Source: Actinomycetes bacterium (lineage in GTDB: Bacteria > Actinomycetota > Acidimicrobiia > Acidimicrobiales > JAKAOS01). Taken from it: 56,807 bases of DNA. The DNA lies in contig JAJYWE010000011.1 of the NCBI GenBank assembly GCA_021791675.1, forward strand, positions 1-56,807, in the 5' to 3' direction. Shown here piece after piece: positions 1 through 56,807 of the stretch (position 1 is the stretch's first letter; the number at the start of each line of letters is the position of its first letter). Position numbers and translations under genes: made by a program. A model generated the notes under the pieces. It did not search any database. It was not told the DNA's origin and was given only the letters and a program-made list of their open reading frames with translations.

Positions 1-384
1 GCGATCGGCCTTGCCGTCGACCCGGCAACCGGTGGCTACTGGATCCTCAAGTCGAACGGGGGCGTGGACAACTTCGACGCCCCCTGGTACGGCTCGATCG
101 CGGGCGCGAGCGGTGCCCGGACGATCGTCGCGAGCGGATCCGGCTACCTCGTCCTCACGTCCAACGGGGGCGTCCACAACTTCCACGCCCCCTGGCACGG
201 CTCGGACGCAGGGAAGCTCGCCGCCGGCGTCACGGCGATCGGCCTTGCCGTCGACCCGGCAACCGGTGGCTACTGGATCCTCAAGTCGAACGGGGGCGTG
301 GACAACTTCGACGCCCCCTGGTACGGGTCCATCGCCGGGGCGAGCGGTTCCGAGGCGATCGCCACGGTACCGCCTCCTGCCTGA
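1..384 (+). CDS. C-terminal fragment of a repeat protein (GGYWILKSNGGVDNFDAPWYGS repeats), 5' end outside window
   Basis: Frame 1 is open from base 1 to TGA at 382-384; near-identical about 39-aa motifs (GGYW.L.SNGGV.NF.APW.GS.AG) repeated three times. Confidence 0.75.
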   Translation, partial: AIGLAVDPATGGYWILKSNGGVDNFDAPWYGSIAGASGARTIVASGSGYLVLTSNGGVHNFHAPWHGSDAGKLAAGVTAIGLAVDPATGGYWILKSNGGVDNFDAPWYGSIAGASGSEAIATVPPPA

Positions 385-579
385 ACGGGTCACCCCTTCG
401 CGCACGGCCCGCCCCACGACTTTGCAGGCGGCAGCCTGGTAGCGTCCGGCCGGAGGACCGGTAGCCGAACCCCAGGGCCGGTGCACGCGCCAGGGCCGGT
501 GTGCGGGTCAGGGCTCGGGTCCGAGTCGAGGCGGGTCCCCCGGGTCCGGGCCAGGACGGTGGTGCCCCTGGGTCTGGCG

Positions 580-602
580 GTGCCCCCCGAGGCGGGGGGC
601 AC
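580..602. terminator. Perfect 9-bp stem / 5-nt loop hairpin (GTGCCCCCC-GAGGC-GGGGGGCAC), possible terminator
   Basis: Exact inverted repeat between the upstream CDS stop (384) and the next start (716); no clear U tract. Confidence 0.4.
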
Positions 603-715
603 GGAGGCGGTCCGGCGGGAGGGCTGGCCGTGCTGGTGAGAGGGGGCTCGCCGGAGGACGTGGTCAGGTGGGCTGGACGGACGACCGGCGCAACGGGCCG
701 GGAAGGGAGCCACAG

Positions 716-1939
716 GTGACGAACGAGCCAGAGCTGTCGGAGCGCCTCCGCTCCGTCTACCGAGACCTCCACCGGCACCCGGAGCTCTCCTTCGCCGAGC
801 ACCGGACGGCGGGGATCGTCGCTGCGTGGCTCCGGGAGCTCGGGCTCGAGGTCCTCGAGGGGATCGCCGGGACCGGGGTCGTCGGGGTGCTCCGCAACGG
901 TGCAGGACCGACGGTGCTCCTCCGGGCCGACATGGACGCGTTGCCCGTGGCGGAGGGGACCGGCCTCGACTACGCGAGCGAGGTCGAGGGTGTCATGCAC
1001 GCCTGCGGTCACGACCTGCACGTCACCTGCCTGCTCGGAGCGGTCACCAAGCTGGCGACGGGCCGGGGGGCGTGGTCGGGGACGCTCCTGGCCGTCTTCC
1101 AGCCCGCGGAGGAGCTGGTGCGAGGCGCGAAGTCGATGGTCGCAGACGGCCTGTACGAGCGCGCCGGGCGCCCGGACGTGGTGCTCGGCCAGCACGTCGC
1201 ACCCCTCCCAGCCGGGGCGATCGGGCTGCGGCCCGGCCCGGCGTTCGCCGCGTCGGACGCGGTCCGCATCACGCTCCACGGTGCGGGGGGCCACGGCTCG
1301 CGGCCGGAGGCGACGGTCGACCCGGTCGTCATGGCCGCGGCGACCGTGCTGCGGTTGCAGGGCATCGTCTCGCGGGAGCTGCCTGCGAGCGAGACCGCAG
1401 TCGTCACGGTCGGCTCGCTCCAGGCGGGGACGAAGAACAACATCATCCCCGACGACGCGACCCTCCAGCTCTCTGTGCGGACCTACAACGAGGCGGTCCG
1501 CACGAAGGTGCTCGCGGCGATCGACCGGATCGCGAGAGCCGAGGCCATGGCATCGGGCGCCACGAAGGAGCCCGAATTCGAGCTCGTCGAGTCGACGCCT
1601 GCGGTGCTGAACGACGCCGACGCCGTCGAGCGGACCCGCGGGGCGCTCGAGAGCGTCGTCGCTCCGGGGGCGGTCGTCGACCCCGGTCCGGCGACCGGGA
1701 GTGAGGACGTCGGGGTGCTCGCGAGCTCCGCCGGTGTGCCCATCGTCTTCTGGCTGCTCGGTGGTGCCGATCCTGGGCTGTTCGCCGGGGCGACGAGCGT
1801 CGAGGACGTCGCCCGGATCGTCGGGGGCCTGCCGTCGAACCACTCCCCCCGGTACGCGCCCGTCGAGGAGCCGACGATCACGATCGGGGTGAACGCGCTC
1901 GTGGCCGCGGCTCGGGCGTGGCTCGGGGCGCCGGCGTAG
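716..1939 (+). CDS. M20 family amidohydrolase/peptidase (N-acyl amino acid/IAA amidohydrolase-like)
   Basis: GTG start with upstream GGAAGGGAG; motifs LHRHPELSFAEHRTA, ADMDALPV, MHACGHDLH, PAEE, GGHGSRPE. Confidence 0.88.
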   Translation: MTNEPELSERLRSVYRDLHRHPELSFAEHRTAGIVAAWLRELGLEVLEGIAGTGVVGVLRNGAGPTVLLRADMDALPVAEGTGLDYASEVEGVMHACGHDLHVTCLLGAVTKLATGRGAWSGTLLAVFQPAEELVRGAKSMVADGLYERAGRPDVVLGQHVAPLPAGAIGLRPGPAFAASDAVRITLHGAGGHGSRPEATVDPVVMAAATVLRLQGIVSRELPASETAVVTVGSLQAGTKNNIIPDDATLQLSVRTYNEAVRTKVLAAIDRIARAEAMASGATKEPEFELVESTPAVLNDADAVERTRGALESVVAPGAVVDPGPATGSEDVGVLASSAGVPIVFWLLGGADPGLFAGATSVEDVARIVGGLPSNHSPRYAPVEEPTITIGVNALVAAARAWLGAPA

Positions 1940-2070
1940 GAGTCGCGGCCCCCTCCCTGGCCGAGCAGCCGCGGATCGGTTCCGCGCCCTCCGCTCGGCG
2001 ACGCAGTCCCGGAGCCGTTCGCAGGGTCCGCAGGGCGGCTTGCTCACGGAAGGCGCTCGCGGGAGCGCGC

Positions 2071-3369
2071 TCAGGTTGACGACGTGAGCTCGTCCGCGAG
2101 CTCGAGCCCCTGGTGCAGCGCGTCGAAGATCAGGTCGAGCTCCGCATCCGAGACGATGAGGGGTGGGGCGACGAAGAGCGAGGTCTGCTCTCCGCTCGTC
2201 GCGATGAGCGCCCCAGCCATGAGGGCGCGCGCGGCAACCTGCGTCGCGATCGGGTTGGCCTCCCCGCCCTGCCAGGTCCGCCAATCGGGGCCAGACAGCT
2301 CGACCGTCCAGTGCAGGCCACGCCCGTCGATCCGGGCGACCGAGGGGTGGCGGCGGGCGACCTCGTGCATGCGGGTGAGCATGGCGGCGTCCAGGTCCTT
2401 GGCGCGGAGGTAGAGCTTGCTCGCGCTCGATGTCGCAAGGTGTGCTCGGACGGCGGCCATGGCCACGGGATGCGCGCGGTAGGTGGAGTAGCTCTGCCAG
2501 CTCGACCCGGCCAGGCGGTCGAGGACGCGGGTGGAGAGCACCACCGCTCCCGCAGCCGCGCCCCCGGCGCTCATGCACTTGCCGAGGGTGACGAGGTCGG
2601 GCCGCGCCGTTCCCTGCTGGAACTGGAACCAACCCCCGACTCGTCCGAACCCCGTGACCGTCTCGTCCGCAATCCAGTACGCGCCGGCCTCCGCGGCGAG
2701 AGTGGCGACCCGGTCCTGGTAGGCGGGCGAGTGGTAGACGCCCCCCTGGCTGTAGTCGAGGATGACGGCTGCGCTCTCTGCGAGCGCCTTCCGGGCGTCG
2801 ACCAACCACTCGTTGCCCGCCGTCGGGTCCGCGTGGCCGGTGACGCGGGCGCTCGTCGGCGCGGGCAACTCGTGGACGGTTGCGAGGCGTGGCGTAGGCG
2901 CGACACCGGAGGCCGAGGAGAGGCCCCCGTGCCACTGCGGTTGTACCGTCACCTCGCGAGCGAGCCCGGCTCCGCCGTGATACGCGCGCTCGCGGGTGAC
3001 GAGCGGGGCGCGCCCGGTGAGCGCCTGGCACAGCGCGAGCGCAGCGTCGTTCGCCTCGCTCGCGCTCACGAAGAAGCGGACGGCTCCCACCCAGTCCTCC
3101 CCCTCGAAGGCGATCCCGGCGAGGTCGTCTGCGGCCAGCTCACGCTCACGCCACCCCCATCCCTCGTTCACCACCGGTGCGGTGGCAGCCCGGCGGATGG
3201 CCTCGACGATCGCCGGGTGCCCGTGGCCGAGGGGGGCAGCGGTGTTGGACGCGTCCACCACGCGCTGGCCGCTCGCCAGCTCGAACCACACCCCGTCTCC
3301 ACCCACGACCTCGGGGACGTCGTTCCCCGCCGTGAGGCTCGTGGACAGCAGGCGCGCAGCCCCGCTCAT
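2071..3369 (-). CDS. Class III (glutamate-1-semialdehyde aminomutase-like) aminotransferase
   Basis: PLGHGHPAIVEAI, FFVSASEANDAALALCQALTGR, WIADETVTGFGRVGGWFQFQQG, LGKCMSAGGAAAGAV (PLP Lys). Confidence 0.88.
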   Translation of the reverse strand: MSGAARLLSTSLTAGNDVPEVVGGDGVWFELASGQRVVDASNTAAPLGHGHPAIVEAIRRAATAPVVNEGWGWRERELAADDLAGIAFEGEDWVGAVRFFVSASEANDAALALCQALTGRAPLVTRERAYHGGAGLAREVTVQPQWHGGLSSASGVAPTPRLATVHELPAPTSARVTGHADPTAGNEWLVDARKALAESAAVILDYSQGGVYHSPAYQDRVATLAAEAGAYWIADETVTGFGRVGGWFQFQQGTARPDLVTLGKCMSAGGAAAGAVVLSTRVLDRLAGSSWQSYSTYRAHPVAMAAVRAHLATSSASKLYLRAKDLDAAMLTRMHEVARRHPSVARIDGRGLHWTVELSGPDWRTWQGGEANPIATQVAARALMAGALIATSGEQTSLFVAPPLIVSDAELDLIFDALHQGLELADELTSST

Positions 3370-3554
3370 CCGAGCGCCCTCCCACCGATCCCCCAGCGTT
3401 CGGCCGGGACACCCTCGAGGACGACCCAGATGTCACCACGAGCCTCCTCGCCGAAGACCTGACATGCCGCGTCCGTGAGCGCCGCGATCAGCCGCTCTCG
3501 ATCCTCGGGGTCTGCGAAACGTCGCTCCGTCGCCTTCACCTCGATGTAGGGCAC
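3366..3554 (-). CDS. 4-oxalocrotonate tautomerase-like small protein (62 aa)
   Basis: GTG start then Pro-2 (MPYIEVKATERRFADPEDRERLIAALTDAACQVFGEEARGDIWVVLEGVPAERWGIGG); 4-nt overlap with the aminotransferase. Confidence 0.8.
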   Translation of the reverse strand: MPYIEVKATERRFADPEDRERLIAALTDAACQVFGEEARGDIWVVLEGVPAERWGIGGRALG

Positions 3555-3666
3555 GCCGCCTTCCTCCTCCTGGGGACCCTCGCCGATGCGCCAGCCGCAT
3601 CTCCGTGAGCCCTCGCTCCTGGCCGTTCGCTCCGCCGCCGCTCGCCCGACGGTCCCTCCCGGTCTC

Positions 3667-4464
3667 TCAGACGTCCCACCCGGCGTCGACCGGGATGTCG
3701 TGACCGGTGATGTTGCGCGCAGCCGGTGAGACGAGGAAGCGCACCGCCTCGGCCACGTCGATCTCGTCCACGAAGCGACCGAGCGCGGTCTGGGCTGCGA
3801 AGTCGGCGTAGACGGCCGTCGGGTCCTTGCCGAGCTTGCGGGCCTTCTCGGCCACGATGCGATCCATGCGCGCCCCGTTGGTGACATTCGGGCAGACGTC
3901 GTTCACGGTGATGTCGTAGGGCCCGAGCTCGAGGGCGAGCGTGCGCGTCAGCCCCCGCACTGCCCACTTCGACGCCGAGTAGCCACTCCGGTTGCGATAG
4001 CCACGAAGGCCGGAGGTGCCCGCGAGGTTGACGATCCGGCCGCCTCCCCGCCGGATGAGGTGGGGGATCGCGTGCTTGCACGGGAGGAAGGTGCCGACCA
4101 CGTTCAGCTCTAGGATCTCCCGGAGCGCCTCGACGGGGTACTCGGCCGCGGGGGTCTCGATCGGCCCGGTCCCGCCCGCAGTGTTGACGAGGATGTCGAG
4201 GGCGCCGAAGCGTGCGACGACCGACTGCGTCATCGCGGCCACTGCGGCCTCGTCGGTCACGTCACAGGCGATACCGATCGTGTCGCGGCCCGGGAACTTC
4301 TCGTCGAGCGACGCGGCTGCCGCCTCGACCGCCGATCGATCCCGGCCGACGAGGGCGAGGTGGGCGCCATCCTCCGCGAGGCAGGTCGCGACGGCGGCGC
4401 CGATGCCCTTTGCTCCGCCGGTCACGATGGCGACGCGTCCGGCCAGGGGGGTCTCCTTGGTCAA
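3667..4464 (-). CDS. SDR family NAD(P)-dependent oxidoreductase
   Basis: GRVAIVTGGAKGIGAAVA, NTAGG, GYSASKWAVRGLTRTLALEL. Confidence 0.92.
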   Translation of the reverse strand: MTKETPLAGRVAIVTGGAKGIGAAVATCLAEDGAHLALVGRDRSAVEAAAASLDEKFPGRDTIGIACDVTDEAAVAAMTQSVVARFGALDILVNTAGGTGPIETPAAEYPVEALREILELNVVGTFLPCKHAIPHLIRRGGGRIVNLAGTSGLRGYRNRSGYSASKWAVRGLTRTLALELGPYDITVNDVCPNVTNGARMDRIVAEKARKLGKDPTAVYADFAAQTALGRFVDEIDVAEAVRFLVSPAARNITGHDIPVDAGWDV

Positions 4465-5333
4465 CCGAAGCTCCTTTCCGGAACAGCGACGATCGAGATG
4501 TGCTCGGTGGCGATCTCCGGTGTCCGCAGCCCGATGGCCGCGGCGACGGACCGGGCTGCCTCGTGGACGAGGAGGAGGTCACGTCGGACTCGACCGGCGG
4601 AGAGCCGGGGGCTCGGTCCTGCGATCCCGACGGCGCAAGCGATGCCGACCGGGGAGAGGACGGGCACCGCCACCCCCCACACCCCGATGTTCGTCTCCTC
4701 GAAGCTGCTCGCCCATCCCTGGGCCCGGATCGAGGCGAGCTCGTGGCGGAGGAGCTCTTCGTCCGTGATCGTCGCGTGGCAGAGCGACTCGAGCGATCCA
4801 CTGGCGACCCGGTCGATCTCGTCGGCCTGCATGTACGCGAGCAGCACCTTCTGCGATGCCCCCGCGTGCAGGGGGAGCTGGCGTCCCGGTTGGACAGAGA
4901 GCCGGAGCGGCTGCGAGGTCTCGACGCGCTCGAGGCACACGCCGCGGGTCCGGTCCGGGGAGACGACGGTGAGCAGTGCGGTCTCGCCGGTGGACTCGGC
5001 GAGGCGTCGGAGGATGTCCCGTGCCACCGCCGCCAGATCCGAGGCGGCCTGGGCCCGCTCGGCGAGGCGGATGGCCGCGGAGCCGAGGCGGAACCGGCGG
5101 GTCGCGGCGTCCTGACGGGTGTAGCCCATCCGGCTGAGCGCGACGAGTATCCGATGCGTCGTCGGCACGGGCAGCGACAGCTCGCGTGCGATCTCGGTTG
5201 CGCGCCACTCCGGGCGCTCCGCGGAGAAGACCTCGAGGATCGCGAAGGCGCGCTCCAAGATCTGGAGGTTGACTGGCCGTGCGACGACCGGCACGGCCCT
5301 GTGCATGCCTCTCCCTGAGCCGACGTCGCTCAC
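4461..5333 (-). CDS. IclR family transcriptional regulator
   Basis: N-terminal HTH (LQILERAFAILEVFSAERPEWRATEIARELSLPVPTTHRILVALSRMGYTRQD) plus effector domain (GASQKVLLAYM, GVWGVAVPVLSP). Confidence 0.93.
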   Translation of the reverse strand: MSDVGSGRGMHRAVPVVARPVNLQILERAFAILEVFSAERPEWRATEIARELSLPVPTTHRILVALSRMGYTRQDAATRRFRLGSAAIRLAERAQAASDLAAVARDILRRLAESTGETALLTVVSPDRTRGVCLERVETSQPLRLSVQPGRQLPLHAGASQKVLLAYMQADEIDRVASGSLESLCHATITDEELLRHELASIRAQGWASSFEETNIGVWGVAVPVLSPVGIACAVGIAGPSPRLSAGRVRRDLLLVHEAARSVAAAIGLRTPEIATEHISIVAVPERSFG

Positions 5334-5376
5334 CCGGACCCTCCTTGACGGCGCCAGCGCTGTACTCTAGCATGCG

Positions 5377-5391
5377 CTCTCGAGTCAAGAG
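5377..5391. promoter_or_regulatory. Candidate IclR operator: CTCTCGAGTCAAGAG (near-palindrome)
   Basis: 12 of 15 positions self-complementary, 44 bp upstream of the IclR start in the divergent intergenic region. Confidence 0.45.
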
Positions 5392-5542
5392 AACCTCTTT
5401 CACCTTGCAAGATAGCGTTTGGCGGCTCCCCGGGATCAGAGCCCTGCTCGACGGTGGAGCCCCACTCCTCGAGCCCGACCCATCGGACCGGCCACGGGGT
5501 CGAGGAGGAGCCGGGCAAGGAGACGGAAAGGACAGGTGAAGC

Positions 5543-6493
5543 ATGGAACGCCCCGACCTCGAGCTCCTGAAGGGGGCCATCGACACCCATGCGCACACCG
5601 CGCCCGCGCTGTTCCGCCGCCACATCGACGACGCTGCCCTTGCGGAGGCCGCAAGCGCGGCCGGGATGCGCGGCTTCGTGCTGAAGGACCACGACTCCTC
5701 GACCACGGGTCGGGCCTACCACGTCAACCGCATGCACCCGGAGGTGGAGTCCATCGGATCGATCGTGCTGAACCGGTCGGTCGGCGGGCTCAACCCCTAC
5801 GTCGCTGAGTCTGCGATCCACTACGGCGCGCGCGTCGTGTGGATGCCGTCCAACCACTCCAAGCACCACGCCGAGTTCTTCGACCGGCCCGACTATCCGC
5901 AGTTCGGCAGAACCCACCGGCAGCTGCCGGGGCCCGGGGTGACGGTCTTCGAGGAGGACGGCAAGACGCTCAAGAAGGAGGCCGTGACGATCTGCGAGAT
6001 CGTCGCCGAGCACGACGTCGCGCTCGCGACCGGTCACCTCTCGCTCCCCGAGATCCGGGCGCTGCTCGACGCCGCGACCGCGGCCGGGGTAACCCGGTTC
6101 ATCGTCACCCACGCAAACTGGTCGCTCTGCAAGCTCGATCTCGAGGTCCAGCGCGAGCTGATCGCGAAGGGGGCCGTGCTCGAGTACGTGGCATCGTCCT
6201 GTGTGTCGCCGATCTTCTGGGAGCAGCAGCCCGAGGAGCTCGCGCGCTGGATCACGGAGCTCCGTGGAGAGCACCTGGTCCTCGGCTCCGACGTCGGGCA
6301 GTTCGCCGGGCCGCCTCACCCCGAGGGGCTTCGCATGCTCCTCGCCGCCCTCCTCGAGCTCGGTGTGCCCTACGAGTACCTGGAGAAGATGGCCAAGGAG
6401 ACCCCGGCGAAGGTGCTCGGGCTCGACCCCGATTGGCGGCCGGCACGCGCGTCGGTGCCCGCCCCGCCGCCTGCGTCATCGCCCGCGAGCTAG
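5543..6493 (+). CDS. DUF6282-type amidohydrolase-like family protein
   Basis: GAIDTHAHTAPALFRR, VWMPSNHSKHHAEFF, TGHLSLPEIRALLDAA, VTHANWS, LGSDVGQ; RBS AAGGAGACGG then AAAGGACAGG upstream. Confidence 0.75.
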   Translation: MERPDLELLKGAIDTHAHTAPALFRRHIDDAALAEAASAAGMRGFVLKDHDSSTTGRAYHVNRMHPEVESIGSIVLNRSVGGLNPYVAESAIHYGARVVWMPSNHSKHHAEFFDRPDYPQFGRTHRQLPGPGVTVFEEDGKTLKKEAVTICEIVAEHDVALATGHLSLPEIRALLDAATAAGVTRFIVTHANWSLCKLDLEVQRELIAKGAVLEYVASSCVSPIFWEQQPEELARWITELRGEHLVLGSDVGQFAGPPHPEGLRMLLAALLELGVPYEYLEKMAKETPAKVLGLDPDWRPARASVPAPPPASSPAS

Positions 6494-6770
6494 TTCTCGC
6501 CGAGAGAGATTGCCTTGCGCCTGGCAAGATCGAATGGCATGGTGAGCACACGAGGTTTGCTGTGTCGCGACCGGTGGTGAACGGGCGGGGCCCCAGGGGC
6601 GCTACGTGGCGCGAGCGGACGCCGGACCGGCCCGGACGTAGGCGTGTCGAGGAGGCTCTCCCGGCCGTGGTTTCGTCTCGCCGGACCCAGTTCGGTCGTG
6701 CCCGTCCTGGCAGGCGACCGGTGGCTCGACGGCGCGCCTCCGTCGGGTGGAAGTCCGACCCGGAGGAACG

Positions 6771-7646
6771 ATGCTGACGAAACCCTTCGACTACCAGGCG
6801 GTCGGACACCTCGAGCAGGCGTGCGACCTCTTGCGTCACCACGGCGAGGCGGCGAAGGTGATCGCGGGCGGCCAGAGCCTGCTCCCCCTCGTGAACCTCG
6901 GTCTCGCCCAGCCGAGCGTCGTCGTCGACATCTCCAGGGCAAGTGGTCACCGTGGGGTCGAGGTCGCGGACGGCTCCGTTCGCCTCGGTGCGCTCCTGAC
7001 GCACGCTCGCCTCGCTGCCGACCCGTTTCTTGCGCAGGCGCAGCCGCTGGTCGGCGCGGCCGCAGCACGGATCGGCAACGCACGGGTCCGGGTCCGGGGC
7101 ACGCTCGGTGGCTCTCTCGCCCACAGCGATCCCGCGGCCGAGCTCCCGCTCGTCATGGTCGCCCTCGGTGCCACCTACGAGCTCGTCGACCCCAGCTCGA
7201 CCCGCGAGGTCAAGGCGGAGGAGTTCCACGCCGGCTTCCTCTCGACCGTGCTCGAGCCCGACGAGCTCGTTGCCTCGGCGGTGGTCCCGGCGCTCGGGCC
7301 GGGCTGGGGCTGGGGCTTCCAGGAGGTCTCCCGACGCGAGGGAGACTTTGCCCTCATCGCGATCGCAGCCGTGGTCCGGCTGGCCGGAGGACGGATCGCC
7401 GAGGCTCGCATCGCCGCCGGCGGCGTCGCCGACCGGCCGCTCCGCCTTGCCGAGATCGAGGTGGCAGTCGCCGGGCTCGAGCCAGCCGAGCTCGAGGACC
7501 GGCTCCGCTCGCTCCTCCCCCTCCCGCGCCTGGCGCCGCCCAGTGACACCAACGCCACCGGCACCCACCGGGCGCACCTCGCGGGCGTGCTCGTTCGCCG
7601 GGCGGTCGGTGAGGCGGCGGCGCGCGCGGAGGAGGCTCGGGCATGA
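6771..7646 (+). CDS. FAD-binding subunit of xanthine/CO dehydrogenase-like enzyme (CoxM/XdhB type)
   Basis: IAGGQSLLPLVNLGLAQPSVVVDI, IGNARVRVRGTLGGSLAHSDPAAELP; GGAGG RBS before ATG. Confidence 0.9.
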   Translation: MLTKPFDYQAVGHLEQACDLLRHHGEAAKVIAGGQSLLPLVNLGLAQPSVVVDISRASGHRGVEVADGSVRLGALLTHARLAADPFLAQAQPLVGAAAARIGNARVRVRGTLGGSLAHSDPAAELPLVMVALGATYELVDPSSTREVKAEEFHAGFLSTVLEPDELVASAVVPALGPGWGWGFQEVSRREGDFALIAIAAVVRLAGGRIAEARIAAGGVADRPLRLAEIEVAVAGLEPAELEDRLRSLLPLPRLAPPSDTNATGTHRAHLAGVLVRRAVGEAAARAEEARA

Positions 7647-8284
7647 CCCCCACCCCGCTCCCGGAGCCGGCCACCGACCGTGTCCGCCCCGCCGACGACC
7701 ACCGGCCCGGCGCCGACGCGACGCCGTCACCGCCTCGGACCGGGAGCAACGAGGTCGTCCTCACCCTGACCGTCAACGGGGAGGCCGTCCGGCGGAGCTA
7801 CGCGACCCACGCCTCCCTCCTGGACTGGCTGCGAGAGGCGGCCGGCGTCACGGACCCGAAGCTCGGCTGCGGCGAGGGGGTCTGCGGTGCCTGCGCGGTG
7901 CTCGTCGACGGAGAGCCCGTTTCGAGCTGCATCGTCCTCGCTGTCCAGGTCGACGGGGCCACGGTGACGACGGCATCGGGTCTGGCGGGACCCGGTGGCG
8001 CGCTCGGCCTGCTCCAGCGACACTTCCACGAGCTCCACGCCGCGCAGTGCGGCTTCTGTACCCCCGGCATGCTGGTCACCGCCGCCGCGCTCGTCGCGAG
8101 CGGTCGTCGGCACTCCCGCGCGGAGATCCGCCACGCCCTCCACGGGAACCTCTGTCGCTGCACGGGCTACGGCCCGATCGTGGACGCGATCGAGGCGGCC
8201 GAGGCGGATCCCCTCCTCCGGCGGGTCGTCGAGGGCGGTGCGGTGGAGGTGGCGGCGATCGCTGGTGAGGGACGGCTCCCATGA
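7643..8284 (+). CDS. (2Fe-2S) subunit of xanthine/CO dehydrogenase-like enzyme (CoxS type)
   Basis: GCGEGVCGACAVLVDG and CGFCTPGML, LHGNLCRCTGYGPIVDAI. Confidence 0.95.
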   Translation: MTPTPLPEPATDRVRPADDHRPGADATPSPPRTGSNEVVLTLTVNGEAVRRSYATHASLLDWLREAAGVTDPKLGCGEGVCGACAVLVDGEPVSSCIVLAVQVDGATVTTASGLAGPGGALGLLQRHFHELHAAQCGFCTPGMLVTAAALVASGRRHSRAEIRHALHGNLCRCTGYGPIVDAIEAAEADPLLRRVVEGGAVEVAAIAGEGRLP

Positions 8285-10716
8285 CGACCACCGCATCGCC
8301 GCCAGGCGGGCGAGCGCTGCCGGGACCGGCCGAGGTGGCCGCCGGTGAGGGTGCGGCGACGTCGGACCGGGCGCGCACCGGTGGCGGCCCGGGGGTGACC
8401 GGCGTGCGCTCCTCGAGGGCCGGTGAGCTCCGGGTCGTCGGCCAGGCTCTCGCCCGCCTCGACCAGGCCGAGAAGGTCGCCGGCACGACGCGCTACGCCG
8501 GGGACTTCGCGCTCCCGGGCATGGCACATGCACGCCTGGTCCGCTCTCCGCTCCCCTCCGCCCGGATCACCCGACGCGACGCCAGCAAGGCCCTCGCGCT
8601 TCCCGGGGCGCTCTGCGTCCTGTTCGGGGAGGACGTGCCGCACAACACGGTCTGGGTGGACGTGCCGGGCCAGACCGTCGAGGTGGCAGCGCTCAAGGCG
8701 AGCATGGAGGTGCTCGCCACGAGCCGCGTGCGCTTCCACGGCGAGCCGGTTGCCCTCGTGGTCGCCGAGTCCGAGGACGTCCTCGCCGAGGCGTGCGAGC
8801 TGGTGGAGATCGACTACGAGGAGCTCCCCGGCGTCTTCGATCCCGAAGCCGCGCTCGCGCCCGGGGCACCCGAGGTCCACGACGGGGGCAACCTCCTCGG
8901 CGAGTGGCGCATCGACCGGGGCGACTGCGACGCCGCCTTTGCGGGCGCGGCGGTCGTGGTGGAGGGCACCTACGAGACGCAGCTCGTCGACCACGCCTAC
9001 CTCGAACCCGAGGCCGGGGTCGGATGGCTCGACGACCACGGCGTCCTGACCCTCCGTGTTGCGACGCAGGTCGTGGAGCACTACCGGGACGTGGCCCGGA
9101 TCCTCGGGCTGCCCGAGTCCCGGGTCCGGGTGCTCGCCCCCTTCGTCGGCGGGGGCTTCGGCGGGAAGGAGGACATGACGGTCGAGCCCTACGTGGCGCT
9201 CGCCGTGCTCCAGACCCGCCGTCCGGTGCGCATGGTCTGGAGCCGGGGTGAGTCGCTGCTCGCCCGCCCGAAGCGCCACCCGGTCCGCCTCGCCTACCGC
9301 ACCGCCGCGGATCGGGAGGGGAACATCCTCGCCCAGGAGATCGAGATCCTCGCCGACTCGGGCGCCTATGCCTACCTGTCGGCACTCGTCCTCCTCTACT
9401 CCTCCGTGCACGCCTGCGGTCCGTACCGGGTGGCGAACGTGCGGCTGCGCGCGCGCTGCGCGTACACCAACAACCCCCCGACGTCGGCCTTCCGCGGCTT
9501 CGGGGGGATGCAGGTGGTCCTCGGCTACGAGTCGCAGATGGACCGGGTCGCCGACGCGCTCGGCCTCTCCCGGGTGGCGCTCCGCAAGCGGAACTCGCTC
9601 TCCCGCGGTGACGCCCTCCCGGTCGGTCAGGTCCTCGAGACCGAGGTCGCGCTGGCGGCGACGCTGGACGCCGCGCTCGCCGCGGCGGGGCCCAAGCCGG
9701 CGCCGTCGGGGCCGGGCCGTGCCGTCGGGCGGGGCATCGCCTCGAACCTCCAGTCCTACGGGCGCCTGGTCTGGCTCAACGACTCGGCGGCCGCATGGGT
9801 CGGTTTCCAGCTCGACGGCAGCGTGACGTTGCGCTGCGGGGTGCCGGACATCGGCGGGGGGCAGGCGTCCTCGCTGGCCCAGATCGCGGCCGAGGTGCTC
9901 GGCGTCTCGATGGAGCACATCACCGTCCACTTCGGTGACTCGTCTCTCACGCCGCTCGCAGGCACCACCACCGCCACGCGCCAGTTGCTCATGTCCGGGA
10001 ACGCCACCTACGGGGCGTGCTCGGCGCTCCGCGACCTGCTCCTCGCCGGGGTGGCCGCCGAGCTGGGCGAGCCCGTCGAGGGGCTCCGCCTCGAGCCGGG
10101 TGCGGTCGTCGGGGACGGGGTTCGCGTGCCGCTCGCCGAGGCCCTGGTCGCGTGCCGCCGTCAGAGCGTGCCGATCGAGGCGCTCGGGACCTTCTACGGA
10201 CCGAAGGGTCGCCCGGTCACGCGGGACCTGGACGCGACCAGGATCTTCCCCGACTTCACCTTCGGGAGCCACGTCTGCGACCTCGAGGTGGATCTGGAGA
10301 CGGGGCAGGTCGTGCTGCTCCGCTACGTCGCGGCGCACGACGTCGGTCGGGCGATCAACCCCCGCTCGGTCGAGGGCCAGATCAAGGGTGCGGTGGCGCA
10401 GGGCCTCGGGATGGCCCTCCTCGAGGAAGTGGTCGTCGAGGAGGGGGTCAACCTGACCGGGGGCCTGTTCCAGTACCTCGTGCCGACGGCCACGGACCTC
10501 CCGGAGATCGAGGCGGTCGTGCTCGAGTCGGGGGAGGGCATGGGACCCTTCGGCGCGCGAGGGATCGGCGAGCCGCCGATCGGGCCGCCGCTCGCGGCGG
10601 TGGCGAGCGCGCTCGAGGAGGCGACCGGCGTACGGCCGACAACGCTCCCCTTCACGCCGGAGCGGGTGCTCGCGTGCGTCGCCGCCAGCGCACCCGCGCG
10701 CGGGGCCCGACCATGA
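8281..10716 (+). CDS. Molybdopterin-binding large subunit of xanthine dehydrogenase-like enzyme (CoxL/XdhA superfamily)
   Basis: FVGGGFGGKEDMTVEPYVA, AFRGFGGMQ, GARGIGEPPIGPPLAAVA; ATGA overlap with upstream subunit. Confidence 0.93.
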   Translation: MTTTASPPGGRALPGPAEVAAGEGAATSDRARTGGGPGVTGVRSSRAGELRVVGQALARLDQAEKVAGTTRYAGDFALPGMAHARLVRSPLPSARITRRDASKALALPGALCVLFGEDVPHNTVWVDVPGQTVEVAALKASMEVLATSRVRFHGEPVALVVAESEDVLAEACELVEIDYEELPGVFDPEAALAPGAPEVHDGGNLLGEWRIDRGDCDAAFAGAAVVVEGTYETQLVDHAYLEPEAGVGWLDDHGVLTLRVATQVVEHYRDVARILGLPESRVRVLAPFVGGGFGGKEDMTVEPYVALAVLQTRRPVRMVWSRGESLLARPKRHPVRLAYRTAADREGNILAQEIEILADSGAYAYLSALVLLYSSVHACGPYRVANVRLRARCAYTNNPPTSAFRGFGGMQVVLGYESQMDRVADALGLSRVALRKRNSLSRGDALPVGQVLETEVALAATLDAALAAAGPKPAPSGPGRAVGRGIASNLQSYGRLVWLNDSAAAWVGFQLDGSVTLRCGVPDIGGGQASSLAQIAAEVLGVSMEHITVHFGDSSLTPLAGTTTATRQLLMSGNATYGACSALRDLLLAGVAAELGEPVEGLRLEPGAVVGDGVRVPLAEALVACRRQSVPIEALGTFYGPKGRPVTRDLDATRIFPDFTFGSHVCDLEVDLETGQVVLLRYVAAHDVGRAINPRSVEGQIKGAVAQGLGMALLEEVVVEEGVNLTGGLFQYLVPTATDLPEIEAVVLESGEGMGPFGARGIGEPPIGPPLAAVASALEEATGVRPTTLPFTPERVLACVAASAPARGARP

Positions 10717-10845
10717 TTGCCGCCCCACGCTCCTGCCGATACGAGCTCCATTGCTGCTCGCGCCGTCATGCGGTTGGACATCCCGTCGATCGGCCACCCC
10801 GCACCGGGTGAGTCGGGCGCGACGCACGAATCAGGAGGACCTCTT

Positions 10846-11736
10846 GTGGCTGACTGCGATCCAGGAACCCCAGCAAGGCCACCCGCTCCGCCCCCCCGCG
10901 CTCTTCGAGTCGGACTCGTACAGTGGCGGAGTACCCCGGGCGAGCCGTCGGAGAATCTCGGCATGGCGATCCGTCTCGTGCACGCGGCGGCGGATCAAGG
11001 TGCGGATATCGTCTGCCTCCCGGAGCTCTGGGCATCTGGCTACGCGACCTCCAGTCTCGCCGAGGACGTACGTGCTGCGGCCGAGCCAATCCCCGGACCG
11101 AGATCGCGGCACTTGGCGGACCTCGCAAGAGCCCGCCGGGTGTGGCTCTTCGCTGGGAGTGTTCCCGAACTCTCAGCGGGGCGCCTCTTCAACACGATGC
11201 TCGTTCTCGACCGGTCGGGGAATCTTCGCCATATCCATCGCAAGACGCGCCTCTATCCCACGACGGGAGAGGATCGCATTTTCGCACCAGGAGACACGCT
11301 CTCGTACCTATCCGAGCCCGAGCTGGGTCGGATAGGCACGATGATTTGCTTCGAGGGAGACTTCCCGGAGAGTGGACGATGGATGCGGCGCCAAGGCGTG
11401 TCCATTGTCGTGCAGCCGAACGCGTACGAATACGAGGCAGGGCGGTACTGGGATTTGCTGTATCCCGCGTCCGCCCTCGTGAACGCTCTGTGGTTGATCC
11501 TCCCAAACCAATGCGGGGGACCGGAGGGGGAAACCCTGCTTGGTGGCAGCCGGATAGTCAGCCCAGATGGCACGGTTCTCGTGGAGGCACCGAGAGCGAG
11601 CCCAGGCCAGCTGTTGCCACCGAGCGTCATTGTCCGCGATCTCGTCGAGCGCGAGGAGTACGAGGAGGCGCGTGGTTTTGCAGGACTGCTCTCTTCGCGG
11701 GCGGAGCTCGTTCACTCCCCCGAGGAGTCCTCCTGA
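10846..11736 (+). CDS. Carbon-nitrogen hydrolase (nitrilase/omega-amidase superfamily)
   Basis: Catalytic triad motifs CLPELWASGY (Glu), HRKTRLYP (Lys), MICFEGDFPE (Cys); AGGAGG then GTG start. Confidence 0.88.
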   Translation: MADCDPGTPARPPAPPPRALRVGLVQWRSTPGEPSENLGMAIRLVHAAADQGADIVCLPELWASGYATSSLAEDVRAAAEPIPGPRSRHLADLARARRVWLFAGSVPELSAGRLFNTMLVLDRSGNLRHIHRKTRLYPTTGEDRIFAPGDTLSYLSEPELGRIGTMICFEGDFPESGRWMRRQGVSIVVQPNAYEYEAGRYWDLLYPASALVNALWLILPNQCGGPEGETLLGGSRIVSPDGTVLVEAPRASPGQLLPPSVIVRDLVEREEYEEARGFAGLLSSRAELVHSPEESS

Positions 11737-11765
11737 GAAGAAGTGGCCGAGTATCGGAGGTGAGC

Positions 11766-12875
11766 ATGAGCAAGGTTCGCTCGAGGGCAGCGGTGCTCCG
11801 AGTGGAGGGTGGGCCGCTCGAGCTGGAGGAGATCCACTGGGACGACCCTCGGGATAACGAGGTAGGGGTCCGGGTGGTGGCCTGTGGGGTTTGCCACTCG
11901 GACTGGCACGCCGTGACGGGGGACTACCCCGTCACCTATCCGATACTCGTGGGACATGAGGGCACGGGGACTGTGGAACGAATTGGGTCCGCCGTCTCCC
12001 GGGTGCAGAGCGGCGACCCCGTGGTCCTCTCGTGGATGCCATCGTGCGGGCACTGCTCGTGGTGCGTACAGGGCCGGGGACACCTGTGCGACCGGGGGGC
12101 TCGGCTCCTGAGCGGCGAGAGGGACGATGGCACCACTCGCGCGACACTCTCGGACGGCACGCCGATCCGCCAGCTGTCCTTCCTTGGAGCGTTCAGCGAG
12201 TACATCGTCGTCCCTGAAGACGCGTGCATACCCGTTCCGAGGACCCTGCGTCTGGAGAGCCTCGCACCGATCGGCTGTCGCTTGCCGACCGGCTGGGGTG
12301 CAGTTACGAACGTTGCAGCCGTTCAGGAGGGTGAGAGCGCGCTCGTAGTCGGCCTTGGGGGCGTCGGTATTTCGGTGCTCCAGGGACTGCGCCACGCGGG
12401 AGCAACGGTCCGCATCGCTGCTGACGTGGCGGACAAGGAAGGCTTCGCGACAAGATTTGGCGCGACGCACTTCATCAACCTGAGCCGTGAGCCGCTGGAT
12501 CAGAGGGTCCGCCAGGTCTGCCCCGCCGGGGTTGACGTCGCGTTCGATGCTGTGGGCCGACCAGAGATCCAGGCGGCGTGCGTCGGGCTGACGACCAAGG
12601 GTGGCAGGACAATCCTTGTCGGTGTCGCGCCTCAAGGAGTGAAGAGCCTAGAAGCGGACCTGCAGAACGTGACGCTCTACGAGCGCTCAGTCCGGGGGGT
12701 CTGCTACGGAGGCGAGAGCCCCTTCAGCCTTGTACCGAAGCTCCTTGCACTGTATGAAGGGGGTCTCCTCGAGATCGAGGAGATGGTCACCAGGAGGTAC
12801 CACCTGGGCGAGGTCAATGAGGCGTTTGCAGACATGCTGAGCGGGAAAAATGTCTGCGGCACGATCGATTTCTGA
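11766..12875 (+). CDS. Zinc-dependent alcohol dehydrogenase
   Basis: GVCHSDWHAVTGDYPV, GHEGTGTVERIG, C..C..C.......C structural zinc site (SCGHCSWCVQGRGHLC), GLGGVGISVLQG. Confidence 0.92.
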   Translation: MSKVRSRAAVLRVEGGPLELEEIHWDDPRDNEVGVRVVACGVCHSDWHAVTGDYPVTYPILVGHEGTGTVERIGSAVSRVQSGDPVVLSWMPSCGHCSWCVQGRGHLCDRGARLLSGERDDGTTRATLSDGTPIRQLSFLGAFSEYIVVPEDACIPVPRTLRLESLAPIGCRLPTGWGAVTNVAAVQEGESALVVGLGGVGISVLQGLRHAGATVRIAADVADKEGFATRFGATHFINLSREPLDQRVRQVCPAGVDVAFDAVGRPEIQAACVGLTTKGGRTILVGVAPQGVKSLEADLQNVTLYERSVRGVCYGGESPFSLVPKLLALYEGGLLEIEEMVTRRYHLGEVNEAFADMLSGKNVCGTIDF

Positions 12876-13395
12876 TGGGCTTCGCAAAGTGACCTGGCAG
12901 AAGCGCTCTCGATGGTGGGAGTGCTGTCAGGACTCGCCCGCGAGCCTGCGGACCCTCGGGGTCTCCGTCGGGGCCGGACGACCGCGAGACTGCGTGGCGG
13001 AGGTAGCCGCTCGGCACCGCCGACAGGGCGAGCAGCGGAGGGGGAGAGCGCATCGCGAGAACGTGCCGGCTGGAACCGGGGCACTCGTTCGCGACTCGAC
13101 TGCGCTCTCCAGGTACCCAGCCGTTCGTGGGGGACCTCGCCGGCTGTGGCGAGCGGCGCGGCGACGGTGTGTGGTGCAGCCCATGCGCCTGGGCTCGCCG
13201 ACAGCAGAAGCGTGCGGGTCGTCGCGAGCGAGTTCCTCCCTCGTGGCGGGTCACGCCGGGCTCGAACGTGCTCCATACCGCCGGTCGCCTCAGTGTGGGC
13301 GCCTGGCGGCTCTGTGAAGAACAAGGGAAACCACAACCAAGGGGCGGCTGGCCTTCGTGGCCGAGCACGGAGCCCGGATGAGGAGGGGGAGAGGC

Positions 13396-14838
13396 ATGGC
13401 AAGCGCCAAGCGAACTGAGGGTCGGCCTGCGCCGGGCGCATCCCGGGAGGCGGCAGGTCCGCGCGTGCTCGCGATCGAGACTCACACGATTGCGCAGATC
13501 CCCCCAGATGAGCGACACGGTCGCCCACGGGATCTCTTCACAGTGTGGTTCACCAGCAACCTGATGCCCCTCACGGTTGTGACGGGAGCCCTACTCACGG
13601 TCACCTTCAACCTGCCATTCTGGGCCGCTGTCGTCGCGGTGCTGCTCGGCAACCTCTTCGGTGGAGTGTTTGCCGCTCTGCACGCCGCCCAAGGGCCGCG
13701 GCTTGGCGTCCCTCAGATGATACAGAGTAGGGGTCAATACGGCACGCTAGGATCCGTTCTCGTGGTACTGGTGGCCGTCTTCATGTACCTAGGATTTTTT
13801 GCCTCGAACATGGTCCTTGGTGGGCAGGCCCTCCACGAGCTAGCAGGTGGGATAAGCGTCGACCTTGGCATCGTGTTCAGTGGGGTGGTAAGCCTGCTCA
13901 TCGTGGTATTCGGTTACGACCTGATCCACGGAATAAATCGGTGGTTTGCTCCAGTATTCGCGATCGTCCTGACCGCAGCGGTCGCCATCATGGTCATTCG
14001 TGGGCTGCCCGGAGACTTCCTATCTGCCGGACACTTCACCTTTGGTGGCTTCGTAAGTGCCGCCGTCGTTACTGGCGTCTTGTGGCAGATCGCTTACGCG
14101 CCGTATGTCTCTGACTACTCTCGCTATCTCTCGTCCACGGAGGGAGCAAGGCCGGCTTTCTGGAACTCGTATTTCGGCCTCGTGATTGGAAGTGTCGGGC
14201 CTATGCTGATCGGCGCGATGGTTGGTCGGATTTCCAGCAACCCCAACCAAGTAGCCGCGTTGCACGGCCTTGCTGCGCCCATTGGGTGGTTGGTGATGCT
14301 CGTCTTCGTGGTCGGCATCATGGATACAAACGCCATCAATGCCTATGGCGGGGTTCTCTGCTCTATTACCGTGGGCCAGACATTCCGGGAGGAGTGGCTG
14401 CCAGAAGCACGCACGCGAATTGCAGTTGTCGTAGTGTTTGTTGCGCTCACACTGATAGCGGCGCTAGAGTTCCAAGCTACATTTCTCAGCTCGTATCTCA
14501 ACTTCATTTCTCTATTGCTGTACCTTCTGATTCCGTGGACTGCTATCAATCTGGTGGACTACTACCTTGTCCGTCACGGTGAGTACGAGGTCGCGGAGTT
14601 CTTCCGGAAGGACGGCGGACGTTATGGCCGTGTCCAGTGGCCGAGTGTCGGGATGTACGTGTTGGGCTTCGTCGTCGAGATCCCGTTCATGAACACGACG
14701 TTGTATGAGGGACCAGTCGCGAGAGCTTTGGGAGGTACCGACATCTCGTGGCTGATCGGCTTGCTGGTCACGATTCCGGTGTACTATTTTGTCACGAGTT
14801 CCCGTCTCAAGGCGGCAAAGACGGCTTTGGCCAAGTGA
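13396..14838 (+). CDS. NCS1-type purine/cytosine permease
   Basis: About 12 hydrophobic segments; TVWFTSNLMPLTVVTGAL, GPRLGVPQMIQSRGQYG, APYVSDYSRYL. Confidence 0.88.
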   Translation: MASAKRTEGRPAPGASREAAGPRVLAIETHTIAQIPPDERHGRPRDLFTVWFTSNLMPLTVVTGALLTVTFNLPFWAAVVAVLLGNLFGGVFAALHAAQGPRLGVPQMIQSRGQYGTLGSVLVVLVAVFMYLGFFASNMVLGGQALHELAGGISVDLGIVFSGVVSLLIVVFGYDLIHGINRWFAPVFAIVLTAAVAIMVIRGLPGDFLSAGHFTFGGFVSAAVVTGVLWQIAYAPYVSDYSRYLSSTEGARPAFWNSYFGLVIGSVGPMLIGAMVGRISSNPNQVAALHGLAAPIGWLVMLVFVVGIMDTNAINAYGGVLCSITVGQTFREEWLPEARTRIAVVVVFVALTLIAALEFQATFLSSYLNFISLLLYLLIPWTAINLVDYYLVRHGEYEVAEFFRKDGGRYGRVQWPSVGMYVLGFVVEIPFMNTTLYEGPVARALGGTDISWLIGLLVTIPVYYFVTSSRLKAAKTALAK

Positions 14839-15191
14839 ACCGAGAGGTTCTTCGGAGGCAGCCCCCGGCGTGGAAGTCCGGGGCCGACGAGTAGCGATCG
14901 GTTACGGACGCGCGCGGTGTGCGCGCGGCGCCCGAAGGGGACGGGCGCGTTCGCGACTCCGTGGCGTGGGGAGGGGGTGTGGGAGTCGGACCACTCCGGC
15001 CGGCTGGCGGCTGCCCGACCGGAGTGTCACCTGCAGGGGCTGTCGCGCCGGGAACGGACGGACGGGTCCCGGGACAAGGGAGGGAGCAGCGAGTGGAGGG
15101 CCAAAGACCTGCGTGGAGTGTGCGGCCGTCCCCGAGCGGGGGCCGGGGGGCGACCGAGCGTCGCCGATCAACACCGGAGCCGGCAGGGCAG

Positions 15192-17057
15192 ATGTGGGGC
15201 GGCAACAGCGGCTGGCGCTCGAGGACGTCGAGACCGACTCGGGGTGGTCGACTCGGTCGCTGGGCGGTGGCGTCGCTCGCCGCCTGCATCTCGCTCGCCG
15301 CCTGTGGCACGACCTCGCCCGCCAAGGGTGCGGCCCCGAGTGGCGGGACGCCTGTGACGGGTGGAACGGCCGTCTACGCCCACGAGGTCGGCGACAACTT
15401 CACCTGGATCTTCCCGATCCCGAACGCCACGAACCTCGAGGCCTGGGACCAGAACACCGCCTACGACTTCTGGCCCCAGCTCTACGCCCCGGGGGTGGGG
15501 ACGAGTCCCGACGTCAACGAGGCCGACAGCCTTGCGTACCCGCCGGTGTGGTCGAACGGGGACGCCACCGTCACGGTTCGCCTCCGTCACTACGTCTGGT
15601 CTGACGGCACGCCCGTTACGACGAAGGACGTGAAGTTCTTCTTCGAGCTCTACGACGCGAACAAGTCTCAGATCGGCACCTACATCCCCGGCGACCTGCC
15701 GGACAACGTGGCGAGTGTCGACTACGTGAGCCCGACCGAGTTCGTGATGCACCTCACCCATCGCGTCTCGCCGACGTGGTACCTGCTCAACCAGCTCAGC
15801 CTCATCGTCCCGCTCCCCGCGCAGTCCTGGGACCGGACGAGCATGTCCTCTCCCGCCGGGAGCGCCGCGGCCACGTCCGTCGGCGCAAAGGCGGTCTTCG
15901 CGTTCTTGAACAAGCAGTCCGAGACCGTGTCGACCTACGCGACGAACCCGCTCTGGCAGGTGGTGGACGGCCCCTTCCGGATCTCCGCGTACAACCCGGC
16001 CACTTTCCAGACGACCATGGTGCCGAACCCGCGCTACTCGGGCACGATCAAGCCGAGGCTCTCGAAGGTGGTGATGGAGACCTTCCCGAGCGACACCGCG
16101 GAGCTGGACGCGCTCCGCTCGGGACAGGTGGACTACGGCTTCCTCCCCTACTCGGACCTGGCGCTCAAGGGCTTGCTCGAGCGGGAGGGTTACACGGTCG
16201 CGCCGTGGATCGCCGAGTTCAACAACTACTGGGAGCTCGGCTACACGAGCCCCGTCTACGGACCGCTCGTCCGCCAGCTCTACCTCCGCCAGGCGCTGCA
16301 GCACCTGGTCGACGACCCGCTGTTCATGAACAAGGTGCTGCACGGGATCGGGGCGCTCATCTACGGGCCGGTGCCCTCGCTACCCGGGTCGAAGCTCGTC
16401 GACAGCACCGAGCGGAGCGATCCCGACCCGTACTCGGTCACCGCGGCCCGGGCGCTCCTGCTCGCCCACGGCTGGCGGCAGACCGGCCCCGGGGGCGTCA
16501 TGGTCTGCGCGCACCCGGGAACCGGTGGCGGGGAGTGCGGCGCAGGCATCGCAGCCGGCCGGCAACTTCAGCTCCTCATGATCTACATGACCGGGTACCC
16601 GACGATGGTGGCCGAGGCGGAGTCGTTCCAGAGCTCCGCGGCGCAGGCGGGGGTGAAGATCGTCTTCGAGCCGGAGAGCCAGACGACGATGTTCTCGAAC
16701 GGTGGCGTCTGCCCGCCTGGCCCGTGCAACTGGGGGATCGTGGCCTACGCGAACTACCTCTGGAACTACACCCAGACCGACGCCTACCCGACCGGCGGGA
16801 TCTACCTCCAGACGGGAAACTACTGGGGGGGTGGGTACTCCTCGCCGACGGCCGACAAGTTGATCGCCGCCACCCACACCGAGGCCGGCCTCGCACCGCT
16901 GTACGCCTACGAGAACTACGTGTCCCGGGACGTCGCTGGGCTCTGGGTGCCGGTCCGGGCGGATCGGATCTCGGTCGTGAAGGACACGCTCCGGGGGTGG
17001 GAGCCGCAGCAGATCTTCGCGAACCCGCTCCCGGCGCGCTGGTACGAGGTGCGCTGA
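15192..17057 (+). CDS. ABC transporter substrate-binding lipoprotein, family 5 (peptide/nickel type)
   Basis: Signal peptide with lipobox LAAC; YVWSDGTPVTTKDVKFFFELYDA typical SBP_bac_5 motif. Confidence 0.88.
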   Translation: MWGGNSGWRSRTSRPTRGGRLGRWAVASLAACISLAACGTTSPAKGAAPSGGTPVTGGTAVYAHEVGDNFTWIFPIPNATNLEAWDQNTAYDFWPQLYAPGVGTSPDVNEADSLAYPPVWSNGDATVTVRLRHYVWSDGTPVTTKDVKFFFELYDANKSQIGTYIPGDLPDNVASVDYVSPTEFVMHLTHRVSPTWYLLNQLSLIVPLPAQSWDRTSMSSPAGSAAATSVGAKAVFAFLNKQSETVSTYATNPLWQVVDGPFRISAYNPATFQTTMVPNPRYSGTIKPRLSKVVMETFPSDTAELDALRSGQVDYGFLPYSDLALKGLLEREGYTVAPWIAEFNNYWELGYTSPVYGPLVRQLYLRQALQHLVDDPLFMNKVLHGIGALIYGPVPSLPGSKLVDSTERSDPDPYSVTAARALLLAHGWRQTGPGGVMVCAHPGTGGGECGAGIAAGRQLQLLMIYMTGYPTMVAEAESFQSSAAQAGVKIVFEPESQTTMFSNGGVCPPGPCNWGIVAYANYLWNYTQTDAYPTGGIYLQTGNYWGGGYSSPTADKLIAATHTEAGLAPLYAYENYVSRDVAGLWVPVRADRISVVKDTLRGWEPQQIFANPLPARWYEVR

Positions 17058-17766
17058 GGGATACCCGGAGACCCATCGGGGGGTGCGTCCACAGAGAGGC
17101 TCCAACCACAGCGCTCACGAGCACGCGATCCGGAATGCTTCCGTTCGGGTCCGGCTGCGTTTCCAACTCCCCGTGGTGGGGCGCGCTGCGATCGCCACTC
17201 GCGCCCCCGGGGACAGCCCAGCGCGCGCAGTGGAGCGCCGAGTTGGCGACCTCGGCTGACCGCCCGGGGGTGTGCAGCGCCGCTCGAGCGACACCACCAA
17301 TGGCTCGGCAGGAGACTGCCACCTCTCGGAGTCAGTCCTGGGCGACACGCGACGGTCCGGAGTGCTCGAAGCTCGAAGGGTGTGTCGAGGAGCACCTCCT
17401 GATCGAGGCCACCGCGTCGAGGGCGGCGGCAAGTGACGGCCGCGCCCGGCGCACGCCGGCGCGCCGCCGCTGTCCTCGCGACGAGTGTGGTTTGGGCGGC
17501 CCATTCGTGTTGTCCGCCGCCGGCGTCGAGGGTGATCTGCCGTCGACGCCGAAGCCGATGCGCCGGTACCGGGTGGTTCGTGCCGCGCCGGGGGCTGCGC
17601 ACCCCGCGATGCCGGAGCGCCGACATCGCCTGGTGACGCTCCTTGACGTTGTCGCTGTGCTCGACGACGCTACGACCGGAGCGGAGTCGGCGCGTGGGGT
17701 TGGCCAGTCCGGCAGTGGGGGAGCGAGTCGGCGGACCCGACGGGGAAGGACGGGAGGTGGATCGCG

Positions 17767-18486
17767 GTGGGAGACGCATCCGGCCCACGGGGGGAGCGAG
17801 ACGGGGCCCTCACTTGGCTGGTCGCAGGCGCAGTCGGGCTCGCCTTCGCGCTCTTCGTCCTCCCGGAGGTCCCCGGGGAGGGTTTCCTCGAGTTCCGCCC
17901 GCGTGCGCCACGTGGGAAGCTTTCCCTCACCGCGTTCGGGCCGACGGTGCGCTGGACGCCGACCGCGGTGCACGTCGCGCTCGTCGGCGAGCGCCTCCTG
18001 GCGGGCGGGATCTGGCTCTGGGTGCTCCGGTACCTCATCGTCCAGGTCGTGAAGGACCTGAACGAGTGGCGACGCCGGCCCGAGGCGGGCTCGATCGGAC
18101 TCTGGCGCCCGGCGCTCGAGCTCGTGGACCTGGCCGGCATCCTCGCGCTCGCCGACTTCCTCGCATCGAGGGCGGTCGGGCACCTCTTCCTCGTCGGAGC
18201 CGCCCGGCCAGCAGCCCTCTCCCCGGTCCAGGCGCTCTACTTCGCCGTGACCACCCTCTCCACCGTCGGGCTGGGCGATGTGCGCCCGGCGGATGATGCC
18301 GGGCGGATCCTCGTCACGGCGCAGGTCGCCATCGGGTTCGGAGTGGTCGCCATGACACTGCTCCCGACGCTCTCGGAGTTGCTCACCCGGACGAGCACGC
18401 GCGCCTCCACCGCGCCGAGCGAGCCACGCGAGCGCGCCGGTGCCGGCGCGGACCCGACCGTCGAACGCCCGAACGCAGCGCGCTGA
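17767..18486 (+). CDS. Two-TM potassium/ion channel family protein
   Basis: Pore sequence ALYFAVTTLSTVGLGDVRPADDAGR (TVGLGD selectivity filter) flanked by TM helices. Confidence 0.85.
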   Translation: MGDASGPRGERDGALTWLVAGAVGLAFALFVLPEVPGEGFLEFRPRAPRGKLSLTAFGPTVRWTPTAVHVALVGERLLAGGIWLWVLRYLIVQVVKDLNEWRRRPEAGSIGLWRPALELVDLAGILALADFLASRAVGHLFLVGAARPAALSPVQALYFAVTTLSTVGLGDVRPADDAGRILVTAQVAIGFGVVAMTLLPTLSELLTRTSTRASTAPSEPRERAGAGADPTVERPNAAR

Positions 18487-18509
18487 TCGCGGAGCCCGGC
18501 ACCCCGCCG

Positions 18510-18541
18510 CCCCGGCACCCCGGCACCCCGGCACCCCGGCA
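18510..18541. repeat. Exact 8-bp tandem repeat (CCCCGGCA)x4
   Basis: Four identical contiguous units immediately downstream of the channel gene stop. Confidence 0.9.
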
Positions 18542-18693
18542 GGCTCGTCCTAGCCAGTGATCGATCCGGATCGGGCGCGAGCCGCGCGAGCGTGCTAGGC
18601 CTGAGGGACCTGGTCTGCCTGCGACGGCGAGTGCCTGCTCGTTCCGGCGCGGGACCCACCGGACACCCCACCCGGGCCGAGAGAGGACTCACC

Positions 18694-19626
18694 GTGCACA
18701 CGATCCCGCTCCCGTACTTCGTCGATCGATCCCTGCTCGACGCAGACCTCCACCTGCCCGACGGTGGCCAGCGCCCCTACCCCGTCGTGGTCGCGTGCTC
18801 TGGCTACCAGGGTCGTAAGCGCATCCACCCGGAGCGCTTCGCCAGGGCGCTCACGCCGCACGGCTTCGCGGTGCTCGCGATCGAGTACCGCGGCCAGGGC
18901 GAGAGCGAAGGGGAGCGTTGTCGCTTCGTCCCCCAGGAGCAGGCGGAGGACGTCCGGGGAGCCGTGGACCGGCTGACGACGGTGGAGGAGGTCGACACCG
19001 GACGGCTGGCGCTCCTCGGCTGGGGGATGGGTGGTGGCGTCGTCATCGCCGCCGCTGCCGAGGACCCCCGCGCCCGTGCCGTCGTCGCCCTCAACGCCTT
19101 CGGCGACGGGGAGCGCGCGCTCCGCGCGACGCACGACGACCGCTCCTGGGAGAGCCTGCTCGAGCGCGTCGAGCGGGACCGGGCGTACCGGGCGGCGACC
19201 GGCCGGTCGGAGCGCACCGCGCCGTGGGACGTCTTCCGGCTCGACCTCGATCCGTCGACGGACTCCTACGTGGCGGACGACCTCTACCGCGGCCTCGACC
19301 AGGGAGCGAGCGCGGTCACCCTCGAGTCGGCCGAGTGGATCCTGCGGTTCCGCCCCGAGCGGGTGGTGTCGCAGGTCGCGCCCCGCCCCCTCCTCCTCGT
19401 CCACGGCGCCCGCAATGGGCTGCACCGCCTCGGCGAAGCGGAAGCGCTGTACCGGCTCGCCGGCGAGCCCAAGGAGCTGTTCGTGCTGGAGGACGCCGGG
19501 CACACGGAGTGGATGTTCGACGACCACCCGACCTTCCGCCGGGTGGTCGATCGGGTAGCGCGCTTCTGCTCCGACGCGTTGGGACCCGATGCGGGTCGGT
19601 CGGGTGGCGGTCCGGGGAGCACCTGA
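18694..19626 (+). CDS. Alpha/beta hydrolase (dienelactone hydrolase/acyl-esterase-like)
   Basis: VLAIEYRGQGESEG, LLGWGMGGGVVIAAAA (nucleophile elbow position G-W-G-M-G-G), RPLLLVHGARN, EDAGHTEWMFD. Confidence 0.8.
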   Translation: MHTIPLPYFVDRSLLDADLHLPDGGQRPYPVVVACSGYQGRKRIHPERFARALTPHGFAVLAIEYRGQGESEGERCRFVPQEQAEDVRGAVDRLTTVEEVDTGRLALLGWGMGGGVVIAAAAEDPRARAVVALNAFGDGERALRATHDDRSWESLLERVERDRAYRAATGRSERTAPWDVFRLDLDPSTDSYVADDLYRGLDQGASAVTLESAEWILRFRPERVVSQVAPRPLLLVHGARNGLHRLGEAEALYRLAGEPKELFVLEDAGHTEWMFDDHPTFRRVVDRVARFCSDALGPDAGRSGGGPGST

Positions 19627-20226
19627 CGAGCGGCGCTCGCCGGCGCCCCCAGCCCGAACGGGGAGCTCGTCACCCGCCGGGCGCGGCGGCGTCGCCGGCC
19701 CGGGCCCGGGGGGAGATCCCCCCGCCCCGACACCCGCGCCCGGGGGAGCGGGGGACCACGGTGACGAGATCGCGAGGGATGCGGGCCCTGGGGGCCATCC
19801 TCGGAGTCGGTTGCTCACGACGAGGCCGGGTGGGAGGCCGTCAAAGACCAGCGCGCGGCCAGCCGATCCGCGACGTCGCGCCCCGACGCGAGGAGGTGCT
19901 GAAGGCCCGACAGGTCATGGCGCTCGCCGATGAGAGGCTGCGCTTCGACAGAGGGCTTCCAGTGATCGAACGTGGGCAGTCTCGGGGATCCTCGACGAGG
20001 TCTCCCCCGGCGGGCATCAGCGTGGCCGTCCCCTCCGCCGAGAGCCGGAGCTCGGTCAGTCGCGTCCCCGGTCCGTCCCGCGGTGGCGACCAACCGCCGG
20101 CAGCCGTCGAGCTCCGCCACGCCTCCGGCGCCGCCGAGCCCGTTCTCGGCGACGGTGTCCGTGACGCGTGGCTCGGTCTCGTTGCACGGAACTCCTACGA
20201 CCTCGCTGGGGGGCTGCTCGTGCCGG

Positions 20227-21795
20227 TCAGCGAGGGACTGCCGCGGCCGTCCCGCCGTAGGCGGTGCGGAGCGCGGTCTTGCGCACCTTGCCGGTGGCGT
20301 TGCGAGGGAGCTCCTCGACCACCTCCACTCTCGTCGGGCACTTGAAGTGGGCCAGTGCCGATCGGCAGTGCTCGATGAGCTCAGTCGGGTCCACGGGGTG
20401 GTCCAAGGCCACGGCCGCCACCACCGTCTCGCCCCAGCGGGCGTCGGGCAGCCCGAACACCGCCGCCTCCCGGACCGCGGGATGGCGCACCAGGACCTGC
20501 TCCACCTCAACCGGATAGACGTTCTCGCCGCCCGTGATGATCATGTCCTTCTTGCGGTCGACGAGCGTGAGGTACCCGTCGGCGTCCATCTTCCCCAAGT
20601 CACCGGTGTGGAACCACCCACCGCGGAACGCCTCGGCGGTGGCCTGGGGCAGCATCCAGTACCCCGCGAAGATGTTCTCGCCTCGCAGGACCAACTCGCC
20701 CACCTGTCCCAGGGCCACGTCGCGGTCGTCGTCGTCGACCAGTCTGGCCTCGACGTCTGGGAGTGGCCGCCCGATCGACCCCAGCTTCTCCACGATGTGC
20801 TCGGCGTCGAGGATCGACACCGACGGGGCGGTCTCGGTCATCCCGAAGCCCTCTTGGAAGGTGATGCCTCGGGCGGTGAAGAACTCGATCACCGGCAGCG
20901 GGGTGGGGGCGCCCCCGGACAGGGCCATCTTCAGTGCCGAGAGGTCGTAGCGGTCGAAGTCGGGGACTCGGCTGATCGCCGCCCACATGGCGGGCACCAG
21001 GAACGCCACCGTGGCGCGGTGGCGGGCCATCGCGGCAAGGGTGGCCTCCGGGTCGAACCCCGGGAGGATCACGTTGGTGGCGCCGACGTAGACGAACGGC
21101 AGGCTGTGCACCCCCAGCCCACCGATGTGGAACATGGGAGCGGCGGTGACCGTCACGTCGCTGGCGCGCAACGCCTGCCCCGGCGCCAACAACGCGTTCC
21201 GGGCGTTGGCGATCGCGTTGGCATGGGTGAGCATGGCGCCCTTCGGTGCGCCGGTGGTCCCCGAGGTGTACATGAGCCCGTGCACCGCACGGGGATCCAC
21301 GTCCATGTCCAACGGGGCCATCGACGCCGACCCCACCACCTCCTGGTACGCCAGCTCACCGGCCGCCAGCTCCACCGTTCGGGCGCCGGCCAGGGGGTCG
21401 GCATCCACCAGGTGATGGCGGACCCGGACACCGGGTTCGGCCATCGCGGCTCGGGCCGCGCCGGCCAGTCGCTGGTGGGACAGCAAGACGTCGGCCCCCG
21501 CGTCGGCCAGGATGTAGGCGACCTCGGGGCCGTTCAGGCGCACGTTGACGGGCACGATGATGGCCCCCAGCTTGGCGCAGCCGTACACCGCTTCCATGAA
21601 GGTCACCGAGTTGAGCAACAGCACTGCCACCCGGTCCCCGGTCCGAACCCCGAGGGTCACCAACGCATGGGCCAGTTGATTGGTCCGCCGGTCGAAGTCC
21701 TCGTAGGTGAGGATGCGCTCACCCTCTACCAGGGCTGGCTTCTTCCCGTCGAGGCGAGCTCGCTTCGTCACCCAACTCCCGATTCCCCGGTCCAT
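20227..21795 (-). CDS. Long-chain fatty acid--CoA ligase / acyl-CoA synthetase
   Basis: YTSGTTGAPKGAMLTHAN, GFGMTETAPSVSIL, WFHTGDLGKMDADGYLTLVDRKKDMIITGGENVYPVEVE, RNATGKVRKTALR. Confidence 0.95.
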   Translation of the reverse strand: MDRGIGSWVTKRARLDGKKPALVEGERILTYEDFDRRTNQLAHALVTLGVRTGDRVAVLLLNSVTFMEAVYGCAKLGAIIVPVNVRLNGPEVAYILADAGADVLLSHQRLAGAARAAMAEPGVRVRHHLVDADPLAGARTVELAAGELAYQEVVGSASMAPLDMDVDPRAVHGLMYTSGTTGAPKGAMLTHANAIANARNALLAPGQALRASDVTVTAAPMFHIGGLGVHSLPFVYVGATNVILPGFDPEATLAAMARHRATVAFLVPAMWAAISRVPDFDRYDLSALKMALSGGAPTPLPVIEFFTARGITFQEGFGMTETAPSVSILDAEHIVEKLGSIGRPLPDVEARLVDDDDRDVALGQVGELVLRGENIFAGYWMLPQATAEAFRGGWFHTGDLGKMDADGYLTLVDRKKDMIITGGENVYPVEVEQVLVRHPAVREAAVFGLPDARWGETVVAAVALDHPVDPTELIEHCRSALAHFKCPTRVEVVEELPRNATGKVRKTALRTAYGGTAAAVPR

Positions 21796-21829
21796 CGGCC
21801 TCAACCCCCCTCGTCCACCGGATACCCAC

Positions 21830-22349
21830 GTCGGCTCCCGCCACTGCGGGACGTTGCTCTCTCCTCGTCCGCTTCCGCCGAGGTGAACGCCGCCTCGGAC
21901 ATCACCCAGGCGGCGGCGAGGGCTCCCCCGTGCCAGCGACGGCCCCTCGTGGACCAGGACCTCGTCGGAGCTGTTCGACGCACCGCTCGACCACGGCATC
22001 GAGCTGGCCGGGGGCCACGGCCGTCGTCGCCAACCCCCGGGCCCCGTACCCGCTGGGGGATCTGGACATGCACGGCGACCGAGAACCGGGTCAGCCGAGC
22101 CGAGTCCGAACGCCACCCGTGCGGGCACAGCCGACGTCGACGACGGCAGGGCATGCAGGATCGACGAAGGTAGGGCACGCAGGATCCTCGGGGCCGAACC
22201 AGCCCGTTCGGCAGCCGAGCCCCCCGGACCTCGTCGAAGACCAGCTGGCCGTGCCGGCGGTCGGGGACCTCACGAGCGGTGACAGGATGCCGGTCGAGCC
22301 CCGGTTCCACCCCGACGCCCCGACGTCGGACCTCTGCGGGATCGGTCAT
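21830..22349 (-). pseudogene. Probable decayed, frameshifted enoyl-CoA hydratase remnant
   Basis: Starts MTDPAEV with ATGA coupling to atuA stop; in a shifted frame ARGLATTAVAPGQLDAVVERCVEQL, then in another frame LAAAWVMSEAAFTSAEADEERATS, both resembling the C-terminal region of crotonase-fold proteins; no intact ORF. Confidence 0.5.
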
Positions 22350-24229
22350 CGTCCGGCTCCTGGGTCCTCGCCCCCGTTGTCGTTCACCGTCGCCGCCTCG
22401 AGGTGGGCCAGCACGGCCCGAGCCGCCAGGCCGCCATCGACGGCAGCCTCCTCGACCACCGCGGTGGGGAGCGACACCACCCTGGCTCGCAGCCACTCGC
22501 CGAGGCTCTTGGCCTGCGCGTCGACCCGGGTGTTCGACATCACGCCCTCGCCCAACAACCCCTCGACCACGAAGTTGAGCGCGCGCAGGTTGGCGAGCAC
22601 CGTGCGCCGTACCACGAGCGAGGCGGTCTCCGGCAGCAGCGACCGCAGGCGAGCCTCGTCCAAGTGTTCGATCAGCCAGCGAGCACCGAGGTCGCCTCGC
22701 GCCCAGATCCCGAGGTTGGCGTTCCCGCCCTTGTCGCCCGAGCGTGCACCGAAGGCGACACCGAGCGGCACCGCCACGGTGGGTTCCGCCGACGTCGGCG
22801 GCGTCGGGACGCTCGGGGCATCGGCCGGCGGCTCGGCGGGAGCACGCCCCGGGGCGGTGTCCGCGAACCGTGGGGGCGCCGGCGCCAGCACCGTCCGGAC
22901 GCCGTGCACCCAGACCTCTTGGCACACCAGTTCGGCGGGCACCGCCGCCGGCCAGTACACGCCGTAGACCTGGGGGCTGGCGCCGGGGCCGAGGCCGAAG
23001 AGCCCGGGATAGGACGCGAGGGCCAGCTCCGTCACCCTGGAAGTGAAGGCACGGTCCACCTTGTCTCGGTCGGGGTCCTTCACCGTGATGCGCAGCTGGG
23101 CCATCGCGGCCTCGTTGGTCGCGGGGTCGGGTTGGTCGGTGCGCAGCAGCGCCACCTCCACCTCGGCGAAGCCGTCGCGGCCGTTGGGCATCGACGCCCA
23201 CAAGGCCCGCTCGGCCAACGCCGCCTTCTCCTCGATGTCCAAACCGGTGAGCACCAAGGTGACGCTGGTGCGCCACCCCCCGACGTAGTCCAGGGCGACC
23301 TTCGCCGTTGCCGGCGGCGGCTCCCCTCTCACCGCCGCGATCCGCACCCGGTCGGGTCCCTGCTGCTCGAGCGCGATGGTGTCGAAGCGCGCGGTCACGT
23401 CGGGGTTGCGGTACTGCGCCCCGTCGATCTCGTAGAGCAGCTGGGCCGTCACCGTCCCGACGGACACCGCGCCGCCGTGGTCTGGGTGCTTGGTGATCAC
23501 CGAGGAACCGTCGGCGGCGATCTCGGCGACGGGGAAGCCGGGATGCTCGAGCCCGGGGAGCTCGGTGAAGAAGGCGTAGTTGCCCCCCGTCGCCTGCGTG
23601 CCGCACTCGAGCACGTGCCCGGCCACCAAGGCACCGGCGAGTGCGTCCCAGGCGTCGCGGGCCCAGCCGTGCCACCATGCCGCCGGGCCGATGGCGAGGG
23701 CAGCATCGGTGACCCGGCCCGTCACCACGACGTCGGCACCGCGGGCCAGCGCCTCGGCGATCCCCCAGCCGCCGAGGTAGGCGTTGGCGGTGAGCACCGG
23801 GCGGTCACCGAGTGGCGCGCCGGTGTCGAGATGGGCGAAGGTCACTCCGGCCGCCCGCAGCGCCGCCATCCTGGGCAGGAGGTCGTCTCCTTCGACGTAG
23901 GCCACGACGGGGTCCAGACCCTGGGCATGTGCCGCCGCCTCCACGGCCGCTGCGCAGGCGGCGGGCGCGAGACCGCCGGCGTTGCTCACCACCTTGATGC
24001 CCCGCTCGAGACAGGTGCCGAGCACCTGCTCCATCTGGGTGACAAAGGTCCGAGCCCACCCTGCGCCGGGGTCGCGCTGGCGGTTCTTGGCCAGGATGAG
24101 CATGGTCAACTCGGCGAGGAAGTCCCCGCTCAGGACGTCGATGGGGCCGCCGTTCACCATCTCGCTCGCCGCTGCGAGGCGGTCCCCGTAGAAGCCGCTG
24201 CAGTTGGCGATCCGGACGGGACGAGCCAC
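22346..24229 (-). CDS. atuA: AtuA-like acyclic terpene utilisation protein (DUF1446)
   Basis: VRIANCSGFYGDRLAAASEMVNGGPIDVLSGDFLAELTMLIL, VVTGRVTDAALAIGP, C-terminal GARSGDKGGNANLGIWAR. Confidence 0.92.
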   Translation of the reverse strand: MARPVRIANCSGFYGDRLAAASEMVNGGPIDVLSGDFLAELTMLILAKNRQRDPGAGWARTFVTQMEQVLGTCLERGIKVVSNAGGLAPAACAAAVEAAAHAQGLDPVVAYVEGDDLLPRMAALRAAGVTFAHLDTGAPLGDRPVLTANAYLGGWGIAEALARGADVVVTGRVTDAALAIGPAAWWHGWARDAWDALAGALVAGHVLECGTQATGGNYAFFTELPGLEHPGFPVAEIAADGSSVITKHPDHGGAVSVGTVTAQLLYEIDGAQYRNPDVTARFDTIALEQQGPDRVRIAAVRGEPPPATAKVALDYVGGWRTSVTLVLTGLDIEEKAALAERALWASMPNGRDGFAEVEVALLRTDQPDPATNEAAMAQLRITVKDPDRDKVDRAFTSRVTELALASYPGLFGLGPGASPQVYGVYWPAAVPAELVCQEVWVHGVRTVLAPAPPRFADTAPGRAPAEPPADAPSVPTPPTSAEPTVAVPLGVAFGARSGDKGGNANLGIWARGDLGARWLIEHLDEARLRSLLPETASLVVRRTVLANLRALNFVVEGLLGEGVMSNTRVDAQAKSLGEWLRARVVSLPTAVVEEAAVDGGLAARAVLAHLEAATVNDNGGEDPGAGR

Positions 24230-24230
24230 G

Positions 24231-26333
24231 TCAAGCCCCCTCCGGCGGCACCGGGTCGGCGGCCAGGACCACCAAGGGGTCGCCGGCGGCCACCGTGACG
24301 CCGGGGTGGACGCGGACCTCGGCGACCGTGCCAGGGTGTGGCGCGGTGACCCGGTGCTCCATCTTCATGGCCTCGACCACCACGAGCAGCTGACCACGGC
24401 CGACGCCCTCCCCGGGGGCCACCGCCACCTCCCGTACCGTCCCCGGCATGGGGGCGCTCAACGCGCCGGGAACCGGTGCCTCCGTGCCACGATCGGGGAA
24501 GCGAGGCAGCTCGCGTAGCGCCACGTCGCCGTCGGGGCCCTGCACCCAGACGCGGTCCCCGACCCGGTGGACGTGGAGTCGGTGCAGCCACCCCGCCGTC
24601 TCGAGGAGCACCCATCCACCGCCGTGTACGCGAAAGCCGACGGGCTCCCCGTCGACCAGGAACGTCCCGTTTCCCTGGGACCGGTAGGTGACCTCGACGT
24701 GGCGCGGGCTCCCGCGCCCCGGGTCGCCCACGGCCCCTCCGCTGACCTCGCCACCAGGGCCGTCCTCGCCGGAGCTCGGCACGGACGCTGGTGACGCCTG
24801 CGGGACCTCCGGCGCGCCACCGACCACCTCGTAGCGGACCCGCTGTGGCGGCATGGGGGCGAGCCGCCAGCCACTGGGGAGCGAGGCGAGGACCTCGGCC
24901 CGCGCCCGGCGCTCGGCTTGGGCCGCCAGGGCCGCTGCGGCCGCCGCCCGCTGCAGCTCGCCGGGGGTCGGCTGGCGGGCCAGCGCCACCCCCGAGCGCT
25001 CGATGAACGAGGTGGTGGCGCTGCCGGCGAGGAACTCGGGATGCCGCAACGTCGCCACGAGGAAGTCGCGGTTGGTGGTGACGCCGCGGATCCGGCTGCG
25101 GGCCAGCGCCGTGGCCAGGCGGCGCACCGCCTCGCTGCGGGTAGGGGCGTGGGCCACCACTTTCGCGAGCAGTGGGTCGTAGCGGGTGTCCACCACCGTG
25201 CCGGTTGCCACCCCGCAGTCCCAGCGCACCTCTGGTTCGCCGGCGGGTGACCATTCGAGCACCGTGCCGGTGGCGGGGAGGAAACCGGCGCCGGGGTCTT
25301 CGGCGTACAGGCGGGCCTCCACCGCGTGCCCCGTCGGCACCAGCTGGGCCTCGGTGACCGACAGCGGCAGCCCCTGGGCCACCAGGAGCTGCTCGCGCAC
25401 CAGGTCGACCCGGTGGATGGCTTCGCTCACCGGGTGCTCCACCTGGAGCCGGGTGTTCATCTCCAGGAACCAGAACGCTCCCGAAGGCTCGAGGACCAGC
25501 TCGACGGTGCCGGCACTGCGGTAGTCCACCGCCCTGGCCGCGGCCGTCGCGGCCGCCATCAGCTCGGCCCGCAGCGCGGTGCCCACGGCCGGGGAGGGGC
25601 TCTCCTCCACCACCTTCTGGTGGCGACGCTGCACCGAGCAGTCCCGTTCGGTGAAGACGACGAGGTGACCGTGGTCGTCGGCCAGCACCTGCACCTCGAC
25701 GTGGCGGGCGTCGACCACGTAGCGCTCGAGGAACACGCTGGGATCGCCGAACGCACCGGCCGCCTCCCGCTGGGCGGCGGCGACCGCGTCGGCCAGGTCC
25801 TCGGGGCGCGCCACGACCCGCATGCCCTTGCCGCCACCGCCGGCGGCAGCCTTCACCAGCACCGGGAAGGAGAGCTGGTCCAGCGCGCCGGCCACGGCGT
25901 CGCCGAGATCGGCCCCGGGGGTGATCTCGACGGAGGGAAGGACCGGCACCCCGGCAGCGGCCATCGTCGCCTTGGCGGCGAGCTTGTTCCCCATGGCCTC
26001 GATCACGGACGGCGACGGCCCGACCCAGGTGAGCCCGGCGTCCACCACCGCCTGCGCGAACGAGGCGCGCTCGGAGAGGAACCCGTAGCCGGGGTGGACG
26101 GCGTCGGCGCCGCTCCGGCGCGCCGCCTCCACGAGGATCTCCGGGTCGAGGTAGGTCTCCGCTGCGCTCCGCCCCGGGAGCCGCACCACCCGGTCGGCTT
26201 CGGCCGCCAGCGACGGCGACTCGTCGTCGAGCGCCATCACCGCCACGGTCTCGATCCCCATGGCGAGCGCGCTGCGCACGATGCGGCGGGCGATCTCCCC
26301 GCGGTTGGCCACGAGGAGCCGGGTCACGGTCAA
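24231..26333 (-). CDS. Acyl-CoA carboxylase biotin-carboxylase/BCCP subunit
   Basis: LLVANRGEIARRIVRSA, AAAGGGGKGMRVV, FLEMNTRLQVEHPV, biotinyl motif VVEAMKMEHRV. Confidence 0.96.
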   Translation of the reverse strand: MTVTRLLVANRGEIARRIVRSALAMGIETVAVMALDDESPSLAAEADRVVRLPGRSAAETYLDPEILVEAARRSGADAVHPGYGFLSERASFAQAVVDAGLTWVGPSPSVIEAMGNKLAAKATMAAAGVPVLPSVEITPGADLGDAVAGALDQLSFPVLVKAAAGGGGKGMRVVARPEDLADAVAAAQREAAGAFGDPSVFLERYVVDARHVEVQVLADDHGHLVVFTERDCSVQRRHQKVVEESPSPAVGTALRAELMAAATAAARAVDYRSAGTVELVLEPSGAFWFLEMNTRLQVEHPVSEAIHRVDLVREQLLVAQGLPLSVTEAQLVPTGHAVEARLYAEDPGAGFLPATGTVLEWSPAGEPEVRWDCGVATGTVVDTRYDPLLAKVVAHAPTRSEAVRRLATALARSRIRGVTTNRDFLVATLRHPEFLAGSATTSFIERSGVALARQPTPGELQRAAAAAALAAQAERRARAEVLASLPSGWRLAPMPPQRVRYEVVGGAPEVPQASPASVPSSGEDGPGGEVSGGAVGDPGRGSPRHVEVTYRSQGNGTFLVDGEPVGFRVHGGGWVLLETAGWLHRLHVHRVGDRVWVQGPDGDVALRELPRFPDRGTEAPVPGALSAPMPGTVREVAVAPGEGVGRGQLLVVVEAMKMEHRVTAPHPGTVAEVRVHPGVTVAAGDPLVVLAADPVPPEGA

Positions 26334-27973
26334 AGCCGGAACACTCCGTAGTGCCGGGCGCCGGTCACCGGGGCGCTGTGACAGGCCGACAGGGCCATGG
26401 TGACGACGGTGCGCGTGTCGCGGGGGTCGATGATGCCGTCGTCGGTGACCCGTCCGGTGGCGTACCAGGCCAGGGACTGCGCCTCGGCGAAGTCCTCCAC
26501 CGCCTTGGTCCGCGCCGCCTCTACCGCCTCGTCGACGGGGGCACCTCGACGCGCCAGCTGGGACCGGCGGACGATCTCCATCACACCGGCCATCTGCTTG
26601 GGGCCCATGATGGCGATCTTGGCCGTCGGCCAGAGGAACACGAACCGGGTGTCGAAGGCGCGCCCACCCATGCCATAGTTCCCGGCGCCGTAGCTGGCGC
26701 CGAGGATCACCGTCACGTGGGGCACGGTCGAGTTCGACAGTGCGTTGATCATCTGGCTACCGTGCTTCACGATCCCACCCCGTTCGTACTCCCGACCAAC
26801 CATGTAGCCGGTGATGTGCTGGAGGAACACCAGCGGGGTGTCGACCTGGTTGCAGAGCTGGATGAACTGCGCGGCCTTCTGCGCCGCCTCGGAGAACAGC
26901 ACGCCGTTGTTGCCCAAGATGCCGACCGGGAAGCCGCCCATGGTGGCCCAGCCGCAGACCAAGGTGGGGCCGTAGCGGGGCTTGTGCTCCTCGAACCGGC
27001 TGCCGTCAACGATCCGGGCGATGACCTCCCGGATCTCGACCGGGGTTCGGAGGTCCACCGGCATGAGGCCGAGCAGCTCCTCGGGGTCGTGCACCGGCGG
27101 GTCGGGACGCGCGGTGACGGGCCCGGGACCCGCCTTACGCCAGTGGAGGTGGGCCACGGCGTCGCGGCACATCGAGATCGCCTCGACCTCGTCCTCGGCC
27201 AGCTGGTCGGCCAGCCCGCTGACCGCGGCGTGCATCTCCGCCCCGCCGAGCGACTCGTCGTCGGCGACCTCCCCGGTCGCCACCTCGACCAGCGGGGGAC
27301 CGCCCAAGAACACCTTGGCCTGCCCGCGCACGAAGATGGTGATGTCCGACAGCCCCGGCAGGTACGCCCCGCCGGCGGTGGACGACCCGAACACCACCGA
27401 GATGGTGGGGACGCCGAGGGCCGAGAGCTCGGTGACGTCGTGGAACATGCGACCGCTCTCGGCGAAGTGGGTGAGGTTGCGCCGCAGGGCATCCTCGGGC
27501 TCGTCGGCTGCCCCGCTGCCGCGCAGGTCGCCGCCGGCGGACTCCACCAGCTGGATGTGGGGCAGACGGTTCTGCCGGGCGACCTCCAGTCCCCGCATCA
27601 GCTTCCGCACGCTGACCGCGGTCAGCGCCCCGCCCAGATCCGTGGGGTCGTTGGCCGCGACCACGCATTCGGTGCCCTCCACCACTCCGACGCCGAGGAC
27701 CATGCCACCACCGAGCGCGTAGTCGGTCATGGCCCCCGCCAGTGGTGACAGCTCGAGGAAGGGCGTGTCGGGATCGAGCAGCAGCGCCACGCGCTCGCGT
27801 GCCGGCAACTTGCCTCGCGCCCGGTGCCGGGCCGTGGCCGCCTGGCGGCTCGCCCCGGCGGCCTCGTCGAGCAGCTCGTCGAGCTTGCCCACGAGCCGGC
27901 GCATTGCGGACGCATTGGCCACGAAGGCGGGGTCCTCTCGGTCCAGCGCGCTGCGGAGCACCGGTGGCGTCAC
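26330..27973 (-). CDS. Acyl-CoA carboxylase carboxyltransferase (beta) subunit
   Basis: ARGKLPARERVALLLDP, GSSTAGGAYLPGLSD, GASYGAGNYGMGGRAFDTRFVFLWPTAKIAIMGP. Confidence 0.95.
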   Translation of the reverse strand: MTPPVLRSALDREDPAFVANASAMRRLVGKLDELLDEAAGASRQAATARHRARGKLPARERVALLLDPDTPFLELSPLAGAMTDYALGGGMVLGVGVVEGTECVVAANDPTDLGGALTAVSVRKLMRGLEVARQNRLPHIQLVESAGGDLRGSGAADEPEDALRRNLTHFAESGRMFHDVTELSALGVPTISVVFGSSTAGGAYLPGLSDITIFVRGQAKVFLGGPPLVEVATGEVADDESLGGAEMHAAVSGLADQLAEDEVEAISMCRDAVAHLHWRKAGPGPVTARPDPPVHDPEELLGLMPVDLRTPVEIREVIARIVDGSRFEEHKPRYGPTLVCGWATMGGFPVGILGNNGVLFSEAAQKAAQFIQLCNQVDTPLVFLQHITGYMVGREYERGGIVKHGSQMINALSNSTVPHVTVILGASYGAGNYGMGGRAFDTRFVFLWPTAKIAIMGPKQMAGVMEIVRRSQLARRGAPVDEAVEAARTKAVEDFAEAQSLAWYATGRVTDDGIIDPRDTRTVVTMALSACHSAPVTGARHYGVFRL

Positions 27974-28851
27974 GGCCGGGCTCCCCGGGTTGTTGCCACC
28001 GCCGCACTCGGGGGGCGCCCTGGCCCCGCGGGCCCGGCGAATGCCTGGGCCACGGCCAGCCACGCCGTGGCCGTGGCGCCCACGACCTCGAGCGACGTGT
28101 CGGCGGGATGCCGCCGCTGGGTCACCACCAGGGCCAAGTCCACCGCCCGACCGCGGACGACGTCCTCCGCATCCGGCGGGCCCCAGGTCCAGGTGGCGCC
28201 GTCGGGTGCCTGTGCCTCGACCCGGAGCGCTCCGCCTGGGTCGCTCGCTCGGTGGACGGCGAAAGCGTACGGACGGGCCGCCACGCCGAGGTGGACGACG
28301 TGGCGGAGCCGGGCGCTCACGCTCGACGGCAGTCCGAGTGCGTCCATCACGTCCTGGCCGTGGGCCCAGGTCTCGGTGAGCCGGGCGGTGAGGAAGCTGG
28401 CCAGGCCCATCGACGGGCCGTACCACGGAATCCGTGCCGCCGGGTCGGCCCGGGCAGCTGTCGCCAGGAGCGCGTGACGGGCCTGGCGCCAGCGAGCGAG
28501 GAGGCGTGGTGGCTCGAGGCTGCGACCCAGGGCCTCGTCAGGTCGCCGCACCGGAGCGTCGAAGGAGCCACCGGCCCCGCCCCCTGCCCCCGGCGACAGG
28601 TCACCGTCACCGGCCATGAAGGCGGCGCGACCGGCGGCGAAGCCCTGCCGGTCGGTCAGGGCCCGGGTCGCCGCTTCGTCGAAGAAGCACAGGTGCCCGA
28701 TGCTGTCGGCGATGTCCCACCCCGCAGCCGGGGTCGGCGTGCGCCACTGCCGGGGGGGCAGGGGAGCCACCACCTCGTCCAGCGTCTCGTGCTCGGCGGC
28801 CAAGTCGTCGAGGAGCTGGGTGATCGTGGGGGCCTGCGGGCGTGGGCTCAC
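27970..28851 (-). CDS. TIGR03084-like DinB-fold / maleylpyruvate isomerase-type protein
   Basis: LLDDLAAEHETLDEVVAPLPPRQWRTPTPAAGWDIADSIGHLCFFDEAATRAL; RLTETWAHGQDVMDALG; 4-nt overlaps with both neighbours. Confidence 0.8.
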   Translation of the reverse strand: MSPRPQAPTITQLLDDLAAEHETLDEVVAPLPPRQWRTPTPAAGWDIADSIGHLCFFDEAATRALTDRQGFAAGRAAFMAGDGDLSPGAGGGAGGSFDAPVRRPDEALGRSLEPPRLLARWRQARHALLATAARADPAARIPWYGPSMGLASFLTARLTETWAHGQDVMDALGLPSSVSARLRHVVHLGVAARPYAFAVHRASDPGGALRVEAQAPDGATWTWGPPDAEDVVRGRAVDLALVVTQRRHPADTSLEVVGATATAWLAVAQAFAGPAGPGRPPSAAVATTRGARP

Positions 28852-29996
28852 GGCTCGAGCCCGTCGAGACGGACCAACGTCCGAAGCATCACCTCGTCGG
28901 CACCCCCACCGATGGACAACAGGCGCCCGTCCCGAAAGTAGCGTGACACCCAGGTCTCCTCCATGTAGCCCGCCCCGCCGTGGAACTGCAGGCACCAGTC
29001 GGCCAGCTCGCGTTGGAGCCGTCCGGCCTCGAGCTTGGCGATGGTGGCGAAGCGAGTGGTGTCCTCCCCGCGCTGGTAGGCCTCGGCGCAGGCATAGGCG
29101 TAGTGGCGCAGGAGATCCACCTTCGCGCTCAGCTCGGCCAGGCGGAACTGTACGTACTGATTCGCCAGGACCGGGGCCCCGAACGCCCGCCGCTCACGGA
29201 GGTAGGCCACGGTCCGCTCGATGGCGCCGGTCATGGCTCCCACGGCCACGTAGGTGGCGATCATGCGTTCGTTCTGGAACTGCGCCATCTGCTGCTGGAA
29301 GCCGCGGCCGATCTCCCCGATGGTGTTGGCCACCGGCACCCGGGCCTCACGAAACCACAGCTCGGCGGTGTCGGACGAGCGGTTCCCCAGCTTGCTCAAC
29401 GTTCTCCCCACCGAGAACCCGGGGGTGTCGGTGGGGAACACGATCTGGGACATGCCCCGGTAGCCCCCTTCCTCGGAGGTGCGCGCGAGCAGGCACAACC
29501 AGTCGGCCTGGGTGCCGTTGGTGATGTAGAGCTTGGTGCCGCTGATCACCCAGGTGTCGCCGTCGCGCACGGCCCTGGTGCGGATGCCGGCGACGTCGGA
29601 GCCTGCGTCCGGCTCGGTGACCGCGATGGATGCCACCATTGCGCCACGCAGCGCCGGCGCCAGGTACCTGGTCTTCAGCTCGTGGCTGCCGAAGCGGTGC
29701 AACGCCGGGGTGGCCATGTCGGTCTGCACCGAGATCGCCATCGGTACCCCACCGCAACCGATGCGCCCCAGCTCCTCGCCGAGCACCACCGTGTAGGAGT
29801 GCTCTGCGCCCTGGCCGCCGTAAGCCGGGTCGTACTCGAGCCCGAGGAGCCCGGCCGCCCCGAGCGCGGCGAACACCTGGTGTGCGGGGAACCGACCCTC
29901 TGCTTCCCACCGTTCCACGTGAGGGTCGACCTCGCGGGCCAACACGCCTCGAACAGTGCGACGGAACGACTCGTGATCCTCGGTGAACAGCACCAT
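28848..29996 (-). CDS. Acyl-CoA dehydrogenase
   Basis: AVTEPDAGSDVAGIRTRAVRDGDTWVISGTKLYITNG, FGAPVLANQYVQFRLAEL, QFHGGAGYMEETWVSRYFRDGRLLSIGGGADEVM. Start ATG 29996 or GTG 30008. Confidence 0.93.
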   Translation of the reverse strand: MVLFTEDHESFRRTVRGVLAREVDPHVERWEAEGRFPAHQVFAALGAAGLLGLEYDPAYGGQGAEHSYTVVLGEELGRIGCGGVPMAISVQTDMATPALHRFGSHELKTRYLAPALRGAMVASIAVTEPDAGSDVAGIRTRAVRDGDTWVISGTKLYITNGTQADWLCLLARTSEEGGYRGMSQIVFPTDTPGFSVGRTLSKLGNRSSDTAELWFREARVPVANTIGEIGRGFQQQMAQFQNERMIATYVAVGAMTGAIERTVAYLRERRAFGAPVLANQYVQFRLAELSAKVDLLRHYAYACAEAYQRGEDTTRFATIAKLEAGRLQRELADWCLQFHGGAGYMEETWVSRYFRDGRLLSIGGGADEVMLRTLVRLDGLEP

Positions 29997-30170
29997 CGCC
30001 TCCTTCACCGCCGCGCCGACGTGGGGCCCCGGCGTTCTCGCCCCGGGCAGCGCGGCCGGCAGGCGACCTGCCGACCGGACGACGCCGGTGCCGGCTCCAC
30101 CCTGGCGACTGGCCGCGCGGCCGACGATCGTGTGTCGTGCGCGGCCTCTGGCACGCCGGGAACTGTATTC

Positions 30171-30188
30171 GAACTTGACTTCAGGTTC
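30171..30188. promoter_or_regulatory. Candidate TetR-family operator GAACTTGACTTCAGGTTC
   Basis: 18-bp near-perfect inverted repeat (GAAC.TGA..TCA.GTTC, 14/18 self-complementary) between divergently transcribed acyl-CoA dehydrogenases; tetR is two genes away. Confidence 0.6.
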
Positions 30189-30277
30189 TAATCTGGTCCA
30201 AGACTGATCTGGTCGGCCACGAACCGCAAGCCCGGTCGACCGGCGCGCCGCTGGCGAGCAGCGAGGAGGACCGTCGA

Positions 30278-31462
30278 GTGGACTTCGATCTGGGACCGGA
30301 GGACGACCCTCGGCGCCTTGCGGTGCGATCGTGGCTGGACGCCCACCCGACTCCCACCGGGCGGCAGTTGGCCGAGGCGGGCTACGTCGTCCCCCACTGG
30401 CCGGCGCCCTACGGGCTCGGCGCGGATCCGCTGCACCAGCTGATCGTGGACGACGAGCTGCGTCGTGCCCAGGTGGAGCTCCCGTCCAACCCCATCGGCG
30501 TCGGCTGGGCCGCACCCATCATCTTGTTGGCTGGTACCCCAGCCCAGAGGGACCGTTACCTGTGGCCGGCGTTGGCCGGGGAGGAGCAGTGGTGCCAGCT
30601 CTTCAGCGAGCCCGAGGCCGGCTCCGATCTGGCGTCGCTCACCACCCGGGCAACCCGTGACGGGGACACCTGGGTGGTCGAGGGCACCAAGATCTGGACC
30701 AGCGGCGCCCATGTCGCCGCTTTCGGGATCCTCCTGGCCCGCACCGACCCCGACGCTCCCAAGCACCGCGGCATCTCGTACTTCATCTGCCCCATGTCGG
30801 CACCGGGGATCACGGTGACCCCCATCGTGGACATGACCGGCTCCCACACCTTCAACCAGGTCTTCTTGGACGGCGTCCGCCTCGGTGTCGAGCACATGGT
30901 GGGGGCCGAGGGCGACGGCTGGCGATTGGCCAAGGCCACGCTGGCGAACGAGCGTGTGTCGCTGTCGAGCGGGGGCGCGCTGTGGGGGAGCGGCCCGTCG
31001 GCGGTGGACCTGATCGACCTGGTACGTCGCAATGGGGGGACTTCGGAACCGCTGCGGCGCCAGGCGCTGGCCCAGGTGTGGGCGGAGGGCGAGGCGCTGC
31101 GACGGATCCGGCTCCGGACGCTGTCGGCGCGACTGGCCGGCGCCACACCGGGACCGGAGGCCTCGGTGCAGAAGATTCTCGGGGACCAGCACGGCCAGCG
31201 GGTGATGGCCCTCGCCCGGGAGCTGGCGGGAACCGCCGGCCTGCTCGAAGGCGCCGGGCCGGAAGGTCCCGTCCACCCCAGGGTGTCCCGCGCGCCGGTC
31301 CCCGGCCAGCCGGGCCCGGCCATCGCACCCAGCGTCGATCCCATCTGGCACTACGGCTTCCTGTTCTCACCGGCGCTCACCATCGGCGGCGGGACGTGGG
31401 CGGTCCAACGCAACATCGTGGCCGAGCAAGTGCTCGGCCTGCCCCGGGATCCAGGGACCTGA
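30278..31462 (+). CDS. Acyl-CoA dehydrogenase
   Basis: QLFSEPEAGSDLASLTTRATRDGDTWVVEGTKIWTSGAHVAAFGILLART; GAGGAGGA RBS then GTG. Confidence 0.92.
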   Translation: MDFDLGPEDDPRRLAVRSWLDAHPTPTGRQLAEAGYVVPHWPAPYGLGADPLHQLIVDDELRRAQVELPSNPIGVGWAAPIILLAGTPAQRDRYLWPALAGEEQWCQLFSEPEAGSDLASLTTRATRDGDTWVVEGTKIWTSGAHVAAFGILLARTDPDAPKHRGISYFICPMSAPGITVTPIVDMTGSHTFNQVFLDGVRLGVEHMVGAEGDGWRLAKATLANERVSLSSGGALWGSGPSAVDLIDLVRRNGGTSEPLRRQALAQVWAEGEALRRIRLRTLSARLAGATPGPEASVQKILGDQHGQRVMALARELAGTAGLLEGAGPEGPVHPRVSRAPVPGQPGPAIAPSVDPIWHYGFLFSPALTIGGGTWAVQRNIVAEQVLGLPRDPGT

Positions 31463-31463
31463 C

Positions 31464-32255
31464 GTGGGCGGCGACCCTATCCGGGAGCTCGAGGGCGACC
31501 CCGACCCCGACCCCGACCAAGCGAGTGCTGCTGTCACGGTCGTCCCGGTCACTCGCCGGGGGCGGCGGACCCGGGCGGCGTTGGTGCACGCGGCGGCAAG
31601 GGTGTTCGCCCGCGACGGGTTCCTCGACGCCCGGATCGTCGACATCGCCACCGAGGCCGGAGTGGCCATCGGCAGCTTCTACACCTACTTCTCGTCGAAG
31701 GAGGTGCTCTTCCGGGAGGTCGTCGACGAACTGCTCGACGAGCTCTACCGCGAGTCCCACGTCGGGGACCTGGCGGGTCCCGACCCCAAGGCCAAGATCG
31801 CCGCCGCCAACCGGCTCTACCTCGAGACCTTCGCACGCCACGCCGCCTTGTACGCCGTGGTGTTCCAGGTGTCGACCTTCAACGAGGAGCTGCGGCGCCA
31901 TCGACAGCGATGTCGCCTCGCCTTCGTCGATCGCGCCGCCCGGGGGCTCAGGCACCTGCAGGAGACCGGTCGGGCCGACGCCACGCTCGACCCGGAGCTG
32001 TTTGCAGCACTGCTGTGCGGCATGGTGGAGAACTTCTCCGAGGTCCGCCACCTGCTAGGCCAGCCCTTCGACGACGACGCGGCCACGGCTGCGCTCACCG
32101 AGATCTGGGCGCGTGCAATCGGGCTCGATCCGCCCCCCGAGGTTCGCCGCCAGCGCGCCGGCAGCCCTGCGCGCACCACGAACGCGACCCGTCCCACCGG
32201 CCCCACCAGTCGCGCCCCGCAGTCGGACCCGGCCACGAACGTCAGGAGGTCGTGA
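31464..32255 (+). CDS. TetR/AcrR family transcriptional regulator
   Basis: TRAALVHAAARVFARDGFLDARIVDIATEAGVAIGSFYTYFSSKEVLFREVVDEL. Confidence 0.93.
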   Translation: MGGDPIRELEGDPDPDPDQASAAVTVVPVTRRGRRTRAALVHAAARVFARDGFLDARIVDIATEAGVAIGSFYTYFSSKEVLFREVVDELLDELYRESHVGDLAGPDPKAKIAAANRLYLETFARHAALYAVVFQVSTFNEELRRHRQRCRLAFVDRAARGLRHLQETGRADATLDPELFAALLCGMVENFSEVRHLLGQPFDDDAATAALTEIWARAIGLDPPPEVRRQRAGSPARTTNATRPTGPTSRAPQSDPATNVRRS

Positions 32256-33988
32256 TGCGTCCAGACCTGAGCCAGGTGGACCCCCTCGAGCACAACCTGG
32301 CCACCCGGGTCTCGGTGGGCGACCTGCTCACCCGGTCGGCGCAGCACTTCGGCCGGCGGGTGGCGATCGCCGAGCCGGGGCTCGAGGTGAGCTACGGCGT
32401 GCTCGACGACACTGCCGAGCGGCTGGGGCGATCCCTGCTCGACCTCGGCGTGGGCCACCAGCAGCCGGTGGCCCTGCTGATGCGCAACTCCTGGCGCTTC
32501 GTGGCCACCTTCTTCGCCTGTGCCAAGGCTGGTCTCGTGGCGTTGCCGGTCAACACGATGCTCGCCCCCGCCGACGTCGCCTGGATCCTGGCCGACGCCG
32601 GCTGTGACACCATCGTCGTCGACGCGGAGCACGTGCAGTTCCTGCGCGAGGTCCTGTCCCTCGCCCCTGCCCCCGATCGAGTGCTCGTGACCGGCCGCGG
32701 CCACCGCAACGAGCTGCTGGACGGCTTCCCCGTCCGATCCTGGGAGGAGTTGGCCGGGCCCCAGTCGCCGTCGGTCGCCGGCCGAGGGGGGACGGGGTCG
32801 GAGCCCCCCGGGCGCGCCGGGCTGGGCCATCCCGACCCGGCCCCGCCGGTGGTGCCACTGCGGGTGCGGATCGAGGATCGTGACGTCGTGCACTGCCTGT
32901 ACACCTCGGGGACGACGTCGCGCCCCAAGGGTGTCCTCACCAGCCACCTCTCGGTCCACCTGGCTGCGCTCACCAACGCCGTCCAGGTCCGCCATCCCTA
33001 CGGCGACGACGCGTCGGTGATGCCCATCGTCCTGCCGCTGTTCCACACCACGGCTCTGGACACCTTGTTGCTGCCCATGCTGCTCACCGGGGGCACGGTG
33101 GTCCTCCCCGATCGGTTCGAGCCGGAGAGCTTCCTCGACGTCGTCGAGCGCTGGCAGGCCACGCACGTGGTGCTGCTGCCGACGATGTACGACGCGGTGC
33201 TCGCCTCCCCCAGCCTGCCCCGACGACGTCTGGACTCGGTCCGGCTGTGCGTCTACGCCATGGCCCCGATGGCCCCCGAGCGCATCGCCGAGATCGCCAG
33301 GGCCTTTCCCCGGGCCAAGGTCCTCCTCGGTTCGGGGCAGACCGAGTGTGTCCCGGCGACGGTGTTCCAGTGGGCGTCGCACCAGACGACGAAGTCGGCC
33401 TCATGGGGCCCGCCGGTGGCGTCGGTGGACGCTCGCATCATGGGGACCGACGGCACCTTGCTGGCCGCCGGCACCGAGGGCGAGATCGTCTACCGCGGTC
33501 CCCACGTCATGGAGGGGTACTGGCATCACGCCGACGCCAACGCCGCGGCGTTCGCGCACGGCTGGTTCCACAGCGGTGACGTCGGCCGGCTCGACGACGA
33601 GGGTGTGGTGTGGTTCACCGATCGGCTGAAGGACATCGTGAAGACCGGCGGCGAGAACGTCTCCTCGGTGGCGGTGGAGCGGGTGCTGCTCTCCTGTCCC
33701 GCCGTGGCCGAGTGCGCGGTGATCGGCACGCCGCATCCTCGATGGGGAGAGGCCGTCACCGCCGTGGTGGTCCCAGCCGAGGACGTCGACGACGCGTCGG
33801 CCCTGGAGGACCGGGTGATCGCGCACTGCCGAGCCCACCTGGCGGGGTTCCAGGTGCCCAAGCGAGTGGTGGTGGTGGGGTCCCTCCCGCGCACCGCCAC
33901 CGGCAAGGTCCAAAAGGCGGAGCTTCGGGCCCAGCTCGGCTCCACGCCCCTCGGCGCCGACCCCGAGCCGGCACGCGACCGGGACTGA
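32255..33988 (+). CDS. Acyl-CoA synthetase (AMP-forming, class I)
   Basis: YTSGTTSRPKGVLTSHLS, WFHSGDVGRLDDEGVVWFTDRLKDIVKTGGENVSSVAVE, RTATGKVQKAELR; TGATG overlap with tetR. Confidence 0.94.
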   Translation: MRPDLSQVDPLEHNLATRVSVGDLLTRSAQHFGRRVAIAEPGLEVSYGVLDDTAERLGRSLLDLGVGHQQPVALLMRNSWRFVATFFACAKAGLVALPVNTMLAPADVAWILADAGCDTIVVDAEHVQFLREVLSLAPAPDRVLVTGRGHRNELLDGFPVRSWEELAGPQSPSVAGRGGTGSEPPGRAGLGHPDPAPPVVPLRVRIEDRDVVHCLYTSGTTSRPKGVLTSHLSVHLAALTNAVQVRHPYGDDASVMPIVLPLFHTTALDTLLLPMLLTGGTVVLPDRFEPESFLDVVERWQATHVVLLPTMYDAVLASPSLPRRRLDSVRLCVYAMAPMAPERIAEIARAFPRAKVLLGSGQTECVPATVFQWASHQTTKSASWGPPVASVDARIMGTDGTLLAAGTEGEIVYRGPHVMEGYWHHADANAAAFAHGWFHSGDVGRLDDEGVVWFTDRLKDIVKTGGENVSSVAVERVLLSCPAVAECAVIGTPHPRWGEAVTAVVVPAEDVDDASALEDRVIAHCRAHLAGFQVPKRVVVVGSLPRTATGKVQKAELRAQLGSTPLGADPEPARDRD

Positions 33989-34763
33989 CGAGGCGACCCT
34001 TGACGACTTCTCCCGCCACCGGACGGACGGCGAAGCGCGCACCCGCCCTCGGGCGAGTGGTGCCGTGTCGTGTTCGGCACAGGCGAGACGCTGCTCGCTC
34101 TCGATCCACGGGTGGCAGGGCGGGGGAGCGCACGGTCGGCGGCACGTGTCGCCGCGGCGAAGACGGCGGTGGCGCGACCGTTTCCTCGAGGTTGCCGCTG
34201 TTCCGCTCCCGTCGGCGCCGTCGACCGTGACGGTGATCCGCGAACCGGACTGGCGGACCTCCCTCTCCTTCGTCGCCGGCTGGCCGATGCCTTGGCGCCA
34301 GGAGCCGGCAGGCTCCGCGGCGGCGGTCGGCCTGTCGAGCTCGGCCAGGGTGGTCGTCCTCGACACCGTCTCTGTCGCAGACCTTGCCGTGGGGGCAATG
34401 GTCCGGACGACCTCGCGCAGTCCGTCCACGACCGGGCGGTGAGCCAGTTCCTCCGCGAGGTCCAGGACAGGGCCGAGCGGACGGGCCGGGTGCTCGTGAC
34501 GGTTGCGCCTGCTCGGATCGGCCGAGCAGCACGATCCCGTCGCCGGTGGGCAGCCGGCGACCCGAGACGCCCGCTGAGCCTGGACCAGACGGGCTGGCGA
34601 CGGCCGCACCGGGCGATGGAGCAGGCGGCCTGACGGGAGATCGCTCATCTGTTGCGTGAACGACCGAGTCAGCCGGAGTGCTCGCCCTGCGGGCCGGGGA
34701 GGTTGTCGAGTGCCGCAGCTCATCCCCTGAGCGCGCCCACTCCGGGGCCGCCGGCTCCCGGCC

Positions 34764-36128
34764 CTACGTCCCTCGCGGCGCCGGACGTCCCGGACCCGAC
34801 CCGTCCTCCCCGTCCTCGGGCGGCGCGGCGCGCACCGGTGCGAGGCGCGCCGAGTAGATCGAGCGCAGGTCGAGCCGCCGCGCGACGAGGTTCGCCCCGA
34901 CCGCGGCGAGCAGTATCGGTGCGGTGATGGCGAGGGTGTGGGTGAGCTCGAGCGTCATCGTGATCCCCGTGAGCGGCGCTTCGATCGCAGCCGTGAGCAG
35001 TGCCGCCGCGCCGATCACCGCGAAACTCGCGCTCTCGTGGCCAGGCCACACGAGCAGCCACAGCTGGCCGAGCAGCGCCCCGAACACCGCCCCGAAGCTC
35101 ATCGTCGGGGTGAAGAGCCCCCCGGTCGCGCCGCTGCGCAGGCAGGCTCCGGTCGCGACCGGCTTGAGCACGCTGAGCGCCAGCAACGTGAGCAGGCCGG
35201 CGGAGCCGGTGAAGGCGAACTGCGCGAGGTCGACGCCGTTGCCGAGGAGGAGCGGGTAGGCGATCGCGACGAAACCGAGCGCGGTGAACACGACGAGGGG
35301 CTCGACGAGCAGGAGGCGGCCCTTCGGGCGATGGTCGCTCGCCCAGGTGATCAGGCGGATGTAGCCGGCGGACGCGAGGCCGAGGACCGGCCCTGCCAGG
35401 GCGGCGAAGACCATGAGCGAGAGCGTCGGGTTCGCGAGCCGTGGGACGAGGTAGACCGTGTGCGCGGGGAGGGTGATCCACGACACGGCGGTTGCGACCG
35501 TCGAGGTGAGCAGCGCGGGAAGGACGATCGGCAGCGACAGCGTGCCGAGGTAGATCTCGACGGCGAAGAGCCCGCCGGCGAAGGGGACGTTGTAGACGGC
35601 GCCCAGGCCCGCGCCCGCTCCGCACGCAATGAGGAGCCGGCGCTGCTCGGGCGGGAGGGAGAAGCGCCGCCCGAGGAACGCGCCTGCGGCCGCGCCGGTG
35701 CGCTGCGGGGCCGCCTCCCGGCCGATCGAGCAGCCCATGGCGACACTCAGCTCCGAGAGCGCCCCGGTGAGCAGGGTGCGGACGAGGGAGAGCTCGCCCT
35801 CGCGGTTCCAGACGACCTCCGTCGGCTCACCACCCGTCCCGCCCCCGAAGCGGCGGAGGAGGTAGAGGCCAACCCCGGTGACGAGGCCGCCCGCGGCGAG
35901 CACCACGACGATTCGGAGGTCGCTCGCGCGCGCAGCGGCGGCGGAGTACTCGCCGGCGTGGTAGCCGAAGGCCAGGTGTTGCACGGCGCGGAGCACGCCC
36001 ATCATCACCATGGCACCCACCCCGGCTCCGATGCCGGTCGCAACGGCGAGCACCCAGAACCGGGGCGGCAGGTCGGCGAGCCGCGAGGGGACGTTCGGCT
36101 GGGCGGTCCCGCGACGCTCGCCGCTCAC
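34764..36128 (-). CDS. ClC family chloride channel/transporter
   Basis: GCSIGREAAPQRTGAAAGAFLGRRF, CGAGAGLGAVYNVPFAGGLFAVEI, LRSGATGGLFTPTMSFGAVFGALLG. Confidence 0.92.
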   Translation of the reverse strand: MSGERRGTAQPNVPSRLADLPPRFWVLAVATGIGAGVGAMVMMGVLRAVQHLAFGYHAGEYSAAAARASDLRIVVVLAAGGLVTGVGLYLLRRFGGGTGGEPTEVVWNREGELSLVRTLLTGALSELSVAMGCSIGREAAPQRTGAAAGAFLGRRFSLPPEQRRLLIACGAGAGLGAVYNVPFAGGLFAVEIYLGTLSLPIVLPALLTSTVATAVSWITLPAHTVYLVPRLANPTLSLMVFAALAGPVLGLASAGYIRLITWASDHRPKGRLLLVEPLVVFTALGFVAIAYPLLLGNGVDLAQFAFTGSAGLLTLLALSVLKPVATGACLRSGATGGLFTPTMSFGAVFGALLGQLWLLVWPGHESASFAVIGAAALLTAAIEAPLTGITMTLELTHTLAITAPILLAAVGANLVARRLDLRSIYSARLAPVRAAPPEDGEDGSGPGRPAPRGT

Positions 36129-36218
36129 GCCCGGCTCGAGGCCTGGGCACCCGCCACCATGGGGAGGCTAGCACTGATGCCTCCCCGCTTCGCCACCGGC
36201 AGACGCAGGCCGAGCGGG

Positions 36219-36326
36219 CACGAGTGACCCGGACAGCACGAGCGGCCCGGAGAGCACGAGTGACCCGGACAGCACGAGCGGCCCGGAGAGCACGAGCAGC
36301 CCGGACAGCACGGGCGGCCCGGAGGG
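36219..36326. repeat. 18-bp tandem repeat, 6 copies (GCACGAGyrrCCCGGAsr)
   Basis: Contiguous units GCACGAGTGACCCGGACA / GCACGAGCGGCCCGGAGA alternate, between the SBP stop and the ClC gene. Confidence 0.9.
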
Positions 36327-36361
36327 GAGGCGGTGGGAGAGGAGCGACGCGCCAGGTTCTC

Positions 36362-37981
36362 CTACTTCGTCAGGTACCACTGCTCCGGCGTGATGAACTG
36401 GTACGCGTTCGGCACGTACCCGCCGAGGTGGGTCGACACCACGGCCGGGAAGCCCTGGATGGGGTTGCCGCCCTCCTCGGGCTGCCAGACCACGGGGAGC
36501 TGCTTCGCGATGTAGGCCTCGTAGGCGTCCATGGCCGCCTGGCTCTCCGAAGAGGGCACCTTCGTCGTCGCCCGGATCAGCCGGTCGGCCACCGGGTTCG
36601 AGTAGTTCTCGTAGTTGGCCGAGGCGCCGGTCGCCCACAGCTCCTCGCCGGAGGGGTAGTAGTCGGGTGCGAAGCTCCATCCGCCGCCCCAGTTCTCCGC
36701 CGTCCACTGGCAGATCGACTGGTTGGGCGAGCAGGGGGTGATCGTCGAGACGACCGTCGCGTAGGGGTGCGTCGTGAGGTGGATCTGGATCCCGACGAGT
36801 GCAGCCTCCGCGGTGAGGTCTCGCATCGACAGCGCGAGCGCCTGCTCGCCGTAGGTGTAGTCGAGGTTGAACGAGATCCCCTCGCCGGCGCTGATCCCCG
36901 CGCCGCATGCCGTGGGGCCGGTGCCCGGCCGGACGCACGTCGTCCTCCCGCCCGGCACCACCTTCCATCCGTGGCGGGTGAGGATCCTGGCCGCGTCCGA
37001 CACGCTGAAGGGGTAGGGGTTCGCGAGCTGGTTCTCGTTCGCGAAGTGGTTGGGCGGCTCGGACGGGACTGGTCCGTAGTCGGGGACGGCGGTTCCGTGA
37101 TAGAAGGCGCTGATCCAACCTTGCTGGTTGACCAGGTGTTGGAACGCCTGGCGGAAGTAGAGCTGGCGGAAGATGGGGCCGACCTTCGGGTTGTTGAGGT
37201 TGAGCGGGAAGTAGCCGACGGCGAAGACGTAGCTGTTGCTCGGCCGGTAGCCGCCTGCGAGCACGCTCTTCTCCTGGGGGAGGTCCTGGGGGGGCACGTA
37301 GCCGACGGTCAGCGAGCCCGGCGAACCGGTGAGCAGGTTGAACTCCGAGTAGTCGCTCGTGAACGGCTCCTCGACGAACTTGGCGATCCTCGGCTTGTCC
37401 GGTCCGGTGTAGGAGGGGTTTGGCTCGAACGTCGCCGCGCCCTCGACCGTGAACGCGGTGAGCTTCCAGGGCCCGTCGACGACACTCCAGATCGGGCTCT
37501 TGACGAAGGCCGCCTCGTCGGTTGCCTGGCTCGCGAGGAAGTTGTAGACCGCGAGCGCTCCCTGCTTGGTCGTGTCGGGAAGGTTGGGCGAGGACGCGCT
37601 CGGCGCCGGGGCCGACAACGACGTCCGGTCCCACGCCAGTGGGAGCGGGGTGATCTCGCTCAGCTGGTTGTAGAGGTACCAGTCGGGGTTGTACGGCTGG
37701 GTGAGGTGCAGGACGATCGTCTGGGCATTGGGAAGCTGCATGGACGCGACGTTCTCGGGGAACAGCCCCTGCACATAGCCGTAGAAGTTCGCCGGGTCCG
37801 CCTTCACGAGGTTGATCCAGAACTCGACGTCCCGGCTCGTCACCGGCTGGCCGTTGGACCACATGTAGTGCTTGAGCGTGATCGTGACCGTCTGGTCGTG
37901 GTCCGACCAGACCGGGCGGTTGCCGACGGAGTAGTTGAAGTCCACCGAGGCGGTGTTGTTGTTCCCGAACCAGTAGAGGGG
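36362..37981 (-). pseudogene. 3' part of IS-disrupted ABC substrate-binding protein (family 5)
   Basis: Open in frame from ...LYWFGNNNTASVDFNYSVGNRPVWSDHDQTVTITLKHYMWSNGQPVTSRDVEFWINLV to stop; lacks N-terminus; joins in frame with 40403-40735 when the element is removed. Confidence 0.92.
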
Positions 37982-38048
37982 TTCTGAACTGCTCCAGCAT
38001 CAGTCCGTGATACACCACGTACATGTGTTCTAGTGATAGAGTGGGACC

Positions 38049-38708
38049 GTGAACCTGACCGAGTGGGCGCGTCGCCAGGGTATCCACCCGCAGACCGCCT
38101 ACAACTGGTTCCATGCGGGCACGCTCCCCGTCCCGGCGGTCAGGATCAACAAACGGACCATCCTCGTCCAGCCGGACGCAGCTCTCGGCACTCCAGGAGA
38201 GACCATCGGGCTCTACGCCCGCGTTTCATCCCACGACCAGCGGGGAGACCTGGACCGCCAAGTGGCAAGGCTCACGACGTGGGCCGCAACGACTGGTCTT
38301 CCCGTGGTCCGGGTGGAAGCAGAAGTTGGCTCGGGAATGAACGGGTCACGTTCCAAGCTCCGCCGCCTGCTCGCTGATCCGACGGTCACCACCGTCGTCG
38401 TTGAGCACCGGGACCGCCTGGCCCGGATGAACGCAGAGCTGGTCGAAGCAGCACTGTCGGCCCATGGTCGGAGGCTCGTGGTGCTCGACGACGGCGAGAT
38501 GGACGATGACCTGGTGCGGGATATGACCGAGGTGCTCACGAGCTTCTGTGCCCGCCTCTATGGACGCAGGTCTGCCCGCAACCGGGCAGAGAAGGCCCTG
38601 CGCTGCGCGGCCCACGACGTGGGGCCGATGGCACTGGCCAAGGAAGCGACGGTCAACACGGCGACGACACCGCGAGTGCCACACCCGACGGGCACGACGA
38701 GGCCGTGA
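38049..38708 (+). CDS. tnpA: IS607 family serine recombinase/transposase TnpA
   Basis: MerR-like HTH (MNLTEWARRQGIHPQTAYNWFHAGTLPVPAVRI) plus resolvase domain (IGLYARVSSHDQRGDLDRQVARL, VVVEHRDRLARMNAELVEAAL). Confidence 0.95.
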   Translation: MNLTEWARRQGIHPQTAYNWFHAGTLPVPAVRINKRTILVQPDAALGTPGETIGLYARVSSHDQRGDLDRQVARLTTWAATTGLPVVRVEAEVGSGMNGSRSKLRRLLADPTVTTVVVEHRDRLARMNAELVEAALSAHGRRLVVLDDGEMDDDLVRDMTEVLTSFCARLYGRRSARNRAEKALRCAAHDVGPMALAKEATVNTATTPRVPHPTGTTRP

Positions 38709-40396
38709 GCAGGCGGCTTCGCAAGATCTCCCCACCGTTCGTGGTGGCACCACCATCGGGCGTTCGCGTCCGCACCAGGCTTCGGATGAGCGACACCGAC
38801 GGCGAGGTGCTCGTGGCACTGGGAACCTACCTCGGCTCCCTTGCATCCAAGGACCTGGCCGAGCGTTGCCGCCAGGGCAGGCTCGATACCAAGGGGAAGG
38901 CCGACTCCCGTCGTGAGCGCAAGCGCTCGCTCACGGCTGCGAGCTCGTCCCGCTGGGCAGGGGCGATCACCCGGACCAGCGAGGACGCCTTCGAGCTCGC
39001 CATGCGCAACCTCGTCGCCGAGCGCCGGAGTCTCCAGGCCCGCATCATCCAGATTCGCCGTCGGCTCTCGGTCCCGGCTGGAGGACGCCGTGGGCGCGCC
39101 CGTGGCTATGCCACCCAGGCCGAGCGGTTCCAGAAGCAGCGTCGCTTGCAGGTGCTCGAACATCGCCTGGCCGAGGCCGAGGCCCGTTTCGACGCAGGGC
39201 GAGTGTCGATCTGCCGTGGCGGCAAAGCCCTGGCCAAAGCCCGCCGCCACCACCTGGACGCAGCTGAGCTGACCGTGGATACGTGGCGGGAGCGCTGGCG
39301 GGCGAAGCGGCTGTTCCTCACCGCGGACGGGGAGAAGGACCAGCGCCTCGGCAACCTCACGATCCGCTGGCACCCAGATGGGCACTGGGTGGAGATCGCC
39401 CTCCCACAGGGTCTCGCCCACCTCGCCAACCGGCCCCACGCCCGCTACCGGCTCTCCTGCCCGGTCGCCTTCTCCTATCGAGGGGACGAGGTGGCAGCCC
39501 AGGCCATGACCGGGGCGGTGCGCTACGACATCGCCTTCTTGCCCGAGAAGGGGCGCTGGTACCTCGATGCCTCATGGACGTACCCGGTCCAAGAGCCCCC
39601 CACCCTCGACCAGCTCCGGGAGCATGGGGTTCTGGCTGTGGACGTGAACGCGGATCACCTCGCAGCGATGGTGCTCGACCCCTCGGGGAACCCGGTCGGC
39701 CGACCGCTCAGGTTCCCGCTCTCGCTTGCTGGTCTTCCCGCTACCACCCGTGACGGACATCTGCGCCAGGCGATCTCGGATCTACTTGGTATCGCAACGG
39801 CCGACGGCTGTCGGGCCATCGTGATCGAGGACCTGGACTTCGCCGAGGCCAGAGAGGTAGGCCGAGAGCGTGCGGGGAACCGTCCTTCGCGTGGCAAGAG
39901 AGGGCGCGGCTTCCGTCGCCTGGTCGCCGGCATCCCGACGGCCACGTTCCGCCAACTGCTCGTCCAGATGGCAACCAACGCCGGGCTCGTCGTCATCGGG
40001 GTCGACCCGGCCTACACGAGTGAATGGGGCGCTGAGCACTGGCTTCGCTCCCTTCAGGAGATCTCCGTCGATGCCACGGGCCACCATGCGGCGGCCCTTG
40101 CCATCGGGAGACGCGGGCTCGGACAGCGAGCACGGCAACGGACGAGGTGTGACTCGACCCCAGCAGCGCATGGGGAAGAGAGAGCTACCCGCCCGGTCGT
40201 GCGGTCCAGGGGTGCCGGGCAACCGGCAGTCCTGTCCGAGCAGCGAATCAGGGAAACTGGGACCCGAGGGGCCAGAGGGCAGCCACACCTGCGGCAGAAG
40301 ACCCGAAGGGCTGAACGGCGTTTCCCGGTGGACCAGGTGGCCCAAGACCGTTCGGGGCCACCCGCAAGGTGGGACTTAGTTCCGCTGAGTGTCTAG
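38705..40396 (+). CDS. tnpB: TnpB family RNA-guided nuclease-like protein (IS607 accessory protein)
   Basis: RuvC-I VLAVDVNADHLA, RuvC-II AIVIEDLDF, VDPAYTSEWGAEHW, RuvC-III region GHHAAALAIGRRGLG; GTGA overlap with tnpA. Confidence 0.9.
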   Translation: MSRRLRKISPPFVVAPPSGVRVRTRLRMSDTDGEVLVALGTYLGSLASKDLAERCRQGRLDTKGKADSRRERKRSLTAASSSRWAGAITRTSEDAFELAMRNLVAERRSLQARIIQIRRRLSVPAGGRRGRARGYATQAERFQKQRRLQVLEHRLAEAEARFDAGRVSICRGGKALAKARRHHLDAAELTVDTWRERWRAKRLFLTADGEKDQRLGNLTIRWHPDGHWVEIALPQGLAHLANRPHARYRLSCPVAFSYRGDEVAAQAMTGAVRYDIAFLPEKGRWYLDASWTYPVQEPPTLDQLREHGVLAVDVNADHLAAMVLDPSGNPVGRPLRFPLSLAGLPATTRDGHLRQAISDLLGIATADGCRAIVIEDLDFAEAREVGRERAGNRPSRGKRGRGFRRLVAGIPTATFRQLLVQMATNAGLVVIGVDPAYTSEWGAEHWLRSLQEISVDATGHHAAALAIGRRGLGQRARQRTRCDSTPAAHGEERATRPVVRSRGAGQPAVLSEQRIRETGTRGARGQPHLRQKTRRAERRFPVDQVAQDRSGPPARWDLVPLSV

Positions 40397-40402
40397 GAAC
40401 GG
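40200..40402 (+). ncRNA. Candidate omegaRNA scaffold at the element right end, nested in tnpB 3' coding region
   Basis: Multiple perfect hairpins: TGCCGG-GCAA-CCGGCA (40213-40228), GGTGGCCC/GGGCCACC (40336-40362), CCACC-CGCAA-GGTGG (40358-40372), GTTCC/GGAAC (40379-40400) ending 2 nt before the insertion junction. Confidence 0.5.
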
Positions 40403-40735
40403 TCGGTACATGAGGACCTGGAACTGGCTGATGTTGGCGTAGCTCGAGTGCTGCGCGCTGATGAGGGGGAAGATGTAGTTGGGCGGCGTCGAGGGGCCCT
40501 CTGCGAAGGTGACCGTCCCGCCGGCAATCGGCGCGCCGGTGGCTGTCGAGGAGCCGGTCGTCGACGTCGCCGACGAGGAGGACTTCGCGGACGGGTGGGA
40601 GCTGCCGCAGGCCGCGAGCAGCAGCGCGGCGGCGGCGAGGCCGGCGGCGGCGCGACGTGCGCCGTGGCTCGGGCGGGAGCTCGGGGAGGGGCTCGGGCGG
40701 GAGCTCGGGGAGTCGGGGGAGGTGGTTGCGGTCAT
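40403..40735 (-). pseudogene. 5' part of IS-disrupted ABC substrate-binding lipoprotein (signal peptide + N-terminus)
   Basis: MTATTSPDS...AAAGLAAAALLLAACGSSHPSAKSS...GGTVTFAEGPSTPPNYIFPLISAQHSSYANISQFQVLMYRP, then reads into the IS (FLDTQRN-stop at 40376). Confidence 0.92.
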
Positions 40736-41544
40736 GGAGCCGGGGCCTTTCGGTGCTGGTCGAGGAAACGGAGCAGTGCGGTGTTGAAGTCGTCGGGGTG
40801 CTCCCAGAGGCAGGCGTGACCGCCCCGGGTCGTCGCCCACTGGGCGTTCGGGACGAGGTCGAAGAGCTGCCTCGAGAGCGAGACGGGGATCAGGATGTCC
40901 TGCTCCCCGGCGAGGACGAGGGTGGGCACGGCGAGGGCGCCGATGCGTCCGGTGGTGTCGTGGGTCTGGATGGCGGAGAGCTGCGCCAGGTAGGCGTGCA
41001 CCGGTTGGTCGATCATCGACAGGGCGACGTCCATCTCCCCCGCCTCGTCGGGCCGCTCGGCGAAGAACGCAGGGGTGAAGGCCCAGAGGGCCACGTCGGC
41101 CATGACCACGGAGAGCCCCGTGAAGCGCGCGAGCTGCTCCCAGAGCGCGAACCTCCGCCCGCAGAACGGCCCCGGTGCGGCGTAGGTGCAGGCGAGGGTG
41201 ACGCTCGAGAGCCGCTCTGGGTGCGCGAGCGCGTACTCCTGGGCGATCATCCCACCCATGGACACACCCACGAGGTGGAAGCGCTCGACCCCGAGCGCGT
41301 CGACGAGGCCGTGGAGGTCCTCCGCGAGGAGGCCGGTCGTGTAGGGTCCCGCTGGTTTCGCGCTGTGGCCGACGCCCCGGTTGTCGTAGCGGAGGACCTC
41401 GTACCCCGCCTCGACCAGCGCCGGGACCTGGAGGTCGTAGGTCACGAGGTCGTCGGCGAGCCCGTTGACGAGCACGACGAGCTCGTCGCCCCCACCATCC
41501 CGCCGGTAGTTGATCTCGATCCCGTTCGTCGTCGTCGTGGTCAT
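40732..41544 (-). CDS. Alpha/beta hydrolase (3-oxoadipate enol-lactonase-like)
   Basis: LVNGLADDL, RYDNRGVGHSAKP, LVGVSMGGMIAQEYAL, AGEQDILIP, GGHACLWEHPDDFN. Confidence 0.87.
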   Translation of the reverse strand: MTTTTTNGIEINYRRDGGGDELVVLVNGLADDLVTYDLQVPALVEAGYEVLRYDNRGVGHSAKPAGPYTTGLLAEDLHGLVDALGVERFHLVGVSMGGMIAQEYALAHPERLSSVTLACTYAAPGPFCGRRFALWEQLARFTGLSVVMADVALWAFTPAFFAERPDEAGEMDVALSMIDQPVHAYLAQLSAIQTHDTTGRIGALAVPTLVLAGEQDILIPVSLSRQLFDLVPNAQWATTRGGHACLWEHPDDFNTALLRFLDQHRKAPAP

Positions 41545-42341
41545 GCACTCGCCTCCCCAATCGGGCCCGGCCGTTCCCGGGCGTCGTTCGCCGTGCCCGA
41601 GAGCACCCGGTCGATCAGCTCGTCGTTCAGTGAGAAGTGCTCCTGCGCGAGCAGGGCCGCCCGCGCTGTGTCGCCTTCGGCGATCGCCTCTGCGAGCGCC
41701 GGGTGTTGGTGCTCGGCTCGCTGGCGCAGCTCCGCGCTGAACGGCTCGGTGCCGAGCCCGAAGGTGACCTCGGCACGGAGCTGGAGGCTGAGCTGCTGCC
41801 AGAAGGGGTTGTGCGTGGCGGCGGCGATCGCCTCGTGGAGTGCGGCGTCCGCCGCCCGTGACGCCGCACGGTCGGAGTCGGCGTCGACGTAGCGCTGCGC
41901 CGTGGCGAGGATCGCCTCGCGCTCGGACGGGGTGGCCCGCTCGGCGGCGAGGCGGGCGATCTCGGCCTCGGCGCTCGAGCGGAAGTCCAGCAGGCTGCGC
42001 AGCCGGTCCCAGTTGGGCAGGAGCGTCCGCCGGATGATCGCCGCGAACTCCGGGTCGCACTCGCCGGTCACGAACGTGCCCCCGTTGCGGCCGCGACGGA
42101 CCCGGACGTAGCCGGTCGCAGCGAGCTTCGCGATGGCCTCACGCACGCTCGTGCGGCTGACCCTGAGCGACGCGGCGAGCTCGCGTTCGGGGGGGAGGCG
42201 CTGGCCCCGTACGAACTGGCCGAGCGCGATGGCCGTGACGAGGCGCTCGGCGATCAGCTCGCCGGAGTTGCGGGCCTCGAGCGGCTCGAGGAGGCTCCCG
42301 GACCAGACGGCGAGCGACTCCAGCCGCTGCCCGGGGCTCAT
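41541..42341 (-). CDS. GntR/FadR family transcriptional regulator
   Basis: IALGQFVRGQRLPPERELAASLRVSRTSVREAIAKLAATGYVRVRRGRNGGTFV with C-terminal helical FCD-type domain. Confidence 0.92.
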   Translation of the reverse strand: MSPGQRLESLAVWSGSLLEPLEARNSGELIAERLVTAIALGQFVRGQRLPPERELAASLRVSRTSVREAIAKLAATGYVRVRRGRNGGTFVTGECDPEFAAIIRRTLLPNWDRLRSLLDFRSSAEAEIARLAAERATPSEREAILATAQRYVDADSDRAASRAADAALHEAIAAATHNPFWQQLSLQLRAEVTFGLGTEPFSAELRQRAEHQHPALAEAIAEGDTARAALLAQEHFSLNDELIDRVLSGTANDARERPGPIGEASA

Positions 42342-43705
42342 CGCGACCCTCCGAGCCCGCCGCGGGGCTCCGCCCGCCCACCCCGCTGGGCCGACTCCCC
42401 GGGCTCCGCCCACCAACCGGGCTGTTCCCGCCACCCGGGTTGGCCGACCCCGGCCGCGAGCAGCCGGGCGAGGGTCTTCGCCCCCCGGACGATGCTCGAG
42501 AGCTCGACCGCCTCGTCGACCCCGTGGATGTCGCGCACCACGGGCCCGTAGCAGAGGGCGGAGACGCCGGGCTCGGTCAGGTAGAGCCGGGCATCGGTCG
42601 TCGAGCCGAGTCCGAAGCGACGCGGCTCCGTGCCGTGTGCCGAGCGGTGCGCGCCGGCGAGCGCGAGGGCGAGGGGGTCGTCGCCGGCCAACGCGTAGCC
42701 CTCGGCCCGGAACCCGCTCGGCCGCACCGAGAGCGAGAGCCCGTCGTCCACACCGACCTCGGCGCCGGCGAGCGCCTCCTCGACGGCCTCGAGCGCCTGC
42801 TCCGGCGTCCAGCCCCGTGGGAAGCCGACCCGCACCCCGAGGGTGGCCTCGGTCGCGACGCTCGAGCGCCACGCGCCCGCTCGAAGCGTGCCGACGTTCA
42901 CGTTGTAGGGGGAGGCGACCCCGTCGAGCGCGGGGTCGGGATGGTCCTTCCCGAGGCGGACGGAGAGCTCGTCCAGCGCCTGGACGAGGCGCGGCAGGGC
43001 CGCGAGCGGGGTCGCGAGCTCGGAGGCGTCGCTCGCGTGCCCGCCCCGCCCCGAGAGCTCGAGGTCCACCCAGAGCACGCCAACGCCGGCGAGGAGGAGC
43101 CCGAGGTCGGTCGGCTCGGGTAGGAGCACGGTGTCGGCGAGGATGCCCTGGCGGATGCTCGAGAGCGTCCCGTTGCCGGTGCACTCCTCCTCGATCACCC
43201 CGACGACGGTGAGGGCGCGCTCGCCGGCGAGTGCCGGAGCGGCCCGGGAGAGCGCTCCCACCGCGAGCGTCACCATCGCGAAACCAGCCTTCATGTCCCC
43301 AGCCCCGCGCCCGACCATCCAGCCGTCGACGACGGTGGGACGGAACGGCGGGCTCGACCACGGCCCGTCCTCCACCGGGACGACGTCGACGTGGCCGTTG
43401 ACGAGGAGCCCCTCGCCCTCGCCGCGCCGCGCGAGCAGGTTCCCCCGACCGTCGTAGGCGAGGAGAGGGATCCCTCCTCGGGGGTCGTCGACGACGCCGG
43501 GATCGACAGGGAGGCGAGAGACGTCGAAGCCGAGTCGCGCCAGCTCCTCGCCGAGGACGTCCTCGGCCGTGGCCTCGTTGCCGAGGGTGCTGTTGGCGGC
43601 GACGAGGCCCGCGAGGAACGCGATGGCCCGGTCCGCCCCGCGGTCGACCTCCTCGTCCAGGTCCGCCAGGAGTGCCGGTGGCAAGAGTTCCCTTTGGTCT
43701 GTCAT
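42338..43705 (-). CDS. M20 family metallopeptidase (ArgE/DapE/ACY1-like)
   Basis: LLVNGHVDVVPVEDGPWSSPPF, GRGAGDMKAGFAM, IEEECTGNGTL, GRGGHASD. Confidence 0.92.
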   Translation of the reverse strand: MTDQRELLPPALLADLDEEVDRGADRAIAFLAGLVAANSTLGNEATAEDVLGEELARLGFDVSRLPVDPGVVDDPRGGIPLLAYDGRGNLLARRGEGEGLLVNGHVDVVPVEDGPWSSPPFRPTVVDGWMVGRGAGDMKAGFAMVTLAVGALSRAAPALAGERALTVVGVIEEECTGNGTLSSIRQGILADTVLLPEPTDLGLLLAGVGVLWVDLELSGRGGHASDASELATPLAALPRLVQALDELSVRLGKDHPDPALDGVASPYNVNVGTLRAGAWRSSVATEATLGVRVGFPRGWTPEQALEAVEEALAGAEVGVDDGLSLSVRPSGFRAEGYALAGDDPLALALAGAHRSAHGTEPRRFGLGSTTDARLYLTEPGVSALCYGPVVRDIHGVDEAVELSSIVRGAKTLARLLAAGVGQPGWREQPGWWAEPGESAQRGGRAEPRGGLGGSR

Positions 43706-43719
43706 TTAGACCTTTCTAA
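43706..43719. promoter_or_regulatory. Candidate GntR/FadR operator: perfect inverted repeat TTAGA-N4-TCTAA
   Basis: Directly abuts the M20 peptidase start codon; operon encodes a FadR-type regulator. Confidence 0.5.
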
Positions 43720-43782
43720 CACGCCCTCGCCCTCCGGTCAACGTCTGGCTCCCCGGGCGAGAGGTGCCCACCACCGACGCCG

Positions 43783-43826
43783 GCAGGGGCGGCGCAGGGG
43801 CGGCGCAGGGGCGGCGCAGGGGTGGC
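43783..43826. repeat. 11-bp tandem repeat (GCAGGGGCGGC)x4
   Basis: Three identical units and one with a single C to T change, in the divergent intergenic region. Confidence 0.9.
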
Positions 43827-43871
43827 GCCGACCGGTAAGACTGGAGCCGTGCGCGTGAGGAGGAGGGGCTG

Positions 43872-44684
43872 ATGTACCTCCCGAAGCACTTCCTGGCCGA
43901 GGAGGGGCCGACCCGCGCCCTCCTCGAGCGCATGGGTGCAGCGGACCTGGTGACGGTGACGGAGTCCGGGCCGCTCGCCACGTTCCTCCCATTGCTCTAC
44001 GACCCCGCTCCCGTCGAGGCTGGCGCCGCCGCGCCCGCGCCCACCCCTGCCGGCGCGCCCGCCCCTGTCAGCGCGCCCGTCCCTGCGGGCGCTCCCACCC
44101 CTGCGGGCGCGCTCAGCCCTGCCGGTTCCACTGCCCCGGGCGGTGCTCCCACCCCCGGCGGTGCCCCGGCTGCCGCCCCGGCATCGGTCGCCGAGCCCGC
44201 CCCGATCCAAGGCTCGCTCGTCGGCCACGTCGCCCGGGCCAATCCCCAGTGGTCCACGCCCGCGATCGGCGAGGCGATGGTGATCGTCCACGGGCCAGAC
44301 GCCTACGTCTCACCCTCGTGGTACCCGTCGAAGGCGGAGCACGGGCGGGTCGTGCCGACGTGGAACTACACCACGATCCACGTCTACGGCCGCCTGGTCG
44401 TCCACGACGACCCGACCTGGGTGGAGGCGCTGGTGCGCCGCCTCACCGCACGCCACGAGGCGAGCCGTCCCCGGCCGTGGTCGGTCGACGACGCGCCGGA
44501 GCCCTACGTCGCCGGTCAGGTCCGAGCGATCGTCGGGGTCGAGGTGGTGATCACCCGCGTCGAGGCCAAGGCCAAGTGGAGCCAGAACCGGCCAGCCGCG
44601 GACATCGCCGGTGTGGAGCAGGGTCTCGTCGATGCCGGACGCCTCGACGCGCTCGACGCGCTCCGCGTTGCCCGGGCTCCCTGA
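43872..44684 (+). CDS. PaiB-like FMN-binding negative transcriptional regulator family protein with Pro/Ala-rich insert
   Basis: MYLPKHFLAEEG, GSLVGHVARANPQWS, YVSPSWYPSKAEHGRVVPTWNYTTIHVYGR, KAKWSQNRPAADIAGV. Confidence 0.9.
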   Translation: MYLPKHFLAEEGPTRALLERMGAADLVTVTESGPLATFLPLLYDPAPVEAGAAAPAPTPAGAPAPVSAPVPAGAPTPAGALSPAGSTAPGGAPTPGGAPAAAPASVAEPAPIQGSLVGHVARANPQWSTPAIGEAMVIVHGPDAYVSPSWYPSKAEHGRVVPTWNYTTIHVYGRLVVHDDPTWVEALVRRLTARHEASRPRPWSVDDAPEPYVAGQVRAIVGVEVVITRVEAKAKWSQNRPAADIAGVEQGLVDAGRLDALDALRVARAP

Positions 44685-45070
44685 TACGAACCTTCCCCGC
44701 TCTCCACCTTTCGTGTAACGCTAATAGAGAGTGCAAAGATTGACGTAATGCGGAGCGGTTGACTAGCTTCGTACGAAAGGGACGGCGACCGGGCAGTCCC
44801 GCGGGAATCCGGCGGGGGAGGTGGGGAGGGCCTCGATGGGCGAAGGGCAAGGGCGTGCACAGGACCCCGCACGGCACGGTGTGGGTGCCGTGCACATGGT
44901 CCAACACCTCCTGGTGGGGGTGGTCGAGGATCCTCCCCTGTCCCTACGGGGCCCCCTGTCCGCCTCGCAGGCATCGGTGCGGACCGCGCTGACCTTCTCG
45001 TCCGCGACGATCGGGCAGGGCGCGTCGCGCTCATCCTGCAGCGGATCGAGCCTCCGGTGAGGCCGAAGTG

Positions 45071-46051
45071 ATGCGCTCTCGCCGGACCCTTCGTCGCCTG
45101 TCGATGGCCACGGTGGTCGTCACCTACCTCCTGGTGGTGCTCGGCGATACCGTGCGCGTCACGCACTCGGGGATGGGCTGTCGCAGCTGGCCGCTGTGCA
45201 ACGGGAACATCGGGCTGATCGGCACGTATCACGCCATGCTCGAGCAGTCGCATCGCTACCTGGCAGCGGTGGTCACGGCGCTGGTGATCCTCACGTTCCT
45301 CGTCGCCCGGCGCCAGGCCCGCGCCGACCGCACGGTTCGCGCTGCGAGCGTCGTCTCCCTCGTGACGATCGCCATCCAGGTCCCGTTGGGCGCGATCACC
45401 GTGTTCGCCCACAACGCCGGCTGGACCGTGGCGATGCACCTCGCGGGTGCTTGGCTCGTGGTCGCGGCCGTGACCACCACCATGATGGCCGTGCTGAAGG
45501 GCACCGGCTCGAGATCGCTACCGGCGGGTCGTGGCGTGGCGCGGGCGCTGGTCAGGCCGCTCGGCATCTCGATCGTGGCCGTGTTCCTGGTGGCGGTGGC
45601 CGGCATGCTCGTGCTCCATGACGGCGCCACGCTCTCGTGCCCATCCTGGCCCCTCTGCGCTGGCTCCATCGGATCGTTCGGCGTGCTGTTGCAGTACGCC
45701 CACCGTTTCATCGCACTGTCGGCAGGAGTGGCGCTGGTGTGGTTGACCGCGCGCACGTGGCGGCTGGAAGGAGCCACGGCACTCCAGCGCAATCTTGCGG
45801 CGGGGACGCTCGGCCTGCTGGTGGTCACAGCCGGGTTCGGGGCCGTCGTTGCCACCACCGGGGCGCCGGAGTACGCCCAGGACCTCCACCTGGCCCTTGC
45901 CAGTGGCGTCTGGTTGAGCCTTGTCGCGCTGGCGAGCGACGTCGCGCTGTCGCGATCGGCACCCGTGCCGGTCGCCGACGGGCGGCGTGATCCCCCGGTG
46001 TGCCAGGCTGGCGTGGCGGGCGAGCGGGAGCGTGTGCTCGGGGAGGCGTGA
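45071..46051 (+). CDS. ctaA: Heme A synthase (COX15/CtaA family)
   Basis: GDTVRVTHSGMGCRSWPLCNG, EQSHRYLAAV, CPSWPLCAG, QYAHRFIAL, DLHLALA; multiple TM segments. Confidence 0.88.
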   Translation: MRSRRTLRRLSMATVVVTYLLVVLGDTVRVTHSGMGCRSWPLCNGNIGLIGTYHAMLEQSHRYLAAVVTALVILTFLVARRQARADRTVRAASVVSLVTIAIQVPLGAITVFAHNAGWTVAMHLAGAWLVVAAVTTTMMAVLKGTGSRSLPAGRGVARALVRPLGISIVAVFLVAVAGMLVLHDGATLSCPSWPLCAGSIGSFGVLLQYAHRFIALSAGVALVWLTARTWRLEGATALQRNLAAGTLGLLVVTAGFGAVVATTGAPEYAQDLHLALASGVWLSLVALASDVALSRSAPVPVADGRRDPPVCQAGVAGERERVLGEA

Positions 46052-46076
46052 TTCCCCCGTGTGCCACGCTGGCGTG
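45987..46076. repeat. Imperfect 29-bp direct repeat (GTGATYCCCCCGTGTGCCAsGCTGGCGTG) at the ctaA 3' end
   Basis: Copies at 45987-46015 and 46048-46076. Confidence 0.8.
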
Positions 46077-46693
46077 AGGCAGCTGCAGGAGCGAACCAAC
46101 CCGTGATGGCGCGACCGGAGCAGGTGGACAGACATGGTCCTGTCCGGGGTGGCCTCCATCGGCCACTCTTCCGAGACGCCGGTCCGCCCCGCCTCGCGCT
46201 CCGGACGTGTGGTGCACCGTTCGTCGCGACAACCGCTCGAGGTTCCCGTGCCGACGACGCTGCCTTCGTGACGAGCCTCGACGTGTGAGCGGTCGACCGA
46301 GGATCCTCTCCGAGCCATGTCGCCCCACTCGTTCCGTCCCGCGATGCCCCGTGCCATCCCCCGCAGCTACCACACGATGCCGAGCGGGCGGTACCCGAGA
46401 GGCTCGAGCAGTGCCCAGCAGAGGAGGAGCACTCGGTCGACGAGGCCCGCGTGGCGCGCTCGGGACGGCCGTACGTCCAGCGCGGACGTCGGAGCTGTTC
46501 GCGACCCGGATCGTGCCGCCCGCGGCGACGCGCCTCGTCTCCGGCGAAGCCGACGTCCTCCAGCGGGATCTTCCTCGCCACTCCCGGGGCAGCGGGTCGC
46601 CGTCATGCAACGCGAAGGCGAGCGGTGGCGGGTCGGAGGGCGGGACCGTCCGGCGATGGGAGCCGGTCTACCGGTCGATCCCATGACGGAGCG

Positions 46694-46751
46694 GCGGTCG
46701 CGCAAGCACCCGCAACAACTCGGCGGTCGCGCGAGCACCCGCAACAACTCG
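46694..46751. repeat. 29-bp tandem duplication (GCGGTCGCGCrAGCACCCGCAACAACTCG)x2
   Basis: Two contiguous copies differing at one base. Confidence 0.85.
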
Positions 46752-46956
46752 GTGCTCGCATCGATCCGGAGTCCCCCACGGTGGCACGTTGGCCGCGGCG
46801 GCCGTCCGTTTCGAAGCGGAGGGAATGGGTAGCGTCTGGCTGCGCTCCGCCGCTCCCCGCGGGCGCCACTGCCGGCCGTCGTCAGCCATCGCGACGCCGT
46901 CATCGTGCCGCCGGCATCGTGACGCCGGCCACCGGGATCGGGATGAGGAGGAAGAC

Positions 46957-47469
46957 ATGGCAGACCTGATCATGCTCACCTTCGACGACACCTACGGCGC
47001 CGAGCAGGCGCTGTCGGCCGCCCGTGCGCTCCAGGAGCTGCGTTACGCGTGGATCGACGACGTGGCCGTCGTCGAGAAGCACAAGACCGGCTTCGTGACG
47101 CTGCACACGCCCCACGGCTCCGCGGCGCGAGGGGCGATGTGGGGCGGGCTCATCGGCCTGCTCCTGTTCTGGTGGTTCCCACCGGCCTGGTTCCTCGGGG
47201 GTTGGCTGGGCGGCCTCGGAGGTGGGGCGTTGATCGGCGAGGCCATGAAGCATGCCGGTTTCGACGAGAGCCTCATGCGTGACGTCAAGGCCGAGCTGAC
47301 GCCGGGGACGTCGGCACTGCTGCTCATGGGTGCGACAGGCGACGCCGACCAGATGGCACGGGCCTTCGAGCCCTACCACCCGACGAAGGTGCTGCGCCGG
47401 AGCCTGCCCGACCAGACGGTCGCCAACCTGAGAGAGGCGCTCGGGAACCACGCGGGGCCCGACGACTGA
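46957..47469 (+). CDS. DUF1269-family small membrane-associated protein
   Basis: LIMLTFDDTYGAEQALSAARALQEL..., Gly-rich hydrophobic segment WGGLIGLLLFWWFPPAWFLGGWLGGLGGGALIG. Confidence 0.8.
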   Translation: MADLIMLTFDDTYGAEQALSAARALQELRYAWIDDVAVVEKHKTGFVTLHTPHGSAARGAMWGGLIGLLLFWWFPPAWFLGGWLGGLGGGALIGEAMKHAGFDESLMRDVKAELTPGTSALLLMGATGDADQMARAFEPYHPTKVLRRSLPDQTVANLREALGNHAGPDD

Positions 47470-47652
47470 TCGTCGAGCGGGTTCGTCGAAGCGACCCCTG
47501 CCGTCCGGCGGGCGCCGTGGGGGTGCCGGCCAGCCCGAGCCCGGGACTGGCATCACCCCCCGACTCGTGCCCATCCCGCTTGACCGCCCCTGGGGGTGGT
47601 GCTAGGACAACACCTGTCACCGGGGGGGTCCGGTGGGATTGGGGGGCGGGCA

Positions 47653-49392
47653 ATGGCGCTCGGTCTTTGGCGGGGCGTTGCTCCTCGCGCGCTGTTCGCG
47701 CTGTCGCTGCTCGGCCTCACGGTGCTCGGCCTGCAGGCCGTGCCCTCGGCGGCCAGCCCGGCAGCCCGATCGACCACGGGTCCGAGCAAGGTCCTCGTGC
47801 CGGGCAAGCTGGGTGAGCTGGACTGCAACGGGCAGAGCCCGATCCAGCAGACGCTCCGGCGCTCGATGCCCTGCACGGACATCCGGGGCTTCGCCGGCAC
47901 GACGAACGCCAACACCTGGGGCGGGCGGTTCTACGACAACAACCTCTACATCGGCCACGACGAGCCCGACCTGCGCTTCCTCTCGAACCGGTCCGGGTCG
48001 GGGGAGAACGTGACCTGGACCGAACGCCTCCCCGTCGACCCGGCCGCCCTCCCCACCGTGAAGACCCCCGGGAGCGACGTGACGCACACCTTCGAGCTCA
48101 CCATCGCACCCTGGTTCTCGATGGCGATCTGCGACCCGAGCTCCTACCCGCTCACTCCCTGCAAGCCCGGTAGCGACACGAACGCACCCAGTGCCACCTC
48201 ACCAGGCGGCGGGAGCGCGTTCATGGAGCTGCAGTTCTACCCGCCCGGTTTCGCGCCCTTCGCCGACAACATCAGCTGCGACAACACCCACTGGTGCGCG
48301 GCCCTCACCATCGACAGCCTCGAGTGCACCAACAACTTCGCCAGCTGCAACCCGAACTGCATCGAGCCCGTGAACTTCGCGTTCCTCCAGCTGAACGGCG
48401 TACCGACCGGCCCGCCGAGCCCGCAGCTCTCCGACCTCAGCAGCTTCACCCCGAACGGCCAGACGCTCCTGATGAACCCGGGTGACGTGCTCCGGGTCCA
48501 CATCGCGGACGCGGTGGTGCCCGGGACGTCGCCACCCCAGCACGCGCTCGAGACGTCGGTGACGGACCTCACGACGGGACAGACCGGCTTCATGCAGGCC
48601 TCGGCGGCCAACGGCTTCGCCGACACCAACTTCACGACCTGCGACGGCACGCCGTTCGACTTCCAGCCCGAGTACTCCACTGCGGTGCCCGGCAACATCG
48701 TGCCCTGGGCGGCCCTGCAGACCGACATCAGCACCGAGTTCGAGATCGGGCACTTCACCCCTTGCTCCTCGGTGAGCAAGCCCCAGACGCTGACCGAGGG
48801 GACCTTCAGCGACACCTTCTACAACCACTGCGCAGGTCCCTACGAGAGCTCCGCTCCCGGGGGCGACGGCAGCCACCAGGTCGAGTACAGTGACGCGCTC
48901 TGCTTCCCGGTGGGGGACACCCACGGGCTCACCGCGCCGCCGAACCTCGTGAGCGGCTGTCTCGACGACTACTACCAGAACGGGGACCTCGACTTCGACG
49001 GCAGCTCCTACTGGCCCGACTGGCCCAACAGCACGACGCCGGACTCCTTCCCCTCGACCTTCCTGCAGGCGCCGCCGCTCAGTGCGGGCAAGCCCTACGC
49101 GGCCTTCCAGATCCAGACCGACATCGCCCTGTCGGAGTCCACCTGCACCTTCGACACTGCGACCGGGACGTGGAGCGGTTGCGCCGTGCCGCCGCCGACC
49201 GCCCCGGCGCAGTTCTACCCCAAGTGGACGCTCACCAAGAACTGTCTCTGGGAGTTCGGGAACATGGCCAACGGCAACGACTTCGGTGCCGACAGCCAGT
49301 ACGGGAGCATCCCGGCGAACCTCGGGTACCCCGAGTTCCTCGGGCCGATCCAGTCCAACACCTGCCCGACGGCGGTCGTCCCGACGTCCTGA
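47653..49392 (+). CDS. Uncharacterised Cys-containing exported protein (about 579 aa)
   Basis: N-terminal signal sequence (ALFALSLLGLTVLGLQAVPSAASPAA); codon-regular ORF with many Cys and aromatic residues. Confidence 0.75.
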   Translation: MALGLWRGVAPRALFALSLLGLTVLGLQAVPSAASPAARSTTGPSKVLVPGKLGELDCNGQSPIQQTLRRSMPCTDIRGFAGTTNANTWGGRFYDNNLYIGHDEPDLRFLSNRSGSGENVTWTERLPVDPAALPTVKTPGSDVTHTFELTIAPWFSMAICDPSSYPLTPCKPGSDTNAPSATSPGGGSAFMELQFYPPGFAPFADNISCDNTHWCAALTIDSLECTNNFASCNPNCIEPVNFAFLQLNGVPTGPPSPQLSDLSSFTPNGQTLLMNPGDVLRVHIADAVVPGTSPPQHALETSVTDLTTGQTGFMQASAANGFADTNFTTCDGTPFDFQPEYSTAVPGNIVPWAALQTDISTEFEIGHFTPCSSVSKPQTLTEGTFSDTFYNHCAGPYESSAPGGDGSHQVEYSDALCFPVGDTHGLTAPPNLVSGCLDDYYQNGDLDFDGSSYWPDWPNSTTPDSFPSTFLQAPPLSAGKPYAAFQIQTDIALSESTCTFDTATGTWSGCAVPPPTAPAQFYPKWTLTKNCLWEFGNMANGNDFGADSQYGSIPANLGYPEFLGPIQSNTCPTAVVPTS

Positions 49393-49455
49393 CGGATCCT
49401 GACAGCGTGGCCGCCGCTCGCCGGCGGGGCGGGACGTGCGGCGTCGAGCCCCGCT

Positions 49456-51975
49456 TCAGTCCCCCGGGCCGAGGACGGCCAGCTCGCCCTGGCGGGCCGA
49501 CCCGACAGCGTAGAGATCGGCCTCGGAGTTGACCGTGGCCGACGGCTGCGAGAGCGGGGGGGCGAGAGAAGCCGTCCCACGGATGTCGACCGCCGAGGCG
49601 GCGCCTACCTCCCAGGTGGCGAGGCCTGCGTTCACGTCGTCGGTCTGGAAGAACAGCCGCTTGCCGTCCGGCGCCCAGGCGAAGGGCTGCGCAGGTACGG
49701 GAGCGATCGTCGCCCCCGGGACGACCTGGACGCGCCCCGTCGCGAGGTCCACGATGCCGAGCGTCCAGACCGGGGTGCCGTTCCACGCGTGCGCCGAGCC
49801 CTGCAGCGCGATCGCGAGGAGCTTCCCGTTCGGAGACACGGCGCCGAAGTCCGTCGTGAGCTGCGTGCCGGGGAGCAGCCCGGTGGTGCTCCCTGGCTGC
49901 CCAGACGCCGTGCCGGCCACCGGTGCAGATGCCGTGCCGGGCGACGGCGCGGACGCCGCCCCGCCGGCCACGGGAGACGTGTCCACCGGCGCCAGGGGGA
50001 GGGCCCTGGTTGCCCCGGTCGCAGCGTTCGTCTCCTCGAGCCGGAACGACGTCGGCGACTGCGTGCAGCCGAGCGAGTTCTCCCAGAAGAACGTCGTCGC
50101 CGAGGCAGCGAGGGGGAGCCCGCAGTAGGTCTCCGTGACCTGTCCCTGGTACACGCCGGTCTGGTCCGACGCCGAGATGAGGGCCACGCGGCCGCTGGCC
50201 GGGTCGAAGCGTGCCAGCTGACCGGAGAAGTCGGCTGCGCCTGCGAGCACGTCGTTCCAGACCAGGAGCTCCGGCCCCGCAGCCAGTCCGGTGAACGTCG
50301 CGGCGAGGTGCTGATCGGGGACGGGTGCCGCAGGGAGCACGGCTCGCCCGCCCGCGCCGAGTGCCTCTGCCCGGTTCGTGCCGACCACCCAAACCGAGCC
50401 GGGTCGTGGCCCGGGGGCGATGCCGACCGGTTGTCCGAGCATCCCCCCGATCTTCTCGGTGGGGATCTCGGTCTCCGAGGCCGGGAAGGAGGTGACGGCC
50501 GTCACGCCCCCGAGCGCGGCGGGCCGGCCCGCTCGCGCCGCGCGGGCGAGGCGGGCGACCGTCGCTGCGGAGGGTGCCGGCACGCCCAGCACCTCGAGCC
50601 CGCCGTCACTAGCCGGTACCCCGAGCGCCAGCCAGCGGCCGAGGCGGAGCACCTCGGCCACGGCGGCCGCTCCGGGTTCGGAGCTCCCGAGCGAGACGGA
50701 GGAGCCGGTTGCACCGACCGCAGGCGACTGGGCGGTGCTCGTCGGAGCGGTGCTCGTCGTCACGCCCGCCTCGCTGCTCGCCGCCGTCGTGGCGGGGCTC
50801 GGGGCGGTGACGGCGGCGATGACCGGGAGGGTCGCCGACCGGGCGGCCGTTCCGGCGAGGGGCACGAACGCCAGACCCCCGCTCCCGCTCCCGCTCCCAC
50901 CCCCGGCGACCACGGGGATGTCGGCGCTCGGCGTGTCGAGGGGCCGTGCGAGCAGGGCGAGGGCGCGGTCGGCGGCCGTCAGGGTGACGTCACTCCGGGC
51001 GACGGGTCCGAGGGCTTCGAGCGCGAGACGCATCCCCGCGCCGCCAGCCGTCCCGCTCCCTGCACCCGTGCCGCCCGTGCCGTCGCTGGTGCCGGTCGCA
51101 GCCGGGCCGATCGTGCTCGTGTCGAGCACGTCGAGCGCAGCCGTCGGGATGCCCCACGCGGATGCCACCGCGTCGGCCAGGGTCGTGGTCGTCGCACCGA
51201 GGCGGACCGTCGGCCCCGTCTGGGGCGCCGGCGGGTCGGGGACCGTCGTGTTGGGCGGGGGCCCGAGGGTCGGACCGAGGGTGGGGGAGCCGACCGGTCC
51301 GTAGGGGGGGGAGGCGAAGGCCTCCGGGTGGGCCCGGGCGAAGCTGGCCACCGCCCGCAGGTTCTTCGCCCAGGCGGCAAGGTAGGCCGCCGCATCGGCG
51401 CGGAGCCGGTCGAGGCGGGTGTCGTCCACGACGGTCGCCGCCTCCGCCTGTGTCGCGAGCGAGACCAGCCGCTCGGCCTCTTGGTCGTCCAGCTCGGCCA
51501 CGGTCGCGTCGAGGAGGGGGCCGTCCGTTGCCGTGCCCTCGGCCGCCATGGTGTGCTGGATCGCCTGGGCGTTGGCATCCAGCTGGTTGGCGGCGGCGAG
51601 CGAGGCGGCGATCCGGTCCGCGGCGCGATGGTCGACGGCGTGGCGGAGGCCGAGCCCCACCCCGACGACCACGGCGAGCACGGCGGCGACGAGACCGGCG
51701 CGCCGGGAGAGCCTCGTGAGGTCGAGCGCGCTCAGGCGGTCGAGGAAGTCCGGCGGCGGTGGCGTGGCGAGCTCGTCCTCGCGCTCGGCGTCCGCCGGCG
51801 CGGGGGCGGCAGCTCCGGGCTGCCAGAGCACGTCGGCCGGGCCGCTCGGAGCGGGGTCGTGGTGCCGATGGTGCGAAGCGGGAAGGCGGGCGGCGGCTCG
51901 CTCGTCGGCGTCCCCCTCGACCGCGACCTCGAGCTCGCCGTCGTCGGCGACCTCCCCGCGCCCCCCGGCTCCCAC
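49456..51975 (-). CDS. Uncharacterised single-TM protein with C-terminal TolB/PD40-like propeller segments
   Basis: Single TM (AGLVAAVLAVVVGVGLGL), PD40-like motifs FGAVSPNGKLLAIAL, PFAWAPDGKRLFFQT. Confidence 0.65.
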   Translation of the reverse strand: MGAGGRGEVADDGELEVAVEGDADERAAARLPASHHRHHDPAPSGPADVLWQPGAAAPAPADAEREDELATPPPPDFLDRLSALDLTRLSRRAGLVAAVLAVVVGVGLGLRHAVDHRAADRIAASLAAANQLDANAQAIQHTMAAEGTATDGPLLDATVAELDDQEAERLVSLATQAEAATVVDDTRLDRLRADAAAYLAAWAKNLRAVASFARAHPEAFASPPYGPVGSPTLGPTLGPPPNTTVPDPPAPQTGPTVRLGATTTTLADAVASAWGIPTAALDVLDTSTIGPAATGTSDGTGGTGAGSGTAGGAGMRLALEALGPVARSDVTLTAADRALALLARPLDTPSADIPVVAGGGSGSGSGGLAFVPLAGTAARSATLPVIAAVTAPSPATTAASSEAGVTTSTAPTSTAQSPAVGATGSSVSLGSSEPGAAAVAEVLRLGRWLALGVPASDGGLEVLGVPAPSAATVARLARAARAGRPAALGGVTAVTSFPASETEIPTEKIGGMLGQPVGIAPGPRPGSVWVVGTNRAEALGAGGRAVLPAAPVPDQHLAATFTGLAAGPELLVWNDVLAGAADFSGQLARFDPASGRVALISASDQTGVYQGQVTETYCGLPLAASATTFFWENSLGCTQSPTSFRLEETNAATGATRALPLAPVDTSPVAGGAASAPSPGTASAPVAGTASGQPGSTTGLLPGTQLTTDFGAVSPNGKLLAIALQGSAHAWNGTPVWTLGIVDLATGRVQVVPGATIAPVPAQPFAWAPDGKRLFFQTDDVNAGLATWEVGAASAVDIRGTASLAPPLSQPSATVNSEADLYAVGSARQGELAVLGPGD

Positions 51976-52123
51976 GACGGGAGGCTACCGCCAGCAGGGA
52001 CTGCTGTCCGAGCACGATGGCTGCGTCGGGGGAGGCCGGGTGGCGTCGGGGCAGCGGCCCCCCGACCTCCCGCACGAACCGGTTCTCGGCGAGGTGGAGG
52101 CGTGCCGACCGGCCCTGCCTCGC

Positions 52124-52654
52124 CTACTCGGGGAAGAGCTCCTCCACCAGGTACTGGACCTTCGGCAGCATCACGCGGTCGTTCCCGAAGACCCGCTGGG
52201 TGTGATCGAGCACCTGCCGTGCGGAGCGCAGCCCGCAGGCTGCCGCCAGGATCTCGATGTCGTCAGCATCCCTGTCGACACGGGCCGCGGCCACCTTCAG
52301 GGCGAGGAGGTAACCGGCTGACGCGACGCTGACCCGCAGGCCCGGTACCTCGACGAGCTCCCGTGGGGATGGATCGGGTCCTGGCAGGAGCCCCTTGACC
52401 GAGTCGTTGAGCCAACCCGGCGGGAGCCCGTGCCGTTCGCCGACCGTTGCCGCGGTGTCGTAGAGGGTGGTCTTGGGCTCGAAGACCGCGTCGACGTCGC
52501 GCGTCGAGCGGCGGGAGTTGTATGCCAGTGCCATCGCGGCGCCACCGACCACGAACATCTCTCCGCGGATCCCGCGTCGGTCGAGGTCCTTGCCCAGCTC
52601 TTCGAGCAGGAGGAGGATCGTCTCGCGATCGAGCGCCGCGTCACTCACACGCAT
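52124..52654 (-). CDS. Nucleotidyltransferase-like protein (DUF6036/AbiEii-type)
   Basis: MFVVGGAAMALAYNSRRSTRDVDAVFEPKT (GG...RxTxDxD) and downstream helical region. Confidence 0.78.
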   Translation of the reverse strand: MRVSDAALDRETILLLLEELGKDLDRRGIRGEMFVVGGAAMALAYNSRRSTRDVDAVFEPKTTLYDTAATVGERHGLPPGWLNDSVKGLLPGPDPSPRELVEVPGLRVSVASAGYLLALKVAAARVDRDADDIEILAAACGLRSARQVLDHTQRVFGNDRVMLPKVQYLVEELFPE

Positions 52655-52998
52655 CGCAGCGAGTCCGCCTCGATGAAGACGCCGCGGATGGCGAACTCGC
52701 CGGGCGCATGCACGAGCGCGTTCGCGAACAGGACAGCCGGGCCCGGATGCCAGAAGGTCTCGCTCATTCGAGTGCGCTCGAGGGTCCACTCGGGCGTGGG
52801 CAGGGATCGATCGCGAGCGACCTGCGCCGCAGCAGCGGCGACCAACGCGTTGACGTGACGCCGACTTTCGAGGGCGGGCTCCACCGAGAGATCGAGCGCT
52901 TCATCCCCAGCCGCCCGGTCCATCCAGTCCCCGACCAAACGGACGACGTCAGCGTCGTCCGCGCCAGCGAGAGCGGCAGCGAGCTCGGTCGCGTCCAC
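52645..52998 (-). CDS. Small hypothetical protein, overlapping upstream partner of the nucleotidyltransferase
   Basis: 117-aa ORF overlapping the nucleotidyltransferase start by 10 nt, same strand. Confidence 0.65.
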   Translation of the reverse strand: MDATELAAALAGADDADVVRLVGDWMDRAAGDEALDLSVEPALESRRHVNALVAAAAAQVARDRSLPTPEWTLERTRMSETFWHPGPAVLFANALVHAPGEFAIRGVFIEADSLRCV

Positions 52999-53143
52999 GA
53001 GCCAAGCGTATCGGATCGGTCACACGTGCAAGCGGGGCTCTGCGGCGGGGTCGCCTCGGGGGAGTGTCGAGGCGACGCGCTGGCCCTGGGACGAGTGGCG
53101 ACATCCAACCGGGCGAGCCGGCGTCTCGTGTGACGAGGGGAGC

Positions 53144-54514
53144 TTGCGCCCGACGGGTAGGTATAGAAGACTTCCGAACGTGGGTGTCCAGCCCGGCCTG
53201 CTCCGCAACGTGAACCGGGGTGCGGTGCTCGCCGTCCTCCGCGCTGGGCCCAGGTCGCGGGCCGCGCTCGCTCGGGAGACCGGCCTCGCAAAGCCGACCG
53301 TCTCCGCGATCGCCGAGGAGCTCCTCGCCGAGGGACTCGTCCGGGTTGGCGGGGTCGGCACCGCGCAGGCCGCAGGTGGGCGGCGTCCCGAGCTGCTCGA
53401 GCTCGACCCGGGCGCGCTCTCCTACCTCGGGGTGCACTTCGGTGTCCGCCACGTCCAGGTCGCCCTGGCCGACGCCACCGGGGCGATCCGGGCCTCGCGG
53501 AACGGCCCGGCGACCCCGCGCAACCCCGAGCGGGCGCTTCGGCTCGCGAGCAGCCTCGCCGGGCACGTCCTCGAGGAGGCGGGCTCGTCGTGGTCGAGGG
53601 TTGCCGCAGCAGCGGTTGCGGTGCCGGGCACCGTCGAGCGCTCGACAGGCCGGTGCCGGCTGGCCCCGAACCTCGGCTGGCGGGACGTGGCGATCGCGGA
53701 GCCGCTCTCGGCGCGCTGGGGGTGTCGGGTCGTGGCCTGCAACATCGCCCAGGCGGGCGCGCTCGCCGAGGCTGCCGAGGGCGTGGCCCGGGACGTGGCC
53801 TCCTTCGTCTGGCTCTACGTCGGGACCGGCGTCGGTGCGGCGATCGTCGAGCGCGGGAGGCTGGTGGAGGGGCGGGACGGTTTCGCGGGCGAGATCGGGC
53901 ACATGCCGATCAGGGCCGGCGGGCGCCGGTGCGGTTGCGGGAGGCGGGGCTGCCTCGAGACGGTCTCCTCCGGACCGGCGATCGCCCGTACGGCGGCTCG
54001 AGCCGGGCTCGGCGCCCGACCGAGCGCGGTGCGCAGTCCTGCTGCGGCCGGCCGCCTCGAGACGGACGGCCCCGGCGAGCCGTTCGGCGCGGCTGGTCGG
54101 CTCGGCACGGAGAGCCCGGTCCGCGCGGCCGGTCGGCTCGGCACGGAGAGCCCGGTCCCCGCGGCTGGTGCGTCCGATGCGGAGTGGGTTGCCGAACGAG
54201 CGGCGAGCGGGGACGCCCTGGCCGAGGCGGCGATCCGGACGGCGGCAGAGGCGCTCGGGCGGGGGGTTGCCACCCTCGTCGACCTCCTCAACCCCGAGCT
54301 CGTGGTGGTGGGGGGCGGTGTCGCGGGCGCCGGCGAGGTGCTGCTCCGCCCGCTCCGTGCCTCGCTCGCCGACCACGGCCTTCCCGACAGCCTCGCGCCG
54401 GTCGTCGCCTCCGACCTCGGAGCCCTCGCCGAGCTCCGTGGGGCGATTCGCCTCGCGATGGACGCAGCGTCCACGACGATGGTGGTGGAGCGGGCCGCCA
54501 CCGCCCGGGGCTGA
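53144..54514 (+). CDS. ROK family transcriptional regulator/sugar kinase-like (TTG 53144 or GTG 53180 start)
   Basis: HTH ([29 protein letters not shown]), [53 protein letters not shown]. Confidence 0.92.
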
Positions 54515-54589
54515 GCCGTGGGGGCCACGGGGCGATCAGGGCTCAGCCGGGTCGCGGCGGTCGCGAGCAGATGACACCCCGCCGAACCC

Positions 54590-54637
54590 CACGAACGACA
54601 CCACGACGAGCAGCACGAACGACACCCCGACGAACAG
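54590..54637. repeat. 24-bp tandem repeat (CACGAACGACACCmCGACGArCAG)x2, with a degenerate third copy upstream
   Basis: Contiguous copies 54590-54613 and 54614-54637 differ at 2 positions; 54566-54589 matches copy 2 at 16/24. Confidence 0.85.
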
Positions 54638-54650
54638 GAGGCACCACGCC

Positions 54651-55844
54651 ATGGCCGACACCTTCGAGCCCCGTCCCGAGCACCACTTCACCTTCGGGCT
54701 CTGGACCGTCGGGAACCCCGGCATCGATCCCTTCGGGGTGGCGGTGCGCGAGCCGCTGGACCCGGTGGAAACCGTCCACCGCCTCGCGGACCTCGGCGCC
54801 TACGGCGTCAGCTTCCACGACGACGACCTCGTGCCGGCGGGCTCGTCCCCGACCGAGCGCGAGGCGATCGTGAAGCGCTTCCGCGCCGCCCTCGACGCGA
54901 CCGGGATGAAGGTCCCGATGGCCACGACGAACCTCTTCCGCCACCCCGTGTTCAAGGAGGGTGCCTTCACCGCGAACGACCCCGCCGTCCGGCGCTACGC
55001 GCTCGCGAAGACCCTCGACGCGATCGACCTCGGCGTCGAGCTCGGGGCCGAGGTCTACGTCATGTGGGGTGGGCGCGAGGGCGTCGAGGTGGACGCCGCC
55101 AAGGACCCACGGGCTGCGCTGGACCGCTACGCGGAGGCGGTGAACGCCTGTTGTGCGTATGTACGCGAGCGTGGCTACCGGCTCCGCTTCGCACTGGAGC
55201 CCAAGCCGAACGAGCCTCGAGGTGACATCTTCCTCCCCACCGTCGGGCACGCGCTCGGCTTCATCGAGCGCCTCGAGTGGCCCGACATGGTGGGCGTCAA
55301 CCCCGAGTTCGCCCACGAGACGATGTCCGGGCTCAGCTTCCACCTCGGCGTCGCACAGGCGCTCTGGGCCGGCAAGCTGTTCCACATCGACCTGAACGCG
55401 CAGCGTCCCGGCAAGTTCGACCAGGACTTCCGCTTCGGCTCGGAGGGCATCCGGGACGCCTTCTACCTCGTCAAGCTGCTGGAGGAGTCGGGCTACACCG
55501 GGATGCGACACTTCGACGCCCACCCCTATCGGACCGAGGACGCGAGCGGCGTCTGGGACTTCGCGCGGGGCTGCATGCGGACCTATCTGATCCTCGCCGA
55601 CAAGGCCCGGCGCTTCGCCGCCGATCCCGAGATCGCGGAGGCGCTCGCTGCGGCCAGCGCGGCCGGGATCCACGAGGAGACCGTCCCCGGCGGGGCGACC
55701 TCGGGAGCAGCGGTGAGCGCGCTGCGCGACCGCGTGCGCGCAGAGGCGGCGGATCCTGCGTGGCTGCACGCGCTCGCGACCCGTGGCTACGGCATGGAGC
55801 GGCTCGACCAGCTCGTGAACGAGCTGCTGCTCGGGGTGCGGTAG
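54651..55844 (+). CDS. xylA: Xylose isomerase
   Basis: [103 protein letters not shown]. Confidence 0.96.
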
Positions 55845-55947
55845 GGGCGCGGCAGAGGCGCGTGCGCGGGCCCGCGCCCCGGCTGGGCCGGGCCGTGGAG
55901 CCGCAGCCCAGCCCCGCCTGGCCGGAGGGCAGCGCGGTGGTCCACGG

Positions 55948-56325
55948 TCAGATCGCGACGAGGCGGAGCGTCGGGTCGAGGCGGTGCAGGTCGCTCGGAT
56001 CGGACGTCACGACGACCTGGCGCGTACGGCGCGCGCAGACCACGACGTGGGCGTCGACGACGTCCGTGGTGGAACTGGCGGCGAGCAGCCGGCCGACGGA
56101 GACGGCGTCCGCCCGTCCGAGGGCCACGAGATCGGTCGTCACCTGGTGGGCGAGCCGGAGCAGGGAGACCTGGCGCTCTGGCCGGCGCACGACCTGGGCG
56201 AGGACGGTGGCCGGGATGGTGACGCGCCCCCCGGTCTGCCTCGCTCGCTCCAGGAGGACCAGGACGCGGCGGTCCTGACGTTCGAGGCCGATGAGCGCTC
56301 CTGCGTCGAGGGTGATGCCACGCAT
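55948..56325 (-). CDS. PIN-domain (VapC-like) toxin
   Basis: ITLDAGALIGLERQDRRVLVLLE, IPATVLAQVVR, TTDVVDAHVVVCARR, VVTSDPSDL. Confidence 0.82.
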   Translation of the reverse strand: MRGITLDAGALIGLERQDRRVLVLLERARQTGGRVTIPATVLAQVVRRPERQVSLLRLAHQVTTDLVALGRADAVSVGRLLAASSTTDVVDAHVVVCARRTRQVVVTSDPSDLHRLDPTLRLVAI

Positions 56326-56603
56326 CAAGCTGCAGGCACGCTTCCTCGCGGCACGCCCCCTCGGGGCACGCTCCCGCCGAGGACGGCGTCCGCCCACCGC
56401 CGCTCCTCGTCCGTCAGATCACCGCCGGTTGCAGCGAGGCCCACAGCGAGCACCGCGTCCCATCCCGCCAGGTCGTCCAGGGCCGTGCCCACGGCCTGTT
56501 GCACGAAGCCCGAGACGGAGGGCGCCGCGCCGGCCTCGACGAGGGCACGGACGCGCGCGAGGTCGGACTCGTCGATCGTCACGGTCACCTTCCGGGTCGC
56601 CAT
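56325..56603 (-). CDS. Ribbon-helix-helix-like (VapB/CopG-type) antitoxin
   Basis: MATRKVTVTIDESDLARVRALVEAGAAPSVSGFVQQAV; stop overlaps the PIN toxin start (TGATG). Confidence 0.78.
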   Translation of the reverse strand: MATRKVTVTIDESDLARVRALVEAGAAPSVSGFVQQAVGTALDDLAGWDAVLAVGLAATGGDLTDEERRWADAVLGGSVPRGGVPRGSVPAA

Positions 56604-56807
56604 ACCAACGACCATACTCCGGGGCGTCCCAGCGGGCCCGACACGTGCGGCCGGCACCCTCTCGGCGTTGCGCCGCGTTTCGCGCCAACTCCACCGAGCG
56701 CGACGCCACCTGCGGCGGTCTCGACGACCTCGTTCTCTCCCTCCCGACGCCCCGAAACGTCGACGCGGACGGCGAGCTCGGCGCGACGGACCGAGGCGCC
56801 ACCGAGC

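What the first reader, a model, noticed from the sequence alone, without database searches (positions are those of the whole stretch)
40120..40402. Candidate omegaRNA scaffold nested in the tnpB C-terminal ORF, ending at the insertion junction
The tnpB stop (40394-40396) lies 6 bp from the element end. Past the RuvC-III region, roughly 85 residues read as Arg/Gly-rich non-domain sequence. The same DNA holds a chain of perfect hairpins: TGCCGG with GCAA (GNRA) loop, an 8-bp GGTGGCCC/GGGCCACC stem, a mutually exclusive CCACC-CGCAA-GGTGG stem, and GTTCC/GGAAC just before the GG junction. Right-end structured RNA overlapping tnpB is established for IS200/IS605 and IS607 TnpB systems; the specific structure here is inferred by eye.
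Basis: partly seen in the sequence, partly recalled or inferred. Interest (0 to 1): 0.78.

Follow-up and report, generated by a model that had tools for sequence, protein, structure and literature searches.

The report
Guide RNA hidden inside tnpB gene
The last ~255 bases of a jumping gene's nuclease gene double as a folded guide-RNA scaffold: relatives in other actinobacteria keep the RNA's base pairs and its junction-side pseudoknot while the encoded protein tail drifts freely, a rather extreme version of an arrangement already known for TnpB.

Summary
An IS607-type element (37982-40402; serine recombinase tnpA plus tnpB) sits in a solute-binding-protein gene; the tnpB stop is 6 bp from its right end. 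About 50 related right ends from Acidimicrobiia, Streptomyces, mycobacteria and other actinobacteria show that ~40146-40402 is a structured sense-strand RNA. On 13 scaffolds, 48 pairs are 94% kept and 26 show compensatory changes (0 of 500 shuffles as high). In the last 85 codons amino-acid constraint vanishes (dN/dS about 0.6-2.4, against 0.2-0.3 upstream) while synonymous sites are constrained. This matches the experimentally tested pseudoknot and right-flanking nucleotide of ISXfa1 (IS607) reRNA. Best reading: a fully nested omegaRNA guiding TnpB to the empty insertion site. Unusual: this TnpB lacks the zinc finger and has His where the third catalytic Asp is expected; no Rfam family matches the RNA. 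No expression or cleavage data exist.

The parts
37982..40402 (+). IS607-type insertion element, 2421 bp; both ends flanked by the GG core (left flank GGGG at 37978-37981)
   Evidence: Joined flanks restore a 650-aa SBP_bac_5 ORF; single copy in the genome by the right-end DNA
38049..38708 (+). tnpA, serine recombinase of IS607 type
   Evidence: NF033518 transpos_IS607 195.7 bits (cutoff 110), Pfam Resolvase
38705..40396 (+). tnpB; conserved part to about residue 478 (40138), RuvC residues D313, E375, H460; no CxxC zinc finger
   Evidence: NF040570 36.5 bits (below cutoff 100), TIGR01766 19.2 bits; invariant columns in 19 homologues; alignment to a canonical TnpB
40139..40393 (+). tnpB C-terminal tail (residues 479-563): reading frame open, amino-acid sequence unconstrained
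   Evidence: No conserved column; dN/dS and codon-position test; no predicted secondary structure, pLDDT about 25, in a poor model
40146..40402 (+). Predicted omegaRNA/reRNA scaffold, nested in the tnpB ORF
   Evidence: Covariation; covariance model finds the 3' part in other actinobacteria next to tnpB
40146..40153 (+). Conserved box GGTGTGAC at the 5' side of the scaffold; read in different codon phases in different clades
   Evidence: Phase 2 in most Acidimicrobiia, phase 1 in Streptomyces, mycobacterial and three Acidimicrobiia elements, never phase 0
40153..40180 (+).
   Evidence: 10 pairs, 96.4% kept, 7 with compensatory changes
40197..40318 (+). Long-range stem 40197-40204 with 40311-40318
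   Evidence: 7 pairs, 83.5% kept, 4 with compensatory changes; weaker than the others
40210..40231 (+).
   Evidence: Stem base 4 pairs, 95.5% kept, all 4 with compensatory changes
40336..40362 (+).
   Evidence: All 7 pairs tested in 24 right ends have compensatory changes, 95.8% kept
40363..40391 (+). Hairpin H3 (CGC-aa-GGTGGGA-cttag-TTCCGCT-ga-GTG)
   Evidence: 10 pairs, 93.1% kept, 5 with compensatory changes
40347..40403 (+). Pseudoknot: ACCGTTC (40347-40353, loop of H2) with GAACGG (40397-40402) plus right-flanking T (40403)
   Evidence: Perfect Watson-Crick match in 40 actinobacterial elements of this family, right-flanking base T in all 40; mycobacterial elements have ACCGTTAC/GTAACGGT
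40404..40423 (+). Predicted guide segment (first ~20 nt past the right-flanking T), derived from the interrupted host gene
   Evidence: Inference by analogy to ISXfa1 (PMC10711439)
37978..37981 (+). GGGG at the left junction, candidate TAM (contains GGG)
   Evidence: GGG precedes TTNNGAAC at 5 left ends examined and CGGG at 6 copies in Mycobacterium sp. SM1; the ISXfa1 TAM is GGG (PMC10711439)

Best explanation
The right ~255 bp of this IS607-type element (40146-40402) encode an omegaRNA/reRNA scaffold on the same strand as tnpB, wholly inside the tnpB reading frame apart from the last 6 nt. Shown by comparative sequence: the RNA folds into a 5' hairpin (H1), variable middle stems, hairpin H2, hairpin H3, and a pseudoknot between the H2 loop and the last bases of the element plus the flanking T. 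Also shown: the tail of TnpB encoded there is not under detectable amino-acid selection. Inferred from characterised TnpB systems: the tnpB transcript (or a transcript within it) is trimmed at its 5' side to the scaffold and bound by TnpB. The ~20 nt past the junction act as the guide, and the RNP recognises the empty donor site (GGG TAM, T, then the host sequence CGGTACATG...). Cleavage there would let the element be copied back and so be retained after TnpA-mediated excision.
For: Covariation on the sense strand; G-U exceeds A-C mismatch in the helices, 47 to 12, favouring the tnpB-sense strand as the RNA. Synonymous-site constraint in the tail only. The conserved box GTGTGAC and the pseudoknot loop are read in different codon phases in different clades, so what is conserved is nucleotides, not peptide. 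Pseudoknot match, including the flanking T, in 40 elements, with a concerted change in mycobacteria. RNA-only covariance-model hits elsewhere in the phylum: 9 of 11 loci tested have a tnpB of this family just upstream on the same strand, none on the other strand. Precedents: ISXfa1 reRNA pseudoknot and right-flanking nucleotide, both tested experimentally (PMC10711439); ISDra2 omegaRNA overlaps the tnpB 3' end and the C-terminal domain is dispensable (PMC10097598); [quoted passage not shown]
Against: No expression, binding or cleavage data. The pseudoknot is almost invariant inside Acidimicrobiia, so there it does not covary; support rests on a few wobble cases and the mycobacterial change. 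The TnpB lacks the zinc finger and has H460 in place of the third catalytic Asp, so nuclease activity is uncertain. The AlphaFold2 model was too poor to judge the active site (pLDDT 42.8, pTM 0.30). Covariation counts include related sequences, and RNAalifold chose the structure from the same alignment.
Confidence: 0.86

Rival explanations
1. The right-end structure is a DNA feature: palindromes and repeats bound by the TnpA serine recombinase for synapsis, with no guide RNA.
For: It lies at a transposon end and ends exactly at the crossover dinucleotide GG; the terminal GGAACGG is nearly invariant.
Against: The structure spans ~255 nt, and only the right end was seen to have it (no left-end counterpart was seen, though none was systematically searched for). 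G-U is preferred over A-C mismatch 47 to 12, which strand-symmetric DNA would not show. The pseudoknot includes the flanking base. RNA-model hits have tnpB upstream on the same strand.
Confidence: 0.06
2. The tail is a real protein domain (Arg/Gly-rich RNA- or DNA-binding extension) and the hairpins are by-products of GC-rich coding sequence.
For: The tnpB frame stays open to within about 10 nt of the right end, or beyond it, in 36 of 40 elements, while the other two frames carry stops in 25 and 39, so the frame is probably kept open by selection.
Against: dN/dS in the tail is 1.0 to 2.4 (close pairs) and 0.6-0.7 (distant), against 0.2-0.3 in the core; synonymous sites are the constrained ones. 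No conserved residue in the tail; codon phase of the conserved motifs shifts; the stop is displaced in L002, L018, L111, L116 and L003.
Confidence: 0.04
3. The RNA is real but TnpB has lost cleavage and acts as an RNA-guided DNA binder or repressor, as in TldR-like exapted TnpBs.
For: H460 replaces the third catalytic Asp and the zinc finger is absent.
Against: D313, E375 and H460 are invariant in 19 of 19 homologues, which would not be expected if catalysis were lost; the element keeps tnpA and multi-copy families exist in Mycobacterium sp. SM1; a cyanobacterial relative has Asp at the H460 position, consistent with a D/H exchange in a working site.
Confidence: 0.15

Closest known systems
ISXfa1 (IS607) TnpB-reRNA, PMC10711439
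   Same: IS607 serine-recombinase element; right-end RNA; pseudoknot between an apical loop and the bases flanking the guide; a fixed right-flanking nucleotide belongs to the scaffold; GGG TAM, compatible with the GGG seen here at left ends (inferred here, not tested)
   Different: About 150-nt reRNA against a ~255-nt scaffold here; flanking nucleotide T here; the two RNA sequences were not compared directly
ISDra2 (IS200/IS605) TnpB-omegaRNA, PMC10097598
   Same: omegaRNA overlaps the 3' end of tnpB, tnpB ends close to the scaffold end, pseudoknot next to the guide, C-terminal domain poorly conserved and dispensable
   Different: Y1 transposase element; ~33-codon disordered tail against ~85 codons here; zinc finger and D-E-D triad present there
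RAGATH-18 reRNA with IS607 TnpB (ISFba1), PMC11061315
   Same: IS607 TnpB with a structured right-end guide RNA with pseudoknots
   Different: That RNA lies outside the coding sequence; the window RNA matches no Rfam 15 family at E<=1

Membership tests
TnpB omegaRNA/reRNA | Structured RNA at the transposon right end overlapping or following tnpB, same strand | tested here: met
TnpB omegaRNA/reRNA | Conserved secondary structure with compensatory changes | tested here: met
TnpB omegaRNA/reRNA | Pseudoknot between a loop and the bases next to the guide | tested here: met
   Sequence match in 40 elements with a concerted change in mycobacteria; few independent changes
TnpB omegaRNA/reRNA | RNA made, bound by TnpB, guide taken from the flank | not testable with these tools
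   Needs RNA-seq, RIP or cleavage assays
IS607 element | Serine recombinase TnpA of the IS607 family | tested here: met
   NF033518 195.7 bits, above cutoff 110
IS607 element | Insertion at GG without further target duplication | tested here: met
   Joined flanks restore the host ORF
Canonical TnpB (NF040570) | Score above the curated cutoff | tested here: not met
   36.5 bits against 100
Canonical TnpB (NF040570) | D-E-D RuvC triad | tested here: not met
   D313, E375 present; the position aligned to the third Asp is H460, by alignment only
Canonical TnpB (NF040570) | CxxC...CxxC zinc finger in the TNB domain | tested here: not met
   No such motif between RuvC-II and RuvC-III in the actinobacterial homologues
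RAGATH-18 reRNA | Match to an Rfam family | tested here: not met
   No Rfam 15 match at E<=1 over 37900-40800

The most novel reading that the evidence does not exclude
A widespread actinobacterial clade of zinc-finger-less TnpBs with a D-E-H RuvC site uses its own, so far undescribed omegaRNA family that is completely nested in the tnpB ORF. Selection keeps the ORF open through the RNA (the conserved GTGTGAC box, which holds a TGA, is never in the phase that would end tnpB) while the peptide is free, implying that translation through the guide scaffold itself matters, for example to coordinate making protein with releasing the RNA.
Probability: 0.35. Interest if true: 0.68.

Novelty: new variant of a known kind. 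Interest (0 to 1): 0.52.

Why it matters
It gives a covariation-backed guide-RNA model, guide start and candidate TAM for a TnpB clade (Streptomyces, mycobacteria, Curtobacterium, Acidimicrobiia) whose window member scores below the curated TnpB cutoff and whose RNA matches nothing in Rfam, so its activity becomes directly testable. It is also a clean natural case of one stretch of DNA serving as ORF and structural RNA with the sequence constraint on the RNA only. If the enzyme cuts, it would show that a TnpB can work without the zinc finger and with His in the RuvC site.

Tried and rejected
Rfam search of the element: nothing at E<=1. Hairpin GTTCC/GGAAC: no pair with compensatory change, 76.7% pairing, no better than shuffles (one search was the same test with a one-column error). 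Alternative CCACC/GGTGG hairpin: 54% pairing, no better than shuffles. One search had the 3' helices shifted by one column; corrected. Phage and viral collections: no homologue. PDB search with the protein profile: no match. AlphaFold2 with 8 sequences: unusable overall; only the order of strands and helices agrees with an RNase H fold. Treating the C-terminal tail as a domain: rejected by dN/dS.

Full report
What is there. The window carries a 2421-bp IS607-type element at 37982-40402: tnpA (38049-38708, IS607 serine recombinase, NF033518 195.7 bits against a cutoff of 110) and tnpB (38705-40396). It interrupts a minus-strand gene; joining the flanks at the GG junction restores a single 650-aa ORF with a family-5 solute-binding domain. 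The element's right end occurs once in this genome.

Homologous right ends. Searches of relatives and plasmids gave about 50 related right ends in Acidimicrobiia, Streptomyces, mycobacteria, Curtobacterium and other actinobacteria. In Acidimicrobiia nearly all share a conserved 3' segment ending AGGAACGG (mostly TAGGAACGG), followed by T in nearly every case. Several near-identical copies in Mycobacterium sp. SM1 fix the element end independently.

RNA structure. On 13 scaffolds a structure of 48 pairs is kept in 93.6% of cells; 26 pairs show changes on both sides, 80 such cells against 29.6 in shuffles, with 0 of 500 shuffles as high; sliding the partners by 1-3 columns drops pairing to 36-44%. 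With 24 right ends all 7 tested pairs of hairpin H2 are compensated. The GTTCC/GGAAC and CCACC/GGTGG hairpins are not supported. In the helices G-U pairs outnumber A-C mismatches 47 to 12, pointing to the tnpB-sense strand. Caveats: sequences are related, the structure was derived from the same alignment, and single-sequence folding energy is only mildly low (z=-1.85).

Pseudoknot and junction. The H2 loop ACCGTTC is the exact complement of GAACGG plus the flanking T. In a scan of actinobacterial elements 40 have this perfect match, and T flanks all of these (the scan asked for a loop word beginning ACC, so the T is built into that count, but one search shows it independently). A few others keep the loop without a perfect match. 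Mycobacterial elements have ACCGTTAC with GTAACGGT, a change on both sides. Divergent ends GGGACGG and GGAGCGG are compatible through G-U. This is the geometry shown for ISXfa1, where the pseudoknot was tested by mutation and rescue and the right-flanking nucleotide belongs to the scaffold (PMC10711439).

Coding constraint. Core codons show ordinary purifying selection (dN/dS 0.20-0.29, third positions least conserved). In the last 85 codons dS falls (0.10 against 0.80 for window vs L016) and dN/dS is 1.0-2.4 for the closer pairs and 0.6-0.7 for distant ones. No tail column is conserved among 19 proteins. The conserved GTGTGAC box is in codon phase 2 in most Acidimicrobiia and phase 1 in Streptomyces, mycobacterial and three Acidimicrobiia elements, so its translation differs. 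The stop codon is usually 6 nt (3 in mycobacteria) from the right end but is displaced in some elements. The frame nevertheless stays open in 36 of 40, unlike the other two frames; this needs a phylogeny-aware test.

Independent test with RNA only. A covariance model of the last 72 nt, built from Acidimicrobiia, found right ends in two Streptomyces elements not used in training (E about 5e-5) and in genomes elsewhere in the phylum. Of 11 loci tested from those two searches outside the training set, 9 have this tnpB directly upstream on the same strand and none on the opposite strand. A few hits are RNA-only remnants.

The protein. The TnpB is below the NCBI cutoff for guided TnpB, has no zinc finger, and carries His (H460) at the position aligned to the third RuvC Asp; D313, E375 and H460 are invariant in 19 homologues, and a cyanobacterial relative has Asp there. 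I read this as a probably active variant site, not proven. The structure model is too weak to decide.

Placement. It works like, and by the testable features belongs with, TnpB omegaRNA/reRNA. It differs from RAGATH-18 reRNAs, which lie outside the coding sequence (PMC11061315), and is a longer, more fully nested version of the ISDra2 overlap (PMC10097598). I did not find this clade's RNA described in the papers searched, but most subscription papers, including a large TnpB census that I recall from memory and that reports rearranged catalytic sites, were not found in that library.

Noticed in passing
window 38705-40138 (tnpB residues 313, 375, 460): This TnpB clade lacks the CxxC zinc finger and has an invariant His where the third RuvC catalytic Asp is expected; some Streptomyces members read RHDAAG, and a cyanobacterial relative has Asp at that position.
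   Followed up: partly
L136:1315-1586: A ~270-bp copy of the guide-RNA region alone (88-90% identical to elements L131 and L134 in the same genome) starting near the end of the catalytic domain, without tnpB: a truncated remnant or an RNA-only derivative.
   Followed up: partly
L129:1500-1571, L092 (RNA at 1501-1572, - strand), L100:1501-1573: Further right-end RNA matches without a detectable tnpB upstream; L092 has lost the pseudoknot loop.
   Followed up: no
window 36362-37981 and 40403-40760: The element interrupts a solute-binding-protein gene (SBP_bac_5) that would be an intact 650-aa ORF without it.
   Followed up: yes
L121 (plasmid NZ_CP097321.1, about 141395-145795): An IS607 element of this clade lies directly next to an IS200/IS605 tnpA-tnpB pair on a mycobacterial plasmid.
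   Followed up: no
window 37979-37989 and left ends in L006, L014, L016, L117: Left ends share GGGTTNNGAAC; the GGG is a candidate TAM or recombinase core.
   Followed up: partly
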